Origin: Saccharopolyspora aridisoli | GTDB lineage: Bacteria; Actinomycetota; Actinomycetes; Mycobacteriales; Pseudonocardiaceae | Assembly: GCF_004348445.1 (NCBI RefSeq) | Contig: NZ_SMKV01000031.1 | Location: 1 to 64,000 of the forward strand | Length of the DNA stretch: 64,000 bases | Reading direction: 5' to 3' | Shown: one piece after another, positions 1 to 64,000 of the stretch | Layout: each line of letters starts with the position of its first letter | Numbering within the stretch: the stretch's first letter is position 1 | Notes under the pieces: model-generated | Seen by the model: only the letters and a program-made list of their open reading frames with translations | Told to the model about the DNA's origin: nothing | Databases searched by the model: none | Position numbers and translations under genes: made by a program

Positions 1-114
1 ATCAGGACCCGGATCCCAGTGGGAATCGGGGACACCACCTCCGAAGGTCACGTCCCGAGGTGGTGTTCCCGATTCCCACTGGGATCCGGGTCCTGATTTC
101 CACTGGAGTTCGGG
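1..114. repeat. Dispersed palindromic element, copy 1
   Basis: Positions 1-40 and 58-97 form a 40-bp inverted repeat with one mismatch and a 17-nt loop. Inside it are three related units of about 20 bp with the form GATTYCCACTGGRRTYCGGG. One lies on the minus strand (11-27) and two lie in tandem on the plus strand (71-90 and 95-114), 24 bp apart. Each unit is itself nearly palindromic around a central CACT. The same minus-plus-plus arrangement with the same 24-bp period recurs at 44445-44515. The element starts at the window edge and may extend further left. Confidence 0.75.
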
Positions 115-207
115 TGTCGCGTGGGCCCCGGAGGAGGTTCGGATGGGTCGGGGCCGATACTGAGGGCGGCCATGGCGTCATGTCGTACGAATCGGGATGG
201 TGAACGC

Positions 208-564
208 ATGCGGATCAGCGTGGATCCGGACTCCGATGTGCCGCCCTTCGAACAGGTGCGGTCGAGCATCGCCGAGCAGATCACCAGCGGTGATCTGGCG
301 GTCGGGGCGAAGCTGCCGACCGTGCGAGCGCTGGCCGCCGAGCTCGGGATCGCGGCGAACACCGCCGCGAAGGCTTACCGCGAGCTCGAGCAGACCGGGT
401 TGATCGAAACTCGCGGCCGGGCAGGCACTTTCGTCAGCGATGCGGGCGACCAGGCCGCCGCGCGCGCGGCCGAAGCGGCGGCGACGTACGCGCAGATCAC
501 CCAAGCGCTGGGCATCCCGAAGACCGATGCCCTCGCGATCGTGCAGGCCGCGCTGAAGGCCTGA
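208..564 (+). CDS. GntR-family regulator, small YtrA-like type
   Basis: This 118-residue protein is a DNA-binding transcription regulator of the short GntR type. The winged helix occupies about residues 10-75 (PFEQVRSSIAEQI, then AANTAAKAYRELEQTGLIET), followed by a short helical tail of about 40 residues. There is no room for the large FCD or UTRA ligand domain, which fits the YtrA subgroup. I chose the ATG at 208 because it begins where family members begin; an open frame upstream to 121 has no comparable homology. YtrA-type genes usually sit before ABC-transporter genes, but here the next gene is on the other strand, so its target is unknown. The palindromic element at 1-114 lies upstream; a copy elsewhere lies between gene ends, so it is probably not its operator. 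Confidence 0.85.
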   Translation: MRISVDPDSDVPPFEQVRSSIAEQITSGDLAVGAKLPTVRALAAELGIAANTAAKAYRELEQTGLIETRGRAGTFVSDAGDQAAARAAEAAATYAQITQALGIPKTDALAIVQAALKA

Positions 565-702
565 GGACTGCCCGGGGATTCGCTCGGCACTGCCGGTAGC
601 GCACGGGAAGAGCGGTGGACCCCACGGTGCACGCCATCCCACGGCCCCGCGGCTGCCCTCACCGGAGGAGCAGCGTCGGCTGAGCCCGCTCTCGAACAGC
701 GG

Positions 703-1320
703 CTACCCGACCTCGGCCTGCAGACCTCGCATCGTCGCGATCTCGTCCTGCTGGGTGACCAGGCCGTCCTGGGCCATCTCGTGGACCTGCTCGTCGCGGC
801 CGGTGGACAGCAGCTGCGTCGCCATCGTCACCGCGCCCTCGTGGTGAGCGATCATCAACTCCAGGAACAGCCGGTCGTAGTCGGCGCCGCGCGAAGCCCC
901 CAGCTGGGCCAGCTGCTCCGGCGCGGCCATGCCCGGCATCATCGCGTGGTCGTGGCCGTGGTGCCCGGCGTGCTCGGCACCGTGGGTGTTGAGCCAGCCC
1001 TGCATCATCCCGATCTCCGGGCCCTGCGCGCCGCTGATGCGGTCGGACAGGGCCCGCAGCTTCGGGTTCTGCGCGCGCTCGGCGGTCAGCGCGGTCATCT
1101 CCAACGCCTGCTGGTGGTGGGCGATCATGTTGCGCAGGTAGTCGACCTCGGTCTGGCTCGCCCCACCGCGATCCGGGGCCGCGCTGGCCACGACCTGCGG
1201 CTGGTCGCCCGGGGCGCCGGGCAGCACGACCGGCGGACCGGACGGCGCGGGCGGCTCCGCCGCGCACCCCGCCAGCACGCCCGCTGCCAGCGCAATTCCG
1301 CCTAGCGACATCCGCAACAT
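703..1320 (-). CDS. DUF305 lipoprotein, probable metal-binding
   Basis: The product has 205 residues. It begins with a lipoprotein signal (hydrophobic stretch, then LAGC at about residue 19), so it should be anchored outside the membrane. The rest is a DUF305 (ferritin-like four-helix) domain with two copies of the family signature MIAHHQQA and MIAHHEGA, at about residues 58 and 150. A His/Met-rich insert (AGHHGHDHAMMPGM) lies between the two halves and suggests binding of copper or another soft metal. DUF305 proteins are often found with copper-handling genes, but no copper gene is visible here. It is divergent from the LVIVD-repeat gene at 1481, a pairing that also recurs in other actinomycetes. 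The exact substrate is not known. Confidence 0.88.
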   Translation of the reverse strand: MLRMSLGGIALAAGVLAGCAAEPPAPSGPPVVLPGAPGDQPQVVASAAPDRGGASQTEVDYLRNMIAHHQQALEMTALTAERAQNPKLRALSDRISGAQGPEIGMMQGWLNTHGAEHAGHHGHDHAMMPGMAAPEQLAQLGASRGADYDRLFLELMIAHHEGAVTMATQLLSTGRDEQVHEMAQDGLVTQQDEIATMRGLQAEVG

Positions 1321-1480
1321 CGTCGTCCCTTCTGGGAAAACCGTGAAAAAACTGCCGAAAAAGCCTATTCCGACTAGAATCTGGCAACACGATACTGGGC
1401 AGGTGCGGTTGTCCGAAACCGCTGTCGACGGCTGCCCAGGGGGCGGCGGCGACTTCGTCGAACCAGGGGGTTGATCGGTC

Positions 1481-2923
<1,443 letters not shown>

Positions 2924-2931
2924 CCCCTGAC

Positions 2932-2972
2932 GCGAAGGCTCCCACCGCAGGAAGCGCGGTGGGAGCCTTCGC
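2932..2972. terminator. Bidirectional hairpin terminator
   Basis: A perfect 17-bp inverted repeat (2932-2948 with 2956-2972, 7-nt loop) lies between the stop of the LVIVD gene and the stop of the convergent GGDEF/EAL gene. No long T-run follows, which is usual for high-GC actinomycete terminators. Its position suits both genes. Confidence 0.8.
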
Positions 2973-2986
2973 CGTTCGCGGCCTGG

Positions 2987-5095
2987 TCAAGCGCGGTTGA
3001 GGCTGTCCGGGACGTCGAAGGACAGGAGAGGTTCTCCGATGTGCGGGCCCGCGACGACGGAGCAGCCGATCTCGCGCCAGAGGGCGAGCTGCTCCTGCGT
3101 CTCGACGTTGTCGACGCACAACCACACGCCGTTCATCAGCGAGATCAGGGCGCGGAGGGCTTGGATCTCGGGCACGTCCGGACTTTCGGCCTCGTGCACC
3201 AGGCGGACGAGGTCGCGCGACAACCGCACCGAGTCCACCGGCATCTCGCGCAGCAACCGGAGTTCGCCGGGCGAGCCGGTGAACTCGTGCAACGACGCCT
3301 TGACGCCGCGAGAGCTCAGGTGCCGCAGGTTGTCCCGCGCCTCCTCGTTCCCGCTGATCGCGGCGATCGGCATGCACAGCCGCAGCCAGCACGGATCGAG
3401 TTCTGATCCGTCGAGCACCCGGTGCACCACGGCCGCCAGGTCGGGGTCGCGGCCTTGGTCGGGGCTCAACGACACCGACAACCGCACCTCGTGGCCGGCA
3501 TCGTGCCACTCCCCCAGGTGCTGCCAAGCGGTCTGCAGCATCCAGTCGCGCATCGACAGCGTCACACCGGAGCGCTCCGCCAGGCGCAGGCAGTCGCCGT
3601 GCTCGATGATGCCGAAATCATCCGTGTCCCAACGGTACTCGGCTTCCAAGGTGCAGAGTTCACCACCGGGGACCAGGACCTGCGGGCGGTAGACGACGTC
3701 GAACTCACCCATCTCCAGCCCGCCGGGCATGATCGCCGCGAGCTGGCTCTCCTCGCGCTCCTCCGGGGCCAGGTCGGGGTCGAACAGCGCCCACTGCCGC
3801 TTGCCCGCGGCTTCCGCGCGCCGCAGCGCGACGTCCGCCGCCCACAGCATGTTCGCCGCGTCGGCATCCTCCACGACCCGCTGCACCACGCCAACGCTGG
3901 CGGAGGCCGCAATGCCGCGTCCGGCGACGTAGACGGGTTCGGCGAGCATCTCGTTGATCAGCTGTGCCATCACCGGGACCGGAGGCGTTTCGGCCTGCTC
4001 CCAGACCAGCAGTGCGAACTCGGTGCCGCCGAAGCGCGCGACCAGCGCCTCCTCGTCCTCGACGAGGTTCTCCAGCCGGCGCGCGACGGTCCTGATCAGC
4101 TGGTCGCCGACCGGGTAGCCGAGCCCGTCGTTGATCAGCTCGAAGCCGTCCAGCGCCAGCTGGTAGAGCGCGAGCCGGGCGTCCTGGGGCAGGTTGACCA
4201 GAGCCGCTTCCAAGCGGGTGTGGAAGAACCCGCGGTTGGGCAGCCCGGTCAGCGCGTCGTGCAGCGCTTGGTGCTGGAAGCGGTCCTGCAGCAGGTGCAG
4301 CTCGGTGATGTCCTCGACCATGGTGACCACACCGCTCGGCGCCCCATCGGCCCCGCGCAGCGCGGAGACACCCAGGTAGCACCACGCGGCCTGGCCGTCG
4401 GCGCGCACCAGGCGCTTGCGGTCGCTGATCCGCTTGGAGTTCGCGCCGTCGATCAGCTCGCGGTAGGAGGCCCGGAGGTACTCGGCGTCCTCGGGGTGGA
4501 AGAGCCGGTCGATGGTCATCGGCACCAGGTCGTCGGCGTGGTACCCGAGCACCTGCTCGAAAGCGGGGTTGACCTGCACGAAGCGGCCTTCGAGGTCGCT
4601 GATGGCGACGCCGATCGGGGTGGAGGTGAACACCTCGCTGAAGCGCGCTTCGCTGGCCTTGAGCTCGCGGTCGGTCTTGAGCTTGGAGGTCAGCAGGGCC
4701 TTGTTCAGCGTCTCCTGCTGGGCGAAGGTGCTCTCGCGGTCGGCCGCGGCGTACCCGGCGGCGATCTCGGTGAGCACCGACAGCAGCGCGTCGACCTTCG
4801 TGCCGTCCGAAAGCAGCGCGTCCTGGAGAACCCTCAGGGTCACCGAGAGGCTTTCCTCGCCGGTGGCGCGGATTTCGACGAGCCGGGCACCCACGGCACG
4901 ACCGGTCTCGACGACCTGGGAGCTGTCGCCCAGCGCGAGCACGACCATGTCCAGCAGTTCCGCGAGGGACGCCTCGACCTCTTCAGGGGGGAGGGGGAGG
5001 TAGGAAGTGGCTCGGAGTTCGGCGGTCCAGCGGCGCGCGACATCGGCCCGCCACTCGGACTCCGGCGGTGGTCCGACCGGATCTCCCTCGCTCAT
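2987..5095 (-). CDS. PAS-GGDEF-EAL protein with degenerate catalytic motifs
   Basis: The product has 702 residues. It has an N-terminal helical region (1-150), a PAS domain (about 150-265, SEVFTSTPIGVAISDLEG), a GGDEF domain (about 280-440) and an EAL domain (about 455-695). Such proteins make, degrade or sense cyclic di-GMP. The diguanylate cyclase signature reads GGTEF instead of GG(D/E)EF. The EAL signature reads EAEYRW, and the usual DDFGTG metal-binding loop is replaced by HEFTGS. These losses argue that both enzymatic activities are reduced or absent, so it may act as a c-di-GMP or PAS-ligand sensor that binds partners. No membrane segment is visible, so it is probably cytoplasmic. It is a single transcription unit, convergent with the LVIVD gene. 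Confidence 0.9.
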   Translation of the reverse strand: MSEGDPVGPPPESEWRADVARRWTAELRATSYLPLPPEEVEASLAELLDMVVLALGDSSQVVETGRAVGARLVEIRATGEESLSVTLRVLQDALLSDGTKVDALLSVLTEIAAGYAAADRESTFAQQETLNKALLTSKLKTDRELKASEARFSEVFTSTPIGVAISDLEGRFVQVNPAFEQVLGYHADDLVPMTIDRLFHPEDAEYLRASYRELIDGANSKRISDRKRLVRADGQAAWCYLGVSALRGADGAPSGVVTMVEDITELHLLQDRFQHQALHDALTGLPNRGFFHTRLEAALVNLPQDARLALYQLALDGFELINDGLGYPVGDQLIRTVARRLENLVEDEEALVARFGGTEFALLVWEQAETPPVPVMAQLINEMLAEPVYVAGRGIAASASVGVVQRVVEDADAANMLWAADVALRRAEAAGKRQWALFDPDLAPEEREESQLAAIMPGGLEMGEFDVVYRPQVLVPGGELCTLEAEYRWDTDDFGIIEHGDCLRLAERSGVTLSMRDWMLQTAWQHLGEWHDAGHEVRLSVSLSPDQGRDPDLAAVVHRVLDGSELDPCWLRLCMPIAAISGNEEARDNLRHLSSRGVKASLHEFTGSPGELRLLREMPVDSVRLSRDLVRLVHEAESPDVPEIQALRALISLMNGVWLCVDNVETQEQLALWREIGCSVVAGPHIGEPLLSFDVPDSLNRA

Positions 5096-5234
5096 CTCAC
5101 CCGTCCGTCAGCGTCTACCTGGCGAAGCGAAATCGATCTGCTCGCGCACCCGGTGGCGCGCACCCGTGCAGGATACCGGGCGAGCACCACCAGGACGTCA
5201 AGGCCGTCCATCAGAATCGATCGACGGCCATTGA

Positions 5235-6137
5235 TCAGTGCGCTCCTTCCAGCGTTTCCCCGTCGGCGACCAGCGCGTCGATCTGCGTCGTGTCGTTCTC
5301 GTCGAGGGTCAGCGCACCGGCAGCGGCGTTCTCCTCCAGGTGCTCGACAGACGAGGTGCCGGGGATCAGCAGGACGTTGCGGGAGCGGTTCAGCAGCCAC
5401 GCCAGCGACACCTGCGCCTGGGTGACGCCGTGCTTGCCCGCGATGGACTTCAGCGCATCGTCGCCGCGCGCCCGGCTGTCGGCGAAACCGGAGCCCAGCG
5501 GGAAGAACGGCACGAACGCAACGCCCGCCTCGGCGGTGGCGCGCAGCAGGGCGGCGGAGGTCCTGTTGACCGCGTTGTAGAGGTTCTGCACCGAAGCGAT
5601 CGGGGTGATCGCCCGCGCTTGCTCGAAGTGATCCAGTGCCACGTTGGACAAACCGATGGTGCGGATCAGGCCCTGCTGCTTGAGCTCGTGCAGCGCGCCG
5701 ACCTGGTCGGCGAAGGCGATGCCGTCCTGCGGGCCCATGTCGCGCAGGTAGACCAGGTCGAGGGCCTCGACCCGCAACCGGCGCAGGTTGTCGTGCACCT
5801 GGGACCGCAGCGCGGCCGGGTGGTTCAGCGGCAGCCAGTTCGCCTTGTCGTCGCGGTAGGCGCCGATCTTGGTCGCCAGCACCAGGTTCGAGGAGTAAGG
5901 GTGCAGAGCTTCGGCGATGAGCTCGTTGACCACCCACGGCCCGTAGAAGTCACTGGTGTCGATGTGGTCGATGCCGAGCTCGACGGCGCGCCGGAGGACC
6001 GCGATCGCCACGTCCCGGTCCTTCGGCGGGCCGAACACGCCCGGTCCCGCCAGCTGCATCGCGCCGAACCCGACGCGGTTGAGCGCCAGGCCGCCGCCCA
6101 GCTCGAACTCGCCACCTAAAGCTTCCGCAGTCGTCAC
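5235..6137 (-). CDS. Aldo/keto reductase
   Basis: This is a TIM-barrel, NADPH-dependent oxidoreductase of about 300 residues that reduces aldehydes or ketones. The family elements are present: LNRVGFGAMQL near the start, IDTSDFYGPWVVNE with catalytic Asp and Tyr, LATKIG with the catalytic Lys, and the cofactor region IRTIGLSN and IPGTSS. The usual catalytic His after the fourth strand is replaced (LVYLRDMG), which is seen in some actinobacterial branches. I chose the GTG at 6137 because family members begin there; the frame is open to an ATG at 6191 that would add 18 unconserved residues. No operon partner is evident, and the substrate cannot be predicted. Confidence 0.88.
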   Translation of the reverse strand: MTTAEALGGEFELGGGLALNRVGFGAMQLAGPGVFGPPKDRDVAIAVLRRAVELGIDHIDTSDFYGPWVVNELIAEALHPYSSNLVLATKIGAYRDDKANWLPLNHPAALRSQVHDNLRRLRVEALDLVYLRDMGPQDGIAFADQVGALHELKQQGLIRTIGLSNVALDHFEQARAITPIASVQNLYNAVNRTSAALLRATAEAGVAFVPFFPLGSGFADSRARGDDALKSIAGKHGVTQAQVSLAWLLNRSRNVLLIPGTSSVEHLEENAAAGALTLDENDTTQIDALVADGETLEGAH

Positions 6138-6230
6138 GCTGCGATGCTGCTGGACGACCCGCGCCTGGGCAACCGAATCGTGCTGACGCACACGTGGGAA
6201 CGGCTTCGAGCCATCTCTTCGGACGAGCCG

Positions 6231-6938
6231 TCACACCTGCGGCATCAGCAGCAGCCAGAACCCCCCGACCAGCAGCGAAGCGAATCCGATGAGGAACCAC
6301 AGGAACATCCAGGCTCCCCCGCCGATCCCGGTGAGCCGCGCCAGCTGGTCGGCGTCGGAATCCCCGGCGCGTCCGCGTCGCCGCTTCCGCCCCAGTTCGC
6401 TGATCGGCCGCAGTCCGCCGACGAGCAGGAACCAGCACACCAGCGCCGCGCACAGCGCCTGCCACGGCGGGCTCGCCAACCACGACACCGCTCCGAGCGC
6501 ACCTCCGGTGACCAGCACCGACAGCACGCCGTAAGCGTTGCGCACGGCCAGCAGCACCAGCACCAGAAGCGCGATGGAACCCCACAGCATCCACCGCGCC
6601 CGGTCGGAGGTGACCAGCCACGCGCCGCCGAGCCCCAGCAGCGACACCGCCGGATAGCCCGCGAGCAGGGTGAACACCATCCCGGGCCCGTGCGCGCGGC
6701 CGGTCGAGACGGTCAGCCCGGAGGTGTCGGAGTGCAGCCGGATGCCGTTGAGCTTGCGGCCGCTGAGCAGCGCGACCACCGCGTGCCCGCCCTCGTGGGC
6801 GATGGTCACCACGTTGCGCAGCGGCAGCCAGGTCCCGCGGTTGAGCACCAGGGCGAATGCGATCACCCCGGCGATGAGCGCGGCGACGTTCCCGGAATCG
6901 AGGAGCCGCGCCGTCGCGTTCCGCACTAATTCGTCCAC
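6231..6938 (-). CDS. M50-like membrane metallopeptidase
   Basis: The product is a 235-residue integral membrane protein with about six hydrophobic segments. The zinc-protease motif HEGGH is at about residue 48, near the start of the protein as in M50B site-2-protease-like proteins. Such actinobacterial proteins are annotated as M50 family peptidases and are thought to cleave substrates within or near the membrane. No PDZ domain is present. The gene starts 17 nt after the stop of the M20 amidohydrolase gene on the same strand, so the two are probably co-transcribed. The start is a GTG at 6938. Confidence 0.82.
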   Translation of the reverse strand: MDELVRNATARLLDSGNVAALIAGVIAFALVLNRGTWLPLRNVVTIAHEGGHAVVALLSGRKLNGIRLHSDTSGLTVSTGRAHGPGMVFTLLAGYPAVSLLGLGGAWLVTSDRARWMLWGSIALLVLVLLAVRNAYGVLSVLVTGGALGAVSWLASPPWQALCAALVCWFLLVGGLRPISELGRKRRRGRAGDSDADQLARLTGIGGGAWMFLWFLIGFASLLVGGFWLLLMPQV

Positions 6939-6955
6939 GGCGAAACCCTAACGGG

Positions 6956-8269
6956 TCAGCTGAAGTAGTTCGGCACGTCCAGCGGCCCGCCGGCGGCGTC
7001 GAACTCGTCACGCACCGCGTCCCGCAGCGCACCGTCGGTGATGTAGTCCACTGTGGTCAGCGCGAGCCCGATGGCACCGTCGATCACCGCCGCGTCGCCG
7101 GCGGCGGAACCGGCTGCCGCGGCGAAGCCTTCGGTGTGCAGCGACAGGTTCGCATCACCCAGGCCGATCATCGGGTGGATGGCGGGCATCCGGAAGCTGA
7201 GGTTGCCCAGGTCGGTGGAACCGGTCAGGTAGTCCGGGACGATGCCGCGAGGCAGCGAGGTGCGACCGCGCCTGGCCTGGTGCCTCGCCCATCGGGCGGC
7301 GAGCGCGTCGTTGTGCCGGATCGGCAGGTAGGCGGGGTTGCGGTCCCAGTGCAGCTCGACACCGCAGCCGGTCATCGCCGCAGCGCCGTGCGCGATCGAC
7401 TCCACCCGCTGCGCGAGGTCCTGCAGCGAGCCCGGCTCGGCGGAGCGCACGTAGAACAGCGCCGCGGCCCGGTCCGGGACGACGTTGGGGCGCTTGCCGC
7501 CGTCGGTGATCACGCCGTGGATGCGATCGGTGGAGGGCATGTGCTGACGCATCGCCGCCACGCCCTGGTAGGTGGCCACCACCGCGTCCAACGCGTTGCG
7601 ACCCATGAACGGCTGCGCGGAGGCGTGCGCGGCCACGCCGTGGAAGACGACCTCGACCTGCCTCCGCCCGAGGAACGGATGGGTCGCGATGTCGTGCGAG
7701 AACGGGTGCAGCATCACCACGGCGTCGACGTCGTCGAAAACCCCTGCCCTGGCCAGGTGCTCCTTGCCGCCGCCGCCTTCTTCGGCGGGCGTGCCGAACA
7801 GGCTGACCCGGCCGCCGGTTCGCCCCACGGCGGTGGCCGCGGCGAGGAATCCACCGACACCGGCCGAGCAGATGATGTTGTGCCCGCAGCCGTGCCCGAT
7901 GCCGGGGAGCGCGTCGTACTCGGCGAGCACCGCCACGTGCGGCCCGTCCGCGCCGACACCGGTGCGCAGGGCGGTGCTCAGCCCGCCCACGCCGACCTCG
8001 ACGTCGTGGCCGAAGTTCCGCAGCAGCTCGGCGGCCCGCGCGACCGACCGGTGCTCGGCGTAGGCCTCCTCCGGATCGGCGTGCAGGTCGTGGCTCAGCC
8101 CGAGCAGGTCGCCACCGTGCTCGGTGACCCACCGCTCGACCTCGGCGAGCAGCGCCTCATCGGCACCGGCGTGCGCGGACCGCAGGGGCTCGGCCGAGGC
8201 CACGGCCCTCTCAGTGGCTGCGGCGACCGCGCGCAGGTAGGCATCATCAGGGTGAACCGGCTGTGTCAC
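6956..8269 (-). CDS. M20-family amidohydrolase (AbgB/p-aminobenzoyl-glutamate hydrolase-like)
   Basis: This is a cytoplasmic zinc-dependent amidohydrolase or peptidase of 437 residues. Metal-site motifs are clear: AEYDALPGIGHGCGHN, then PAEEGGGGK, and a dimerisation domain after VEVVFHGVAAHAS. The order and sequence resemble the AbgB / indole-acetyl-amino-acid hydrolase branch, which splits acyl or aryl groups from amino acids. I chose the GTG at 8269 (VTQPVHPDD); the frame is open to 8308, but the added residues are not conserved. It is the first gene of a likely two-gene unit with the M50-like protein. The natural substrate is not evident. Confidence 0.87.
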   Translation of the reverse strand: MTQPVHPDDAYLRAVAAATERAVASAEPLRSAHAGADEALLAEVERWVTEHGGDLLGLSHDLHADPEEAYAEHRSVARAAELLRNFGHDVEVGVGGLSTALRTGVGADGPHVAVLAEYDALPGIGHGCGHNIICSAGVGGFLAAATAVGRTGGRVSLFGTPAEEGGGGKEHLARAGVFDDVDAVVMLHPFSHDIATHPFLGRRQVEVVFHGVAAHASAQPFMGRNALDAVVATYQGVAAMRQHMPSTDRIHGVITDGGKRPNVVPDRAAALFYVRSAEPGSLQDLAQRVESIAHGAAAMTGCGVELHWDRNPAYLPIRHNDALAARWARHQARRGRTSLPRGIVPDYLTGSTDLGNLSFRMPAIHPMIGLGDANLSLHTEGFAAAAGSAAGDAAVIDGAIGLALTTVDYITDGALRDAVRDEFDAAGGPLDVPNYFS

Positions 8270-8291
8270 GGCACCGACTCTAAGCCGCCGG

Positions 8292-8636
8292 ATGAACCCC
8301 CACATCACCCCGGAGCAACCGCTCGGTAAGTGCTGGAGGTCCGAACCTCACAGCACACGTACGCCAGACCGGCCGGGAGCAGAGGCGGAGCTGATCAGCA
8401 TTGCCGGGGAGGAGCACTGGGCGGTGAACCGCGGCTACCGGCTCGACGTCCCCGCGCTGGCGCACGCGGCCCGACAGTACGGCGAGGTGCCAGAGCCGGA
8501 CGTCGGCGAGCACCGCTTCCGCCTGCTCTACAAGCACGGCTTCGCCGAGCTGGTCCGCTCCACCGACCACGAGGAGACGGCGCACTTCGTCGCCCACCCG
8601 TCCCCGGCCCCGCAACTGCTCCCCGATGCCAGCTGA
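8292..8636 (+). CDS. Small hypothetical protein, start uncertain
   Basis: The reading frame encodes 114 residues. From about residue 32 (AELISIAGEEHWAVNRGY) codon use is strongly G/C at third positions, typical of real genes here. The first 30 residues look non-coding, so the true start may lie further in or the 5' end may be damaged. No domain was recognised. It is divergent from the M20 amidohydrolase gene, with an intergenic space too short for much control DNA. It could be a remnant of a longer protein. Confidence 0.5.
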   Translation: MNPHITPEQPLGKCWRSEPHSTRTPDRPGAEAELISIAGEEHWAVNRGYRLDVPALAHAARQYGEVPEPDVGEHRFRLLYKHGFAELVRSTDHEETAHFVAHPSPAPQLLPDAS

Positions 8637-8693
8637 CCGGCGGGAACGCGCTCGGACCGGCCCCGATCTGGTGGGCCGGTCCCGCGCCGGGGG

Positions 8694-9455
8694 TCATCTC
8701 GGCGTGACGGCACCCGGACGTGCGTCGAGAACGCGGTGGGCCAGGATCGTGCCGCCGACCACGGCGGCCGGGATGACCACCAGCTGCAGCACCGGCACCA
8801 GGCACAGCAGGTAGGCGGGCAGGCCGAAACCGAGCGTCATCGCCTTGTGCTCGCGCAGGCTGCGGTGGCGCTCGCCGAAGGCGAGTCCGCGCCGCTGGAA
8901 CACCAGGCCCACCATCTCCAGGCTGATCACCCACGCGCCGAACAGCGCGCCCAGCACCACGCCCGCGATCTGCCCCGCGACCGGGACGAATCCGATGACC
9001 AGCAGCACCACGGCCCCGATCAGCGCGACCAGGACGAGCTTGAGCGAGTCCCGCACTCCCCTGCCGAGCTGGCGGGCGAATCCGGCGCCATCGTCGGAGG
9101 TGTCCAGCCCGAGCTGCTCCTCGGCCTGTTCGGCGATGTGCTCGTAGAACGGTCCGCCGATGAGCAGGGTGAGCGCGATGAACGAGATCGATCCCAGCAC
9201 GGCCGCCGCGCCCACCAGCGCGACGCCGAGCAGGACGCGCAGCCCCTTGCGGGCGAAGTCGGCCCAGCCGTCGGCGAACGGGGTCATCCAGCTGGTCAGG
9301 TCACCGCTGAAGTAGATCAGCGTTCCCAGGCTTGCGAGCAGCAGCAACGCGCTGATCAGAGCGGGGATCGCGCCGAGCAGGAGCAGTTTCGGACTGCGCA
9401 GGATGATGCCCGTTCCGGATCCCAGGGCGCGGAATCCGGCGGCGAACGAACTCAT
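8694..9455 (-). CDS. EI24/CysZ-like membrane protein
   Basis: The product is a 253-residue membrane protein with about four to five hydrophobic segments. A long hydrophilic loop in the middle (about residues 110-130) contains GGPFYEHIAEQAEE. The layout and the motif FGLPAYLLCLVPVLQLVVIP match the EI24 domain family, which includes the sulfate transporter CysZ. In actinomycetes these are generally annotated only as EI24 domain proteins. No sulfur gene is adjacent, so a sulfate role is not supported by context. It is a single gene, divergent from the siderophore-binding lipoprotein. Confidence 0.8.
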   Translation of the reverse strand: MSSFAAGFRALGSGTGIILRSPKLLLLGAIPALISALLLLASLGTLIYFSGDLTSWMTPFADGWADFARKGLRVLLGVALVGAAAVLGSISFIALTLLIGGPFYEHIAEQAEEQLGLDTSDDGAGFARQLGRGVRDSLKLVLVALIGAVVLLVIGFVPVAGQIAGVVLGALFGAWVISLEMVGLVFQRRGLAFGERHRSLREHKAMTLGFGLPAYLLCLVPVLQLVVIPAAVVGGTILAHRVLDARPGAVTPR

Positions 9456-9549
9456 GTCGAAGACTCCCGTGATCGGCGATCTCGAACCACCGTACTGCGT
9501 GGCCGGTGAGCAGGTTCACCGATCGACCACCGGCCGATCGACGCCCGAG

Positions 9550-9568
9550 TTAGGTTAGCCTCTCTTCA
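9550..9568 (+). promoter_or_regulatory. Iron box (DtxR/IdeR-type operator)
   Basis: The sequence TTAGGTTAGCCTCTCTTCA matches the 19-bp DtxR/IdeR consensus at 14 of 19 positions, including the complete TTAGGTTAG half. It lies 48 bp upstream of a ferric-siderophore-binding lipoprotein gene, the expected target of iron-dependent repression. Confidence 0.75.
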
Positions 9569-9615
9569 AATGCTGCTTCGGGCGTGCCCGAAGACGAACG
9601 AACAAGGACTCGGCT

Positions 9616-10623
9616 ATGACTCCTCCCCCCAGCGTGATCGGCCGTCGGGGCTTCCTGATGGGCGCGACCGGACTCGTTGCGGCGGGCCTGGCCGCGTGCG
9701 GCAGCAGCGGCGGCGCGAACCCGAGCGGGAACGCGCCTTCCGGCCCAGGTTTCCCGGTCCGCATCCCCAACCGCTACGGCGCGGCCGACATCCAGGCAGC
9801 ACCGCAGCGCGTGGTCACCCTGGGCATCACCGACCACGACGTGCTGCTGCCGCTGGGCGTGATTCCGGCCGGCCTGACCAAGTGGGGCCCGTGGGAGAGC
9901 GGCGTCGGCCCGTGGGTGGAGCCCATGCTGGGCGGTCAGCGCCCGAAGGTCTTCGGCAGCGAGGTCGACGTCGAGGGGGTCATCGCCCTGGCACCCGAGG
10001 CAACCATCGCGCTGCAGAGCGCGCTGACGCAGGAGCAGTACAACCGGCTGAGCAGCTTCGCCCCGGTCGTGGCTCAGCCGCCGAACTCCATCGACTACGG
10101 CGTCGACTGGCGGGTGCAGGCCGAGACCATCGGTCAGGCCCTGGGCAAGCAGGCCGAGGTCGCCGACCTCCTCGGCAGGACGCAGGCCCGCATCGACGAC
10201 ACCCGCGAGGCCAACCCGGTCTTCGAGGGCAAGACCCACGTCGTGGTCCGCACCGACGCGGCGGGCACCTACGCGGCCTACACCAAGCAGGACGCCCGCA
10301 CCGCGCTGCTGGAGCAGCTCGGGCTGCGCCTGTCGCCGGCGATCGAGGGCATGAGCAGCGGCGGCAAGTTCAACGTCAAGGTCAGCAAGGAGCAGGTCTC
10401 GCTGCTCGACGCCGACGTCGTCATCGTGACCACGGCCAAGGCCACCGACGTCGAAGCGGTCCGCGAGGACCCGCTGCTGAACAACCTCCCGTCCGCCAAG
10501 CGGGGTTCGCTGGTACTGCTCGACGACTACGACCTCACCATGGCGCTGGGTTCGGCAACCGTCTCCAGCATCCCCCACGCCCTCGACCACCTCACCCCGA
10601 AACTGCTCGAAGCCCTGTCCTGA
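9616..10623 (+). CDS. Ferric-siderophore ABC transporter substrate-binding lipoprotein
   Basis: This 335-residue lipoprotein binds an iron-siderophore complex outside the membrane and delivers it to an ABC importer. The signal region has a twin-arginine-like RRGFLMG and the lipobox LAAC, followed by a Gly/Ser/Asn-rich linker. The core has the FecB/FhuD-type layout: PQRVVTLGITDHDVLLPLG at the start of lobe 1, a long linking helix, and PHALDHLTPKL at the end. The iron box at 9550 suggests expression when iron is scarce. No permease or ATPase gene is adjacent, so it must share an importer encoded elsewhere. AAGGA lies about 9 nt before the ATG. Confidence 0.9.
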   Translation: MTPPPSVIGRRGFLMGATGLVAAGLAACGSSGGANPSGNAPSGPGFPVRIPNRYGAADIQAAPQRVVTLGITDHDVLLPLGVIPAGLTKWGPWESGVGPWVEPMLGGQRPKVFGSEVDVEGVIALAPEATIALQSALTQEQYNRLSSFAPVVAQPPNSIDYGVDWRVQAETIGQALGKQAEVADLLGRTQARIDDTREANPVFEGKTHVVVRTDAAGTYAAYTKQDARTALLEQLGLRLSPAIEGMSSGGKFNVKVSKEQVSLLDADVVIVTTAKATDVEAVREDPLLNNLPSAKRGSLVLLDDYDLTMALGSATVSSIPHALDHLTPKLLEALS

Positions 10624-10647
10624 CTCGCCCAACGTGCGCGATGGGCT

Positions 10648-10962
10648 TCATCGACGGCTGAGGGCATCGCGCGCGAGCCGATCGTCACGCCTTGAGCGAG
10701 TCGACCGGTCCGTCCAGGGCTCCCACGGGGAGTCCGGTTCGGGCTGGTGAGCGGTGACCATGTCACCGTCCCGGCCGATCGCGAACAGCGTGCAGGCGCC
10801 GTCCGGGCGGCTGATGGCGACCGGGTCGCGGACTGCCCTCCCCTTGTCGCGCATCGGCCGAGCGTTCGGCCGGAATCCGGGGCGGGAGTTGTCCAAGCGA
10901 GTGATGTTCTCCAGGGCCATTTCCGTGAGAACGATAGTGAGATCACTAAGGCTCGGAAACAC
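10648..10962 (-). pseudogene. Remnant resembling a PLL/DUF346-type beta-propeller blade
   Basis: A 104-codon frame on the minus strand contains a stretch (AVRDPVAISRPDG, LFAIGRDGDMVTAHQ, SPWEPW) typical of one or two blades of the PLL-like/DUF346 repeats of secreted actinobacterial proteins. A complete protein would have a signal peptide and several blades; none is present. The frame begins at a GTG without a convincing ribosome site. It abuts another gene remnant at 10959. I read it as a decayed fragment, with moderate certainty. Confidence 0.4.
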
Positions 10963-11228
10963 TGCTCGCTCAGTTCGACGCGGCGTTCCCGCAGCGGAAC
11001 AAGGCCAGCGACGGCACCATCGGTGATGCGTCGCACCAATCTCGGGACAGCGACCACAATCCGTGGGTCGGGCCGGGAATCGTGACAGCGGTGGACATCA
11101 CGCACGATCCGAAGAACGGCGTCGACATCAACCGAATCAGCCGAGGTGGTGGCGATGAATGGCCAGCAACGCACCCCGATCGGCGGTACCTCCATTTCGC
11201 GGACGATTGTTACCTGGGCGCGGAATGA
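10959..11228 (+). pseudogene. Truncated remnant of an actinobacterial/phage protein with the SDHNPW motif
   Basis: This frame, closed upstream by TAA at 10947-10949 and with no start codon at its head, reads TLLAQFDAAFPQRNKASDG and then IGDASHQSRDSDHNPW and GIVTAVDITHDPKNGVD. That series matches a conserved family in actinomycetes and their phages with the core KASDG, GDA.H, SDHNP and DxTHDP. The family resembles D-Ala-D-Ala peptidase/lysin folds. The start is missing, and the sequence loses similarity after INRISR, so it appears to be a broken gene. Together with the propeller fragment before it, it marks a small graveyard between the siderophore and pyruvate dehydrogenase genes. Confidence 0.5.
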
Positions 11229-11264
11229 GCATTCCTATGCACCACATGCTGTTTCGGAATGCGA

Positions 11265-11305
11265 AAACGGCCGTTGCCGACCACGGAGGTCGGCAACGGC
11301 CGTTT
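11265..11305 (-). terminator. Terminator of the pyruvate dehydrogenase operon
   Basis: A perfect 18-bp inverted repeat (11265-11282 with 11288-11305, 5-nt loop) lies 16 bp beyond the stop of the E2 gene. Reading on the minus strand, the stem is followed by a short T-rich end (TTTT at the base). Confidence 0.85.
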
Positions 11306-11320
11306 CGGTTGTGGGGAGGA

Positions 11321-12568
<1,248 letters not shown>

Positions 12569-12593
12569 CGTCTTCCTCGGGTGAGCACGGGAC

Positions 12594-13589
12594 TCAGCGG
12601 CGGCGGCCCACCGCGTCCAGGGTCTGGTGAACGGCGGTGGTCAGCGACTCCGCGGACGGCAGGGCGGCACGTTCCAGCGGCTTGGCGTAGGGCAGCGGCA
12701 CCTCGGCCGCCGCGACCCGCCGCACCGGGGCGTCGAGGTAGTCGAAGGCACCGTCGGAGATCGAGGCCGCGATCTCCGCGCCGATGCCGTAGGTCAGCCA
12801 GTCGTCCTCGGCGACCACGGCGCAGCCGGTCTTGCGCACGGACTGCACCACGGTGTCGCGGTCCAGCGGGCGCAGGCTTCGCAGGTCGATGACCTCGGCG
12901 TTGATGCCCTTCTCGTCGTGCAGCACCTCGGCGACCTGCTGCGCGACCACGGCCATCCGCGAGTAGCCGATGATCGTGATGTCGGTGCCCTCGCGGGTCA
13001 CCTTCGCCTTGCCGATCTCGGCGGTCTCCGCCACGTCCGGGACCTCGCCCTTGGTGTTGTAGAGCGCGAGGTTCTCCAGGAACAGCACCGGGTCGTCGTC
13101 CCGGATCGAGGCCAGCAGCAGCGCCTTGGCGTCGGCGGGCGTGCTCGGCGCGACGACCTTCAGGCCCGGCACGAACGCGTAGTACAGCTCGATGTTCTGC
13201 GAGTGGGTGGCGCCCAGCTGCTGACCGCCGCCACCGGGGGTGCGCAGCACCATCGGGACGCTGGTCTGGCCGCCGAACATGCCGTAGATCTTGGCGGCGT
13301 GGTTGACGATCTGGTCGAGCGCGACCAGCGAGAAGTTGATCGTCATCAGCTCGACCACCGGGCGCAGGCCCAGCATCGCGGCGCCGACTGCCGCACCGAC
13401 GAAGCCCTCTTCGGCGATCGGGGTGTCGCGCACGCGCTTCTCGCCGAACTCCTTGAGCAGGCCGGCGGTGATCTTGTAGGAGCCTTCGAAGACTCCGATC
13501 TCTTCGCCGATGAGGAGCACGTCCTCGTCGCGCCGCATCTCCTCTTGGAGGGTGTCGTGCAGCGCTTGGCGATAGGTCATGAGGGCCAA
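12594..13589 (-). CDS. pdhB: Pyruvate dehydrogenase E1 component, beta subunit
   Basis: This 331-residue subunit pairs with E1alpha in an alpha2beta2 thiamine-diphosphate enzyme that decarboxylates pyruvate and reductively acetylates E2. It has the transketolase-type pyrimidine-binding domain (about 5-175, including RDTPIAEEGFVGAAVGAA with the conserved Glu that activates the cofactor, and GGQTSVPMVLRTPGGGG). The C-terminal transketolase domain follows (EVIDLRSLRPLD). It starts with ATG at 13589. It lies 139 nt downstream of E1alpha, with a small inverted repeat (13628-13635 with 13654-13661) in the gap, and 25 nt before E2. The order matches the other subunits and supports one operon. Confidence 0.94.
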   Translation of the reverse strand: MALMTYRQALHDTLQEEMRRDEDVLLIGEEIGVFEGSYKITAGLLKEFGEKRVRDTPIAEEGFVGAAVGAAMLGLRPVVELMTINFSLVALDQIVNHAAKIYGMFGGQTSVPMVLRTPGGGGQQLGATHSQNIELYYAFVPGLKVVAPSTPADAKALLLASIRDDDPVLFLENLALYNTKGEVPDVAETAEIGKAKVTREGTDITIIGYSRMAVVAQQVAEVLHDEKGINAEVIDLRSLRPLDRDTVVQSVRKTGCAVVAEDDWLTYGIGAEIAASISDGAFDYLDAPVRRVAAAEVPLPYAKPLERAALPSAESLTTAVHQTLDAVGRRR

Positions 13590-13728
13590 GGGATTTCTCC
13601 TGGACAGCGGTCAAGAGCGGCCTGGGGCCGGGGTTCCTCGTCTGGCGTCGGGAAACCCCGGTCACCGGGTTGCGAAACGTGTGGCGGGGTGTCGCAAGAA
13701 CCGCAAGGGGACTTGAGTGTTCGACCCG

Positions 13729-14844
13729 TCAGTTGTGCACGAACAGCGGGTCGGCGGGCAACCGTCGCGAGTCGTTGGCGACCGGCGTGGCGTAGGTGTA
13801 GTCGAACAGCGTCTCGACGTCGGGGTGCGGGCTGTCGTCGGCGAAGGCCACGGCGGCGTCTGCCTCGGCCTGCGCCTTGGTCTCGATCTCGACCGCGGCG
13901 TCCTCGTCGAGGACGCCGGCGTTGATCAGCTCCGCGCGGAAGTTGGCGACGGGGTCGGCCTGCTTGGCCTTCTCCACCGACTCCTCGTCGCGGTACTTGC
14001 CCGGGTCGACCACGGAGTGGCCCTTGAGCCGCTCGCTGACCAGCTCCAGCAGCGCCGGACGGCCGGTCTCGCGGGCCTGCTCGACCAGCCGGGAAGCCGC
14101 GTCGCGGACCGCGAGGACGTCGTTGCCGTCCACGCGCTCGCCGTGCATCCGGTAGGCGGACGCCCGCTTGTGCAGCTCCGACTCCGCCGAGGACTTCTCC
14201 ACGGTGGTGCCCATGCCGAGCTGGTTGTTGATCACCACGAAGATCACCGGCAGGTTCCACAGCGCGGCGATGTTCAGCGCCTCGTGGAAGGCACCGATGT
14301 TGGTGGTGCCGTCGCCCATCTGGCACATGACGACCTGGTCGCCGGAGCGGTAGTCGATGGCCAGCGCGGCACCGGTGGCCAGCGGGATCTGGCCGCCGAC
14401 GATGCCGTAGCCGCCGAGCAGACCGGCTTCGACGTCGAACATGTGCATCGAGCCGCCCCAACCCTTGGAGGTGCCGGTGGTGCGACCGTAGAGCTCGGCC
14501 ATCACGCGGCCGGGCTCGATGCCCTTGGCGATGGCGTAGCCGTGCTCGCGGTAGTTGGTGAACAGCAGGTCGGTCTTGCGCAGCGAGCGCATCAGGCCGA
14601 CGACCGAGGCCTCCTCGCCGAGGTTGAGGTGGCAGTAGCCGCCGATCTTGGCCTGCGTATAGCCCTGCGCGGCGCGCTCCTCGAAGCGGCGGATCAGGGT
14701 CATCTCGTAGAAGTAGTCGCGCAGCAGCTCCGGCGACTCTCCCGTGAAGCGGCCACGCTCAGCGGCCCGCGCCGAGGTGGAGCGCCGCGCCTTGGTCGCG
14801 CCGGTGCGCGTGGACGGCTTGCTTCGGGTGGCTGTCTGTGCCAT
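13729..14844 (-). CDS. pdhA: Pyruvate dehydrogenase E1 component, alpha subunit
   Basis: The subunit has 371 residues and carries the diphosphate-binding half of the thiamine-diphosphate site: GDGTTNIGAFHEALN followed by VVINN. GWGGSMHMFD and the loop YRMHGERVDGND are typical of pyruvate-type rather than branched-chain E1. The N terminus has a basic, Ser/Thr-rich extension of about 35 residues that is likely disordered. Many actinobacteria use a single-chain AceE E1 instead; this alpha/beta type is an alternative complex, and the cell may contain both. It starts 24 nt after the lpd stop, consistent with co-transcription. Confidence 0.93.
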   Translation of the reverse strand: MAQTATRSKPSTRTGATKARRSTSARAAERGRFTGESPELLRDYFYEMTLIRRFEERAAQGYTQAKIGGYCHLNLGEEASVVGLMRSLRKTDLLFTNYREHGYAIAKGIEPGRVMAELYGRTTGTSKGWGGSMHMFDVEAGLLGGYGIVGGQIPLATGAALAIDYRSGDQVVMCQMGDGTTNIGAFHEALNIAALWNLPVIFVVINNQLGMGTTVEKSSAESELHKRASAYRMHGERVDGNDVLAVRDAASRLVEQARETGRPALLELVSERLKGHSVVDPGKYRDEESVEKAKQADPVANFRAELINAGVLDEDAAVEIETKAQAEADAAVAFADDSPHPDVETLFDYTYATPVANDSRRLPADPLFVHN

Positions 14845-14868
14845 CGCGGATCCCCTTTTCTCTTGCCT

Positions 14869-16329
14869 CTAGCGCTTCTTGGGCGGTGCTACGTGGACCG
14901 GCAGGCCGAGGGCGTTCATCGCGGCCTCCATGCCGACCTCGCCGAGGGTCGGGTGCGCGTGGATGGTCTCGGCCAGCTCGTCGAGGGTGGCCTCCAGAGC
15001 CATGGCCAGCGCGCCTTCGGTGATCAGGTCACTGGCGGCGTGGCCGATGATGTGCACGCCCAGGACCTCGCCGTACTTCTTGCCGGCGACGATCTTCATG
15101 AAGCCCTCGGTGTCGCCGTAGCTCTGCGCGCGGCCGAGCGCGGCGAAGGGGAACTTCGCGGCGATGACGTCGTGCCCGGCGTCCTTGGCCTGCGCCTCGG
15201 TCAGACCGACGGAGGCGACCTCCGGGTGGGTGAAGGTGGCGGCCGGGATGACGTTGTAGTCGATCGCGGCGTGGTGCCCGGCGATGGTTTCGGCGGCCAC
15301 GACGCCCTGGTGCGAGGCGACGTGCGCGAGCAACGCCTTGCCGGTCACGTCACCGATGGCGTGGACGTGCTCGACGTTGGTGCGCAGCTTGTCGTCGACG
15401 GTGATGAAACCGCGCTCGCTGGTGGCGATCCCGGTCTTGTCGAGGTCGAGGTTGGCTGTGTTGGGCTTGCGGCCCACGCCCACCAGGACGATGTCGGCGT
15501 CGATCTGCTGCGGCTTGGCGCCGTCCACGGTGACCTTGAGGCCGCCGTCGGCCTGGTCGACGCGGGAAACGGTGGCCTCGGTGAGGACCTTGATGCCGCG
15601 CTTGGTGAAGGAGCGGCCCAGCGCCTTGCCGACCTCGGCGTCCTCGGCCGGGACGAGGGTCTTCTGCATCTCGATGATGCTGACCTCGCTGCCCAGGGTG
15701 GAGAACAGCGACGCCCACTCGGCACCGACCGCGCTACCGCCGATGATGGCGATGCGGTTGGGGACCTCGGTGAGGCCGAAGGCGCCGTCGGAGGTGATCA
15801 CGCCGGGCAGGTCCGCGCCGGGCAGCGGCAGCTGCACGGGGACCGAGCCGGTGGCGATGATGACGTCGGTGGCCTTGACCTGCTCGATCGGCTTCGCGCC
15901 GGTCGGCTCGGCGGCGTAGCGGGGGCCGTCGGCTCCCAGCGGGGACTCACCGGTGGCGTAGACGTCCACGGTGGTCGGGCCGGTGAAGCGGGCGTGGCCG
16001 TTGATGACGGTGACGCCGTTGCCCTTGAGCAGGCCCGCGACGCCGTCGGTCAGGCCCTTGACGATGCTGGCCTTGCGGCGGGTGATCGCATCGTAGTCGA
16101 CGCTGACGCCTTCGACGTTGACGCCGAAATCGGCGGCGTGCAGCACGGTTTCGTAGACCTCGGCGGACCGCAGCATGGCCTTGGTCGGGATGCAGCCCCA
16201 GTTCAGGCACACACCCCCGGGCCGCTCCTTCTCCACCACGGCCACCGAGAGGCCGCGCTGCGCGGCCCGGATCGCGGCGACGTAGCCACCGGGGCCGCCG
16301 CCCACCACCAGAAGGTCGAACTCCTGCAC
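14869..16329 (-). CDS. lpdA: Dihydrolipoyl dehydrogenase, E3
   Basis: E3 (486 residues) re-oxidises the lipoyl arm of E2 with FAD and passes electrons to NAD. The FAD-binding motif VVGGGPGGYVAA is at about residues 7-18. The redox disulfide is GVCLNWGCIPTK. The NAD-binding motif is IGGSAVGAEWASL, and the C-terminal His-Glu pair is in HAHPTLGE. The start is fixed by AAAGGAG eight bases before the GTG at 16329; a longer frame to 16635 is not conserved and lacks such a site. It is the first gene of the unit, so the promoter should lie in 16330-16734. Leading with E3 is less common than ending with it. Confidence 0.95.
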   Translation of the reverse strand: MQEFDLLVVGGGPGGYVAAIRAAQRGLSVAVVEKERPGGVCLNWGCIPTKAMLRSAEVYETVLHAADFGVNVEGVSVDYDAITRRKASIVKGLTDGVAGLLKGNGVTVINGHARFTGPTTVDVYATGESPLGADGPRYAAEPTGAKPIEQVKATDVIIATGSVPVQLPLPGADLPGVITSDGAFGLTEVPNRIAIIGGSAVGAEWASLFSTLGSEVSIIEMQKTLVPAEDAEVGKALGRSFTKRGIKVLTEATVSRVDQADGGLKVTVDGAKPQQIDADIVLVGVGRKPNTANLDLDKTGIATSERGFITVDDKLRTNVEHVHAIGDVTGKALLAHVASHQGVVAAETIAGHHAAIDYNVIPAATFTHPEVASVGLTEAQAKDAGHDVIAAKFPFAALGRAQSYGDTEGFMKIVAGKKYGEVLGVHIIGHAASDLITEGALAMALEATLDELAETIHAHPTLGEVGMEAAMNALGLPVHVAPPKKR

Positions 16330-16734
16330 TTCGCTGTGCTCCTTTGAACGCACGCGCCGGTTACCGACGACCCGTCTTCGTGAGCGGGCCATCCTCACCC
16401 AGAGTGTCGTGAGCACGACCACTTCCGCGCTATGCCCAGCCGCCCAGACTTTAGGACGACCGAATGTGCACATCGCACAGTACATGCCGTGATGGGCACA
16501 ACACGTGTCGCCGCAGTTACAGAAGGCAGCCGCGATCCCCGTCACAAACGGAACGTCGTCAGGCACAAAACCCCAGCGCCTGCGGTTACGCCCGCTACCT
16601 GCGAAAAGAACCCAAATTTTTCCAACTATGCCCACTGCACAATCGTCGCCTCATGGTCTTGGGCACCCGGCGGAGCGGAGCACGAGCCCCAGCGGCTCGA
16701 CCTTCGAAGACCGGCTCGGGTACGCGCGCCGTGA
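16330..16734 (-). promoter_or_regulatory. Promoter/leader region of the lpdA-pdhABC operon
   Basis: No gene is seen in this 405-bp stretch upstream of lpdA. It contains a small palindrome TGTGC-ACATC-GCACA (16465-16479), which could be a CRP-like or other dimeric regulator site. A locally AT-rich stretch lies at 16605-16630. I could not fix a promoter by eye. Confidence 0.35.
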
Positions 16735-17097
16735 TCAACGGCGACCACGCGGCCGGCACGACCGGCTTCCCCCGAACCAATCCCAGTCGTCGAACTCGTC
16801 GTACTCGTCCAGCTCGATGCTCGGCGCCGCTGGACGCCGGGATTGCTCCTGAGGCGTCCCGGCTGCGTCGGCCTTCGCGAATCCGGATCGATCTGCTCGC
16901 TCGAGAAGTTCATGGCTTCCCCATCGCCGAGCATCGGACGCATGCTCTCCTGGGCTGCCTGAGCGGCTTGGGCCTGGGCCGCGCGAATCGTTTCGATGCA
17001 TCGCCTTCGAGGTGAGCGGCAACTCCTCGATCGCGCCACCGATGCCAGGCTGCCACCTCGACGCTTCCTCCAGCGGATCCGTCGCCGCCCCGGGCAT
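16735..17097 (-). pseudogene. Small coupled gene after pucR, apparently disrupted by two frameshifts
   Basis: The ATG at 17097 overlaps the stop of the PucR gene (TGATG), a common sign of translational coupling. The 120-codon frame starts plausibly (PGIGGAIEELPLTSKA) and ends with an acidic tail (ELDEYDEFDDWDWFGG). The middle third has poor third-position GC in this frame. There, a neighbouring frame reads much better (IETIRAAQAQAAQAAQESM, LGDGEAMNFSSEQIDPD). Switching frame near 16995 and back near 16880 gives a coherent protein of the same length. This suggests two compensating indels, or sequencing errors. No known domain was recognised. Confidence 0.4.
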
Positions 17098-18305
17098 CAG
17101 CTCTGCGGGTTGTCCCGGAGGTTGAGGGTGGACAGGGCGAGGGAGAGGGAGACGTAGGCCGTGCGGCCGTGGAGGGGTTGGCCGATGAGGGTGGTGATCC
17201 GGTGCAGGCGGTTCAGGACCGTGTTGCGGTGGCAGTGCAGGCGGACCGCGGCGTTGGCGGTGGAGCAGTTCTCCTCCAGCCAGGCGGTGAGGGTGTCCAG
17301 GAGCATGTCGCGCTCCTTGGGTGGCAGCTCCAGGACCGGACCGAGCTGCGTTTCCAGCAGGCGTTGGGCCAAGTCCGGTGACTGCACCAGCAAGGCTTCG
17401 GGGAAGCGCTCCTCCAGGGTGACCAGTTCGGTGGTGCCGTGCGCCGAGGTGCCCAGCGTGGTCAGGGCCAGCTGGTGGGCGAGACCGATCTCGGCGAGCC
17501 CCTGCACCTTCGGCGAGACCGCGACCCGGGCGCGGGCCAGCGGGCGCAGCGCGTCGAGGGCCAGCGCCGCCGGGTGCTGCTCCAGGGCGACCAGGCCGAC
17601 GAGGGAGTCCGCGCGGACCTGCCAGACCGAGCGCAAGTGCAACGCGGCCAGCGCCTCGGAATGCCCGCGCAGCGCGAAACCACCGTCGTCGGTCATCTCG
17701 GCGACCACCACCAGGTACGCACCGCCGGTGGGCAGGTCGAGCTCCTTGGCGGTGCGCTGGGCGAATGCGACATCGCGCGCGCGGCCGGCCAGCAGGTCCT
17801 CCACCAGCGCGTGCCTGCGCTGGTCGTCGCGGCGCAGCCGTTCCAGCTCGGTGTTGCGGTAGAACGTCGACAGCGTCGAGGACAGGCCGTCGATCACCCG
17901 CCAGATCGAGGTGGCCACGCCCAGCACCGCGTCCGGGTCGGCGCCGTCGCGGTGCGCCTGGTCGACCAGCGCCTCCCACACGACGCGCCCGCCGAGGCGG
18001 AACGTCCGCAGCATGACCTCCAGCGGCACGCCCTGCTCGGCGCGGCGGCGGCCGATGGCCGCGGCGACGTCGTCGTCCCGATCGGAGATGTCGACCTCGC
18101 CGCTGAGGATCTGCAGGATCCGCTCCAGGTACTGCCGACAGCCCTCCCACAGGTCTTCCTTGGGCACCGGCCGGTAGTCGGTCCACTCGGGGTTGTCGGT
18201 GAAGATCGCGGACATCAGTCGCTCGGTCAGCGCCGGGACGTCGTCCAGCCCGGCTTTGGCCAGCGCGCGGGTCACTTTCGGGAGATCGGCAGGATCGGCT
18301 ACCAC
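17097..18305 (-). CDS. PucR-family transcriptional regulator
   Basis: This is a 402-residue cytoplasmic regulator. The N-terminal half is helical (about 1-140, including LRTFRLGGRVVWEALVDQA), the middle resembles the GGDEF-like/CdaR sensor region, and the C terminus carries the PucR helix-turn-helix (LHCHRNTVLNRLHRI, about residues 355-370). PucR proteins often activate nucleobase, amino-acid or polyhydroxyalkanoate pathways in response to a metabolite, but no such genes are adjacent. It is followed by a coupled small ORF. It is divergent from a 50-residue membrane peptide gene, and the space between (18306-18598) contains the palindrome ACACCTGGTGT (18513-18523), a possible operator. Confidence 0.87.
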   Translation of the reverse strand: MVADPADLPKVTRALAKAGLDDVPALTERLMSAIFTDNPEWTDYRPVPKEDLWEGCRQYLERILQILSGEVDISDRDDDVAAAIGRRRAEQGVPLEVMLRTFRLGGRVVWEALVDQAHRDGADPDAVLGVATSIWRVIDGLSSTLSTFYRNTELERLRRDDQRRHALVEDLLAGRARDVAFAQRTAKELDLPTGGAYLVVVAEMTDDGGFALRGHSEALAALHLRSVWQVRADSLVGLVALEQHPAALALDALRPLARARVAVSPKVQGLAEIGLAHQLALTTLGTSAHGTTELVTLEERFPEALLVQSPDLAQRLLETQLGPVLELPPKERDMLLDTLTAWLEENCSTANAAVRLHCHRNTVLNRLHRITTLIGQPLHGRTAYVSLSLALSTLNLRDNPQS

Positions 18306-18598
18306 GCCCTGCGACGATACCGGTCGCGGCGACGCGGCGAGGCCGCGAACGCCGATCCACCACCGGCGGCACGACCCCGCAGCGTCACTGATCCACCACC
18401 CAGAGCGAGCGGACTTCAGCTCCGGTGAACCCGAAATCCGGTCGCCGCCAGTATGTTCCGCATCACACCAGGAGTTGTGACGAAGGCGTTAACGTCGCAG
18501 CGACTCGCGCCGACACCTGGTGTGGGACGACTTCTCCGGCACTCGCCGAAGTCCCTGACACCACCACTGCGCACGACATTTCCAAGGAGAGCAGCGCG

Positions 18599-18751
18599 AT
18601 GCAGATCAACAGCCGCACGATCGTGTCGGTTGTAGCGACGGTTTCGATGGTCGTCCTGACCGTTCTGCTCGCGGTGTTCAGTCCTCCGACCCATACGGGA
18701 AAGCAGGTCGAGCCGGCCGCCAACCAGGCACCGATCAGCTCCGATCGCTGA
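18599..18751 (+). CDS. Small single-span membrane peptide
   Basis: The frame encodes 50 residues. It starts at an ATG preceded by AAGGAGAG at good spacing. There is one hydrophobic segment of about 22 residues (SVVATVSMVVLTVLLAVF) and a short polar tail (THTGKQVEPAANQ), so it should be a tail-out or secreted membrane peptide. No family was recognised. Its stop is only 6 bp from the stop of the convergent DNA ligase gene. The good ribosome site and hydrophobic segment support a real gene. Confidence 0.65.
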   Translation: MQINSRTIVSVVATVSMVVLTVLLAVFSPPTHTGKQVEPAANQAPISSDR

Positions 18752-18757
18752 CGCGCG

Positions 18758-19750
18758 TCACTCGCGGCGGACCTCCGCGGCCCGTTTGTCGTTGCGCAGA
18801 CCCGAAAAAGTGGGGTGCCGGAGCTTCCCGTCGCCGGTCCACTCGCTGAAGCCGACCTCGGCGACCAGCTCCGGCCTCACCCAGTGCGTCCCCGGTTCCC
18901 GGATCGGGTCGTGGAACGGTGAGTCCGCGCGGGCGAGCTCGTCCAGCTTCGCGGACAGCTCGCGCAGCGTCCGCTCGTCGTACCCGGTGCCGACCTTGCC
19001 CGCATAGCGCAGGCCGTCGGAGTCGTAGTAGCCGACCAGCAACGCGCCGAAACCGGACCGGGACCCCTTGGGCTCGGTGTAGCCGCCGATCACGAACTCC
19101 TGGCCGGAGACGCATTTGAACTTCAGCCAGTCCCGGCCGCGCCCGGACCGGTAGGGCCGATCGGCGCGCTTGGCGATCAGCCCTTCCCACCCGCGCGCGC
19201 ACGCCTGCGCGAAGAACTCTTCGCCATCGCCGCTGCGGTGCTGGCTGAACCGCAGCGGATCGGCGAACTCGAAGCACTCGCGCAGCAACCGCTTGCGGGT
19301 CCGCAGCGGCAGCCGGGTCAGGTCCACGCCGCCGAAGGCGATCAGGTCGAAGACGTAGTAGTGGATCGCGACGCCGGTGCGCCGAGCGGTCGCGGCGTCG
19401 GTGAGGTGCATCCGCTTCTGCAGCCGGGCGAAGCTCGTATGGTCGCCTTCGAAGGCCACGACCTCCCCGTCCACGACGAAGCTCGGCGCTCCCTGGGCCT
19501 CGAGCGCTTCGGCGATCTCCGGGTAGGAGGTGTCGACCCGCTTGCGGTTGCGCGACCACAGCTGCGGCTCACCGCCGTCAGCCCCGGCTATCAGCCGGAC
19601 ACCGTCGAGCTTGCGCTCGTAGATCCATCTCTCGTCGGAGAACTCGTGCCGGGTGAGGGTGGCCAGCGCGGGCGGGTACCACGTCCCACCTGGCCAGGCC
19701 CGCAGCGCGGCGCGCGATTCGTCGTCGAGCAGGCCCGCCAGGTCGGTCAT
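18758..19750 (-). CDS. ATP-dependent DNA ligase (LigD ligase-domain/LigC type)
   Basis: This 330-residue enzyme seals nicks in DNA by a covalent enzyme-AMP. The nucleotidyltransferase motif I is ERKLDGVRL with the reactive lysine. Further motifs are VVDGEVVAF, YYVFDLIAF, EGLIAKR and DWLKFK. An OB-fold domain follows (GGYTEPKGSRSGFGALLVGY). It has only the ligase part of LigD, without polymerase or phosphoesterase domains, and no Ku gene is adjacent. It therefore resembles LigC-type accessory ligases of actinobacteria, used in end joining or repair. I chose the ATG at 19750; AGGGGAG lies 12 nt upstream, and a nearer ATG at 19762 touches it. Confidence 0.9.
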   Translation of the reverse strand: MTDLAGLLDDESRAALRAWPGGTWYPPALATLTRHEFSDERWIYERKLDGVRLIAGADGGEPQLWSRNRKRVDTSYPEIAEALEAQGAPSFVVDGEVVAFEGDHTSFARLQKRMHLTDAATARRTGVAIHYYVFDLIAFGGVDLTRLPLRTRKRLLRECFEFADPLRFSQHRSGDGEEFFAQACARGWEGLIAKRADRPYRSGRGRDWLKFKCVSGQEFVIGGYTEPKGSRSGFGALLVGYYDSDGLRYAGKVGTGYDERTLRELSAKLDELARADSPFHDPIREPGTHWVRPELVAEVGFSEWTGDGKLRHPTFSGLRNDKRAAEVRRE

Positions 19751-19895
19751 GCACGTCAGCATCTCCCCTGGTCGAACCACCGACAAGCTGAGAGCTCGCT
19801 GTGAAGGTGCTGTGAGAGCACCCCCGCAGAATCTCTCGACCGGGTGAATGCGCGAGACTGTTTTGGTCGGTTCCCCTCACAACCGCCGAAGGTGA

Positions 19896-20654
19896 ATGCG
19901 CACGATGTCGAAGAACCAGAACCCGGTGACCCAGAACAGCGGGGTCTCCACGAACATCATCCTCACCGTCGCGGTGGTGGTCGTCGCAGTGCTGGTGATC
20001 GGTGGTGTGCTGCTGTTCAACCGCTCCGGCGACAGCGGTGGCGGCGCAGGCAGCGGCCAACCCCCGGTCGCGGCCGAGGTGCTGCGCAAACCCGACAGCA
20101 ACGTTCTCACCGAGGCGCCCGACGGCAAGGTGACGGTCACCGAGTTCCTCGATTACCAGTGCTCGTCGTGCTACGCGTACTACTCGCAGATGACCAAGAA
20201 GATCGAGAACGACTACGCGGGCCGGATCACGTTCGTGACGCGCAACTACCCGCTGCAGATGCACCCGCTGGGGCAGCACGCCGCGCGCGCCGCCGAGGCC
20301 GCCGCGCTGCAGGGCAAGTACAAGGAGATGTACCACGCCCTGTTCGACAACTGGACCGCCTGGGCGACCGCGAGCGCGGACGAGCTCAACAGCGACGAGG
20401 CCAAGGCCAACGCGGAGTTCGAGAAGTACGCGCAGCAGATCGGTTTGGACGTCAACCGGTTCAAGCAGGACATGGTTTCACCCAACGTCCAGGCCAAGAT
20501 CGACCGCGACGTGGCCGACGGCGATGCCGCCGGGGTCTCGGGCACACCGTCGATCTTCATCAACGGCCAGAAGTTCGAGCAGGGCAGCGCGCAGAGCATG
20601 GCCGAAGTCGACCAGGCGTTCCGCAAGCAGCTGGACCAGGAGCTGGCGAAGTGA
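19896..20654 (+). CDS. DsbA-like thioredoxin-fold protein, membrane-anchored
   Basis: The product has 252 residues with one N-terminal membrane anchor (about 22-45) and a periplasm-side DsbA-like domain. The redox motif is CSSC (YQCSSCYAYY), and the cis-Pro loop is GVSGTPSIFING near the C terminus. It should introduce or shuffle disulfide bonds in exported proteins. The next gene, encoding a VKOR-type oxidase, overlaps it by 4 bp (GTGA). The pair is the standard actinobacterial disulfide-forming system, in which VKOR re-oxidises the DsbA-like protein. The start could instead be the ATG at 19905. Confidence 0.92.
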   Translation: MRTMSKNQNPVTQNSGVSTNIILTVAVVVVAVLVIGGVLLFNRSGDSGGGAGSGQPPVAAEVLRKPDSNVLTEAPDGKVTVTEFLDYQCSSCYAYYSQMTKKIENDYAGRITFVTRNYPLQMHPLGQHAARAAEAAALQGKYKEMYHALFDNWTAWATASADELNSDEAKANAEFEKYAQQIGLDVNRFKQDMVSPNVQAKIDRDVADGDAAGVSGTPSIFINGQKFEQGSAQSMAEVDQAFRKQLDQELAK

Positions 20655-21277
20655 CCACCGCCCACGCCGTCGAACCGGCCGCACCCGGCGCGCAGCGGCC
20701 CGCCGCCGGGCCGCGCGGCCTGGCCTGGCTCTACGTCGTGGGCGGCGCGATCGGGCTCATCGCCTCGTTCGCGCTGATCGTCGAGAAGCTGGCCAAGCTG
20801 TCGAACCGGGGCTACGTGCCCTCGTGCAGTCTTAACCCGATCGTGTCCTGCGGTTCTGTGATGGACAGCGCGCAGGCCGCGCTGCTGGGCTTCCCGAACC
20901 CGCTGATCGGCGTCGCGGCGTTCCCGGTCGTGGTCACCGCAGGCGTCGCGGTGCTGACCGGGTTCCGCCCGCCGCGCTGGTTCTGGCTGGGCATGCAGGC
21001 CGGGACCACGCTGGCCGTGGTGTTCATCCACTGGCTGATCGTGCAGAGCCTGTACTCCATCGGGGCGCTGTGCCCGTACTGCATGGTCGTCTGGGTCGTC
21101 ACGATCCCGCTGTTCTGGTACACGACCTTGCACAACCTGCGCGAGGGCCACTTGGGCGGCGGCCGGTCATTCGGCGTGGCGCTGAGCCGGTTCCACAGCC
21201 TCGTGGTCGTAGTGTGGTACGTCGTGATCGTGGCTCTGATCCTGCAAGCCTTCTGGGATTACTGGACGGGTCGTTGA
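20651..21277 (+). CDS. Vitamin K epoxide reductase (VKOR) family protein
   Basis: This 208-residue membrane protein has four to five transmembrane helices. It carries the VKOR active-site CPYC (GALCPYCMVV) and the pair of loop cysteines in PSCSLNPIVSCGS. It uses menaquinone to re-oxidise the DsbA-like partner encoded just upstream, driving disulfide formation in exported proteins. It starts at a GTG that overlaps the partner stop by 4 bp, so the two are translationally coupled. The sigma-type promoter for rsbW begins only 11 bp after its stop. Confidence 0.92.
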   Translation: MTTAHAVEPAAPGAQRPAAGPRGLAWLYVVGGAIGLIASFALIVEKLAKLSNRGYVPSCSLNPIVSCGSVMDSAQAALLGFPNPLIGVAAFPVVVTAGVAVLTGFRPPRWFWLGMQAGTTLAVVFIHWLIVQSLYSIGALCPYCMVVWVVTIPLFWYTTLHNLREGHLGGGRSFGVALSRFHSLVVVVWYVVIVALILQAFWDYWTGR

Positions 21278-21287
21278 TCGACGTAGA

Positions 21288-21312
21288 GTTTGCACGACCG
21301 GGGTCACGGGTA
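21288..21312 (+). promoter_or_regulatory. SigF/SigB-like promoter before rsbW-sigF
   Basis: GTTT at 21288-21291 and GGGTA at 21308-21312 are separated by 16 bp. This fits the actinobacterial SigF / Bacillus SigB promoter pattern GTTT-N(14-17)-GGGTA. It lies 65 bp upstream of the anti-sigma gene of a SigF-type pair, so the sigma factor probably drives its own operon. Confidence 0.7.
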
Positions 21313-21338
21313 CCAGGAAGCCGCAAGGGTAGGTCACC

Positions 21339-21380
21339 GTGAGTGAACGCCGCTCCGAGCCGAGGTGGTCGTCGAAATGA
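21339..21380 (+). CDS. Possible 13-codon leader peptide before rsbW
   Basis: A GTG at 21339, 5 nt after an AGG, opens a short frame (VSERRSEPRWSSK). Its stop TGA overlaps the rsbW ATG as ATGA. This could couple translation of the anti-sigma factor to the leader. The frame is short and could occur by chance. Confidence 0.3.
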   Translation: MSERRSEPRWSSK

Positions 21381-21817
21381 GCGTGGAACGCGAGGTCGCG
21401 CAGGTGGATCCTGCGACTTCCGCTCCGAACCAAGTCGAAGTGCGGGTACGGGCTGAGCCCGACCAGCTGTCGGTGATGCGGGCCGTCGTGGGCGACCTGG
21501 CCATGCGCGCCGACCACGACGTCGACTCGATCGCGGACCTGCGGCTGGCCGTTGATGAGGCGTGCTCGACGCTGGTCCGGCTGGCCGCACCGGAAGCCAC
21601 CCTCGTCTGCCGGTTCCAGTTGACCGGTGAGCAGCTGTCGATCACCGCGGAGGTGCTCAGCAAGAACGATTTCGGGCCCCGCAAGGACACTTTCAGCTGG
21701 CGCGTGCTCAGCGCGTTGGCCGACGCTGTGTCAACCTCGGTCGAGTCGGGTCCCGCTGCCAACGGCAGCCACCTGGTGCGAATCGAATTGACCAAGGGAC
21801 GGACGGCTCAGGTGTGA
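21377..21817 (+). CDS. rsbW: Anti-sigma factor, RsbW/UsfX-like
   Basis: The 146-residue protein has a GHKL-type ATP-binding fold of the RsbW/SpoIIAB family. The N-box helix is DLRLAVDEACSTLVRLA. The usual Asn of this box is replaced, as in several actinobacterial anti-SigF proteins. It should bind the sigma factor encoded directly downstream, whose GTG overlaps its stop by 4 bp (GTGTGA). The SigF-like promoter upstream implies positive feedback on both partners. I chose the ATG at 21377, with GAGGTGG about 9 nt before it; an in-frame GTG at 21365 is possible. No anti-anti-sigma gene is adjacent. Confidence 0.87.
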   Translation: MSVEREVAQVDPATSAPNQVEVRVRAEPDQLSVMRAVVGDLAMRADHDVDSIADLRLAVDEACSTLVRLAAPEATLVCRFQLTGEQLSITAEVLSKNDFGPRKDTFSWRVLSALADAVSTSVESGPAANGSHLVRIELTKGRTAQV

Positions 21818-22623
21818 AACGAGCGGATTCCACTCAGTCGCGCAACGAGCGCTACGACAGGCTGGTGCCGCTGTTCGGCGAGCTCGCAAAGCTGGACGAG
21901 AAGGATCCACGACGCTCCGAACTCCGCGACCAGCTGGTCACCGAGCACATGCCGGTCGCCGAGCACATCGCCCGGCGCTTCAGCCACCGAGGCGAGTCTC
22001 AGGAGGACCTCACGCAGGTCGCGGTGCTGGGCTTGATCAACGCGGTCGACCGCTTCGATCCCGAGCGCGGGGTCGACTTCCTGTCCTACGCGGTACCGAC
22101 GATCATGGGCGAAGTCCGCAGGCACTTCCGCGACACCGGGTGGGCGGTGCGGATGCCGCGCCGCCTGCAGGAGCTCCACCTGTCGGTCTCGTCGGCGATC
22201 GCACGGCTCTCGCAGGAGCTGGGCCGCGCCCCCACCCCCAGCGAGCTGGCGAAGGACCTAGGCATCAGCACCGATGACGTCTACCACGGTCTGGAGGCGG
22301 GCAACGCCTACCGCAGCGCCTCGCTGGACGAGCTGCTGACCGACACCGACGAGATCCCGCTCGGTGACGCGATCGGCTCGGACGACGCCGAGCTGGCCGA
22401 GGTGGAGAACCGCGAGATGGTCCGGCCGCTGCTGGAGGAGCTGCCCGAGCGGGAGCGCCGCATCCTGGTGATGCGCTTCTTCCGCGGCATGACGCAGACG
22501 CAGATCGCCGAGCAGGTCGGCATCTCGCAGATGCACGTCTCGCGCCTGCTGTCGCGAACCCTGGTGTGGCTGCGCCAGCGCCTGGAGGACGACGCGCCTA
22601 CCCCGCAGCCGACAGAGCCGTGA
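21814..22623 (+). CDS. sigF: Sigma factor of the SigB/SigF/SigG family
   Basis: This 269-residue group 3 sigma factor directs RNA polymerase to stress or developmental promoters. Region 2 is seen at about 35-105 (DLTQVAVLGLINAVDRFDP, then GVDFLSYAVPTIMGEVRRHF), region 3 at about 115-180, and the region 4 helix-turn-helix at about 215-255 (TQTQIAEQVGISQMHVSRLL). Translation is coupled to rsbW by a 4-bp overlap. The GTTT/GGGTA promoter ahead of the pair is of the class this family reads. A 50-residue ORF follows at 22710. Confidence 0.93.
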   Translation: MKRADSTQSRNERYDRLVPLFGELAKLDEKDPRRSELRDQLVTEHMPVAEHIARRFSHRGESQEDLTQVAVLGLINAVDRFDPERGVDFLSYAVPTIMGEVRRHFRDTGWAVRMPRRLQELHLSVSSAIARLSQELGRAPTPSELAKDLGISTDDVYHGLEAGNAYRSASLDELLTDTDEIPLGDAIGSDDAELAEVENREMVRPLLEELPERERRILVMRFFRGMTQTQIAEQVGISQMHVSRLLSRTLVWLRQRLEDDAPTPQPTEP

Positions 22624-22709
22624 GGAATTGAGTAGAAGAGCGGAGTTCGCGCCCCGTCCCGTCGGCTAGCGTTGTTCTTGATCGAGGCAGAGCAGCCGAG
22701 GGAGGACAC

Positions 22710-22862
22710 ATGGGTGTGCGGATCGACATGGCAAAGCTCGCGGGAACCACGGACCACCCGGACCGATCGACCGGCGAACCGGAGACCCGGCGCCGCCTGC
22801 AGCCCCTGCCGCGCCTCCTGCGGCGCAGGCCCGAACCCACGACCAGGACGACAGCGTCCTGA
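22710..22862 (+). CDS. Small basic protein downstream of sigF
   Basis: An ATG at 22710 lies four bases after GGAGG and opens a 50-codon frame (MGVRIDMAKLAG, then an Arg/Pro-rich tail RRRLQPLPRLLRRR). Third positions are almost all G or C. A strong hairpin begins 8 bp after the stop. These signs support a real gene, although no family was recognised. It could be a cytoplasmic nucleic-acid-binding or regulatory peptide; the basic tail is the only clue. Confidence 0.6.
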   Translation: MGVRIDMAKLAGTTDHPDRSTGEPETRRRLQPLPRLLRRRPEPTTRTTAS

Positions 22863-22869
22863 CTTGGTG

Positions 22870-22912
22870 GGCCGCCCGGGGTCTGTCGGGGGATTGCGGA
22901 CCCCGGGCGGCC
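22870..22912 (+). terminator. Hairpin terminator
   Basis: A perfect 14-bp inverted repeat (22870-22883 with 22899-22912, 15-nt loop) is followed by GTTCTT. It directly follows the small basic protein gene and probably ends the transcript. Confidence 0.7.
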
Positions 22913-22995
22913 GTTCTTGGGGTGCGCCGCAGCTCGGTCCCGTGCCTTCGATGGGGCGGCGTAGCCGCTCTGCTCCAGGTGTAGGGACTCAGCCC

Positions 22996-23106
22996 GCACC
23001 GCCGCGGGTTCTGAGCGGCGCTGTGGCGAGTACGCCGCGACGCCGTGTTGCTCACATCAGGAGTGGTGCACGGAGGCCACAGCGCCGCTCAGGGTCCGCC
23101 ACCCGC
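22996..23106. repeat. Dispersed intergenic repeat with long stem, copy A
   Basis: This element of about 111 bp is related to 33957-34069. The first 24 nt (22996-23019) are identical in both copies, and both end in GCCACCCGC. A perfect 17-bp stem is formed by 23011-23027 and 23076-23092. The stem base CTGAGCGGC is the same in copy B, but the upper stem differs on both sides in a compensating way. Confidence 0.75.
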
Positions 23107-23130
23107 AGCTGAGCAGAGCGACCACGAACA

Positions 23131-23916
23131 TCAAGCGATGTCGATGCCTCGTTCTCTGAGCCAGGGCACCGGGTTGATCTTCGTCCCGTCCTCGTGGACC
23201 TCGAAGTGCAGGTGAGGACCGGTCGACTGGCCGCGGTTGCCCATGGTGGCGATCTGCTCGCCGGCTCCGACGCGCTGCCCTTCGTCGGCCACGATCGTGT
23301 TGACGTGACCGTAGACGGTGATCGTGCCGTCGTCGTGCTGCACCCGGACCCACATGCCGAAGCCGCTGGCCGGGCCCGCGTCGACGACCTCGCCAGGTGC
23401 CACCGAGTAGATCGGCGTGCCGATGCTGTTGGCGATGTCGATGCCCATGTGGCTGCTGCCCCAGCGGGAGCCGAAGCCGGAGGTGTACCGGCCTTCGGCA
23501 GGGCTGTGGTAGCCGGCGGCCTTGCGCGCCTCCTCCTCAGCCGCACGCTTCGCCTCGGCCTCGGCTTGCGCGGCCTGGGCGGCCGCTTGGCGGGCGGCCT
23601 CCTCGCGGACGATGCGTTCGGCTTCGATGGCCTTGGCCTTGGCGAGCTCCTGCGCTTCGGGCTGCTGTTCGGGCACTTGGGCCTTGAGCAGCCGGACTGC
23701 TGCGGGGCTGTTCTGAGTGCCGGTGATCGCGGTGCTCAGGTTCTTCTTCCCGGCCAGGGGCCGGACGTCGCGCTGCTGGTCGGAGCCCGCGTTCGCGGCC
23801 AGGGGCTGACCCACTGCCGCGAACGCGCCTCCGGCCACCACCGCAGCCACGACCTTGCTGCGGAGCGGAAGGCCGGCTGTCGGGGGGAGCCGGTCTTCCT
23901 TGCGATGCTTGCCCAT
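23131..23916 (-). CDS. Secreted M23 (LytM-type) endopeptidase
   Basis: This 261-residue cell-wall hydrolase is likely to cut peptidoglycan cross-bridges or to activate other hydrolases. A signal/anchor segment is at about 20-45 (VVAAVVAGGAFAAVG). An Ala/Glu-rich coiled-coil spacer lies at about 85-135. The C-terminal peptidase M23 domain has the zinc ligands HMGID and HLHFEVH and the His in GHVN, so it looks catalytically complete. I chose the ATG at 23916 with GGAAGG upstream; a GTG directly before it is possible. The long 5' region holds several CCGTGAC repeats. Confidence 0.9.
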   Translation of the reverse strand: MGKHRKEDRLPPTAGLPLRSKVVAAVVAGGAFAAVGQPLAANAGSDQQRDVRPLAGKKNLSTAITGTQNSPAAVRLLKAQVPEQQPEAQELAKAKAIEAERIVREEAARQAAAQAAQAEAEAKRAAEEEARKAAGYHSPAEGRYTSGFGSRWGSSHMGIDIANSIGTPIYSVAPGEVVDAGPASGFGMWVRVQHDDGTITVYGHVNTIVADEGQRVGAGEQIATMGNRGQSTGPHLHFEVHEDGTKINPVPWLRERGIDIA

Positions 23917-24457
23917 CACTGCCTTCCGTCGGGTGTCGGTCCGGCCACTCCCGCGTTCGGGGTGCGGGCACGAGCTCCTCGGGGAAAGAGATCTTGTCGT
24001 GATCGAGCCGTGACGTGCAGATCAGAACGTAGCTGACAGTCACGGCAGGCTGCAACTGATGACTCGCCCAGCAGATGGTTCACCCATCTGCGCCGCACGG
24101 CCCGTGACTTTCCGTGACTGACTGAGATCGGCGTTCGATAACATCAACAGCCGGAACCAACTTGCGGAGGAGCCGTTTTCGGCAACCGGATCACGCCGCC
24201 GGCAACTCCGTGATTCGAACGATCCGCGCAGGTCAAAAGGTTGATCAAGGGTAGATCACCAAGGCGCGCAACGGCCGTCAGGCCAACTACCAGCAGGTGG
24301 ATCATCCACAATGGACAGCACTGGCCCGGAGCCCGACCGAGGCCAACTCGGCCGAATGGTGGCCTTCGACACAGGCCACCCTCGATCGGCCCAGAGATCC
24401 CTCCCGCACTCTGGGAGGCGCTGCCACTCGAGCGCGGGATCTGTTTGACTGTCCCCC
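23917..24457. other. Long intergenic region with hairpins upstream of the M23 gene
   Basis: No gene is supported in this 541-bp stretch. It contains an 8-bp inverted repeat (GCCGTGAC at 24007-24014 with GTCACGGC at 24039-24046), a hairpin GCAGATGG-TTCAC-CCATCTGC (24071-24091), and two direct CCGTGACT copies (24102-24109, 24112-24119). These lie 90-200 bp upstream of the M23 start and may be operator or leader elements. The part from 24240 to 24457 shows nothing clear. Confidence 0.45.
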
Positions 24458-24550
24458 ATGACGCCCGGTGATCAGTGGCGGCTGCTGTCGCAGCGCCTCC
24501 ACGTCGACCTGCGCCGCGTCACCTCAGCACGGTGTCGGCGCTCGCGCTAG
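24458..24550 (+). CDS. Cysteine-type leader peptide before the TSUP gene
   Basis: The 30-codon frame starts with ATG at 24458 and ends with TAG at 24548. It contains LLSQRLHVDLRRVTSARC, which matches the HVDL.RV.SA.C pattern of the putative leader peptides found upstream of sulfur-metabolism genes in actinomycetes. In those systems slow translation at the C-terminal Cys codon is thought to raise expression of the genes downstream. Here the next gene (24647) is a TauE/SafE transporter, a fitting target. No strong ribosome site is seen before the ATG, so the message may be leaderless. Confidence 0.7.
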   Translation: MTPGDQWRLLSQRLHVDLRRVTSARCRRSR

Positions 24551-24646
24551 TCCCTAGTCGCGCCCACCTGTTCGAAGCACCATCCCCGCCACGAGCCCTC
24601 GCGCCGCGAACTCGTCGCGTCTCGGATCTTCCCGTACGGAGACATC

Positions 24647-25552
24647 GTGCAAGCATTCCTGATCTTCGCGATCGGCGGTTTCATCGCGCAGCTGGTCGAC
24701 GGCTCGCTCGGCATGGCCTACGGCGTCACCTCGACGACCATCCTGCTGACCGCCGGGCTCACGCCTGCGCTGGCCTCCGCCTCGGTGCACCTCGCCGAGA
24801 TCGGAACCTCGGTCGCCTCCGGCCTCTCGCACTGGAGGTTCGGCAACGTCGACTGGAAGATCGTGCTCACACTGGGCGTGCCGGGCGCGGTCGGCGCCTT
24901 CCTCGGCGCGACCGCGCTGAGCAACGTCTCCACCGAAGCCGCCGAGCCCTGGATGTCGACCATCCTGCTCGCGCTGGGCGTCTACGTGCTGCTGCGCTTC
25001 GCCATCCGGCCGCTGCGCCGCCGCCAGCTCACCGGTGTCAGCTCCAAGCTGCTGGCTCCGCTGGGCCTGGTCGCCGGGTTCGTGGACGCCACCGGCGGTG
25101 GCGGCTGGGGCCCGGTCGCGACGCCCACGCTGCTGAGCACCGGCAAGGTCGAGCCGCGCAAGGTCGTCGGTTCGGTCGACACCAGCGAGTTCCTGATCGC
25201 GGTGGCGGCGAGCCTGGGCTTCCTGTTCTCGCTGGCCGACCAGGAGCTGTCCTGGATGACCGTGGGCGGGCTGCTGCTGGGCGGCGTGCTCGCCGCGCCG
25301 CTGGCCGCCTACCTGGTCCGGGTCGTGCCGATGCGGCTGATCGGCGTCGGCGCCGGCGGGCTCATCGTGCTGACCAACGCGCGCACGTTGATCAAGGCGT
25401 TCGACCTGCCCGCCCCGGCGCCCGCGGTGATCTACGGAGCGATCGTCGTGACCTGGGTCGCCGCGCTTGCCTACACCATTCGGGTGATCGTCAACGAGCG
25501 CCGCGAGATCGACGACTTCGAGGAAGAGGCCCCGGCCACGGCCCAGGGCTGA
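24647..25552 (+). CDS. TSUP-family (TauE/SafE) sulfur-compound transporter
   Basis: This 301-residue membrane protein has about eight transmembrane segments. It contains the family signature GGFIAQLVDGSLGMAYG in the first half and its partial repeat VAGFVDATGGGGWGPV in the second, the internal duplication typical of TauE/SafE. Family members move sulfite, sulfonates or related anions across the membrane; the direction cannot be read from sequence. It starts with GTG after a GGAG. The cysteine-type leader upstream suggests expression when cysteine is low, which favours uptake. A UDP-sulfoquinovose synthase gene, which consumes sulfite, lies immediately beyond. Confidence 0.88.
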   Translation: MQAFLIFAIGGFIAQLVDGSLGMAYGVTSTTILLTAGLTPALASASVHLAEIGTSVASGLSHWRFGNVDWKIVLTLGVPGAVGAFLGATALSNVSTEAAEPWMSTILLALGVYVLLRFAIRPLRRRQLTGVSSKLLAPLGLVAGFVDATGGGGWGPVATPTLLSTGKVEPRKVVGSVDTSEFLIAVAASLGFLFSLADQELSWMTVGGLLLGGVLAAPLAAYLVRVVPMRLIGVGAGGLIVLTNARTLIKAFDLPAPAPAVIYGAIVVTWVAALAYTIRVIVNERREIDDFEEEAPATAQG

Positions 25553-25783
25553 GCAGGCACGGGACGGTCGCCGCCCCCTTATTCGACTCGCACGGGGGAC
25601 GCGGCGTTCCGTCGGGTTTGGGAGGGAAACCGTCCGCTTGCCCGGATCCGAGCACGCGGGGGTGATCGTTAACCAACGTTCACAGCGGGTTCGAGATCTA
25701 CCCACGTGCCGTATCGTCGGGATCATCCGCGAGGGCTAGTGTTCGGAGCTGCCGCGTGGAAGCCCCCCGACACGCGGTAAGGA

Positions 25784-25807
25784 GCCCCGGGCCGAACAGC
25801 CCGGGGC
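25784..25807. terminator. Hairpin between TSUP and SQD1-like genes
   Basis: GCCCCGGGC (25784-25792) and its complement (25799-25807) form a 9-bp stem with a 6-nt loop. It lies 23 bp after the stop of the minus-strand SQD1-like gene and can serve the convergent TSUP gene as well. Confidence 0.65.
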
Positions 25808-25830
25808 ACCCCTTCTGGATCCGCTCCTCG

Positions 25831-27060
<1,230 letters not shown>

Positions 27061-27141
27061 TCAACACTCCAAGAAGACCACGCACAGCGAGCGGTATCGT
27101 TCCGCACAGCACACTTGCGCATGAATTCCTGTGGAGGACAC

Positions 27142-27600
27142 GTGGCGCAGCCGATGATCACCGGCCGTGCTCGCTACTGGCGGTTGATCAGCCGGTTCGC
27201 AGCGGCATCGGTCGTGGCCACCGGCATGAGCCAGCTCGTGTTCCTGCTGTCCTACTCGCTCGGAGCCACACCGGTCGTCTCGACCGTGCTGGCCTGGTTG
27301 GCCGGCGCGATCCCGAACTTCACCCTCAACCGTCGCACCTGGGGCGGCGGTGGGCGCGATGCGCTGCGCGGTGAGCTCCTGCGCTACGGCGCGATCTCGG
27401 TCGGAACGGCGCTGCTGGCCGCGGGCGCCACCCACCTCGCCGAGAGCGCGGCGATCTCGGCGTTCCCCGGCACCCGGCCCGCTCAGGTGGCCGTGGTGTG
27501 GGGTGCCTTCATCGGGACCTACGCGGTGATGTTCGTGATCAAGTTCGTGCTGATCGACAAGTTCGTGTTCAATCGCCGACCGCGGCAGGACGCTCGCTGA
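27142..27600 (+). CDS. GtrA-family flippase-like membrane protein
   Basis: The product is a 152-residue protein with four transmembrane segments and the GtrA layout (FAAASVVATGMSQLVFLL at the start, IPNFTLNRRTWG, and the C-terminal KFVLIDKFVFNRR). GtrA proteins are thought to flip polyprenyl-phosphate sugars made by a GT2 enzyme. The GTG at 27142 has GGAGG five bases upstream. It is divergent from the SQD1-like gene, with 141 bp between starts. It overlaps the convergent GT-C/GT2 gene by 32 bp. With that gene it completes the three parts of a Gtr-type glycosylation system. Confidence 0.87.
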   Translation: MAQPMITGRARYWRLISRFAAASVVATGMSQLVFLLSYSLGATPVVSTVLAWLAGAIPNFTLNRRTWGGGGRDALRGELLRYGAISVGTALLAAGATHLAESAAISAFPGTRPAQVAVVWGAFIGTYAVMFVIKFVLIDKFVFNRRPRQDAR

Positions 27601-29854
27601 CCCGCTCCACCGCCGGGGCGCCCGCGCGACCGGTGCTGCGGCGCTCGCGCCACCACGTTCCGAGCACGACCTCGGCGTAGCGGTAGCCGTAGCTGAAGCT
27701 GGAGCCCTTCTTGCTCTTGCCCGCTGTGCGCTGCAACATCCGCATCGGCTGCTCCAGCGCGCGGTAGCCGTGGCTGAGCAGGCCCACCAGCAGCTCGGAG
27801 GACTGGTACTGCGGCTGCCGCAAGGTCACCGAGTTCGGCACCTCCACCCGCATGCCGCGGAAGCCGAAGGAGGTGTCGGTGATCCGCTGCCGGGTCAGGG
27901 CGCTGACCACCCACGCGAACACGTAGGTGCCGATGCGGCGGATCAGCGCCGGGCGCTCGTTGCTGCCCAGCCGCCGCGAGCCGCTGACGAAGTCCGCGCG
28001 GCCCTCGATCAGCGGTTCCAGCAGCTTCGGCAGCTCGGAGATGTCGTACTGGCCGTCGGCGTCGGTGGTGATCACGTAGCGCGCGCCGCGCTGCGCGGCC
28101 AGCCGGTAGCCCAGCCGCAGCGCCGCGCCCTGGCCCCGGTTGTTCGGCGCCACGCAGGTGTGGGCGCCGTGCTCCAGCGACACCTCGGCGGTGCGGTCCT
28201 TGGCGCCGTCGACGACCACGAGGGTGTCGACGTCCAGGCCGCAGCTGCGGTCCGGGATGGCGTCGATCACCTCGCCGATCGACTCCTCCTCGTTGTAGGC
28301 GGCGATCAGCACGACCACCGGCGCGAACCGGTGCTCGCTGTAGCGGGACGCGTACTCCTCCAGCGCGTCCCGGTCCACCTCGTCGGGGAAGGTCGTCAAC
28401 ATCTGGCACTCCTCGGAGGGCGTGGATCGGGGTGTGGAGCGGACGGCCTCAGGACGGCCGAAGATCGCGGTAGCGCCCAGCGCGCCGGCGAGCGGGATGA
28501 GCACGAGTCCGGGCAACTGGTAGCGCCAGGAGAATTCCATGACCGAAGCGGTCAGCAGCGAGGTCGTCACCAGACCGGCGGGCAGCAGCGTCACCGCGCG
28601 CAGCCCGCTGCGCCTGGCCCGTCCCGCGCCCAGCACCGCCGCGGTCGCGAGCAGCAGCGCGCCGCCGAGCAGCAGGCCAGGGGTGTAGCCGCCGCCGAGC
28701 TGGTAGCCGCGCAGGAACGAGGTGAGTTCCGGATCCGCGCGCAACCCGACGCCGTCGTAGAGCTCGGCCCACTCCTGCGCGTACCAGTCGGGCGCGTACA
28801 TCGGGTGGTCGAGCTGGAACTGCCAGCGGTCCAGCGGCACGTCGCCGACCGCCTGGGTGCGGGTGGGGGCGAAGCCCTTGAGGAAGTCGCCGACGACGCC
28901 CACAGCGATGTCCAGCGGCTGGTTGAGCACGACCTCCCGGGTCAGCGACCGCTGCGCCGCGTTGACGTCCATGCCCTCGGGCAGCAGCTTGTCGACGTTG
29001 GCCTGGACGTCCCAGAGGTGCAGGTAGAAGTCGATGCCGATCTTCTCGCGGCGCTCGCGCGGCTCGTCGGGGCACAGCAGCTGCTCTTCGCGCGTCAGGT
29101 CGAGCTCATCGCAGTTCGCCACGACCGCCGCGCGCCCGAACAGCACTCCCCCGCCTCCGGATCCGCCGACGCCGAACTTCCCCGCGACCAGCGCGCCGTA
29201 GAGCGCGTAGACCAGGACCAGCGCGCCGAACCCGGCGACGAGCGCACCGGCGGCCACCAGCCGGGGCCGCCAGCCCTCGCGCGGGCGCAAACCAGCGGCC
29301 AGCAGCACGAACACCGCAGCGGGCAGCACCAGCGTCAAGCCCACCGAGCGCACCATCACCGACAGCGCCAGCACGCCACCGGCCGCAGCGGCGACCTTCG
29401 GCGTCGGTGGGCCCCACCAGCACAGCAGGTACACGGCGACCAGCAGCAGCACCTGGAACAGCAGGTCGGACATGATCAGCTGCTCGATCTGCAGCTGGTA
29501 GGCGTCCAACAGCACCGGCGCGGCGGCAAGCGCAGCCAGCCACTCGCGGACGCCGAAGCGGCGCAGCAGCACGTAGACGCCGATGCCCAGGCCGATGCCG
29601 AGCAGGTGCTGCACGACCGCGACCCCGGCCAGTCCACCGATGCCCAGCAGCGGCCACAGGAACCACTCGTATCCGACCGGGTTGATGCCGCCGGGGTGGA
29701 ACACGCCGACGTCGTCGAGGTAGCGGAACGAGTCGATGTAGAGCAGTGCGGGCCGGTAGGCGAGCTGCGTGATGATCCGCAGCACCAGTCCAGCGAGCAC
29801 CAGCAGCGCCAGCAGCCAGTGCCGGCGCAGTGCGCCAGTGAGCGCGGCCGTCAC
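27569..29854 (-). CDS. Fused GT-C membrane glycosyltransferase and GT2 polyprenyl-phosphate glycosyltransferase
   Basis: The 761-residue product joins two enzymes. Residues 1 to about 480 form a multi-span GT-C-type transferase that uses a lipid-linked sugar, with acidic residues in its first outer loop (YIDSFRYLDD) and about 10-12 hydrophobic segments. Residues from about 485 on form a GT2 domain of the DPM/GtrB type, with LIAAYNEEESIGE, VVVDGAKDRT and the DxD-like TTDADGQYD. No stop codon separates them. However, an ATG at 28402 with GAGGAG six bases before it could also start the GT2 part alone. GtrB enzymes normally carry C-terminal membrane spans; this one has none, so the fusion may supply the anchor. 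The gene starts at a GTG overlapping the epimerase stop by 4 bp. Confidence 0.82.
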   Translation of the reverse strand: MTAALTGALRRHWLLALLVLAGLVLRIITQLAYRPALLYIDSFRYLDDVGVFHPGGINPVGYEWFLWPLLGIGGLAGVAVVQHLLGIGLGIGVYVLLRRFGVREWLAALAAAPVLLDAYQLQIEQLIMSDLLFQVLLLVAVYLLCWWGPPTPKVAAAAGGVLALSVMVRSVGLTLVLPAAVFVLLAAGLRPREGWRPRLVAAGALVAGFGALVLVYALYGALVAGKFGVGGSGGGGVLFGRAAVVANCDELDLTREEQLLCPDEPRERREKIGIDFYLHLWDVQANVDKLLPEGMDVNAAQRSLTREVVLNQPLDIAVGVVGDFLKGFAPTRTQAVGDVPLDRWQFQLDHPMYAPDWYAQEWAELYDGVGLRADPELTSFLRGYQLGGGYTPGLLLGGALLLATAAVLGAGRARRSGLRAVTLLPAGLVTTSLLTASVMEFSWRYQLPGLVLIPLAGALGATAIFGRPEAVRSTPRSTPSEECQMLTTFPDEVDRDALEEYASRYSEHRFAPVVVLIAAYNEEESIGEVIDAIPDRSCGLDVDTLVVVDGAKDRTAEVSLEHGAHTCVAPNNRGQGAALRLGYRLAAQRGARYVITTDADGQYDISELPKLLEPLIEGRADFVSGSRRLGSNERPALIRRIGTYVFAWVVSALTRQRITDTSFGFRGMRVEVPNSVTLRQPQYQSSELLVGLLSHGYRALEQPMRMLQRTAGKSKKGSSFSYGYRYAEVVLGTWWRERRSTGRAGAPAVERVSERPAAVGD

Positions 29855-30798
29855 CGCGCTCCGCTGGTGAAGTCCGCCCAGACGGTGCGCAGACCGTCGG
29901 TCAGCTCCACCCCCGGCTGGTAGCCGAGCTCGCGCTGCGCCTTCGAGACGTCGACGATCACCGCGGGCATCTCGCCGTTCTTGGCGGGCACGTGGGTGAC
30001 CGGGATGTCGATCTCGGTGGCGGTGCGGACGGCGTCGATGAGCTCCAGGACGGTGATCGAGTCGCCGGAGCCGATCACCGCGGTGCCGGTGTACTGCTTG
30101 TCCCACGCGGCCAGCACGCCCTGCACCACGTCGTCGAGGTGCACGAAGTCGCGCTGCTGCGCGCCGTCGCCGTAGACCTCGACGCCCCCACCGGCCAGCG
30201 CGGCGCGCATCAGGCGCGGCACGAAGCTGTCCTTGTGGCCCATGCCGGGGCCGTAGATGTTGGTGAACCGCAGCGCGCAGGTCGACATCCCGTAGGCGCC
30301 CGCGTACCCGGACAGCAGCATCTCGCAGGCGGCCTTGGTGGCGCCGTAGGGCGTGAGCGGGCGGACCGGCAGCGCCTCGGAGATCGTGCCGTGCCCGATG
30401 TCGCCGACCACCGCGTTGGTGGAGGCGAGGATGAACTGCCCGACCTCGCGCTCGCGGGCCAATTCCAGCAGGTGCTGGGTGACCTCCACGTTGTTGGCAT
30501 AGGTGGCGGCGGGCTGCTCGACCGACTTGAGCACCGAGGTGATCGCGGCCAGGTGGACGATGCCGGCGCTGCCGGGCGCGACGGCGCGGTCCCGCACGTC
30601 GGCGTCGCGCAGGTCGCCCTCCACGAAGCTCACCAGCGGGTCCCGCAGGGACTCTGGCGGGGCCTGGAGGTCGACGATCGTGACCGGGGTGCCGCGCTCG
30701 ATGAACGCTCGGACGACGGCCCGGCCGACGAAGCCGGAGCCGCCGGTCACCACGACCCGGTCGGAGTGGGCGATGTCTGCGGGGGTAGGGCTTGGCAC
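29851..30798 (-). CDS. NAD-dependent sugar epimerase/dehydratase (SDR)
   Basis: This 315-residue extended SDR protein changes a nucleotide sugar. The NAD-binding motif is VVTGGSGFVGRAV. The active-site Ser/Thr region is ASTNAVVG, and the catalytic pair is YGATK. RFTNIYGPGMG and GDGAQQRDFVHLDDV are typical of UDP-glucose 4-epimerase-like proteins. It is the first gene of a two-gene unit with the fused glycosyltransferase, sharing a 4-bp overlap, so its product is probably the sugar, or a companion sugar, used by that enzyme. Specificity cannot be read from sequence. Confidence 0.87.
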   Translation of the reverse strand: MPSPTPADIAHSDRVVVTGGSGFVGRAVVRAFIERGTPVTIVDLQAPPESLRDPLVSFVEGDLRDADVRDRAVAPGSAGIVHLAAITSVLKSVEQPAATYANNVEVTQHLLELAREREVGQFILASTNAVVGDIGHGTISEALPVRPLTPYGATKAACEMLLSGYAGAYGMSTCALRFTNIYGPGMGHKDSFVPRLMRAALAGGGVEVYGDGAQQRDFVHLDDVVQGVLAAWDKQYTGTAVIGSGDSITVLELIDAVRTATEIDIPVTHVPAKNGEMPAVIVDVSKAQRELGYQPGVELTDGLRTVWADFTSGAR

Positions 30799-30953
30799 GC
30801 GCCCGACTCTAACCGGAGCGCCCCATCACGATCCCCGAGCCCTTCGGTTCTGCCATCGCCCCAGCACCGGGAGCCAACCTCGCCCGTGGTGGCGTTCCAG
30901 CGCAACTTCCGCGCCCGGGGTGGCGGTTTCGGTGGAACCGCCACCACCGGCGC

Positions 30954-31388
30954 TCACCCCTCGACGTGCGCAGCGAGGCCCTTCAGGCCGGTGGCGTAGA
31001 CGCCCTGGGCGAAGGTCTCGTCCATCTCGGCTTCGACGTCGGCGTCGGAGTCGAAGTCGGCGAACCACTCGACGAAGCTGTGCCCGGAGGCCGTGACGGG
31101 CAGGACGTGGATCGTCGAGCGGTAGCTGCGCACCGGGAACGGGCTCGTCACGAATTCGTAGGTGCAGCTGCGAGCGACGTCGTCGAGGGCCACCAGGCGC
31201 TCGCGCACCTCACCCCCGTCACCCAGCTCCAGGCGCCGCACGCAGCCGACGCTCGCGGAGTCGCGGCCGTCCTCGATCTCGCTGGAGGTGATCGCCGGGT
31301 GCCACACCGGCAGCGCGTCGAAGTCGCGCACCGCCTCCCACACCTCCTCGACGGGGGCTTCGATGACCGCGCTGGCGAAACTGCGCAT
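30954..31388 (-). CDS. SRPBCC (START-like) family protein
   Basis: The product is a 144-residue polyketide-cyclase/START-fold protein with the usual opening (ASAVIEAPVEEVWEAVRDFDALPVWHP) and the long C-terminal helix (VEAEMDETFAQGVYATGLKGL). The fold forms a cavity for hydrophobic ligands; no catalytic residues define a reaction. It is 46 nt downstream of the PEP-hydrolase-like gene on the same strand and may belong to the same transcript. Its ligand is unknown. Confidence 0.82.
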   Translation of the reverse strand: MRSFASAVIEAPVEEVWEAVRDFDALPVWHPAITSSEIEDGRDSASVGCVRRLELGDGGEVRERLVALDDVARSCTYEFVTSPFPVRSYRSTIHVLPVTASGHSFVEWFADFDSDADVEAEMDETFAQGVYATGLKGLAAHVEG

Positions 31389-31434
31389 GGCTCCTCCTCG
31401 TATCCGCTTCGAAGTGGCCGAGCCACTCCCCCTC

Positions 31435-32265
31435 CTAGAACTTGATGCTGGTGAACGCCTTGGTCTGCTCGGTCACGGCTTCTTCTGTAGGGAGCCGTTC
31501 CATGCTGCTGGCGCCGTAGAAGCCGTGGCAGCGATGGGTTTTCGACAGCACGTAGGAGGCGTCGGAGGGCGTAGCGATCGGCCCGCCGTGGCACAGCACC
31601 AGCACGTCCTCGCGGACCTCGGCGGCAGCCTGCGACCACTCGTCGATGAGCCGCACGCAGTCGTCGAGGTCCTTGGCGGTTCCCGCGCCGATCGCGCCAC
31701 CGGTGGTCAGCCCCATGTGGCAGACGATGATGTCGGCGCCCGCCTCGGTCATCACCCGCGCGTCGTCGGCGGAGAACACGTAGGGCGTGGTGAGCAGGTC
31801 GGCCTCGCGGGCAGCGGCGACGAGCTCGACCTCCAGGCCGTAGCCCATCCCCGTCTCCTCCAGGTTGGTCCGGAAGGTGCCATCGATCAGGCCCACGGTC
31901 GGGAAGTTCTGGATGCCCGCGAAGCCGAGATCGCGCAGTTCGCGCAGGAAGTGCTCGCGCAGCATGAACGGGTCGGTTCCGTTGACCCCGGCCAGCACGG
32001 GCGTGCGCTGCACGACCGGCAGCACCTCGCGGGCCATCTCGACCACGATGTCGTTGGCGTTGCCGTACGCCAGCAGTCCGGCCAGCGAACCGCGTCCGGC
32101 CATCCGGTAGCGCCCGGAGTTGTAGATGACGATCAGGTCGATGCCGCCGGCTTCCTCGCACTTGGCGGACAGCCCGGTGCCGGCGCCTCCGCCGACGATC
32201 GGTTCGCCGCGCTGGGCCTTGGCGTGGAGCTCGCGGAGCAGCTCCGCGCGGTCGAATCCGTTCAT
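31435..32265 (-). CDS. PEP-hydrolase-like TIM-barrel protein (Tm-1 C-terminal type)
   Basis: The 276-residue TIM-barrel protein is of the phosphoenolpyruvate hydrolase-like family ([19 protein letters not shown] near the start, [26 protein letters not shown]). The same fold forms the C-terminal half of the tomato Tm-1 protein, while the gene directly upstream encodes the N-terminal half type. GGAGGGG lies before the ATG at 32265; the open frame beyond it is not conserved. It follows the UPF0261 gene by 13 nt, so the two are co-translated. The enzymatic role of this pair in bacteria is not established. Confidence 0.83.
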
Positions 32266-32278
32266 CGCCCCTCCAGTG

Positions 32279-33505
32279 TCAGTGCCGGGACGCCTTTCGG
32301 GTCCCGTGGTTTCCCTGCTCCTCCAGGATTTCACGGAACGCGGTCAGCAGCGCCGTGACGAACTCCTCGTCGTTGACGTTGTGGCCCACTCGCAGCACTC
32401 GGCGGTTCTCGGTCTGCTCGACCTCGCGCTCGATGGTGTCGAAGAGCGCGGTGTCGGCTTCGGGGTCGTGGAACGGCTGGCCCGGCGCGTCCAACATGGA
32501 CACTCCGCCGGTCGGCAGCAGGAAGCGGACCGGGCCGTGGCAGGCGTTGAGCTTGCGCGCGATGAACGAGCCGATCTCCCGGCACTCCTGCGCAGTGGTG
32601 CGCATCAGGGTGACCTGCGGGTTGTGCACGTAGAGGACGCGGTCGCGGTAGCGCTGCGGAACCGATTCCAGCGCACCGAAGTTCACCATGTCCAGCGCAC
32701 CGCACGAGCCGACGTAGGGGACCCGGGTGCGCGCGATGGCGTCGAGCCGCTGCTCGCCCGCGCTCATCACGCCACCGGCGATGAGGTCGCACACCTCGGT
32801 GGTGGTGATGTCCAGGACCGCGCGCACCAGGCCGTCGTCGACGAGCTTCTCCATGGCCCGGCCGCCCGTTCCGGTCGCGTGGAAGACCAGCGGGTCGAAC
32901 TCGGCGGTGAGCGCGTCGGCGGTGGCGGTCACGCAGGGCGTGGTGACGCCGAACATCGACAGCGCCACCGCGGGCTTGTCCTCGACGTGCGGCACCGGGC
33001 GGCTGATCGCGCCGAGCAGCGCGTGCGCGGCGTTGGCGAGGACGCGGCGGGAGATCCGGTTCAGCCCGGCGACGTCGGTGACCGACGGGAACATCGCGAT
33101 GTCGGTGGCGTCGACGTAGCCGGACACGTCACCGGAGGCCACAGTGGACACCACCACCTTCGGCACGCCCACCGGCAGTTCCCGCATCCCGGGGGTGACC
33201 AGCGCGGTTCCGCCGGAACCGCCGAGCCCGATGACACCGTCGACGTCGCGCTCCCGCAGGAAGTGCGCGAACGCCGTGGCCATCGCGCTGACGGCCGTGC
33301 CCCGGTCACCGGTGAACACCGCATCCGCGCCGTCCGGGTGGTGCGCGGCGACCTCGGCCGCCTGGACGACGGCGCTGGACGAGCCTTCGCCGGTGGTCGA
33401 CAGGTCGACGGTGACGACGGGATGCCCGCGGGCGATGAGCTCGGCGACGTAGTCCAGTTCCGCGCCCTTGGTGTCGAACGTGCCAGCGACGTACGCGCTG
33501 CCCAT
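32279..33505 (-). CDS. Tm-1-like ATP-binding protein, UPF0261 family
   Basis: This 408-residue protein matches UPF0261/Tm-1-like ATP-binding proteins. The N-terminal Rossmann-like part contains [18 protein letters not shown] and [11 protein letters not shown]. Later blocks include [24 protein letters not shown] and [11 protein letters not shown]. It is encoded directly ahead of a PEP-hydrolase-like TIM-barrel protein; plants and some fungi have the two as one chain (Tm-1). The pair probably forms one complex acting on a small metabolite. No reaction has been firmly assigned. Confidence 0.85.
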
Positions 33506-33583
33506 CGAGACCTCCGTGCTGCTCGCCGTGGAGAACGACCCGGGACCGGACTCTACTGTCGATCACCCGGCGGGCAACAGAAG

Positions 33584-33614
33584 AGCGGCCCCCGGCTTCG
33601 CGCCGGGGGCCGCT
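33584..33614 (-). terminator. Hairpin terminator of the small basic protein gene
   Basis: A perfect 13-bp inverted repeat (33584-33596 with 33602-33614) encloses a 5-nt loop. It begins 15 bp after the stop of the minus-strand gene at 33630. Confidence 0.8.
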
Positions 33615-33629
33615 ACCTGGAGCTTCCGC

Positions 33630-33812
33630 TCAGTGGTGTCCGCCCTGGGAACCACCCTGGGAGCCGGATCCGCCCTTGCCCATGAACTTGTTCTTGACCT
33701 GGTCGATCTTTTCCTTGTTCTTCGGGTCGGAGGCGTACTTCTTGGCCTGGTCCACCACCTTCTTGCCCTGCGGGCTCTTCGCGAAGTCGGTGACCTTCTT
33801 GAACAGCGACAT
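33630..33812 (-). CDS. Small Lys/Gly-rich protein
   Basis: The 60-residue protein starts MSLFKKVTDFAKSPQGKK, continues with Lys-rich amphipathic helices (QAKKYASDPKNKEKIDQVK) and ends in a Gly/Ser/Gln/His tail. Similar small proteins are common in actinomycetes and are sometimes annotated as antitoxin-like (Rv0909-type), but no toxin gene is adjacent. GGGAG lies five bases before the chosen ATG; an ATG and a GTG directly before it are alternatives. A clean terminator follows, so this is a free-standing gene. Lysine codons AAG are used throughout. Confidence 0.75.
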   Translation of the reverse strand: MSLFKKVTDFAKSPQGKKVVDQAKKYASDPKNKEKIDQVKNKFMGKGGSGSQGGSQGGHH

Positions 33813-33956
33813 CATCACTCCCGATGCATCGAGGCCGTGTTTGTCCAGGGTACCGACATTTCACCCGCGACTCACGCCTCACCGCGTCGAACGGAGTGGT
33901 GACGTTCCGGTTGGCATCGGCGGAGCCGCACCCTGTTCACCCCACCTGAGCAACTC

Positions 33957-34069
33957 GCACCGCCGCGGGTTCTGAGCGGCTTCGGGCGAGCACGCCGCGA
34001 AGCCGTGCATGGCATGCATCGAAGGAGTGGCGTGCGGGAACCGCGGAGCCGCTCAGTGCCGCCACCCGC
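33957..34069. repeat. Dispersed intergenic repeat with long stem, copy B
   Basis: This element of about 113 bp shares its first 24 nt (33957-33980), several internal blocks (AGGAGTGG, ACGCCGCGA) and its last GCCACCCGC with the copy at 22996-23106. The stem is CTGAGCGGCTTCG (33972-33984) with CGGAGCCGCTCAG (34044-34056), which has one G-U pair. It ends 17 bp before the stop of the acyl-CoA dehydrogenase gene. Confidence 0.75.
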
Positions 34070-34086
34070 CCCGCTTCGAGGACGAG

Positions 34087-35265
34087 TCAGCCCAAGACGC
34101 CGCTGATGCTGGCATGGCCCTTGAGCACGTTGCGGGCGATGGTGCGGCGCTGGATCTCGTCGGTGCCCTCGAAGATCCGCAGCAGCCGCAGGTCGCGGTA
34201 CCAGCGCTCGACCGGGAGCTCCTTGGTGTAGCCCATGCCGCCGTGGATCTGCAGGACCCGGTCGACGATCTGGTTGGCGTGCGTGGCGCCGAACAGCTTG
34301 GCGATGGACTGCGCGTGCCGGGAGTCCATGCCCCGGTCGACCTGCCAGGCGGCCTGCAGGATCAGCCAGCGCAGCGCCTCGATCTCCACCGCCGAGTCGG
34401 CGATCATCCACTGGATGGCCTGCCGGTCGGCGATCGGAGCGCCGAAGGTCTCGCGGTTCTGGGCGTACTCGGAACCCATCTCCACCAGGCGCTCGCACGC
34501 GCCCAGCGCGCGAGCGGGCAGCAGGTAGCGACCCCGGCCGATCCACTGCATGGCCAGCCCGAAGCCGTTGCCGACCTCGCCGAGCACGTTCTCGGCGGGC
34601 ACCCGGACGTTGTCGAACACCAGCGCGGCCGGCTGGCGCTCGTCGGGGCCCATGATGTCGATCGGCTCGGACTTCCAACCCATGTCGCGGTCGACGAGGA
34701 AGCAGGTGACGCCGCCGTTGGCGCCCTTCTCGCGGTCGGTGACGGCGAAGACCATCACGAAGTCGGCGTCGATGCCACCGGTGATGAAGGTCTTCTCGCC
34801 GTTGATGACCCAGTCGTCGCCGTCCCGAACGGCGGTGGTGCGCAGGTTCTTGGCGTCCGATCCCGCGCCGGGCTCGGTGATGGCGAAGCAGGACTTGCGG
34901 GTGCCCTCGATGGTGGGCAGCAGGTAGCGCTGCTTCTGCTCCTCGTTGGCGTAGTAGAGGATGTTGTCGGCGTAGCCGCCGAAGCGGAACGGCACGTAGG
35001 TGCGGCCGAGCTCGACCTCGATCAGCGCCGTCATGACCGCCGAGAGGTCCATGCCGCCGTACTCCTCCGGCGTCTGGACACCCCAGAACCCGGCCTCCTT
35101 GGCCTTGTCCTGCAGTTCGAGCAGCTCTTCCTTGGTGAGACCGCGCTGACCCGCCCGCTCCCTGCGCAGCACCTCCGGTTCCAGCGGCATGAGCTCCCGC
35201 TGGACGAAGTTGCGCACCCAGTCGCGGATGTCGCGCTCGGTGTCGGAGAGCGAGAAGTCGACCAT
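34087..35265 (-). CDS. Acyl-CoA dehydrogenase
   Basis: This 392-residue FAD enzyme puts a double bond into acyl-CoA thioesters. Signatures seen are CFAITEPGAGSDAKNLRT and WVINGEKTFITGG in the middle domain, and GGMGYTKELPVERWYRD and RIFEGTDEIQ near the end. The Glu in FEGTDEIQ is the usual catalytic base. No membrane or signal sequence is present. It is divergent from a TetR regulator with a palindrome between them, so it is probably repressed unless an acyl or related ligand is present. Chain-length preference cannot be told. Confidence 0.92.
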   Translation of the reverse strand: MVDFSLSDTERDIRDWVRNFVQRELMPLEPEVLRRERAGQRGLTKEELLELQDKAKEAGFWGVQTPEEYGGMDLSAVMTALIEVELGRTYVPFRFGGYADNILYYANEEQKQRYLLPTIEGTRKSCFAITEPGAGSDAKNLRTTAVRDGDDWVINGEKTFITGGIDADFVMVFAVTDREKGANGGVTCFLVDRDMGWKSEPIDIMGPDERQPAALVFDNVRVPAENVLGEVGNGFGLAMQWIGRGRYLLPARALGACERLVEMGSEYAQNRETFGAPIADRQAIQWMIADSAVEIEALRWLILQAAWQVDRGMDSRHAQSIAKLFGATHANQIVDRVLQIHGGMGYTKELPVERWYRDLRLLRIFEGTDEIQRRTIARNVLKGHASISGVLG

Positions 35266-35293
35266 CGAGTGGTTCCTTTCCGTGCAGGCCGGT

Positions 35294-35310
35294 AACTAAC
35301 ACCGTTAGTT
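35294..35310. promoter_or_regulatory. Palindromic operator between acyl-CoA dehydrogenase and tetR
   Basis: AACTAAC-ACC-GTTAGTT is a perfect 7+7 bp palindrome. It lies 28 bp upstream of the dehydrogenase start and 46 bp upstream of the TetR start, a typical place for TetR autoregulation and control of the divergent gene. Confidence 0.8.
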
Positions 35311-35356
35311 TTATGGCAGCCTAGAACCGTCCTGGCGCACGCCGCAAGGGATTCCG

Positions 35357-36022
35357 GTGAGGAGACAGACGTTGCCCAGACCCAGCACACCCCGACTCTC
35401 CCCGGAACGCATCCGAAGGTCCGGGCTGGAGATCATCGACACCGAGGGCCTGGAGGCGCTCTCGATGCGCAGGCTCGCCCAACGCCTCGACGTGCGCGCC
35501 GCGTCGCTGTACAACCACGTGGCCACCAAGGAGGACCTGCTGCACGAGATCGCCGACGAGGTGATGAGCGCGGTCGACGTCTCCGACTTCGACCGGGACT
35601 GGGTCACCGGCCTGCGCACCTGGGCCCGCTCCTACCGCGCCGCCCTGGTCGACCACCCGAACCTGGTCCCGTTCATCGCCTACGGCCCCGCCCGGCGCGA
35701 TTCGGCCCTGCGCGCCGCCGACGCCGTCCACGGCGGCCTCACCAGAGCCGGCTGGCCGCAGCGCTACGCCACGATGATCGGCGCCTCGACGAAGTACCTG
35801 GTCATCGGCTCGGCCATGGGCTCGTTCAGCCACGGCTTCCCCGCCGACGCCACGGTCTACGCCAACCGCTTCCCGCACCTCAGCAGGGCCCACCTGCTCC
35901 ACCAGAAGGCAGCGGAGATCGACGCCGCCAGCTTCGAACTCGCCCTCACCGCCCTCATCGACGGCCTCAGGACCCAACTCGAAGACCTCAAGAGCACCCC
36001 GGACGCGACATCATCCAGCTGA
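35357..36022 (+). CDS. TetR-family regulator with tetracycline-repressor-like C-terminal domain
   Basis: The 221-residue repressor has the TetR helix-turn-helix at about 15-65 (SMRRLAQRLDVRAASLYNHV) and a C-terminal ligand and dimer domain of the TetR_C_1 type (VSDFDRDWVTGLRTWARSYR). It is divergent from the acyl-CoA dehydrogenase gene. The palindrome AACTAAC-ACC-GTTAGTT between them is its likely site. The start may be the GTG at 35357 or a TTG at 35372 that has GAGGAG six bases before it. The ligand is probably an acyl-CoA or an aromatic compound, judging only from the target gene. Confidence 0.88.
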   Translation: MRRQTLPRPSTPRLSPERIRRSGLEIIDTEGLEALSMRRLAQRLDVRAASLYNHVATKEDLLHEIADEVMSAVDVSDFDRDWVTGLRTWARSYRAALVDHPNLVPFIAYGPARRDSALRAADAVHGGLTRAGWPQRYATMIGASTKYLVIGSAMGSFSHGFPADATVYANRFPHLSRAHLLHQKAAEIDAASFELALTALIDGLRTQLEDLKSTPDATSSS

Positions 36023-36343
36023 CCGGGTAGTTATTCCGGTGGTTCGTCGCCTGGCACCACGCCCCGACTCGACGACACGCGGAGCGGAAGCAGACCGCCC
36101 TCCCGGGCGGAAGGCAGCGCCCCGCGCGATCCGCTGCGCGCTGGCCCCTCCTCCGACGACCTCGCCGAGATCAACGCCGTGCGACGCGACGCGCGGGCGA
36201 TGCGTGGTGGCATCGATGCTCCTCTCCACCTTCCCGCGAGAACCGAGGTCGGGTTGAGATCACTCGGTCTCCCTGTTGACTGCGGGTGGGGCGGTTCGTA
36301 GCGTCTGTGAGCGGCACAACCGAATACCGCGCCGATGACGTCT

Positions 36344-36530
36344 CGCGGGAGAGACCTCGTCCTCGCCGGACGAGGCGCCGAAGGAGCAATACTCCCCAGT
36401 AAACTCTCAGGCACCGTTACCGCAGGACACCAGGCTAATCACGGAGAAAAGCAGGAGCATCGCGCTTCTCGCCCACGGTGCAAACCACCCCGCCGGGTGG
36501 TGAAACTCTCAGGCCAATGACTCCGGGGAG
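36344..36530 (+). ncRNA. Tandem glycine riboswitch
   Basis: Two glycine aptamers lie in series. The first (about 36344-36423) has GGGAGAGACC, a long P3 hairpin, the core GCGCCGAAGGAGCAA and the closing CTCTCAGGCACCG. The second (about 36439-36526) has GGAGAAAA, the core GCCCACGGTGCAAACC and CTCTCAGGCCAATGACT. This pair of CTCTCAGG blocks is the family hallmark. It lies 120 bp upstream of gcvT-glyA and should turn these genes on when glycine is abundant. The 320 bp before it (36023-36343) hold nothing I can identify. Confidence 0.92.
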
Positions 36531-36651
36531 ACCCGCCCGACCAGCGCAGCCCGCGCCGGTCGGGGGTCGAGGCGCCCCGGATAAGGTTGGGCGCGTGAGG
36601 TGACCGGCCCTCGACTGCCGACCGGCACGCCCACCCAGGAGGAGTTTCACC

Positions 36652-37755
36652 ATGTCGTCGCCCCGACAGACACCGCTGCACGCGGTGCACGAATCCCTCG
36701 GCGCCACCTTCACCGAGTTCGCCGGCTGGCAGATGCCGGTCCGCTACAGCAGCGACACCGCCGAGCACAACGCGGTCCGCACGGGCGCCGGTCTGTTCGA
36801 CCTCACGCACATGGGCGAGATCCTGATCAGCGGCCCGCAGGCCGCCGAGGCGCTGGACTACGCGCTGGTCGCCAACGCCTCCGCCATCACCCCCGGTCGC
36901 GCCCGCTACACCATGATCTGCAACGAGACCGGTGGCGTGCTCGACGACCTGATCATCTACCGGCTCGCCGAGCAGGAATTCCTGGTCGTGGCCAACGCCG
37001 CGAACGCGGCGGTGGTCTCCGCCGAGCTGGCCGAGCGGGTCTCCGGTTTCGACGCCGCGCACTCCGACGTCTCCGACGACCACGCGCTGATCGCGGTGCA
37101 GGGCCCGAGCGCGGTGGCGATCCTGGCGCCGCTGACCGACACCGACCTGAGCAGCGTCAAGTACTACGCGGGCTACCCCTCGACGGTCGCCGGCAAGGAA
37201 GTGCTGCTGGCTCGCACCGGCTACACCGGCGAGGACGGCTTCGAGCTGTTCACCGCCCCCGGCGACGCCGAGGCCGTGTGGCAGGCGCTGGCCACCTCCG
37301 GCGCCGAGCACGACCTGAAGCCGGCCGGGCTGTCCTGCCGCGACACGCTGCGCCTGGAAGCGGGCATGCCGCTGTACGGCAACGAGCTGTCGGCGGAGCT
37401 GACGCCCTTCCACGCGAACCTCGGCCGAGTGGTCAAGCTGGACAAGGACGCCGACTTCGTCGGCAAGTCCGCGCTGGCCGCAGTTGCCGAGAAGCCCACC
37501 GAGCGCACCCTGGTGGGGCTGACCACCGAGCAGCGGCGGGCGCCGCGCCACGGTTACCGCGTCCTCGACGCCCACGGCGCCGAGATCGGCGAGGTCACCA
37601 GCGGCGCACCGTCCCCGACCCTCGGTCATCCGATCGGGATGGCCTACGTCGACCGGGAGCACAGCGAACCCGGCACGGCCCTGCAGGTCGACATCCGAGG
37701 CCGCAACGTCGCGGTCCAGGTCGTCGAGCTGCCGTTCTACCGCCGCAACGCCTGA
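36652..37755 (+). CDS. gcvT: Glycine cleavage system T protein (aminomethyltransferase)
   Basis: This 367-residue enzyme moves the methylene group from the aminomethyl-lipoyl arm of H protein to tetrahydrofolate and releases ammonia. Typical blocks are FAGWQMPVRY, LFDLTHMGEI, VQGPSAVAIL, RTGYTGEDGFELF and the C-terminal GEVTSGAPSPTLG. AGGAGG precedes the ATG at good spacing. A tandem glycine riboswitch lies upstream, and glyA follows after 30 nt. The P and H protein genes are not in this cluster, which is a common split arrangement in actinomycetes. Confidence 0.95.
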   Translation: MSSPRQTPLHAVHESLGATFTEFAGWQMPVRYSSDTAEHNAVRTGAGLFDLTHMGEILISGPQAAEALDYALVANASAITPGRARYTMICNETGGVLDDLIIYRLAEQEFLVVANAANAAVVSAELAERVSGFDAAHSDVSDDHALIAVQGPSAVAILAPLTDTDLSSVKYYAGYPSTVAGKEVLLARTGYTGEDGFELFTAPGDAEAVWQALATSGAEHDLKPAGLSCRDTLRLEAGMPLYGNELSAELTPFHANLGRVVKLDKDADFVGKSALAAVAEKPTERTLVGLTTEQRRAPRHGYRVLDAHGAEIGEVTSGAPSPTLGHPIGMAYVDREHSEPGTALQVDIRGRNVAVQVVELPFYRRNA

Positions 37756-37785
37756 CTGAAAGAAAGAAACAGGAGGCACACACTG

Positions 37786-39066
37786 ATGTCGAACCCGGAT
37801 CTGTTCAACGATGCCCTGGCAGCGGTTGACCCGGAGGTGGCAGCGGCGGTCGGCGCCGAGCTGGGTCGCCAGCAGAACACCCTCGAGATGATCGCCTCGG
37901 AGAACTTCGCGCCGCAGGCCGTGCTGCAGGCACAGGGCTCGGTGCTGACCAACAAGTACGCCGAGGGCTACCCGGGCAAGCGCTACTACGGCGGTTGTGA
38001 GCACGTCGACGTCGTCGAGCAGCTGGCCATCGACCGCATCAAGGACCTCTTCGGCGCCAGCTACGCCAACGTGCAGCCGCACTCGGGCGCGCAGGCCAAC
38101 GCGGCGGCGATGTTCGCGCTGCTCAAGCCGGGCGACACCATCATGGGCCTGGACCTCGCCCACGGGGGTCACCTCACCCACGGCATGCGGATCAACTTCT
38201 CCGGCAAGCTCTACAACGTCGTGCCGTACCACGTCTCCGAGTCCGACCACCGGGTCGACATGGAGGAGGTCGCGCGCCTGGCGCGGGAGACCAAGCCGCA
38301 GCTGATCGTCGCGGGCTGGTCGGCCTACCCGCGTCAGCTGGACTTCCAGCGGTTCCGGGAGATCGCCGACGAGGTCGGTGCCTACCTGATGGTCGACATG
38401 GCGCACTTCGCCGGCCTGGTGGCCGCGGGGCTGCACCCGTCGCCGGTGCCGCACGCGCACGTGGTCACCACGACCACGCACAAGACGCTGGGCGGCCCGC
38501 GCGGTGGTGTGATCCTGTCCAACGACGAGGAGTTCACCAAGAAGTTCAACTCCGCGGTCTTCCCTGGTCAGCAGGGCGGCCCGCTGGAGCACGTGATCGC
38601 GGGCAAGGCGGTGGCCTTCAAGATCGCCGCCGGCGAGGAGTTCAAGGACCGCCAGCGCCGCACGGTCGAGGGCGCCCGGATCCTGGCCGAGCGCCTGCTG
38701 GCCTCCGACACCACCGAGGCCGGTGTCTCGCTGGTCTCCGGCGGAACCGATGTGCACCTGGTGCTGGTGGACCTGCGCAACTCCGAGTTGGACGGCAAGC
38801 AGGCCGAGGACCGGCTCCACGAGATCGGCATCACCGTCAACCGCAACGCCGTCCCGAACGACCCCCGCCCGCCGATGGTCACCTCGGGTCTGCGGATCGG
38901 TACGCCGGCGCTGGCCACCCGCGGTTTCGGCAAGGAGGAGTTCACCGAGGTCGCCGAGGTGATCGCGCAGGCCCTCAAGCCGGACTTCGACGAGTCGATC
39001 AGCGCCGAGCTGCGCACCCGCGTGGAGGCCCTGGCCGCCAAGCACCCGCTCTACCCGAACCTCTGA
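37786..39066 (+). CDS. glyA: Serine hydroxymethyltransferase
   Basis: The 426-residue PLP enzyme interconverts serine and glycine with tetrahydrofolate. Hallmarks are [45 protein letters not shown] and the PLP-lysine region [21 protein letters not shown] lies before the ATG. It is the second gene of the gcvT-glyA unit under glycine riboswitch control, so excess glycine can be cleaved and converted to serine. A hairpin terminator follows 13 bp after the stop. Confidence 0.96.
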
Positions 39067-39079
39067 CCGTCTTGAGAAC

Positions 39080-39115
39080 ACGCCGCATTCCGGACTTCGC
39101 TCCGGGATGCGGCGT
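39080..39115 (+). terminator. Terminator of gcvT-glyA
   Basis: A 15-bp stem (39080-39094 with 39101-39115, one G-T pair, 6-nt loop CTTCGC) lies just after the glyA stop. Confidence 0.85.
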
Positions 39116-39200
39116 TCCACGTCGCGCTCCGATGTGGACCGAACGCCAGCTTCACCTGGGGATGACCCTCAGCGCGCACCTGGTCACCACCGCGAGGTGA

Positions 39201-39506
39201 GACGCTCGAGGGCCGGTCCGGAATGCCGCTGGCGCCGTACTCGACTACGCGGTGCTGGCGTTCCTGGCGTTCGTCGTGGTGCTGCCGGCCTTCGACGCCG
39301 AAACCCGCATCGCCCTCCACATCACGCCGGTGCTGGCGATCGCGCTCATCGCCGGCTACCTGGCGAGCCGAAAGAGCCAACCCACCCGAGTTCGAGCGCC
39401 GAGGCGGAGAAGGGACCCCGGGCCGGGGCCCGTTCTCATGCGCCCTCGGCGGTGTCAGCGAGGTCTTGGAGGGCCCGGGCTAGTTGGCGGGCTTCGGAGG
39501 TGCTGA
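39201..39506 (+). other. Possible remnant of a small membrane protein
   Basis: From 39201 to 39506 one frame is open. Between about 39234 and 39400 it encodes two hydrophobic segments (VLAFLAFVVVLPAF and ITPVLAIALIAGYLA) with coding-like third positions. No good start or ribosome site is present; the first GTG is at 39252 and a stop closes the frame at 39198. The end runs into the antisense of the next gene. It is most likely a 5'-truncated remnant. Nothing else was seen in 39116-39435. Confidence 0.3.
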
Positions 39507-39864
39507 GCTCGCTGGGCTCGTAGCCGGCCTCGCAGGCGGTGCGGCCGAGCCAGGTGACCAGGTAGGTCTCCGCGCCGTCGGCCTCGATCGCGAGGTTGAG
39601 CCGCTGACCGGTGCGCGACATGTCGAAGGCGATCTGCCCGGCCTCGGCGTCGAGCAGGCCGAGCACCGCTCGCGCCAGTTCGCGCGCCTCGTCCGGGGAC
39701 AGCTCGCAGGGCTCGCAGCCGCCGTCGCGAGCGCTGTCGACGAACGCGATCAGGTAGGTCTCCCCGACCGAGGTCTCGACGGCCACGTGCAGCCGCTCGC
39801 CCGTGCGAGGAGCCGGGATGGCGGCCGCTGTGGCCGGAGCGCTCACGGTGCCGGTGTGGCTCAT
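39436..39864 (-). CDS. Small protein built of two similar halves
   Basis: The 142-residue protein consists of an internal duplication. The first half (about 25-82) has GERLHVAVETSVGETYLIAF and LSPDEARELARAVLGLLDA. The second (about 86-140) has GQRLNLAIEADGAETYLVTW and LSTSEARQLARALQDLAD. Each half looks like a short beta-beta-alpha unit with an adjacent Cys (CEPCEL, CEAGYEPSEL). No named domain was recognised. I chose the ATG at 39864, with GAGGTGA before it. It lies 114 nt downstream of an XRE-family regulator on the same strand and is probably its target or partner, as in many actinobacterial regulator/small-protein pairs. Confidence 0.72.
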   Translation of the reverse strand: MSHTGTVSAPATAAAIPAPRTGERLHVAVETSVGETYLIAFVDSARDGGCEPCELSPDEARELARAVLGLLDAEAGQIAFDMSRTGQRLNLAIEADGAETYLVTWLGRTACEAGYEPSELSTSEARQLARALQDLADTAEGA

Positions 39865-39978
39865 GCTGTCACCTCTCATCCATTCTCAGGCAGCAGTCCA
39901 CTCCGCTTCCCGCCGGATGTCACCCCGTGAACGTTCGCGGAGCGCCAACCGCTTCGGAAATCCCACGAGGACCGGCAC

Positions 39979-40365
39979 CTACACACCGGCGTCCGCGTGG
40001 TCGGCGGCGGAGCGTTCCAGCTCCTCCACGCGCGCGCTGACCTCGCGCAGCAGGACCTGGGTGGGCACCGAGTCGAGCTCGGGAGCGATGCGGACCTCGG
40101 CACCGGCCTCGTCCGCGCTCAGCCGACCGGCCTTGACCAGCACTTCCAGCAGCGGGACGCCGAGGGCGCGGGCCATGATCCGCGCATTGCCGATGTCGGG
40201 CCGGTAGCCCTTGCGCCAGCGGAAGACGACGCTCGGTCTCAGTCCGCTGTGCTCGCAGAAGTCATGAACGGTCCATCCGCGTTCGGCCAGGTGCCGTTCG
40301 AGGTATTCGACGAAGTCGCTGTCCCCCGCAGTCGCGGTCACGTCGCTCGCGCCAGCGTGTGCCAT
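39979..40365 (-). CDS. XRE-family helix-turn-helix regulator
   Basis: The 128-residue protein has an XRE-type helix-turn-helix at about 20-75 (HLAERGWTVHDFCEHSGL, then VVFRWRKGYRPDIGNARIMA) and a C-terminal helical tail that may help it form dimers (LLREVSARVEELERSAADH). I chose the ATG at 40365 because the frame upstream is not conserved. It sits directly before the duplicated-domain protein gene. The DNA site and signal are unknown. Confidence 0.78.
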   Translation of the reverse strand: MAHAGASDVTATAGDSDFVEYLERHLAERGWTVHDFCEHSGLRPSVVFRWRKGYRPDIGNARIMARALGVPLLEVLVKAGRLSADEAGAEVRIAPELDSVPTQVLLREVSARVEELERSAADHADAGV

Positions 40366-40581
40366 GCATTCGAGTTTAGTCCCGCCCGTGCGACTCACCG
40401 CACTCCGCTCAACGGGTGGATGCGCGCACCTGCTATGAACCGCCAGCGCTTCCACCACTGGTTTCGCGTTGACGCGTGCATTAGAGTCCAGACACATGGA
40501 TGAGACTCACGTGTGCGTCACACCGTCGAAGCACCAGGCTCTCGGCCGCGGCGTCCGCATTTCGGCACACCGCCCGACCCA

Positions 40582-41241
40582 CTAGGCCGCGGTCTCGACA
40601 TCCTCGACCTGCCTGTCGGCCACGACCTGGCCGCGCGGGCGACGGCGCTTCCAAGCCCAAACAGCCACACCGACCAGCACGACCGCGATCACCAGCACCC
40701 AACTCGCCCGGCCGAGCATCGACTCGACGTACTTCGCCGACGCTCCCGCCGCCCAGCCGATCCCGACGTGGGTGGCCGACCAGGCCACGGCGCCGATCAC
40801 CGAGGAGACGAAGAACCGCGGGTAGGACATGCCGCTGGCGCCCGCAGCGGCGGGCAGCAGCGTCCGCACCACCGGCAGGAACCTCCCCACGAGCACCGCG
40901 CCGATCCCCCAGCGCCGCAGCAGCCTGCCCGCGCGATCCCAGTGGTGCTGGCCGAGCTTGCGCACCACCTTCGTCTCGCGCATCTTCAGCCGGTACCGGC
41001 GACCGAGCCAGAACCCGATGTTGTCACCGACGGCCGCGCACACCGCCACGGTTCCGGTCAGCGTCAGGAAGAAGCCGAGGTCGTTCACCGCAGCCGAGGC
41101 CACCAGCAGACCCGCCTCGCCGGGGACCAAGAACCCCAGGCCGATGGTGCACTCGCCGAGCACAAGAGCTCCGGTGGCCAGCACGAGCAGCGGCCGGGGA
41201 AGACCGGCGATCATGGCCAGGGCGTCGCTGATGAACGTCAC
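40582..41241 (-). CDS. DedA-family membrane protein
   Basis: The 219-residue membrane protein is of the DedA/VTT family, which acts in membrane lipid scrambling (undecaprenyl-phosphate or phospholipid). Typical blocks are ECTIGLGFLVPGEAGLLVAS with the conserved Glu and Pro, GDNIGFWLGRRYR, and VGRFLPVVRTLLPAAAG with the conserved Arg residues. I chose the GTG at 41241, preceded by GAGGAG; the frame is open to 41322. The C terminus is basic and cytoplasmic. It stands alone between the XRE gene and PBP4. Confidence 0.88.
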   Translation of the reverse strand: MTFISDALAMIAGLPRPLLVLATGALVLGECTIGLGFLVPGEAGLLVASAAVNDLGFFLTLTGTVAVCAAVGDNIGFWLGRRYRLKMRETKVVRKLGQHHWDRAGRLLRRWGIGAVLVGRFLPVVRTLLPAAAGASGMSYPRFFVSSVIGAVAWSATHVGIGWAAGASAKYVESMLGRASWVLVIAVVLVGVAVWAWKRRRPRGQVVADRQVEDVETAA

Positions 41242-41366
41242 GGGAACGGGCTCCTCGGCTGCGGCAGCTCTGACGGCGGTCACGCTACCGGGGAGCAGAT
41301 GAGCTGCTCTCAGGTATGGCACCGATACGGCACCGAACCCGAAACCCTTGCCCTAAGGGAACCGGA

Positions 41367-42938
41367 TCAGCAGGACTTGGTCCAGGAGCACTCCAGGGCA
41401 CGCTCGTCGCGCGGGGTGCTCGGGTCGTCGCGCGGCGTGCGCGGCTGCGGCACCCGCGGGCGCCCGCGCGGTCGGTCGGCCGCGCCGTTGTGCTCGGCGA
41501 GCCGGATCGCGATCGCGTCCTCCAGGTCCTGCGGGCCATCGGAGAGGTAGTCGTTGAACACCACCGAGAACACCAGCCTGCGGCCGTCTGCAGCGGTGAC
41601 GTAACCCGACAGCGAGGTGACGCCCGTCAGCGAACCCGTTTTGGCGTGCACGTTGTCGGCCGCGGCGGTGCCGGCCATCCGGTTGCGCAGGGTGCCGCCG
41701 ACCAGCCTGTCCGGCGCTCCGGCGACCGGCAGGGCGTCGTAGAAGGTCTGCGCCCACGGGCGTTGCGAGGCGTTGTCCAGCAGCAGGGCGAGCTGATCCG
41801 GGGTGACGCCGTCCATCCGGGACAGCCCTGATCCGTCCACCAAGCGCAGCGAGTCGGCGTCGACGCCGAGCCCGCGCAGCTTCTCGGCGAGCACGCCAGT
41901 CCCGGCCGCCCAGCTCCCCTCGCCGGCCTGCTCGCGTCCCATGGCCTTGACCAAGACCTCGGCGTGGCCGTTGTTGCTGAGCTTGAGCAACGGCACCAGC
42001 AACTCGCGAAGCGGCATCGACTCGCGCGCGGCCAGTTCACGCGCACCTCGCGGAGCGGCGGCCCTCCCGGTCCCGGTGACCGTGATGCCGTGCGCGGCCA
42101 GGGCGCGGGCGAAGACGTCGGTGGCGTAGGCGGTCGCGTCGGGCACGGCCACCCACTCCTCGACCGGCTCGGCACCGGCCGGGACGGTCCCGGTCACCAC
42201 GACCCGGCCGCTGTGGTGGTCGCGGGTGACGGTGATGTCCGGTTCGCCCTCGGCACCGGTGGTGGCGCGGTTGTCGATGCTCAGCGCATCGGTTACCGGG
42301 TCGAGCGCGACCTCCGGCGCCTGGCCCGACGTCGTGGGCGTGACCCGCACGATCGCGCTCCCGGCGTCGAAGTCGGTGTCCGGCGCCGCGCTCAGCGCCG
42401 AGACCGGCGCCGAGTAGTAGTAGGGCTCGTCGTCCCAAGCCCATCCGGTGCCCAGCGGAACGTCGTCGAACCACGTGTCGTCGGCCAGCAGCCGACCGCG
42501 CACCTCGCGAACGCCCTGCTCGGCGATCTGGGCGGCGAGCCGGTCGTAATCGGCGGCCAGCACCGTCGGATCACCCGTTCCGCGCAGGTGGAGATCGCCC
42601 AGCAGCGCCGGGCCCTGCTGCGCGGCGTCGCTGAGCACCTGGGTGCGGAACCGGTAGTCGGGCCCGAGGGACTCCAGCGCCGCAGCCGCGGTGAACAGCT
42701 TCGCGTTGGAAGCCGGCGTGGCGCGGTCGGTGGCCTGCCTGCTGTAGAGGACCTCGTCGGTGGCCGGATCGCGCACCACGACCCCGGCCTGCGCTCCGCC
42801 GAGCCTGGGATCGGCCAGGATGTCGTCGAGGTCGACCTCGAGCGCATCCACCCCGGTCGGCGCCGCGCCCGTCGAGGGCACCGCCACCAGCGGGAACGCC
42901 ACCGCCAACCCGACCACGAACGCCCACCGCCTGCGCAT
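41367..42938 (-). CDS. dacB: D-alanyl-D-alanine carboxypeptidase/endopeptidase (PBP4, S13)
   Basis: The 523-residue exported enzyme trims or opens peptidoglycan stem peptides. A signal peptide is at 1-25. The three penicillin-binding motifs are present: SxxK as SNAKLFT at about 77, SxN as SNNGHAE, and KTG as HAKTGSLTG. The long insert between the first two motifs is typical of S13 peptidases. The C-terminal tail is Arg/Pro-rich and ends in ALECSWTKSC, a rather unusual extension. The size is normal for actinobacterial DacB. It is a single-gene unit. Confidence 0.92.
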   Translation of the reverse strand: MRRRWAFVVGLAVAFPLVAVPSTGAAPTGVDALEVDLDDILADPRLGGAQAGVVVRDPATDEVLYSRQATDRATPASNAKLFTAAAALESLGPDYRFRTQVLSDAAQQGPALLGDLHLRGTGDPTVLAADYDRLAAQIAEQGVREVRGRLLADDTWFDDVPLGTGWAWDDEPYYYSAPVSALSAAPDTDFDAGSAIVRVTPTTSGQAPEVALDPVTDALSIDNRATTGAEGEPDITVTRDHHSGRVVVTGTVPAGAEPVEEWVAVPDATAYATDVFARALAAHGITVTGTGRAAAPRGARELAARESMPLRELLVPLLKLSNNGHAEVLVKAMGREQAGEGSWAAGTGVLAEKLRGLGVDADSLRLVDGSGLSRMDGVTPDQLALLLDNASQRPWAQTFYDALPVAGAPDRLVGGTLRNRMAGTAAADNVHAKTGSLTGVTSLSGYVTAADGRRLVFSVVFNDYLSDGPQDLEDAIAIRLAEHNGAADRPRGRPRVPQPRTPRDDPSTPRDERALECSWTKSC

Positions 42939-43158
42939 GCCCGCTCCTCTCCGTGATCACGGAGACTAGGCAGCTCAGCTGTGGGAGGTCAACGAACTCC
43001 ACCCAGGAGCCGCGAACGAGGACCAACCCCAACCCGACCACCAGAACCCGGAACACCCCCGGAACAGGTCCCCGAGTGCAGCGGGAGTCCAGCACCCGAA
43101 CACCGCAGTGGTCCGCCGACCTGATCGCGGCGGTACCCGGGTAGGTGGGGAGCTGGAG

Positions 43159-43767
43159 TCAGCCGACTGCGATCGAGGTGGCCATGGCCAGGAGGGCGCC
43201 GCCGCAGCAGCGTTCGAAGACCGCGCGGCGCTTGGGGCTCGCCAGGAGCGCGGCCAGCCGGCCGACGGACGGGACCACGACCAGCCACCACGCGGCGAAG
43301 GCCATCACCGCGACACCGCTGAGCAGCGCCGCCTGCGGCATCGGCGCCGCGCTCGGGTCCATCGCCTGCGGCAGCAGTGTCAGGAACGTCAGCATCACCT
43401 TCGGGTTGAGCACGTCGGTGAGCAGCCCGCGCAGGAACACCGCGCGACCGGAACGCGGCTGCTCGCCGACGGCCTCGGCCGGAGTGGAACCGGCGTGGCG
43501 CAGCATCTGCAGCGCCATCCACGCCAGGTAGGCCACGCCCAGCCCCTTGACCACGAACAGCGCCGCCGGCAGCGCCGCGACCAGCGCCGACAGGCCGAGG
43601 GTGGCGGCGGTGGCGTGCAGCAGCAGCCCGCAGGTCACGCCCGCAGCGGCCAGCCATCCGTACCTGCGACCGCTGGCCGCGTTGCGGGTCACCAGGACGA
43701 AGTCGGGACCGGGGACCAGCACGATCACCAGCAACGCCAGCAGGAACGACCCCCAGGCGATGTGCAC
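43159..43767 (-). CDS. LysE/RhtB-family amino-acid exporter
   Basis: The 202-residue protein has six hydrophobic segments and the family opening (LLVIVLVPGPDFVLVTRNA) followed by GVTCGLLLHATAATLGLSAL. It should export an amino acid or derivative. The GTG at 43767 has AAGGAG six bases before it. It is divergent from an Lrp/AsnC regulator with 94 bp between starts. This is the classic arrangement in which the regulator senses the amino acid and turns on the exporter. Confidence 0.88.
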   Translation of the reverse strand: MHIAWGSFLLALLVIVLVPGPDFVLVTRNAASGRRYGWLAAAGVTCGLLLHATAATLGLSALVAALPAALFVVKGLGVAYLAWMALQMLRHAGSTPAEAVGEQPRSGRAVFLRGLLTDVLNPKVMLTFLTLLPQAMDPSAAPMPQAALLSGVAVMAFAAWWLVVVPSVGRLAALLASPKRRAVFERCCGGALLAMATSIAVG

Positions 43768-43861
43768 GACGAACTCCTTCGAAGAACTTCGGGGAAGCAG
43801 GTGCGCGAATTCTCCGTCGATGGTTCGCCTGGTTTCGAGGAGCTGCGTAGGATGTTCGGTC

Positions 43862-44365
43862 ATGAGCGAATCCGTAGAACTGGATTCGGTTGACTGGTGG
43901 ATTCTGGAGGAGTTGCAGAACGACGCGACCCTGCCGAACCGCACCCTCGCCGAACGGATCGGGCTAGCACCCTCCAGCTGCCTGCAACGCGTCCGCAGGC
44001 TGCGAGAACGGGGAGTGATCACCGGGTCGCACATCGACGTCGACCCGGCCGCCACCGGACTGGCGCTGGAGGCGGTGGTGGCGGTCAACGTCCGCCCGCA
44101 CACCCGACAGGTCGTGGATCAGTTCCGCGAATTCGTCATGGCCCAGCCGGAGACCCGCTCGCTCCTGCACGTGAGCGGCCAAGCCGACTTCCTGCTGCAC
44201 GTCGCGGTGGCCGACACCAAGCACCTGCAGGAGTTCCTCGTCGACAAGCTCGCGTCGCGAACGGAGGTCCGGAACTTCACCAGCTCGATCGTCCTGGAAC
44301 AGCTCCGCACCAGAGCCCTCACGGCGCCCAAGCACCTGCGCCCGAAACGTCGCAATCGAACCTGA
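43862..44365 (+). CDS. Lrp/AsnC-family regulator
   Basis: The 167-residue regulator has an N-terminal helix-turn-helix (about 8-60, ILEELQNDATLPNRTLAERI, PSSCLQRVRRLRERGVI) and a C-terminal amino-acid-binding domain (about 70-150, with LLHVSGQADFLLHVAV). It probably controls the divergent LysE-type exporter according to amino-acid level. The ATG at 43862 is preceded by a weak TAGGAT. The C-terminal end is basic (HLRPKRRNR). Confidence 0.9.
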   Translation: MSESVELDSVDWWILEELQNDATLPNRTLAERIGLAPSSCLQRVRRLRERGVITGSHIDVDPAATGLALEAVVAVNVRPHTRQVVDQFREFVMAQPETRSLLHVSGQADFLLHVAVADTKHLQEFLVDKLASRTEVRNFTSSIVLEQLRTRALTAPKHLRPKRRNRT

Positions 44366-44444
44366 CCCCGGCTGCGCGGCAGCCGCCGCTCGGCGTGCGG
44401 CTCACCCGTGCACCACGGCACGGCACCGCCGCAGGTGGTCGACC

Positions 44445-44515
44445 GGGTTTCAATGGAAATCCCCCGTATCCGATCTCAATGGGAGTCGGGTACCGGATTT
44501 CCATTGAAATCGGGG
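44445..44515. repeat. Dispersed palindromic element, copy 2
   Basis: Three related units lie here. One is on the minus strand (44445-44461) and two are in tandem on the plus strand (44472-44490 and 44496-44515), again 24 bp apart. A perfect 15-bp inverted repeat joins 44448-44462 and 44495-44509. The units match those at 1-114 (consensus about GATYYCMAYTGGRARTCGGG). The element lies between two convergent gene ends. Confidence 0.75.
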
Positions 44516-44557
44516 TCTGGCCGGAAGTGGACGCAACGGCGGGGCCGTGCGGGGAGG

Positions 44558-45502
44558 TCAGCCGTTGACGCGGAGGAGTCCCTCTTGGACGACCGTGGCG
44601 ACGAGTTGGCCGTCCTGGGAGAAGAAGCGGCCGGTGGCCAGACCGCGGCCGCCCGAGGCGCTCGGCGAGGCGCAGTCGTAGAGGAACCACTCGTCAGCGC
44701 GGAAGCGGCGGTGGAACCACATGGCGTGGTCCAGGCTCGCGCCGACCACGTCGTCCAGGCCCCAGTAGACGCCGTGCCGCGCGAGAGGCGCGTCCAGCAG
44801 CGTCATGTCGGAGGCGAAGGCGGCGATGCACACGTGCAGCAGGTGGTCGTCCGGCACGGCCAGCGCGCCGTCGGCGCGCATCCACACCTGGTTGCGGGCC
44901 TCGCGCGGGCCGTTCTCGCGGCTCACCCACGGCGGCTCGGTGACGTAGCGGACGTCGATCGGGCGGGGCTGCGTCGGGCCGAGCTTCGACAGCGACTCGC
45001 CGAGCCTCTCGCCGAACGTCGGCAGCGACTCCGGCGCGGGGACCTCGGGCATCGGCTCGGCGTGATCGATGCCGTCCTCGTCGATCTGGAACGACGCCGA
45101 CAGCGAGAAGATCGTCTTGCCGCGCTGGACCGCGACCACGCGGCGGGTGGTGAACGAACGACCATCACGGGTGCGATCGACCTCGTAGACGATCGGGATG
45201 CTCGGGTCGCCGGGCCGGATGAAGTACGCGTGCAACGAGTGCACCCGTCGCTCCTCCGGCACCGTGCGACCGGCGGCGACCAGCGCCTGCCCGGCGACCT
45301 GGCCGCCGAAGACGCGAATGGTCGAGGAAGCGGGGCTCACACCGCGGAAGATGTTCTCCTCGATGCGCTCCAGGTCCAGCAGCGCCACCAGGCTGTCCAG
45401 CACGGGTTGGCCGTGCGGCACGCCGTTGACGTCCACCGGAACCTCGCCCTGCAGGTGGGTCCCGGTCGGGTCGGCTGCTGCGGCCCTGGCCGCTTCGGTC
45501 AC
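44558..45502 (-). CDS. tesB: Acyl-CoA thioesterase II (TesB-like)
   Basis: The 314-residue enzyme has two hot-dog domains and hydrolyses acyl-CoA to free acid and CoA. Signatures are ENIFRGVSPASSTIRVFGGQVAGQ in the first half and VGASLDHAMWFHRRFRADEW in the second, the latter with the catalytic Asp. A GRSFTTRRVVAVQRG block is also present. It lies 66 bp downstream of the pyruvate kinase stop-to-start gap on the same strand (pyk starts at 46990 and ends at 45569) and may be read through from it. Its role is probably to keep acyl-CoA pools in balance. Confidence 0.93.
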   Translation of the reverse strand: MTEAARAAAADPTGTHLQGEVPVDVNGVPHGQPVLDSLVALLDLERIEENIFRGVSPASSTIRVFGGQVAGQALVAAGRTVPEERRVHSLHAYFIRPGDPSIPIVYEVDRTRDGRSFTTRRVVAVQRGKTIFSLSASFQIDEDGIDHAEPMPEVPAPESLPTFGERLGESLSKLGPTQPRPIDVRYVTEPPWVSRENGPREARNQVWMRADGALAVPDDHLLHVCIAAFASDMTLLDAPLARHGVYWGLDDVVGASLDHAMWFHRRFRADEWFLYDCASPSASGGRGLATGRFFSQDGQLVATVVQEGLLRVNG

Positions 45503-45568
45503 TGCAGTGCTCCTCGTTAGTGCGCCCGACCGGCCGGACGGGAGCAGGTGCTCCCGTCCGAAGGCCGA

Positions 45569-46990
45569 TCAGACGTGGTCTTCTTCGCCCAGCCGGTGCA
45601 CGCGGATGAGGTTGGTCGAACCGACCGTGCCCGGCGGTGAACCGGCGACGACCACGACCATGTCGCCGCGCTGCGACCGGCCCAGGGACAACATCGCCTG
45701 GTCGACCTGCCGCACCATCTGGTCCGTTGTGTCCACCTTAGGCACCAAGAACGTTTCCGTCCCCCAAGTGAGAGCGAGCTGACTCCGCACGGACTCCTCG
45801 GGGGTGAACGCCAGCAGCGGCAGGCGGGTGTGCAGCCGCGCCAGCCGGCGCACGGTGTCGCCGGACTGGGTGAAGGCCACCAGAGCCTTGGCGTTGAGGC
45901 GCTCGCCGATGTCGCGCGCCGCGTAGGAGATCACGCCGCGCTTGGTGCGCGGGACGTGGCTCAGCGGCGGCGGCGTGGGCGAACCGGATTCCACGGCCTC
46001 GACGATGCGGGCCATGGTCTGCACGGTCTCGATCGGGTAGCGGCCGACGCTGGTCTCGCCGGACAGCATCACCGCGTCGGCGCCGTCGAGGACCGCGTTG
46101 GCGACATCGGAGGTCTCGGCCCGGGTCGGGCGCGAGTTCTGGATCATCGAGTCCAGCATCTGGGTGGCCACGATGACCGGCTTGGCGTTCTCCCGCGCGA
46201 TGCGGATCGCCTTCTTCTGGACCAGCGGGACGTGTTCGAGCGGGAGCTCCACGCCGAGGTCACCGCGGGCGACCATGACACCGTCGAAGGCCAGCACGAT
46301 GGCTTCGAGGTTGTCCACCGCCTCCGGCTTCTCCAGCTTCGCGATGACCGGTGCGCGGCGGCCGACGCGGTCCATGACCTGGTGGACCAGGTCGATGTCG
46401 GCGGGGCTGCGCACGAACGACAGCGCGATGAAGTCCACGCCCAGTTCGAGGGCGAATTCCAGGTCCTCGATGTCCTTCTCGGACAGGGCGGGCACGGAGA
46501 CGTCCATGCCCGGCAGGGAAATCCCCTTGTTGTCGGAGACGAGGCCGCCCTCGGTCACCTCGCACACGACATCGTTGTCCTCGACGGAGGTCACGACCAT
46601 CGCGACCTTGCCGTCGTCGACCAGGAGCCGGTCGCCCTTCTTGGCGTCCTCGGCCAGGCCTTTGTAGGTGGTGGACACCCGGTCGTGCGTGCCCTGCACG
46701 TCATCGACCGTGATGCGCACGACGTCGCCGGTTCGCCACTCGACCGGTCCGGCTGCGAACTTCCCGAGCCGGATCTTCGGTCCCTGCAGGTCTCCTAGGA
46801 TGCCCACGGCGCGGCCGGATTCCTTCGCCGCGGCCCGGACCATGTCGTAGACCTGCTGGTGGTCGGCGTGGCTGCCGTGGCTGAAGTTCAGCCGGGCGAC
46901 GTCCATTCCGCTGCTGACGAGCTCGGCCACCTTCTCCGGGTTGGCGGTGGCGGGGCCCATGGTACAAACGATCTTGGCTCGTCGACTCAC
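45569..46990 (-). CDS. pyk: Pyruvate kinase
   Basis: The 473-residue glycolytic enzyme converts PEP and ADP to pyruvate and ATP. Blocks seen are RRAKIVCTMGPATANPEKV at the start, DLQGPKIRLG, IAKLEKPEAVDN with the catalytic Lys, and MVARGDLGVELP. The C-terminal allosteric domain has the region MVVVVAGSPPGTVGSTNLI. Length is normal. It is followed by tesB on the same strand. It starts with ATG at 46990, 65 bp from the divergent VanZ gene. Confidence 0.96.
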   Translation of the reverse strand: MSRRAKIVCTMGPATANPEKVAELVSSGMDVARLNFSHGSHADHQQVYDMVRAAAKESGRAVGILGDLQGPKIRLGKFAAGPVEWRTGDVVRITVDDVQGTHDRVSTTYKGLAEDAKKGDRLLVDDGKVAMVVTSVEDNDVVCEVTEGGLVSDNKGISLPGMDVSVPALSEKDIEDLEFALELGVDFIALSFVRSPADIDLVHQVMDRVGRRAPVIAKLEKPEAVDNLEAIVLAFDGVMVARGDLGVELPLEHVPLVQKKAIRIARENAKPVIVATQMLDSMIQNSRPTRAETSDVANAVLDGADAVMLSGETSVGRYPIETVQTMARIVEAVESGSPTPPPLSHVPRTKRGVISYAARDIGERLNAKALVAFTQSGDTVRRLARLHTRLPLLAFTPEESVRSQLALTWGTETFLVPKVDTTDQMVRQVDQAMLSLGRSQRGDMVVVVAGSPPGTVGSTNLIRVHRLGEEDHV

Positions 46991-47055
46991 ATCACGTCAG
47001 CGTAGTCTCTCGCCGCCCGGGTGCAGCACTCAGCCACGCCCCAAGGAGCTGATCG

Positions 47056-47427
47056 GTGATTTCCTTGCTGGATCATTACAGGAACCAGCTCGCGCGGCTC
47101 CCGCTCCTGATCGCGTTCCTGGTCAGCGTGATCGTGCTGTTCACCCCGGAATCGGGCGTGCCCACCGCACCGCCGGGGACCGACAAGGTGGTGCACTTCA
47201 CCCTTTTCGCCGCGCTGGCGATCACCGGTCGCATCTCCGGATGGCGACCCTCGTCACTGCTGCCCGCGCTCGTCGCCTACGCCGCGCTCTCGGAAGTGCT
47301 GCAGGGCGTGCTGCCGCTGGGGCGCAGCTGCGACCTCCTCGACGGCGTCGTGGACGTCGCGGGCGCGCTGATCGGCTGGGCGGTGTTCGCCCTGCGGTCG
47401 CGGTCTAGCGCCGCTTCTTCTCGGTGA
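47056..47427 (+). CDS. VanZ-like membrane protein
   Basis: The 123-residue protein has about four hydrophobic segments and VanZ-like blocks (DKVVHFTLFAALAITG, ALSEVLQGVLPLGRSCDLLD, then DVAGALIGW). VanZ-like proteins affect envelope antibiotic sensitivity in some bacteria, but most are uncharacterised. The start is a GTG with AAGGAG upstream. It overlaps the convergent DUF2461 gene by 23 bp. Confidence 0.82.
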   Translation: MISLLDHYRNQLARLPLLIAFLVSVIVLFTPESGVPTAPPGTDKVVHFTLFAALAITGRISGWRPSSLLPALVAYAALSEVLQGVLPLGRSCDLLDGVVDVAGALIGWAVFALRSRSSAASSR

Positions 47428-48070
47428 CGCCGATGTGGTCGGCGCACCACTGGTTGAGCTCGCGCACGGCCTCCCACGACTCGCGCACCCTCTGGAGGCA
47501 TCCGCGCTCGTGCAGCACGTCGTCGGGTTCCCAGCTGCGCGCCGCGTAGAGCGTCTTGTGCCGCAGGAGATCCAGCCTCGGGTGGTCGGGGGCGAAACCG
47601 CGCGGACGCGTCTGCAGCGTGGTCCCAGCGATCTCCCAGCCCTGCTCGGCGAGCACGTCGAGCAGTCTCCGCAGCTCCTCGCCGTGGACCTCGGTGTCCA
47701 CGGCCGTGCGGTATCGGGCCAGCTGGTCGGATTCGGTGTGGTAGCAGCCGCCCGCCACCACCATCCCCTCGGGGCCGACCTCGACGTAGTAGGCGCCGCT
47801 GCCACGCCCCAGCTCGATGACGGCTCCGCAGTGCGTCTTGTACGGCGACTTGTCGCGGCTGAACCGCACGTCGCGGTAGGGCCTGAACACCTTGCCCCTG
47901 CCGAACCCGGACGCGAACTCGGGTTCCAGCTCGGCCAGCAACGCCTCCATCGGCGCCCGGACGTGCTCGGCGTAGAGCCGCTGGTTGTCCGCCCAGTAGG
48001 CCTTCGAGTTGTCCGCCAGGAGCCCTTCGTAGAACTCCACGACCCCGTCACCGAAACCTTCGAACCTCAC
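47405..48070 (-). CDS. DUF2461 family protein
   Basis: The 221-residue protein fits DUF2461/TIGR02453 (opening FGDGVVEFYEGLLADNSKAYW, then RPYRDVRFSRDKSPYKTHCG and GRGSGAYYVEVGPEGMVVAGG). The function is unknown. Members are soluble and often sit alone, as here. It is convergent with and overlaps the VanZ-like gene. The conserved RFSRDKSPYK block is intact, so it appears functional. Confidence 0.85.
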   Translation of the reverse strand: MRFEGFGDGVVEFYEGLLADNSKAYWADNQRLYAEHVRAPMEALLAELEPEFASGFGRGKVFRPYRDVRFSRDKSPYKTHCGAVIELGRGSGAYYVEVGPEGMVVAGGCYHTESDQLARYRTAVDTEVHGEELRRLLDVLAEQGWEIAGTTLQTRPRGFAPDHPRLDLLRHKTLYAARSWEPDDVLHERGCLQRVRESWEAVRELNQWCADHIGVTEKKRR

Positions 48071-48279
48071 ACCTCGACTCTAGGAGGGGCGAGCGGGTGA
48101 GGCGGACCCGGCGGCTGACGCCCTGGTGGAAGAGGTGGCGGAGGAGCCGCGAGACCCCCGGCCGGGTGGATCCCGCGACTACTGCGGGTCGGCTGATCTC
48201 ACGAGTTCCCCCTGAGGGATCACAGCGGCTGCGCGGATCAAGATCCCAGGTCAGCGGCCGTTTCGCGAGCTAAGCTCGA

Positions 48280-50649
48280 ATGGTGGTCTCCACTGCTAAC
48301 GCCCGCATGCGCGAATCAGCGGGCAACCTACCGGCCGACGTGACGAGCTTCGTCGGCCGTCGTCGTGAGATCACCCTGACCAAACGCCTCTTCTCCGAGG
48401 CTCGCGTGGTCACCCTCACCGGCCCGGGCGGCGTCGGCAAGACGCGGCTGGCCGTGCGCGTGGCCTCCAACATGCGCCGCTCCTTCCGCGACAAGGCCTG
48501 GTTCGTCGAACTGGAGAACCTCGACGACGGCGCGCTGGTGCTCGACGCCGTCATCGAGCAGCTCGGCCTCGGCGGACCGTCCTCGGCCGCGGGCCTGGAG
48601 ACGATCGTCGACCAGCTCAAGAACCACGAGATGCTGCTGGTCCTGGACAACTGCGAGCACGTGATCGAAGACGTCGCCATGCTCGTCGACGCGCTCATGC
48701 GCTGGTGCCCGGGCGTGCGCGTGCTGGCCACCAGCAGGCAGTCGCTCGGCGTGGCCGGCGAATCCACCGTCGTCGTGCCGCCGATGCAGGTGCCCGATCC
48801 CGGACACCTGCCGCCCGCCGAGGCCTACGAGCAGTTCCCCTCGGTCCGGCTGTTCGTCGATCGCGCCAAGGCCGCGGTCCCGGAGTTCGAGGTCACCACC
48901 GACAACGCTGAGGCGCTGATGCGCCTGTGCCACCACCTCGACGGGAACCCGCTGGCCATAGAGCTCGCGGCTGTCCGGCTCCGGTCGCTGTCCCTGCAAC
49001 AGCTCGAAGAGCGCCTCGCCGAGCGCTACGACCTGCTCACCGAGGGCCGCCGCGGCGCACCACCCCGCCAGCAGACGCTGCGCGCGCTGATCGACTGGAG
49101 CTACGAACTCCTCGACGAGCGCGACCGGCGGGCGTGGGCGCGGATGTCGGCCTTCTCCGGGAGTTTCGACCTCTCCGCCGCCGAGCACGTCGCCGGCGAC
49201 GGCAAGGGCGTGGACATCCTCACCGCGGTGCACTCGCTGGTCGACAAGTCCGTGCTGATGCGCGAGGAGGACGGCGGCGAGCTCCGCTACCGGCTGCCGC
49301 ACACGCTGCGCGAGTACGGCCTGGACAAGCTCGGTGAGTACGGCGAGACGAACCTGGTGCGCGACCGGCACTGCACCTTCTTCGCCGAGCTCAGCGCGCG
49401 GTTCGCCGCGGAGTGGATCGGTCCCGGCCAGGCCACGTGGGTGCAGCGCCTGCGGAACGAGCAGGACAACCTGCGCATGGCGCTGCGGCACGCCGCCGAG
49501 GGCTCCGAGACCGGCGGGACCGCGTTGCGGCTGGTCACCGACCTGTGGCCGTACTGGGGAATCCGCGGTCTGAACGCCGAAGCGCGCCACTGGCTGGACG
49601 AGGTCCTCGACAACACCCCGCGCGACCTGCCCGAACGCTCCAAAGCACTGCGGGTCAGCGCCTGGTTCGCGCTGTTGCAGGGCGACCTGGACCGGGTGCA
49701 GCCGCTCCTCGAACGCGCCACCGTGCTGGCCACCCAGCGCGGCGACGAGATCGAGCGCGCCTACCTGGCGCTCCTGCACGGGCTGATCGCGTTCTTCAAA
49801 GACGAGCAGCAGCGCGGGACCGAACTGGCGGACGGGGCGCTGGAGCAGTTCCGCAAGCACCGGGAGCTCGCCGGTGAGCTGTGGTCGCTGCACGCGCTGG
49901 GCCTGATCAAGGGCATGGGCGACGACCCCGACGCCGGGCTGCGGATGCTCGCCGAGTGCATCCAGCTGTCCACCGAGCACAGCGAGCTGTACTGGCGCTC
50001 CTACGCGCAGTGGGCGACCGCCCAGGTCCAGATGCGCCGGGACCGACCTGACCGGGCGGAGAACTCGGTGAAGGAGGCGCTTCGGTTGCAGCGCGAGCTC
50101 GACAACCGTCTGGGCATCGCCTTCAGCATGGACACGCTCGCTTGGATCGCGCACCGGCAGCAGCGCTTCGAGCGCGCGGCCCGGCTGCTGGGCGCCTCCT
50201 CGGCGCTGTGGGACGCGGTCCGCTCGGCCCCGGGGTTCTGGGCGCGGTTCGCAGGCGACCACGACCAGCACCTGATGCAGATCCGGACGGCGCTGGGGCC
50301 GGAAGTGTTCGACGAGCAGTACGAGCGCGGGCGGGCGATGTCGCTGCCGCACGCCCTGGACTACGCGCTGGAGCTCAAGCGCACCACCAGGCGGTCGTCG
50401 TCCGGCTCGGAGTCCGAGGACAACGTGCACCCGATGCCGCTGACCCGCCGCGAGCGGCAGATCGCCGATCTGGTCGCTCAGGGACGCACCAACAAGGACA
50501 TCGCGGAGAGCTTGGTGATCGCCCAGCGCACGGTCGAGGGGCACGTGCAGAACATCTTGACCAAGCTCGACTTCACCTCCCGCGCGCAGATCGCGGGATG
50601 GGTCGCGGGGCAGCGAACGGGTGGCACAGCCGACACCGAAGCCCGGTAA
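48280..50649 (+). CDS. Large LuxR-family regulator with NB-ARC-type ATPase and TPR region
   Basis: The 789-residue regulator combines an ATPase switch with DNA binding. Walker A is GPGGVGKTRLA (about residue 48), Walker B LLVLDNCEHV (about 120), and the NB-ARC/LAL helper region NPLAIELAAVRLRSL lies at about 225. A long tetratricopeptide-like helical middle (about 430-680) follows. The C-terminal LuxR helix-turn-helix is at about 715-775 (LTRRERQIADLVAQGRTNKD, then QRTVEGHVQNIL). Such proteins sense ligands or proteins through the TPR part and bind DNA when ATP-loaded. No secondary-metabolite genes are adjacent. The next gene, a transglycosylase, is on the same strand 130 bp away. Confidence 0.9.
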   Translation: MVVSTANARMRESAGNLPADVTSFVGRRREITLTKRLFSEARVVTLTGPGGVGKTRLAVRVASNMRRSFRDKAWFVELENLDDGALVLDAVIEQLGLGGPSSAAGLETIVDQLKNHEMLLVLDNCEHVIEDVAMLVDALMRWCPGVRVLATSRQSLGVAGESTVVVPPMQVPDPGHLPPAEAYEQFPSVRLFVDRAKAAVPEFEVTTDNAEALMRLCHHLDGNPLAIELAAVRLRSLSLQQLEERLAERYDLLTEGRRGAPPRQQTLRALIDWSYELLDERDRRAWARMSAFSGSFDLSAAEHVAGDGKGVDILTAVHSLVDKSVLMREEDGGELRYRLPHTLREYGLDKLGEYGETNLVRDRHCTFFAELSARFAAEWIGPGQATWVQRLRNEQDNLRMALRHAAEGSETGGTALRLVTDLWPYWGIRGLNAEARHWLDEVLDNTPRDLPERSKALRVSAWFALLQGDLDRVQPLLERATVLATQRGDEIERAYLALLHGLIAFFKDEQQRGTELADGALEQFRKHRELAGELWSLHALGLIKGMGDDPDAGLRMLAECIQLSTEHSELYWRSYAQWATAQVQMRRDRPDRAENSVKEALRLQRELDNRLGIAFSMDTLAWIAHRQQRFERAARLLGASSALWDAVRSAPGFWARFAGDHDQHLMQIRTALGPEVFDEQYERGRAMSLPHALDYALELKRTTRRSSSGSESEDNVHPMPLTRRERQIADLVAQGRTNKDIAESLVIAQRTVEGHVQNILTKLDFTSRAQIAGWVAGQRTGGTADTEAR

Positions 50650-50779
50650 ACGTTCTTGCTCACTACCACAACGGGTAGCCAGAAACGTTCACCGAACGGC
50701 CCGAATGGCTCAAAATAGGTAGTCGACCCCGTAGAAACCACCATGCAGGGTGACTCTCCGTTGCGGATTCTGGGTCCTC

Positions 50780-51580
50780 GTGACCCCCGACGAGACGAAT
50801 ACCCCCGACCAGATCACCCCCGGCACCCCGCAGGATCGCACGACCGGCCGGCGCCGTTGGGAGAGGACGGCGCCCTACGGGAGCCGACTGCCCGCGAGCT
50901 TCCTCGGCGATGCCGCCGACCGCGCCCACCGCGTCGCCCCCAGGGTGCGGTCGCTGCAGGTCGGCGCCGCGGTCGCGGCGTTCGGCGTGCTCGGCGTCTT
51001 CACCGCCGCCGCAGGTGGCGACAACGCCGAAACCCGCACCGAGTCCGCTCCGGTGCACCAGGCGGCCGAGGCCGCCCCGCTCGCCGTCCCCGCGCCGGTT
51101 CCCGCCCCGGTTCAGCCGGTCGTCGAGCCCCAGGCCGCGCCCGCCCCCGTCGCGCAGCCCGCTCCGGCAGCCCAAGACGCACCCGAGGCGGCACCGGCTA
51201 ACAAGGAAGCGCCGAAGCCGAAGGACCAGGTCGACGCCTGGATCCACGAGGCCATCCAGATCATGGAGAAGAACGGCATCCCGCGCGACCAGATCGATGC
51301 CGAGGCCATCCGGACGATCATCATGCACGAGTCCAACGGTGACCCGAGCGCCACGAACAACTGGGACTCCAACGCCGCGGCCGGCACCCCGTCGATCGGT
51401 CTGATGCAGACCATCGCGCCGACCTTCGAGTCGTTCGCGCTGCCCGGCCACGAGAACGTCTACGACCCCGTCGACAACATCATCGCCGCCACCCGCTACT
51501 CGATCGAGCGCTACGGCTCCGTCGCCGACGTTCCGGGCGTGTCGGGCCTGCGTTCCGGCGGCAGCTACCAGGGTTACTGA
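50780..51580 (+). CDS. Transglycosylase SLT-domain exported protein
   Basis: The 266-residue protein is likely to cleave peptidoglycan glycan strands. An N-terminal basic region is followed by a membrane or signal segment (VGAAVAAFGVLGVFTAAAGG, about 65-85). Next comes an Ala/Pro/Val-rich spacer (about 95-150) that can cross the wall, and a C-terminal lytic transglycosylase domain with the catalytic Glu in IIMHESNGDP and the signature SIGLMQTIAPTF. I chose the GTG at 50780; no strong ribosome site is visible. A promoter-like TTCACC then CAAAAT with 17 bp between lies just upstream (around 50688-50715). A hairpin follows the gene. Confidence 0.87.
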   Translation: MTPDETNTPDQITPGTPQDRTTGRRRWERTAPYGSRLPASFLGDAADRAHRVAPRVRSLQVGAAVAAFGVLGVFTAAAGGDNAETRTESAPVHQAAEAAPLAVPAPVPAPVQPVVEPQAAPAPVAQPAPAAQDAPEAAPANKEAPKPKDQVDAWIHEAIQIMEKNGIPRDQIDAEAIRTIIMHESNGDPSATNNWDSNAAAGTPSIGLMQTIAPTFESFALPGHENVYDPVDNIIAATRYSIERYGSVADVPGVSGLRSGGSYQGY

Positions 51581-51592
51581 TCCCTGCCGAAC

Positions 51593-51624
51593 CCCCCGCG
51601 ACCACCACCCCGAGGTCGCGGGGG
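51593..51624 (+). terminator. Hairpin terminator
   Basis: CCCCCGCGACC (51593-51603) and its complement (51614-51624) form a perfect 11-bp stem with a 10-nt loop, 12 bp after the transglycosylase stop. Confidence 0.8.
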
Positions 51625-51716
51625 ATTCGTGCGTCCGGGGGCGGTTCCGGTCCGAGCTGCTGGGCAGGACGGATTCGATCGCGGGTCGGCTCGGACCTGG
51701 ACCGCCGCTGCCGCGC

Positions 51717-52409
51717 TCAGGACTCCAAGCCTTCGAGGGTTCCTTCGAGGGCTTCGGCCACCAGCTCCCGCATGGCCCACTCGGCTCGGACCCGGTCGCC
51801 CGCCCGGATGCACTCGGCGATCTCGCAGTGCAAGCGGACCGCGACCGGACGCGGGCGCACCGGCATCAGGCCGTGGCCCGCGCGCCACCGCAGCAGCTCC
51901 TCGACGACCTCGTGGAGCTGGGCGAACATCTCGTTGCCGGAGGCGGTGAGGATCAGCCGGTGGAACTCGACGTCGGCGTCCATGAACGCCTCCAGATCAC
52001 CGGCGCGCGAGGTGGCCACCATCCGCTCTGAGAGCGCGACCAGCCGGGCCGTGTGGTCGTCCTTCGCGCGGTCGGCGGCCGCCGCGGCGGCGACGGGTTC
52101 GACGGCGGTGCGCAGCTCGGCGAGGGTCTTGAGCTCCGCCGAGCGGTCGGCGGCCAGCCGCCAGCGGATGAGCATCGGGTCGAAGCTGTTCCACTCCTCG
52201 CGCGGGCGCACCACGATTCCCACCCGCTTGCGGCCCAGGACCAGCCGGATGGAGGCGAGGGTGCGCACGACCTCGCGAGCGACGCTGCGAGAGATGCCGA
52301 ACCGCTCCTCCAGCTGCTCGATGCGCAGCACGCTGCCGGGAGGGTGGGTGCCCGCGGCGATCTCCCCACCGAGGACTTCCAGCACCTTGCCGTGCAGCCC
52401 GCCGCTCAT
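51717..52409 (-). CDS. FadR/GntR-family regulator with FCD domain
   Basis: This 230-residue regulator has a GntR winged helix (about 1-70, VLRIEQLEERFGISRSVARE) and an all-helical FCD ligand domain with its metal-binding His/Asp set (AFMDADVEFHRLILTASGN, VRLHCEIAECIRAGD). It is divergent from the gluconate permease gntP, so it is probably a gluconate-responsive repressor (GntR type). I chose the ATG at 52409 with AAGGGG eight bases before it; the frame is open upstream to 52487 without conservation. Two AGTNATACTTAAT repeats in the shared intergenic region are its likely sites. Confidence 0.9.
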   Translation of the reverse strand: MSGGLHGKVLEVLGGEIAAGTHPPGSVLRIEQLEERFGISRSVAREVVRTLASIRLVLGRKRVGIVVRPREEWNSFDPMLIRWRLAADRSAELKTLAELRTAVEPVAAAAAADRAKDDHTARLVALSERMVATSRAGDLEAFMDADVEFHRLILTASGNEMFAQLHEVVEELLRWRAGHGLMPVRPRPVAVRLHCEIAECIRAGDRVRAEWAMRELVAEALEGTLEGLES

Positions 52410-52490
52410 CCGCCACGCCCCTTCGCCGGTGAAAAACGCGTTCGACCAGTGCCCGAGCGTAGGCGGCGAACGCCGAGTGACCGGCATAAC

Positions 52491-52534
52491 AGTAATACTT
52501 AATCGGTAATGAAGAACTAAAAGTCATACTTAAT
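52491..52534. promoter_or_regulatory. Direct-repeat operator in the gntR-gntP intergenic region
   Basis: AGTAATACTTAAT (52491-52503) and AGTCATACTTAAT (52522-52534) differ at one base and start 31 bp apart, about three helix turns. The stretch is strikingly AT-rich for this genome. It lies between an FCD regulator and gntP and is the probable regulator site and promoter area. Confidence 0.7.
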
Positions 52535-52578
52535 GCTTAGGCTGTGGCGCGCACCAGCTGCTCAACGAGGAGCCCTCC

Positions 52579-53967
52579 ATGCTTTCCAGCCTTTCCGCCC
52601 CGCTCGCCCAGGCAGCGTCCTGGACGGCGCACGACACCCGTCTGCTGAGCGCCGCGGTCGCCGGCATCGCGGTGATCGTGCTGCTGATCAGCTGGGCCAA
52701 GCTCCACCCCTTCCTCTCCCTGGCGCTCGGCGCGACCACGCTCGGCGTGGTGGCCGGCATGCCCTTCGGGGACCTCGTGGACACCTTCACCGAGGGCCTC
52801 GGCAAGACCGTCGGCGACGTCGGCCTGCTCGTCGCGCTCGGCGCCATGCTCGGCAAGCTGCTCACCGACAGCGGTGGCGCCGATCAGGTCGTCGAGACGG
52901 TCATGCGCCGCACCACCAGCAAGACGCTGCCGTGGGCGATGGTGTTCATCGCCGCGCTGCTCGGCCTGCCGATGTTCTTCGAGGTCGGCGTCGTGCTGCT
53001 GGTCCCGGTCGTGGTCATGGTCGCCGCCCGGACCGAGCAGCCGATGCTGCGGATCGGCATCCCGGCGCTTGCCGGTCTGTCGATCCTGCACGGTCTCGTC
53101 CCGCCGCACCCCGGTCCGCTCGCCGCCGTCGACGCGCTGCACGTCGACCTCGGTCTGACGCTGGCCTTGGGCATCGTGGTGGCCATCCCGACAGCGATCG
53201 TCGCCGGTCCGCTGTTCGGCTCCTACATCGCCAAGCGCGTCGACCTGCCGCCGGCCACCCAGCTGCTGGGCAAGGCACCCGAGCAAGAGGAGCACCCGCA
53301 CCGGCCGAGCTTCTTCGCCGCCGTGGCGATGCTGCTGCTGCCGGTCGTGCTGATGCTGTGCAAGTCGGTCGCCGACCTGACGCTGGCCGAGGACACGCTC
53401 GGCTACACGATCCTCGACACCATCGGCACGCCGGTCGTGGCGATGATGCTGACCGTCCTGATCGCGATCGTGGTGCTCGGCCGCGGCGCCCGGTTCTCCC
53501 GCTCCCAGCTGTCCGACGTCGTCGGCGGTTCGCTGCCCGCCATCGCCGGGATCATCCTGATCGTCGGTGCCGGTGGTGGTTTCAAGCAGACGCTGGTCGA
53601 CTCCGGCGTGAACAACACGATCACCGACCTGGCCACCGGGGCGCACCTGTCGCCGCTCGTGCTGGGCTGGCTGATCGCGGTCGGCATCCGCGTCGCGACT
53701 GGTTCGGCAACGGTCGCCACGATCTCGGCCGCGGGCATGGTCGCACCGCTGGTCATCGGCCTGCCGCCCGCGCAGGGCGCGCTGGTCGCGCTGGCGATCG
53801 GCTCCGGCTCGCTGTTCCTCTCGCACGTCAACGACGCCGGGTTCTGGCTGGTCAAGGAGTACTTCGGGATGACCGTCGGCCAGACCCTCAAGACCTGGTC
53901 GGCCATGGAAACCCTCCTGTCGGTCGTCTCCTTCGTCGTCATCCTCGCCATCTCCGCCGTCGTCTAG
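52579..53967 (+). CDS. gntP: Gluconate permease, GntP family
   Basis: The 462-residue carrier has about 12-14 transmembrane helices. Family blocks include AMLGKLLTDSGGADQVVETV, LFMSHVND-type SLFLSHVNDAGFWLVKEYFG, and GLVPPHPGPLAAV. It takes up gluconate or a related hexonate with protons. GGAGCC lies before the ATG. The divergent FCD regulator suggests substrate-controlled expression. No gluconate kinase gene is adjacent, so the first catabolic step is encoded elsewhere. Confidence 0.93.
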   Translation: MLSSLSAPLAQAASWTAHDTRLLSAAVAGIAVIVLLISWAKLHPFLSLALGATTLGVVAGMPFGDLVDTFTEGLGKTVGDVGLLVALGAMLGKLLTDSGGADQVVETVMRRTTSKTLPWAMVFIAALLGLPMFFEVGVVLLVPVVVMVAARTEQPMLRIGIPALAGLSILHGLVPPHPGPLAAVDALHVDLGLTLALGIVVAIPTAIVAGPLFGSYIAKRVDLPPATQLLGKAPEQEEHPHRPSFFAAVAMLLLPVVLMLCKSVADLTLAEDTLGYTILDTIGTPVVAMMLTVLIAIVVLGRGARFSRSQLSDVVGGSLPAIAGIILIVGAGGGFKQTLVDSGVNNTITDLATGAHLSPLVLGWLIAVGIRVATGSATVATISAAGMVAPLVIGLPPAQGALVALAIGSGSLFLSHVNDAGFWLVKEYFGMTVGQTLKTWSAMETLLSVVSFVVILAISAVV

Positions 53968-54065
53968 GGACCCGAACAACTCGGTGACCAGATCCCCGGA
54001 TACCCGTTCACAACGCGGAGAACCGCCGCAATCGGGGTTCCGAGAACGGCCGCGCTCCGGCCCCG

Positions 54066-54113
54066 CACGGAAAACCGCCGTAGTCCGGTCACGGATTGCG
54101 GCGGTTTTCCGTG
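54066..54113 (+). terminator. Strong hairpin terminator after gntP
   Basis: CACGGAAAACCGCCG (54066-54080) pairs with 54099-54113 in a perfect 15-bp stem, with inner TCCG/CGGA pairing. An imperfect copy of one arm is present at 54014-54037. The remainder of 53968-54370 shows no gene; TATATT at 54309-54314 may be part of a promoter for the HelD gene. Confidence 0.75.
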
Positions 54114-54370
54114 TCCTGGGGTCGGGGTGTGGGCCGGTTTCCGAGGCCGGGCGTCGGCGTTGTGGTCGGGTTGGCAGGGCGGTTGTGCCGGATCGGTGGG
54201 GTGGGCGTGGGTTGCGGTGGGAGGACCTGGCGGTCGGGTCTTCGGTCGTTGGGGTCCTCGTGGTTCTCAGGTGGGTTCGCTGCGCGATGCTCGCCATGGG
54301 GGCGCGGTATATTGGCAGGTCGGGCCTTGAGGTCCAGTTGTCTTGTCCGCGCCTGGCATGAGGTGGCGAA

Positions 54371-56686
54371 TTGTCCGACGCCGGAGTTGATCGGGAAACC
54401 GTTCGCACCGAAGAGATCGCAGCCGAACAGCGCTACCTGAACGTGCTGTACGGCAAGCTCGACGACCTCAGAGCGGAGACGATCCAGCGGCTCAAGGACA
54501 CGCTGCGCGACAGCGGCGGTCCGCCGCAGGCCCGCACGGAACGCGACATCTCCACCCGGATGTACACCGACAAGCTCACCCAGCTCAGCGCGGTGGAGCA
54601 CGGCATGTGCTTCGGGCGGTTGGATCTCGACGGCGGCGAGACCTTCCACGTCGGCAGGATCGGCCTGTTCGACGAGGACGACGAGTACGAGCCGCTGCTG
54701 CTGGACTGGCGCGCACCGGCCGCCCGTCCGTTCTACCTGGCCACGGCAGCGGCGCGGGACGGCGTGCAGCGCCGCAGGCACCTCAAGACCAGCTGGCGCA
54801 AGGTGCTCGACTACGAGGACGAGATCCTCGACCTCGACGCCGCCGAGCAGGGCAGCGATCTGGGCCTGGCCGGCGAGGCGACCCTGCTGGCGCGGCTGGA
54901 CGCCCGGCGCACCGGCCAGATGCAGGACATCGTCTCCACCATCCAGGCCGAGCAGGACCGCGTGATCCGCGCGGGCATGAACGGCGTGCTGGTCGTGCAG
55001 GGCGGGCCGGGCACCGGCAAGACCGCCGTCGCACTGCACCGCGCGGCCTACCTGCTGTACACCTTCCGCGAACAGCTGTCCAAGCGCGGCGTGCTGGTCG
55101 TCGGGCCGAACCCGACGTTCCTGCGCTACATCGGCCAGGTGCTGCCCTCGCTGGGCGAGACCGGCGTGCTGCTGTCCACTGTGGGCGGCCTGTACCCCGG
55201 GATCACCGCCACCGGAACCGAATCCGCGCAGGTCGCCGAGATCAAGGGGCGGCTGAGCATGACCGACGTGCTCAACGCGGCCGTCCGCGACCGGCAGCAG
55301 GTGCCGCGCGACCACGTCGAGGTCACCTTCGACCGCGAACCGCTGCACCTGCACCGCAAGGACGCCACCGCTGCGCGCACCCGCGCCCGTCGCACCCGCC
55401 GTCCGCACAACCTGGCGCGCAGGGTGTTCCGCGAAGAGATGTTCCGCGCGCTGACGATGCAGGTCGCCGACCGGCTCGGCCGGGAGCTGCTGGACCGGCG
55501 CGACCTCGACGAGATCAACGTGGAGCTGCGCGCCGACCCCGAGGTGGCCCGCGCGCTCGACGAGCTGTGGCCGGAGCTGACGCCCAAGCTGCTGCTCGAC
55601 GAGCTGCTGAGCTCCCCGGAACGCCTGGCCACCGCCACCGCGAAGGTCCTCGGCGACGCCGAGCGCGACGCCCTGTCGCGACCGGCGGGCACGCCGTGGA
55701 CACCGGCCGACGTCCCGCTGCTCGACGAGATCGCGGAACTGCTCGGCGAGGACGACGCGCAGGAGCGCGCCGACCGCGAACGTGCGGAGCGCGAGGAACT
55801 CGCCTACGCGCAAGGCGTTCTGCACATCATGGAGCAGGACGAGGAGATCGCCGACGAGGAGCGCCTGCGGGTTTCCGACGTGCTCGACGCGGAGCTGCTG
55901 GCCGAGCGGTTCCGCACCCGCAGCGACCTGACCGCCGCCGAGCGCGCCGCCGAGGACCGGACCTGGACCTTCGGGCACGTCATCGTCGACGAGGCGCAAG
56001 AGCTCTCGGAGATGGCCTGGCGCGTGTTGATGCGCCGCTGCCCGAGCCGGTCGATGACGCTGGTCGGCGACGTGGCGCAGACCGGTGCGCTGGGCGGGAC
56101 CCAGTCCTGGGACCAGGTCCTCTCGCCGTACGTGCAGGACCGGTGGAAGCAGGTCGAGCTGACGATCAACTACCGCACTCCGGCCGAGATCATGGACATC
56201 GCGACCGACGTGCTGGCCGCCATGGACACCGATCTGCAACCGCCGCGCTCGGTGCGCACCAGCGGCCACCAGCCGTGGACCCGGCGGGTTCCGGCCGACG
56301 AGCTGACCACGACGCTGCCCGGGCTGATCGGCGACGAGCTGCGCGAGGTCGGTGACGGCCGGGTGGCGGTGCTGCTACCGCCGGCGCTGCTCTCCGAGTC
56401 CGGACAGCAGCTGGCCGAGGCGCTGCCGGACGCGGTGATCGGCACCCGGCCCGACGACCTGGAATCCCCGACGGTGCTGCTCACCGTCGACCAGGCCAAG
56501 GGCCTGGAGTTCGACTCGGTCCTGGTGGTCGAACCGGAGGCGATGGCCGAGGCGTCCGAGCGCGGGATCAACGACCTCTACGTGGCGCTGACCCGGGCGA
56601 CCCAGCGCCTCGGCATCGTTCACTCCGGCGACCTGCCGGCCGTTCTGGCTCGTTCAGCGGAGAACGGGGGCGCCGTAGCGGGTTAG
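54371..56686 (+). CDS. helD: HelD/HelR-family RNA polymerase recycling ATPase
   Basis: The 771-residue superfamily 1 helicase-like motor removes stalled or drug-bound RNA polymerase from DNA. An N-terminal coiled-coil arm (about 1-80, RYLNVLYGKLDDLRAETIQR) enters the secondary channel. Walker A is GGPGTGKTAVALHRAAY (about 215), motif II is VIVDEAQELSEMAWR, and the late motifs are DQAKGLEFDSVLVVEP and NDLYVALTRATQRL. The layout fits the actinobacterial class II HelD proteins, some of which (HelR) give rifampicin tolerance. I looked upstream for the 19-bp rifamycin-associated element and found none. The start is a TTG with GAGG seven bases before it. It overlaps the next, convergent gene by 33 bp. 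Confidence 0.9.
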   Translation: MSDAGVDRETVRTEEIAAEQRYLNVLYGKLDDLRAETIQRLKDTLRDSGGPPQARTERDISTRMYTDKLTQLSAVEHGMCFGRLDLDGGETFHVGRIGLFDEDDEYEPLLLDWRAPAARPFYLATAAARDGVQRRRHLKTSWRKVLDYEDEILDLDAAEQGSDLGLAGEATLLARLDARRTGQMQDIVSTIQAEQDRVIRAGMNGVLVVQGGPGTGKTAVALHRAAYLLYTFREQLSKRGVLVVGPNPTFLRYIGQVLPSLGETGVLLSTVGGLYPGITATGTESAQVAEIKGRLSMTDVLNAAVRDRQQVPRDHVEVTFDREPLHLHRKDATAARTRARRTRRPHNLARRVFREEMFRALTMQVADRLGRELLDRRDLDEINVELRADPEVARALDELWPELTPKLLLDELLSSPERLATATAKVLGDAERDALSRPAGTPWTPADVPLLDEIAELLGEDDAQERADRERAEREELAYAQGVLHIMEQDEEIADEERLRVSDVLDAELLAERFRTRSDLTAAERAAEDRTWTFGHVIVDEAQELSEMAWRVLMRRCPSRSMTLVGDVAQTGALGGTQSWDQVLSPYVQDRWKQVELTINYRTPAEIMDIATDVLAAMDTDLQPPRSVRTSGHQPWTRRVPADELTTTLPGLIGDELREVGDGRVAVLLPPALLSESGQQLAEALPDAVIGTRPDDLESPTVLLTVDQAKGLEFDSVLVVEPEAMAEASERGINDLYVALTRATQRLGIVHSGDLPAVLARSAENGGAVAG

Positions 56687-57169
56687 GACCTGAGCGAGCA
56701 CGTCCTCGCTCTCGCGGATGTCGTCGACGTCGAGCAGGCGGTAGCCGGTCCAGCCGTCCTGCTGGACCATCCACTCCTGCGGGACGCCCGGGTTGTAGCC
56801 GCCCTGGGGCCACACCGTCAGGTAGGTGGCGGTGCTCCGGTCGTCCTTGGGCTTGCGCAGTCGGGTCACCGAGACGGCGGCGACGTGCTGCCAGCCCAGT
56901 GCGACCCGCACCTTCTTGACCTTGTGCTCGATCAGGATGCCGCGCTCGTCGATGCGCACCGTCATCGGCCGCAGGCTCTTGATCAGCATGACCAACCCGG
57001 CCACGACCCCGATCGGCGCGGCGAAGAAGATGAAGTGGATCCGGACGTCCGAATCCCCGGTCAACCCGCCGATCAGCATCACGGTCCCGATGCTCGCGAG
57101 CACGATCACGACCAAGGCGAAGATCGTGTTGCCCGAACTCTTGTGGAAATCCACTTTCCCCCCGTCCAC
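56654..57169 (-). CDS. Membrane protein with PH-like domain
   Basis: The 171-residue protein has two N-terminal membrane helices (TIFALVVIVLASIGTVMLIGG and IFFAAPIGVVAGLVMLI) and a C-terminal cytoplasmic region resembling bacterial PH domains (MTVRIDERGILIEHKVKKVRV, LGWQHVAAVSVTR). The function is unknown. It starts with a GTG at 57169; a GTG at 57154 is an alternative but too close to the GGGGGG. Its 3' end overlaps the helD 3' end. Confidence 0.75.
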   Translation of the reverse strand: MDGGKVDFHKSSGNTIFALVVIVLASIGTVMLIGGLTGDSDVRIHFIFFAAPIGVVAGLVMLIKSLRPMTVRIDERGILIEHKVKKVRVALGWQHVAAVSVTRLRKPKDDRSTATYLTVWPQGGYNPGVPQEWMVQQDGWTGYRLLDVDDIRESEDVLAQVLTRYGAPVLR

Positions 57170-57323
57170 TGCGGACCGACATGGGGCGTTGACGCCCGGG
57201 AGGGAATTTTAGGGACCGGCGGATCGCCGCGAGGCCGGTTCGGCGGAAAAAGATCGCGGGAATGAGGCGAGGAGCGCTCCGGAACGGTCACACCGCGCGA
57301 AAGCGCCCCTCACCTCGGCGAAG

Positions 57324-58826
57324 TCACACCGCCAGCGGCAGGGCTGTGGGGTGGACCGGGGACGGGAGCTCCGAGGCCCCCATCAGGTGGCTGTCCACCG
57401 CGTGCGCGACCGAGCGGCCCTCCGCGATGGCCCAGACGACCAGCGACGCGCCGCGATGGGCGTCACCGCAGACGAACACGCCCGGAGTGGTGGTCTCCCA
57501 GTTGGACCCGGAGCCGATCGTGCCGCGCTTGGTGAGCTCGATCCCCAGCCCGTCGAGCAGCGGCATGCGCTCGACGCCCTCGAAACCGATCGCCAGCAGG
57601 GCGAGGTCGCAGGGCAACTCCTCGACCTCGTCGGAGACCGGAACCACCTGGCGGCGCCCGTTCTCGTCGCGGCTGACCTCGACGTGCCGCAACCGCACCG
57701 CCCGGACCCGGCCCTCGCCATCGCCCGCGAAGGACTCGATGGCGACCGCGAACTTCCGCTCACCGGCCTCCTCGTGCACCGGGTAGGTGCGCAGGACGTA
57801 CGGCCAGACCGGCCACGGCGAGAGCTCGTCGTCGCGCTCGGTGGGCGGCTGCGGGTAGTTGTCCAACTGCGTCACTGACAGCGCACCCTGGCGGGTCGCG
57901 GTGCCGTAGCAGTCGGCACCGGTGTCGCCGCCGCCGAGGATGATGACGTGCTTGCCCTCGGCCGAGATCGGCGAGGGGCCGTCACCTTCGAGCTCCTTGT
58001 TGGCCGGGACCAGGTGCTCCATCGCCAGGTGCACGCCGTCCAGCTCGCGGCCCGGGACGGTGGTGTCGTCGCGGCCGCGCAGCGCGCCCACCGCGAGCAC
58101 CACGGCGTCGTGACCGGCGCGCAGGTCCGCCACGGTCAGGTCCACGCCGACCTCGCAGCCAGTGACGAACTTCGTGCCCTCCTCGCGCATTTGCGTCAGA
58201 CGCCGGTCGAGGGCGGACTTCTCCATCTTGAACTCGGGGATTCCGTAGCGCAGCAACCCGCCGATGCGGTCGTCGCGCTCGTAGACGGTCACCTCGTGGC
58301 CCGCGCGGGTCAGCTGCTGCGCGGCGGCCAGGCCCGCAGGGCCGGAACCGACCACGGCGACCCGCTTCCCGGTGTGCTCCTCGGAGATGTGCGGGGAGAC
58401 GGAGGAGTTCTCCCAGGCGACCTCGGCGATGGTCTCCTCGACCCGCTTGATCGCCACCGCCCCTCCGGCCTCCGGCGAGATCGCCAGCACGCAACCGGCT
58501 TCGCACGGCGCCGGGCACAACTTGCCGGTGAACTCTGGGAAGTTGTTGGTCGCGTGCAGCCGTTCGCTGGCCATCTCCCACTGACCGCGGCGGACCATGT
58601 TGTTCCACTCCGGGATCAGGTTGCCCAACGGGCAGCCCGCAGAACCCGAGTGGCAGAACGGGATTCCGCAATCCATGCAGCGGGCGGCCTGGGTGGACAC
58701 CTGCGCGTTGCGGTCCTCGGTGGACAGCGCGGCGTAGACCTCGTGCCAGTCGCCCAGCCGCTCATCGGTGGGACGCTTCGGTGCGTCGGCCCGCGAGTGC
58801 TTCAGAAAACCCTGGGGGTCAGCCAC
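57324..58826 (-). CDS. gltD: Glutamate synthase small (beta) subunit
   Basis: The 500-residue flavoprotein takes electrons from NADPH and passes them to the large subunit through iron-sulfur clusters. The N-terminal cluster region has [12 protein letters not shown] and [10 protein letters not shown]. The FAD motif is [15 protein letters not shown], and the NADPH motif is [13 protein letters not shown]. The C-terminal signature is [19 protein letters not shown]. It is translated after gltB with an 8-bp overlap, so the two subunits are made together. Length is normal for GltD. Confidence 0.96.
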
Positions 58827-61800
58827 GGGATGCCTCCATGATCACCTCGTTGACGTCCCGGCCCTCGACCTTGGCCATCCGCATGGCGTCCAGGACCCGC
58901 TGGAAATCGCGCGGCATCACCTTGGTGAACGCCGCCGAACGCCGCGGCCAGTCGCCCAGCAGCGACGCGGCCACGGCCGAACCGGTCAGCTCGTGGTGCT
59001 TGCGCACGACCTCGTGCAGCCACTTGAGCTCCTTGGCGCTCAACGGCTTGAGATCGACCATCGCGGTGTTGACCCGCACCGGGTCCAGGTCCAGCACGTA
59101 GCCGATGCCGCCGGACATGCCGGCACCGACGTTGCGGCCGGTGCCACCGAGCACGATCGCCCGGCCGCCGGTCATGTACTCGAAGGCGTGGTCGCCGACG
59201 CCCTCGCAGACCAGCTGCGCACCGGAGTTCCGGACGGCGAAGCGCTCGCCGACCTGGCCGCGCAGGAAGATCTCCCCGCTGGTCGCGCCGTAGCCGATCA
59301 CGTTGCCCGCGATGACCTGGTCCTCGGCGCGGAACGCCGACTTCGGGTCGGGGCGGACCACGATCCGGCCACCGGAGAGGCCCTTGCCGACGTAGTCGTT
59401 GGCGTCACCGACCATGTCCAGCGTGACGCCGGCTGGCAGGAACGCGCCCAGCGACTGGCCGGCCGAGCCCTCCAGCTCGACGTGGATGGTGTCGTCGGGC
59501 AGGCCGTCGCCGCCGAAGCGGCGGGAGACCTCCGCACCCAGCAGGGTGCCGACGGTGCGGTTGACGTTGCGCACCGGCAGCTGCAACCGGACCGGGCGGG
59601 CGTCCTCCAACGCCGCCTCGGCGAGCTGGATCAGCGTGCGGTCCAGCGCCTGGTCGAGGCCGTGGTCCTGCTCGCGGACCTTCCGGCGGACCGACGAGTA
59701 CGGGGTCCGCGGCTCGGCGAACACCGGCTCCAGGTCAAGGCCGCGGGACTTCCAGTGCTGCACGGCGTTGTCGCGGCGCAGCGCCGAGACCTGACCGATG
59801 GCCTCGTCCAGCGTCCGGAAACCCAACTGCGCCAGGTGTTCCCGCACCTCCTGGGCGATGAACTCGAAGAAGTTCACCACGTGCTCGACCTGGCCGGTGA
59901 ACCTCTTGCGCAGGTCCGGGTTCTGGGTCGCGACACCGACCGGGCAGGTGTCGAGGTGGCAGACGCGCATCATGATGCAGCCCTCGACCACCAGCGGCGC
60001 CGTGGCGAAGCCGTACTCCTCGGCACCCAGCAGCGCGGCGACCACGACGTCGCGGCCGGTCTTGAAACCGCCGTCGCACTGCACCGTGATCCGGTCGCGC
60101 AGGCCGTTGAGCAGCAGCGTCTGCTGCGTCTCGGCCAGTCCGACCTCCCACGGCGTGCCCGCGTGCTTGAGCGAGGTCAGCGGCGCGGCACCGGTGCCGC
60201 CGTCGTGACCGGAGATCAGCACCACGTCGGCGTGCGCCTTCGACACGCCCGCCGCGACCGTGCCGACGCCGACCTCGCTGACCAGCTTGACGTGCACGCG
60301 GGCCTGCTCGTTGGCGTTCTTGAGGTCGTGGATCAGCTGCGCCAGGTCCTCGATCGAGTAGATGTCGTGGTGCGGCGGCGGAGAGATCAATCCGACGCCC
60401 GGCGTGGAGTGCCGCGTCTTGGCGATCCACGGGTACACCTTGTGCGCGGGCAGCTGACCGCCCTCGCCGGGCTTGGCGCCCTGGGCCATCTTGATCTGGA
60501 TGTCGCTGGCGTTGACCAGGTATTCGCTGGTCACGCCGAAGCGGCCGGAAGCGACCTGCTTGACCGCCGAGCGCCGCTCGGAGTCGTAGAGGCGGTCGAC
60601 GTCCTCGCCGCCCTCGCCGGAGTTGGACTTGCCGCCGATGCGGTTCATCGCGATCGCCAGCACCTCGTGGGCCTCGGCGGAGATCGCGCCGTAGCTCATC
60701 GCACCGGTGGAGAACCGCTTCATGATCGACGACGCCGGCTCGACCTCGTCGATGTCGATCGGTTCGCGCGCGCTGTCGAACTCGAAGAGCCCGCGCAGGG
60801 TGCCGCCCTCGGCCGCCAGCCGGTCGCATTCCGCGGTGTACTCGCGGAACTTGTCGTACCTGCCGGTCTTGGTCGAATGCTGCAGCAGGAACACCGTTTC
60901 CGGCGTGAACAGGTGCAGTTCGCCCTCGCGGCGGTAGGAGTAGTCGCCGCCGATCTCCAGCTTGCGGTGCACGCGCTCGGTCGGGTTGTCCGGGTAGGCG
61001 CGGCGGTGCCGCTGCGCGACCTCCTCGGCCAGCTCGTCCAGTCCGACGCCGCCGAGCTTGGAGGTGGTGCCCAGGAAGTAGGACTCCACGACCTCCTGCG
61101 ACAGGCCGACGGCCTCGAAGACCTGCGCGGCCGTGTAGGCGCCGACGGTCGAGATGCCCATCTTGGACATCACCTTCAGCACGCCCTTGACCAGCGCCTG
61201 CACGTAGTTCCGGATGGCCACCTTGGGGCGCACCCCGGAGACCTGGCCGGTCGAGATCATGTCCTCGATGGCCTCGAACGCCAGGTACGGGTTGACCGCC
61301 GCCGCGCCGTAGCCCAGCAGGGCGGCCACGTGGTGCACCTCGCGGGCGTCACCCGACTCCACGACCAGCGCGACGCGCAGCCGCTCCTTGGTCTGGATCA
61401 GGTGCTGGTGCACCGCCGACACCAGCAGCAACGACGGGATCGGCGCCAGCTCGTGGTCGGAGTCCCGATCGGAGAGCACCAGCACGCGCGCCCCGGCGGC
61501 GATCGCCTCGGACGCCTCGGCGCGGACCCGCTCGATGGCCTCCGCCAGCGCCTGACCGCCACCGTCCACTTCGTACAGGCCGGAGAGCACCGCCGAGGAG
61601 AACCCCGGCAGGTCACCGTCGTCGTTGATGTGGATGAGCTTGGCCAGCTCGTCGTTGTCGATGACCGGGTTCGGCAGCACGATGTGCCTGCAGGACGCCG
61701 GCGACGGGGTCAGCAGGCTCTGCTCCGGGCCCATGACCCGCGCCACCGAGGTCACGATCTCCTCGCGGATCGCATCCAGCGGCGGGTTCGTGACCTGCGC

Positions 61801-63369
61801 GAACTGCTGCACGAAGTAGTCGTAGAGCATCCGCGAGCGCTGCGACAGCGGAGCGGTCGGGGTATCGGCGCCCATCGACCCCAGCGGCTCGGCGCCGGCG
61901 GTGGCCATCGGAGCGAGCAGCAGGCTCAGCTCCTCCTCGGTGTAGCCGAAGGACAGCTGGCGGCGCACCACCGACTCGTGGGTGCTCACGACGTGCTCGC
62001 GGTCGGCGAGCTCGTCGAGGTTGAGCAGACCGGCGTGCAGCCACTCGTCGTAGGCGTGCTCGGAAGCCAGCTCGGTCTTGAACTCCTCGTCGTCGACGAT
62101 GCGGCCCTGGTCGGTGTCGATCAGGAACATCCGGCCCGGCTGCAGGCGGCCCTTGGCGACCACCTCGGACGGGTCGACGCCCAGGACACCGGCCTCGCTG
62201 GCCAGCACCACGCGGTCGTCGGCGGTCTGCCACCAGCGGGCGGGACGCAGGCCGTTGCGGTCGAGCACCGCGCCGACCAACGAGCCGTCGGTGAAGGTGA
62301 CGCACGCCGGGCCGTCCCACGGCTCCATCAAGCTCGCGTGGAACTGGTAGAACGCCTTGCGCTTGGGATCCATCTCGGCGTGGTTCTCCCACGCCTCCGG
62401 GATCATCATCAGCACCGCGTGCGGCAGCGACCGACCACCCAGGTGCAGCAGTTCGAGGACCTCGTCGAAGGACGCCGAGTCGGAGGCGTCGTCGGCGCAG
62501 ACCGGGTACAGCCGGGACAGATCACCCGGGATCAGGTCGGAGGACAGCAGCGCCTCGCGAGCCCGCATCCGGTTGCGGTTGCCGCGGATGGTGTTGATCT
62601 CGCCGTTGTGCGCCACGTAGCGGAACGGGTGAGCCAGCGGCCACGACGGGAACGTGTTGGTGGAGAACCGGCTGTGCACCAGCGCGATGGCGCTGGCCAG
62701 CCGCTCGTCGGTCAGGTCGGGGAAGAACTCCGGCAGCTGCTCCGTGGTGAGCATGCCCTTGTAGACGAAGGTGCGAGCGGACAGCGACGGGAAGTACAGC
62801 TCCAGGCCCTGCCGCGCAGCCTCGCGCTCGGCGCGCTTGCGCAGGCAGAACGCCAGCCGGTCCAGCTGCAGGCCGGACTCGCCGTCGTTGCCGGCGACCA
62901 TGAGGGTCGCGAAGTGCGGCATGCAGTCGCGGGCCGTGGTGCCCACGTCCGCGCGGTCCGGCGCGGTGGGCACCTCGCGCCAGCCCAGGACCGTCAGGCC
63001 CTCCTCGGCCGCGATCTCTCGAACGAGCGCCACGACGCGCTCGCGCTCCTCTGCGTCGGCGGGAAGGAAGCCCATTCCGGCCGCGTAGCGGCTTTCGCCG
63101 TCCTCGGCCGGCTCGGGCAGGGACACGCCCGCCGTGGCGCGCAGGAGCTCGTCAGGGAGCTGGAGCAGGATGCCCGCGCCGTCGCCGCTGGTGGGCTCGG
63201 CGCCCGCGGCACCGCGGTGCTCCAGGTTCGCCAGGGCGGTCAGACCGTCCGCGACGATCGCATGCGAACGCCGACCTCGAATGTCGGCGACCATGGCCAC
63301 GCCGCAGGAATCCTGCTCCGCAGCCGGGTCGTACAGGCCCTGGGCCGCTGGGATCGCAGAGAAGACCAC
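58819..63369 (-). CDS. gltB: Glutamate synthase large (alpha) subunit
   Basis: The 1516-residue enzyme makes two glutamates from glutamine and 2-oxoglutarate. The glutaminase domain begins after a short propeptide, with the nucleophile Cys at about residue 22 ([15 protein letters not shown]). The FMN/synthase domain has [20 protein letters not shown] and the 3Fe-4S cysteines [12 protein letters not shown]. The C-terminal beta-helix domain has the repeated GG..G pattern ([20 protein letters not shown]). I chose the GTG at 63369, which has GGGAGG nine bases before it; an in-frame ATG at 63390 has no such site. gltD follows with overlap. This pair is the main ammonia-assimilation route with glutamine synthetase. 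Confidence 0.96.
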
Positions 63370-63897
63370 TGCGCAGACCTCCCTCGTCATGCTCGTGCTT
63401 CGAAAGTCGGCGGTCGGCCATTGACCTGACTTCTTCGACTTCTGGGCACGGGACGGCACTGGCCCGCAGCTGGAGTGTTCCGGTTCTGCCGTAGACGCTT
63501 TCGAGCGAGTTTCGGACGCGCTCGCCCACTCGCTGTAACCGGAGCGTTTAGCAGACTTTACCAGCCACAATACCCGGAAGCAGCAACCTGGAAGTGATGC
63601 TGAACATCTTGTTGTGAAGCCCGTCGCTGGCTACGCGCCCAGGAGTCGGCTGCTCAGGACCCCTACGTCACGACACGACCGGGAGTGGCGGCCTGGAACA
63701 TCACAGCCCGTCGGCGGCTCGCACAGCGAACCCACGCCGGCGGACACGGCCCGTCCTCGAATCTACCCGCAGCGTCGCCGCCCGGGTAGCGCTCGCCCTC
63801 CAGCAGGCCCCCGGGGCGATCTTTGCTGATATCTTTCCAGCTCAGGGCACCCACAGCGGTGGGTGTTCGTATCGCCAGCTCCGACCCGAGGGAAGAC
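63370..63897. other. Intergenic region between gltB and a lipoprotein gene
   Basis: No gene is supported in this 528-bp stretch. It must hold the gltBD promoter on the minus strand and that of the lipoprotein gene on the plus strand. GATATC and a short AT-rich patch lie at 63825-63838. No clear GlnR box, riboswitch or repeat was found by eye. Confidence 0.4.
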
Positions 63898-64000
63898 ATG
63901 ACCGGGTTCCGCCGTCTCGCCGCCCTGATGATGGCCGCATTCGCCCTGTTCACCATGGTCACGGCGTGCGCGACCCGACAGCACTCCCCGGTGCCGGTGG
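63898..64000 (+). CDS. Lipoprotein gene, cut by the window edge
   Basis: An ATG at 63898 with GAGGGAAG before it opens a frame that runs to the window end. The first 34 residues are a lipoprotein signal (basic FRR, hydrophobic LAALMMAAFALFTMV, lipobox VTAC). The mature part begins ATRQHSPVPV. The product should be lipid-anchored outside the membrane. Its family cannot be told from this fragment. Confidence 0.8.
   Translation, partial: MTGFRRLAALMMAAFALFTMVTACATRQHSPVPV

Follow-up and report, generated by a model that had tools for sequence, protein, structure and literature searches.

The window, a stretch of 64,000 nucleotides from Saccharopolyspora aridisoli, carries a gene for a predicted SQD1-type UDP-sulfoquinovose synthase beside genes for a GtrA-family membrane protein, a probable GT-C transferase fused to a GT2 domain, a GalE-like epimerase and a TSUP transporter (Table 1). 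All the genes named in the initial annotation are present, with its left boundary, 24458, placed too far out, as the TSUP frame begins at 24647.

Table 1. Genes and domains at the SQD1 locus of the window.
Feature	Position	Strand	Basis
TSUP (TauE/SafE) anion transporter, neighbour outside the proposed module	24647..25552	+	PF01925, 134 bits
SQD1-type UDP-sulfoquinovose synthase (predicted)	25831..27048, or start at inner GTG 27000	-	homology to 1i24
GtrA-family membrane protein, proposed lipid-linked sugar carrier	about 27142..27600	+	PF04138 over cut-off
GT-C/GT2 fusion gene	27569..29854	-	one frame, 761 aa; GT2 part C-terminal
GT2 domain, polyprenyl-phosphate sugar synthase type (predicted)	27569..28399	-	PF00535, 71 bits
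N-terminal half of the fusion, polytopic, probably a GT-C transferase	28400..29854	-	weak PF02366/PF13231 matches
GalE-like NAD-dependent epimerase	29851..30798	-	PF01370, 190 bits; heads the run epimerase then fusion

The SQD1-like protein is homologous over its full length to Arabidopsis SQD1 (1i24), the crystallised plant UDP-sulfoquinovose synthase used here as the reference, with 229 of 381 aligned residues identical (60%, E 1.6e-160). Its SDR triad is intact, with Thr160, Tyr197 and Lys201 corresponding to Thr145, Tyr182 and Lys186 of 1i24, and is invariant across 108 SQD1-like sequences (duplicates counted in); both motifs quoted earlier as SQD1 hallmarks likewise occur exactly in the protein. 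In addition, His111 and Arg116 are matched, by eye, to His95 and Arg101 of Agl3. Against the NCBIfam model NF041015 the protein scores 469.5 bits, under the equivalog cut-off of 575, which is a curated threshold and not a biochemical feature. Arabidopsis SQD1, run as a control, also falls below it at 485 bits, and thus the cut-off does not separate. Annotation of a UDP-sulfoquinovose synthase in Saccharopolyspora is not itself new, since SACE_5690 of Saccharopolyspora erythraea is already counted among these enzymes in an earlier report (PMC4388408).

The GtrA-family protein scores 36.4 bits on PF04138 (cut-off 26.1). Its longest open reading frame, starting at 27034, is probably over-extended, and its last 32 bases are shared with the end of the fusion gene. 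Membership of this family alone is not specific, because the whole window genome has eight GtrA-family matches. The GT2 domain of the fusion protein resembles dolichol-phosphate mannose synthase and undecaprenyl-phosphate sugar transferases: its nearest NCBIfam models are dolichyl-phosphate hexose transferase (100 bits), PpgS and AglJ, all scoring under their own cut-offs, and its PDB match is the dolichol-phosphate mannose synthase 5mlz (1.2e-9). The fused transferase described in the initial annotation thus holds as a single 761-residue frame with a GT2 domain recognised by PF00535, while the assignment of its other half to GT-C is less firm, the Pfam PMT match in the window protein being sub-threshold (E 0.0024). 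Among 37 aligned members, PF02366 (PMT) is matched in 29 and PF13231 (PMT_2) in 20, all weakly (E up to 1, best 2e-7), and a PDB search gave no match in this N-terminal half at E up to 1; from these weak family matches it is probably a GT-C transferase. The epimerase reaches 159 bits on TIGR01179, under the cut-off of 262, and its stop codon shares bases with the GTG that starts the fusion gene (GTGA).

Conservation of this neighbourhood was assessed in 81 loci, namely the window and the best-scoring 80 SQD1 loci, which for that reason are mostly near relatives. Profiles built from these same loci were searched against six-frame open reading frames, a procedure that recovered several GtrA genes missed by a codon-usage gene caller. 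Of the 81 loci, 79 have a related GT2 close to SQD1, 76 a GtrA within 7 kb of it and 76 the GalE-like epimerase; a homologous GT-C is found in 66, and GT2 and GT-C are fused in 55. In 200 sampled genomes of the window's family, SQD1 is present in 82: it occurs together with the GT2 in 75 genomes and alone in 7, with the GT2 alone in 3 and neither in 115 (a Fisher test on this co-occurrence ignores relatedness). Where both occur, they are adjacent in 70 of 75 genomes, 524-1483 bp apart, and not adjacent in the other 5. Within the window's own genus, six sampled genomes, the window's own among them, have both genes and five have neither. A broader sample of the class (n=394) contains 19 genomes with SQD1, 12 with the GT2 and 11 with both, spaced 443-1384 bp, and the twelfth GT2 genome has a piece of SQD1 at a contig end. 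The GT-C half also occurs in five family genomes that have no SQD1 match (G001, G047, G103, G121 and G191). Close grouping of SQD1, GtrA and the GT2 or fusion gene is seen in Pseudonocardiales, Kribbella, Nonomuraea/Actinomadura, Streptomyces humicola and Actinospica. The gene neighbourhood is therefore more than chance, and the co-occurrence of SQD1 with gtrA and the fused transferase or GT2 in relatives, named beforehand as one of the tests that could refute the initial annotation, is what was found.

SQD1 has also been exchanged in some genomes. In the two genomes read at L137 and L138, a distant SQD1 subfamily sits in the place of SQD1 with the partner genes retained, and both loci carry a GT2 of the Prauserella/Saccharomonospora clade. 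Proteins closely related to the incoming SQD1 type are fused to PAPS reductase, which produces sulfite, and this fusion points to sulfite.

Whether the enzyme serves an ordinary sulfolipid was addressed through its possible GT4 partner. Three SQD1 loci of the class sample (L119, L128 and L129) adjoin a sulfolipid-synthase-like GT4, and such SQD1-linked GT4s match one another at 47-50%. No SQD2/SqdX-type GT4 partner was found at the window locus, and a homology search of the window genome for the SQD1-linked GT4 gave nothing closely related; this search started from an actinobacterial GT4 taken to be SqdX-like, and not from an authentic SqdX. The best match, at 35%, is no better than a second GT4 copy in G420, G429 and G573 or a gene in G145, which lacks SQD1. 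The earlier remark that no sulfolipid synthase is seen thus agrees with this search, and a simple sulfolipid locus is judged unlikely because a close GT4 of the SQD1-linked type is lacking, in contrast to L119, L128 and L129. The usual fate of UDP-sulfoquinovose is SQDG (PMC12890257), and the GT4 next door to SQD1 in those three loci of the class sample would fit such a role. Nevertheless, it is very improbable that SQD1 of the window serves SQDG with the glycosylation genes as unrelated neighbours, given that the neighbours are conserved and that the 35% match falls below the 47-50% shared by SQD1-linked GT4s in a search that reaches homologous transferases only.

We propose instead that the locus is probably a Gtr-like module of three components devoted to glycosylation with a sulfonated sugar, either sulfoquinovose or a sugar derived from it. 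Computation shows the enzyme families, the unaltered catalytic residues of SQD1, the conserved adjacency and co-occurrence of the genes and the replacement of SQD1 in place; the pathway built on them is as follows. The predicted SQD1 would make UDP-sulfoquinovose from UDP-glucose and sulfite, and this product, or a partner sugar, may become its C4 epimer through the epimerase. The GT2 domain would then load the UDP-bound sugar onto polyprenyl phosphate at the inner face of the membrane, the lipid-linked sugar would cross through GtrA, and the putative GT-C domain joined to the GT2 would pass it to a glycan outside. The acceptor glycan may differ between lineages.

Several known systems resemble this module. 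The Shigella GtrA/GtrB/Gtr-type system, the CsbB/GtcA/YfhO system for lipoteichoic acid and the Citrobacter pentofuranose system all have a polyprenyl-phosphate sugar synthase (a GT2 in the Gtr type), a small GtrA-type protein, a polytopic transferase and clustered genes, and pentofuranose systems also have auxiliary epimerases (PMC11127046, PMC7389260). The module has the GT2 by family, GtrA and the gene clustering; unlike these systems, it is joined to a UDP-sulfoquinovose synthase, its proposed sugar is sulfonated, and its GT2 and probable GT-C are in most of the 81 loci fused. In the Sulfolobus Agl3 pathway, which places sulfoquinovose in archaeal N-glycans, a UDP-sulfoquinovose synthase likewise feeds a surface glycan (PMC4388408), whereas the module is bacterial and proposed to be of the single-sugar polyprenyl-phosphate type with GtrA. 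The sulfolipid pathway of plants, cyanobacteria and bacteria (SQD1 paired with SQD2/SqdX) shares the synthase, but its partner there is a GT4 that acts on diacylglycerol, and the window genome showed no close homologue of the GT4 linked to SQD1 in actinobacteria. Finally, mycobacterial 5-methylthioxylose capping of lipoarabinomannan uses a sulfur-containing sugar, a decaprenyl-phosphate donor and a GT-C outside the cytoplasm (PMC11127046), a likeness by description, 5-methylthioxylose being a thioether pentose and the module sugar a proposed sulfonate.

Many different sugars are handled by members of the GT2 and GtrA families, and the steady presence of the epimerase may allow another sugar to be the one carried. 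One may argue that an ordinary hexose is what the epimerase, GT2, GtrA and GT-C attach, while SQD1 feeds another transferase that modifies the same envelope glycan, as the GalE-like character of the epimerase in 76 of 81 loci and the nearest models of the GT2, which are for ordinary hexoses and GalNAc, would allow. This is unlikely, however, since no second transferase is conserved at the SQD1 locus, SQD1 and a GT2 occur together with no epimerase nearby in L121, L123 and L124, and SQD1 and GT2 are gained or lost together, SQD1 being replaced in place. It is also quite improbable that the SQD1-like enzyme yields another product, such as UDP-glucose-5,6-ene, which Agl3 forms without a sulfur donor (PMC4388408), or a different 6-modified sugar. 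The NF041015 score below the curated threshold would fit such a product, but the score of Arabidopsis SQD1 itself is hardly higher, the residues checked in the window enzyme are the same as in SQD1, and the exchangeable SQD1 type has the PAPS reductase-fused relatives described above.

A more specific version of the proposed module is held tentatively and is, on balance, doubtful: the sugar passed on could be the C4 epimer 6-deoxy-6-sulfo-galactose ("sulfofucose", O-methylated in some lineages), formed by the GalE-like enzyme and attached as a single sugar to polyprenyl phosphate, and would then represent a widespread, undescribed class of sulfonated surface glycan in Gram-positive actinobacteria. 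If true, this reading would mean that both the activated sugar and its lipid-linked donor are new.

The sulfonated-sugar module in its general form would have broader implications. Few organosulfur compounds are as abundant as sulfoquinovose, which is described as the sulfolipid head group of phototrophs, the exceptions being archaeal N-glycans and a small number of other bacteria (PMC12890257). Among the papers listed for sulfoquinovose terms, no title or abstract opening describes an actinobacterial SQD1-GtrA-GT2 locus. If the module works as proposed, soil bacteria that do not photosynthesise would carry sulfoquinovose, singly exported on a polyprenyl carrier, in their envelopes. Their surface would be strongly acidic without phosphate, and sulfoquinovose-consuming bacteria would have an extra source in soil. 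Soil actinobacteria would then bear a sulfonated surface sugar still to be sought, with a lipid-linked sulfonated donor that is directly testable.

The extracytoplasmic glycosylation core of the initial annotation is thus retained, on the co-occurrence of SQD1, GtrA and GT2 and the lack of a close SQD1-linked GT4, but its inclusion of the TSUP transporter is not. Although present in the window, TSUP occurs in 14 of the 81 SQD1 loci, all from Saccharopolyspora or Halosaccharopolyspora, and is convergent to SQD1; because of this single-lineage distribution and orientation it is rejected as a sulfite transporter of the module. The window genome also has a cysH gene, away from this locus.

All genes named for this locus in the initial annotation, which had read it as a candidate sulfoquinovose surface-glycosylation locus, are present in the window (table below), on contig C25 of a 6.0-Mb genome (G000). 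The start of the fusion gene overlaps the stop of the epimerase gene in the sequence GTGA, and the final 32 bases of the fusion gene are shared with the GtrA gene.

Genes of the candidate sulfoquinovose locus and nearby features in the window
Feature	Coordinates	Strand	Remarks
Predicted gene	23131-23919	-	peptidase-like by eye
tRNA-Ala(ggc), called by ARAGORN	23554-23638	+	within and antisense to the predicted gene; probably a false positive
TSUP transporter	24647-25552	+	convergent to SQD1
SQD1	27048 or 27000 to 25831	-	after fusion
GtrA	about 27142-27600	+	between fusion and SQD1
Polytopic protein/GT2 fusion, 761 residues	29854-27569	-	after epimerase
GalE-like epimerase	30798-29851	-	first of minus-strand series, read right to left
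Phosphoenolpyruvate-hydrolase-like (PF09370) gene adjoining UPF0261 gene	31435-33505	-	each in 21 of 81 SQD1 loci

The window genome is Saccharopolyspora-like, as its SQD1 and that of S. endophytica are 99% identical; the protein shares 229 of 381 residues with Arabidopsis SQD1 (E 1.6e-160). It scores 469.5 bits on the NCBIfam equivalog model, below the cut-off of 575, as does Arabidopsis SQD1 itself (485 bits). Thr145, Tyr182 and Lys186 are kept, and they are invariant across 108 SQD1-like sequences, a set including some duplicates. According to a study of Agl3, alanine at His95, Arg101, Met145, Tyr182 or Lys186 inactivates that enzyme, and the T144A variant is still active (PMC4388408). His111 and Arg116 of the window SQD1 were paired by eye with Agl3 His95 and Arg101, without an aligned Agl3 sequence; the His occurs in 108, the Arg in 106 and the Met in 105 of the 108 sequences.

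Scanning named genomes with SQD1 yielded 552 relatives; because only the best 80 were retained, near relatives are over-represented in the resulting 81 loci (window included), and the neighbour profiles were built from these same loci. Within 7 kb of SQD1, a GT2 is found in 79/81 loci, GtrA and the epimerase in 76 each, and a homologue of the polytopic half in 66 (55 fused to GT2, 11 separate). Several cases of a missing partner come from loci on a short contig or at the end of one (L032, L065), and the two loci lacking GT2, L045 and L066, are Pseudonocardiales metagenome-assembled genomes with a different gene context. The TSUP transporter, proposed earlier as a component, is present in just 14/81 loci. 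The remaining recurrent neighbours are mostly confined to one genus or related genera (for example, 21-23 loci in the Saccharopolyspora-Actinopolyspora group and 16 in Kribbella), with wider recurrence of a short-chain dehydrogenase family (28 loci). A SAM methyltransferase lies within the same 7 kb of SQD1 in 12/81 loci, which suggests a methylated sugar form in some lineages; the one at L042:11188-11934 overlaps the end of SQD1. Contig L032 (CAJCJE010000542.1), filed as Candidatus Melainabacteria, bears the actinobacterial module with an SQD1 80% identical to the window's; it is probably misfiled, since the same contig appears as G011 in the window's family.

A family-level sample of 200 genomes, counting the window's, yielded 82 with SQD1 (E<=1e-60) and 78 with the GT2 domain (E<=1e-50): 75 genomes have both, seven SQD1 only, three GT2 only and 115 neither, counts on which a Fisher test ignores relatedness. 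Both genes occur in six sampled genomes of the window's genus and neither in five. Among the 75 genomes with both, 70 have SQD1 and GT2 at a distance of 524-1483 bp; for the five non-adjacent cases (G002, G018, G048, G056 and G168), context was read in G018 and G168. Context was also read in all of the seven SQD1-only genomes but G109 and G158: the contig end of G011 bears a cut-off GT2 and a GtrA (L149), three have a different gene context (G057, G126, G142; L141-L143), and no GT2 was found in stretch L144 of G082. Among the GT2-only genomes, the G103 contig starts just beyond GtrA (L146), and SQD1 was not found in the stretches examined of two 90%-complete drafts (G121, G191; L147, L148). 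The polytopic half is less specific, occurring in 81/200 genomes, including five with no match to SQD1, and in multiple copies in some. In the class sample (394 genomes, a few common to the family sample), SQD1 is found in 19, GT2 in 12 and both in 11, at 443-1384 bp; in the twelfth GT2 genome, G329 (86% complete), a fragment of SQD1 stands at a contig end (L136). The GT2 match of G356 has one stop inside.

A tree of SQD1, built from 62 rows by a quick method without bootstraps, contains two clades separated by a long branch; the placement of L135, L124, L129, L130 and the plant row, all on long branches, is unsure. L137 and L138 have a distant-type SQD1, which shares 45-47% identity with that of the window, and their GT2 falls within a five-member Prauserella/Saccharomonospora set (SH-aLRT 98), whose other three loci have near-type SQD1. 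In G018 the module (L140) lacks an adjoining SQD1, and an SQD1 of the distant type is located some 205 kb away (L139). There is a link between the distant type and sulfite: the SQD1 of L133 and L134, which groups with L137-L139 (support 98), is encoded in PAPS reductase fusions (PF01507 1.3e-38 and 2.6e-39; L134 also passes the PRK02090 cut-off), that is, a sulfite maker joined to a sulfite user. The CysH and SQD1 domains share a single open frame at L133:7938-9953 (-) and L134:7230-9206 (+). The simplest reading of these gene arrangements is that the module would need UDP-sulfoquinovose, whichever SQD1 supplies it.

Of known working schemes, the three-component system comes closest; it is described as comprising a polyprenyl-phosphate sugar synthase, a candidate flippase of the GtrA type and a GT-C acting on a glycan outside the membrane (PMC11127046, PMC7389260). 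The GT2 half of the fusion fits the sugar-synthase part and GtrA, one of eight GtrA-family matches in the window genome, the flippase part. The polytopic half, the candidate GT-C, gave weak PMT matches in 29 and weak PMT_2 matches in 20 of 37 members (the window and 36 of 54 fused orthologues listed), and no PDB match was found for it. A homologous GT-C is absent from 15/81 loci, where GT2 is mostly kept, a pattern that would suit a cassette with the acceptor set by the GT-C; where such loci were inspected, for example L039 and L042, other polytopic genes lie nearby, for which no Pfam match was found. Given the epimerase and occasional methyltransferase, the sulfonated sugar finally transferred may be other than sulfoquinovose. 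Comparative evidence gives the core of the initial annotation good support, and the locus is taken as a putative Gtr-like system coupled to the synthesis of UDP-sulfoquinovose, to which the transporter does not belong. PF03706-type membrane proteins in the place of GtrA, possibly a non-homologous flippase, were seen at L121:6968-7927 (below cut-off) and L124:6412-7428 (over cut-off).

The module is one among several actinobacterial uses of SQD1, since the contexts in the class sample differ. Besides the 11 of 19 SQD1 genomes with the module GT2, G285 combines a less closely related GT2 (40%) with two further polytopic genes and a PF03706 protein; G420, G429 and G573 have a GT4, whose start presumably resembles SqdX; G540 and G563 have PAPS-reductase fusions, and G477 a processive-type GT2; G589 is very divergent. 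With the G420 GT4 as query, the genes linked to SQD1 in G573 (50%) and G429 (47%) score higher than the second copies in G420, G429 and G573 (34%) or a gene of G145, which lacks SQD1 (36%); no close homologue was found in the window genome (best match 35%), which thus appears to give no sign of the GT4 type. At L141:4700-14012, CysH, CysD and CysN genes run divergently from SQD1, and after SQD1 come HlyD-like, PgaC-like processive GT2 and glucoamylase-like proteins; L141, where families were scanned, looks like a sulfoquinovose exopolysaccharide locus, and gene order in L142 and L143 is similar. In Pseudonocardiales metagenome-assembled genomes (L045:1063-4888, L145:2299-6714, pieces in L066), SQD1 is flanked by the hopanoid C-3 methylase HpnR (837 bits in L045, cut-off 650) and an MGDG-synthase-like transferase, possibly for a sulfonated glycolipid. 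Both this context and the module are present in G102.
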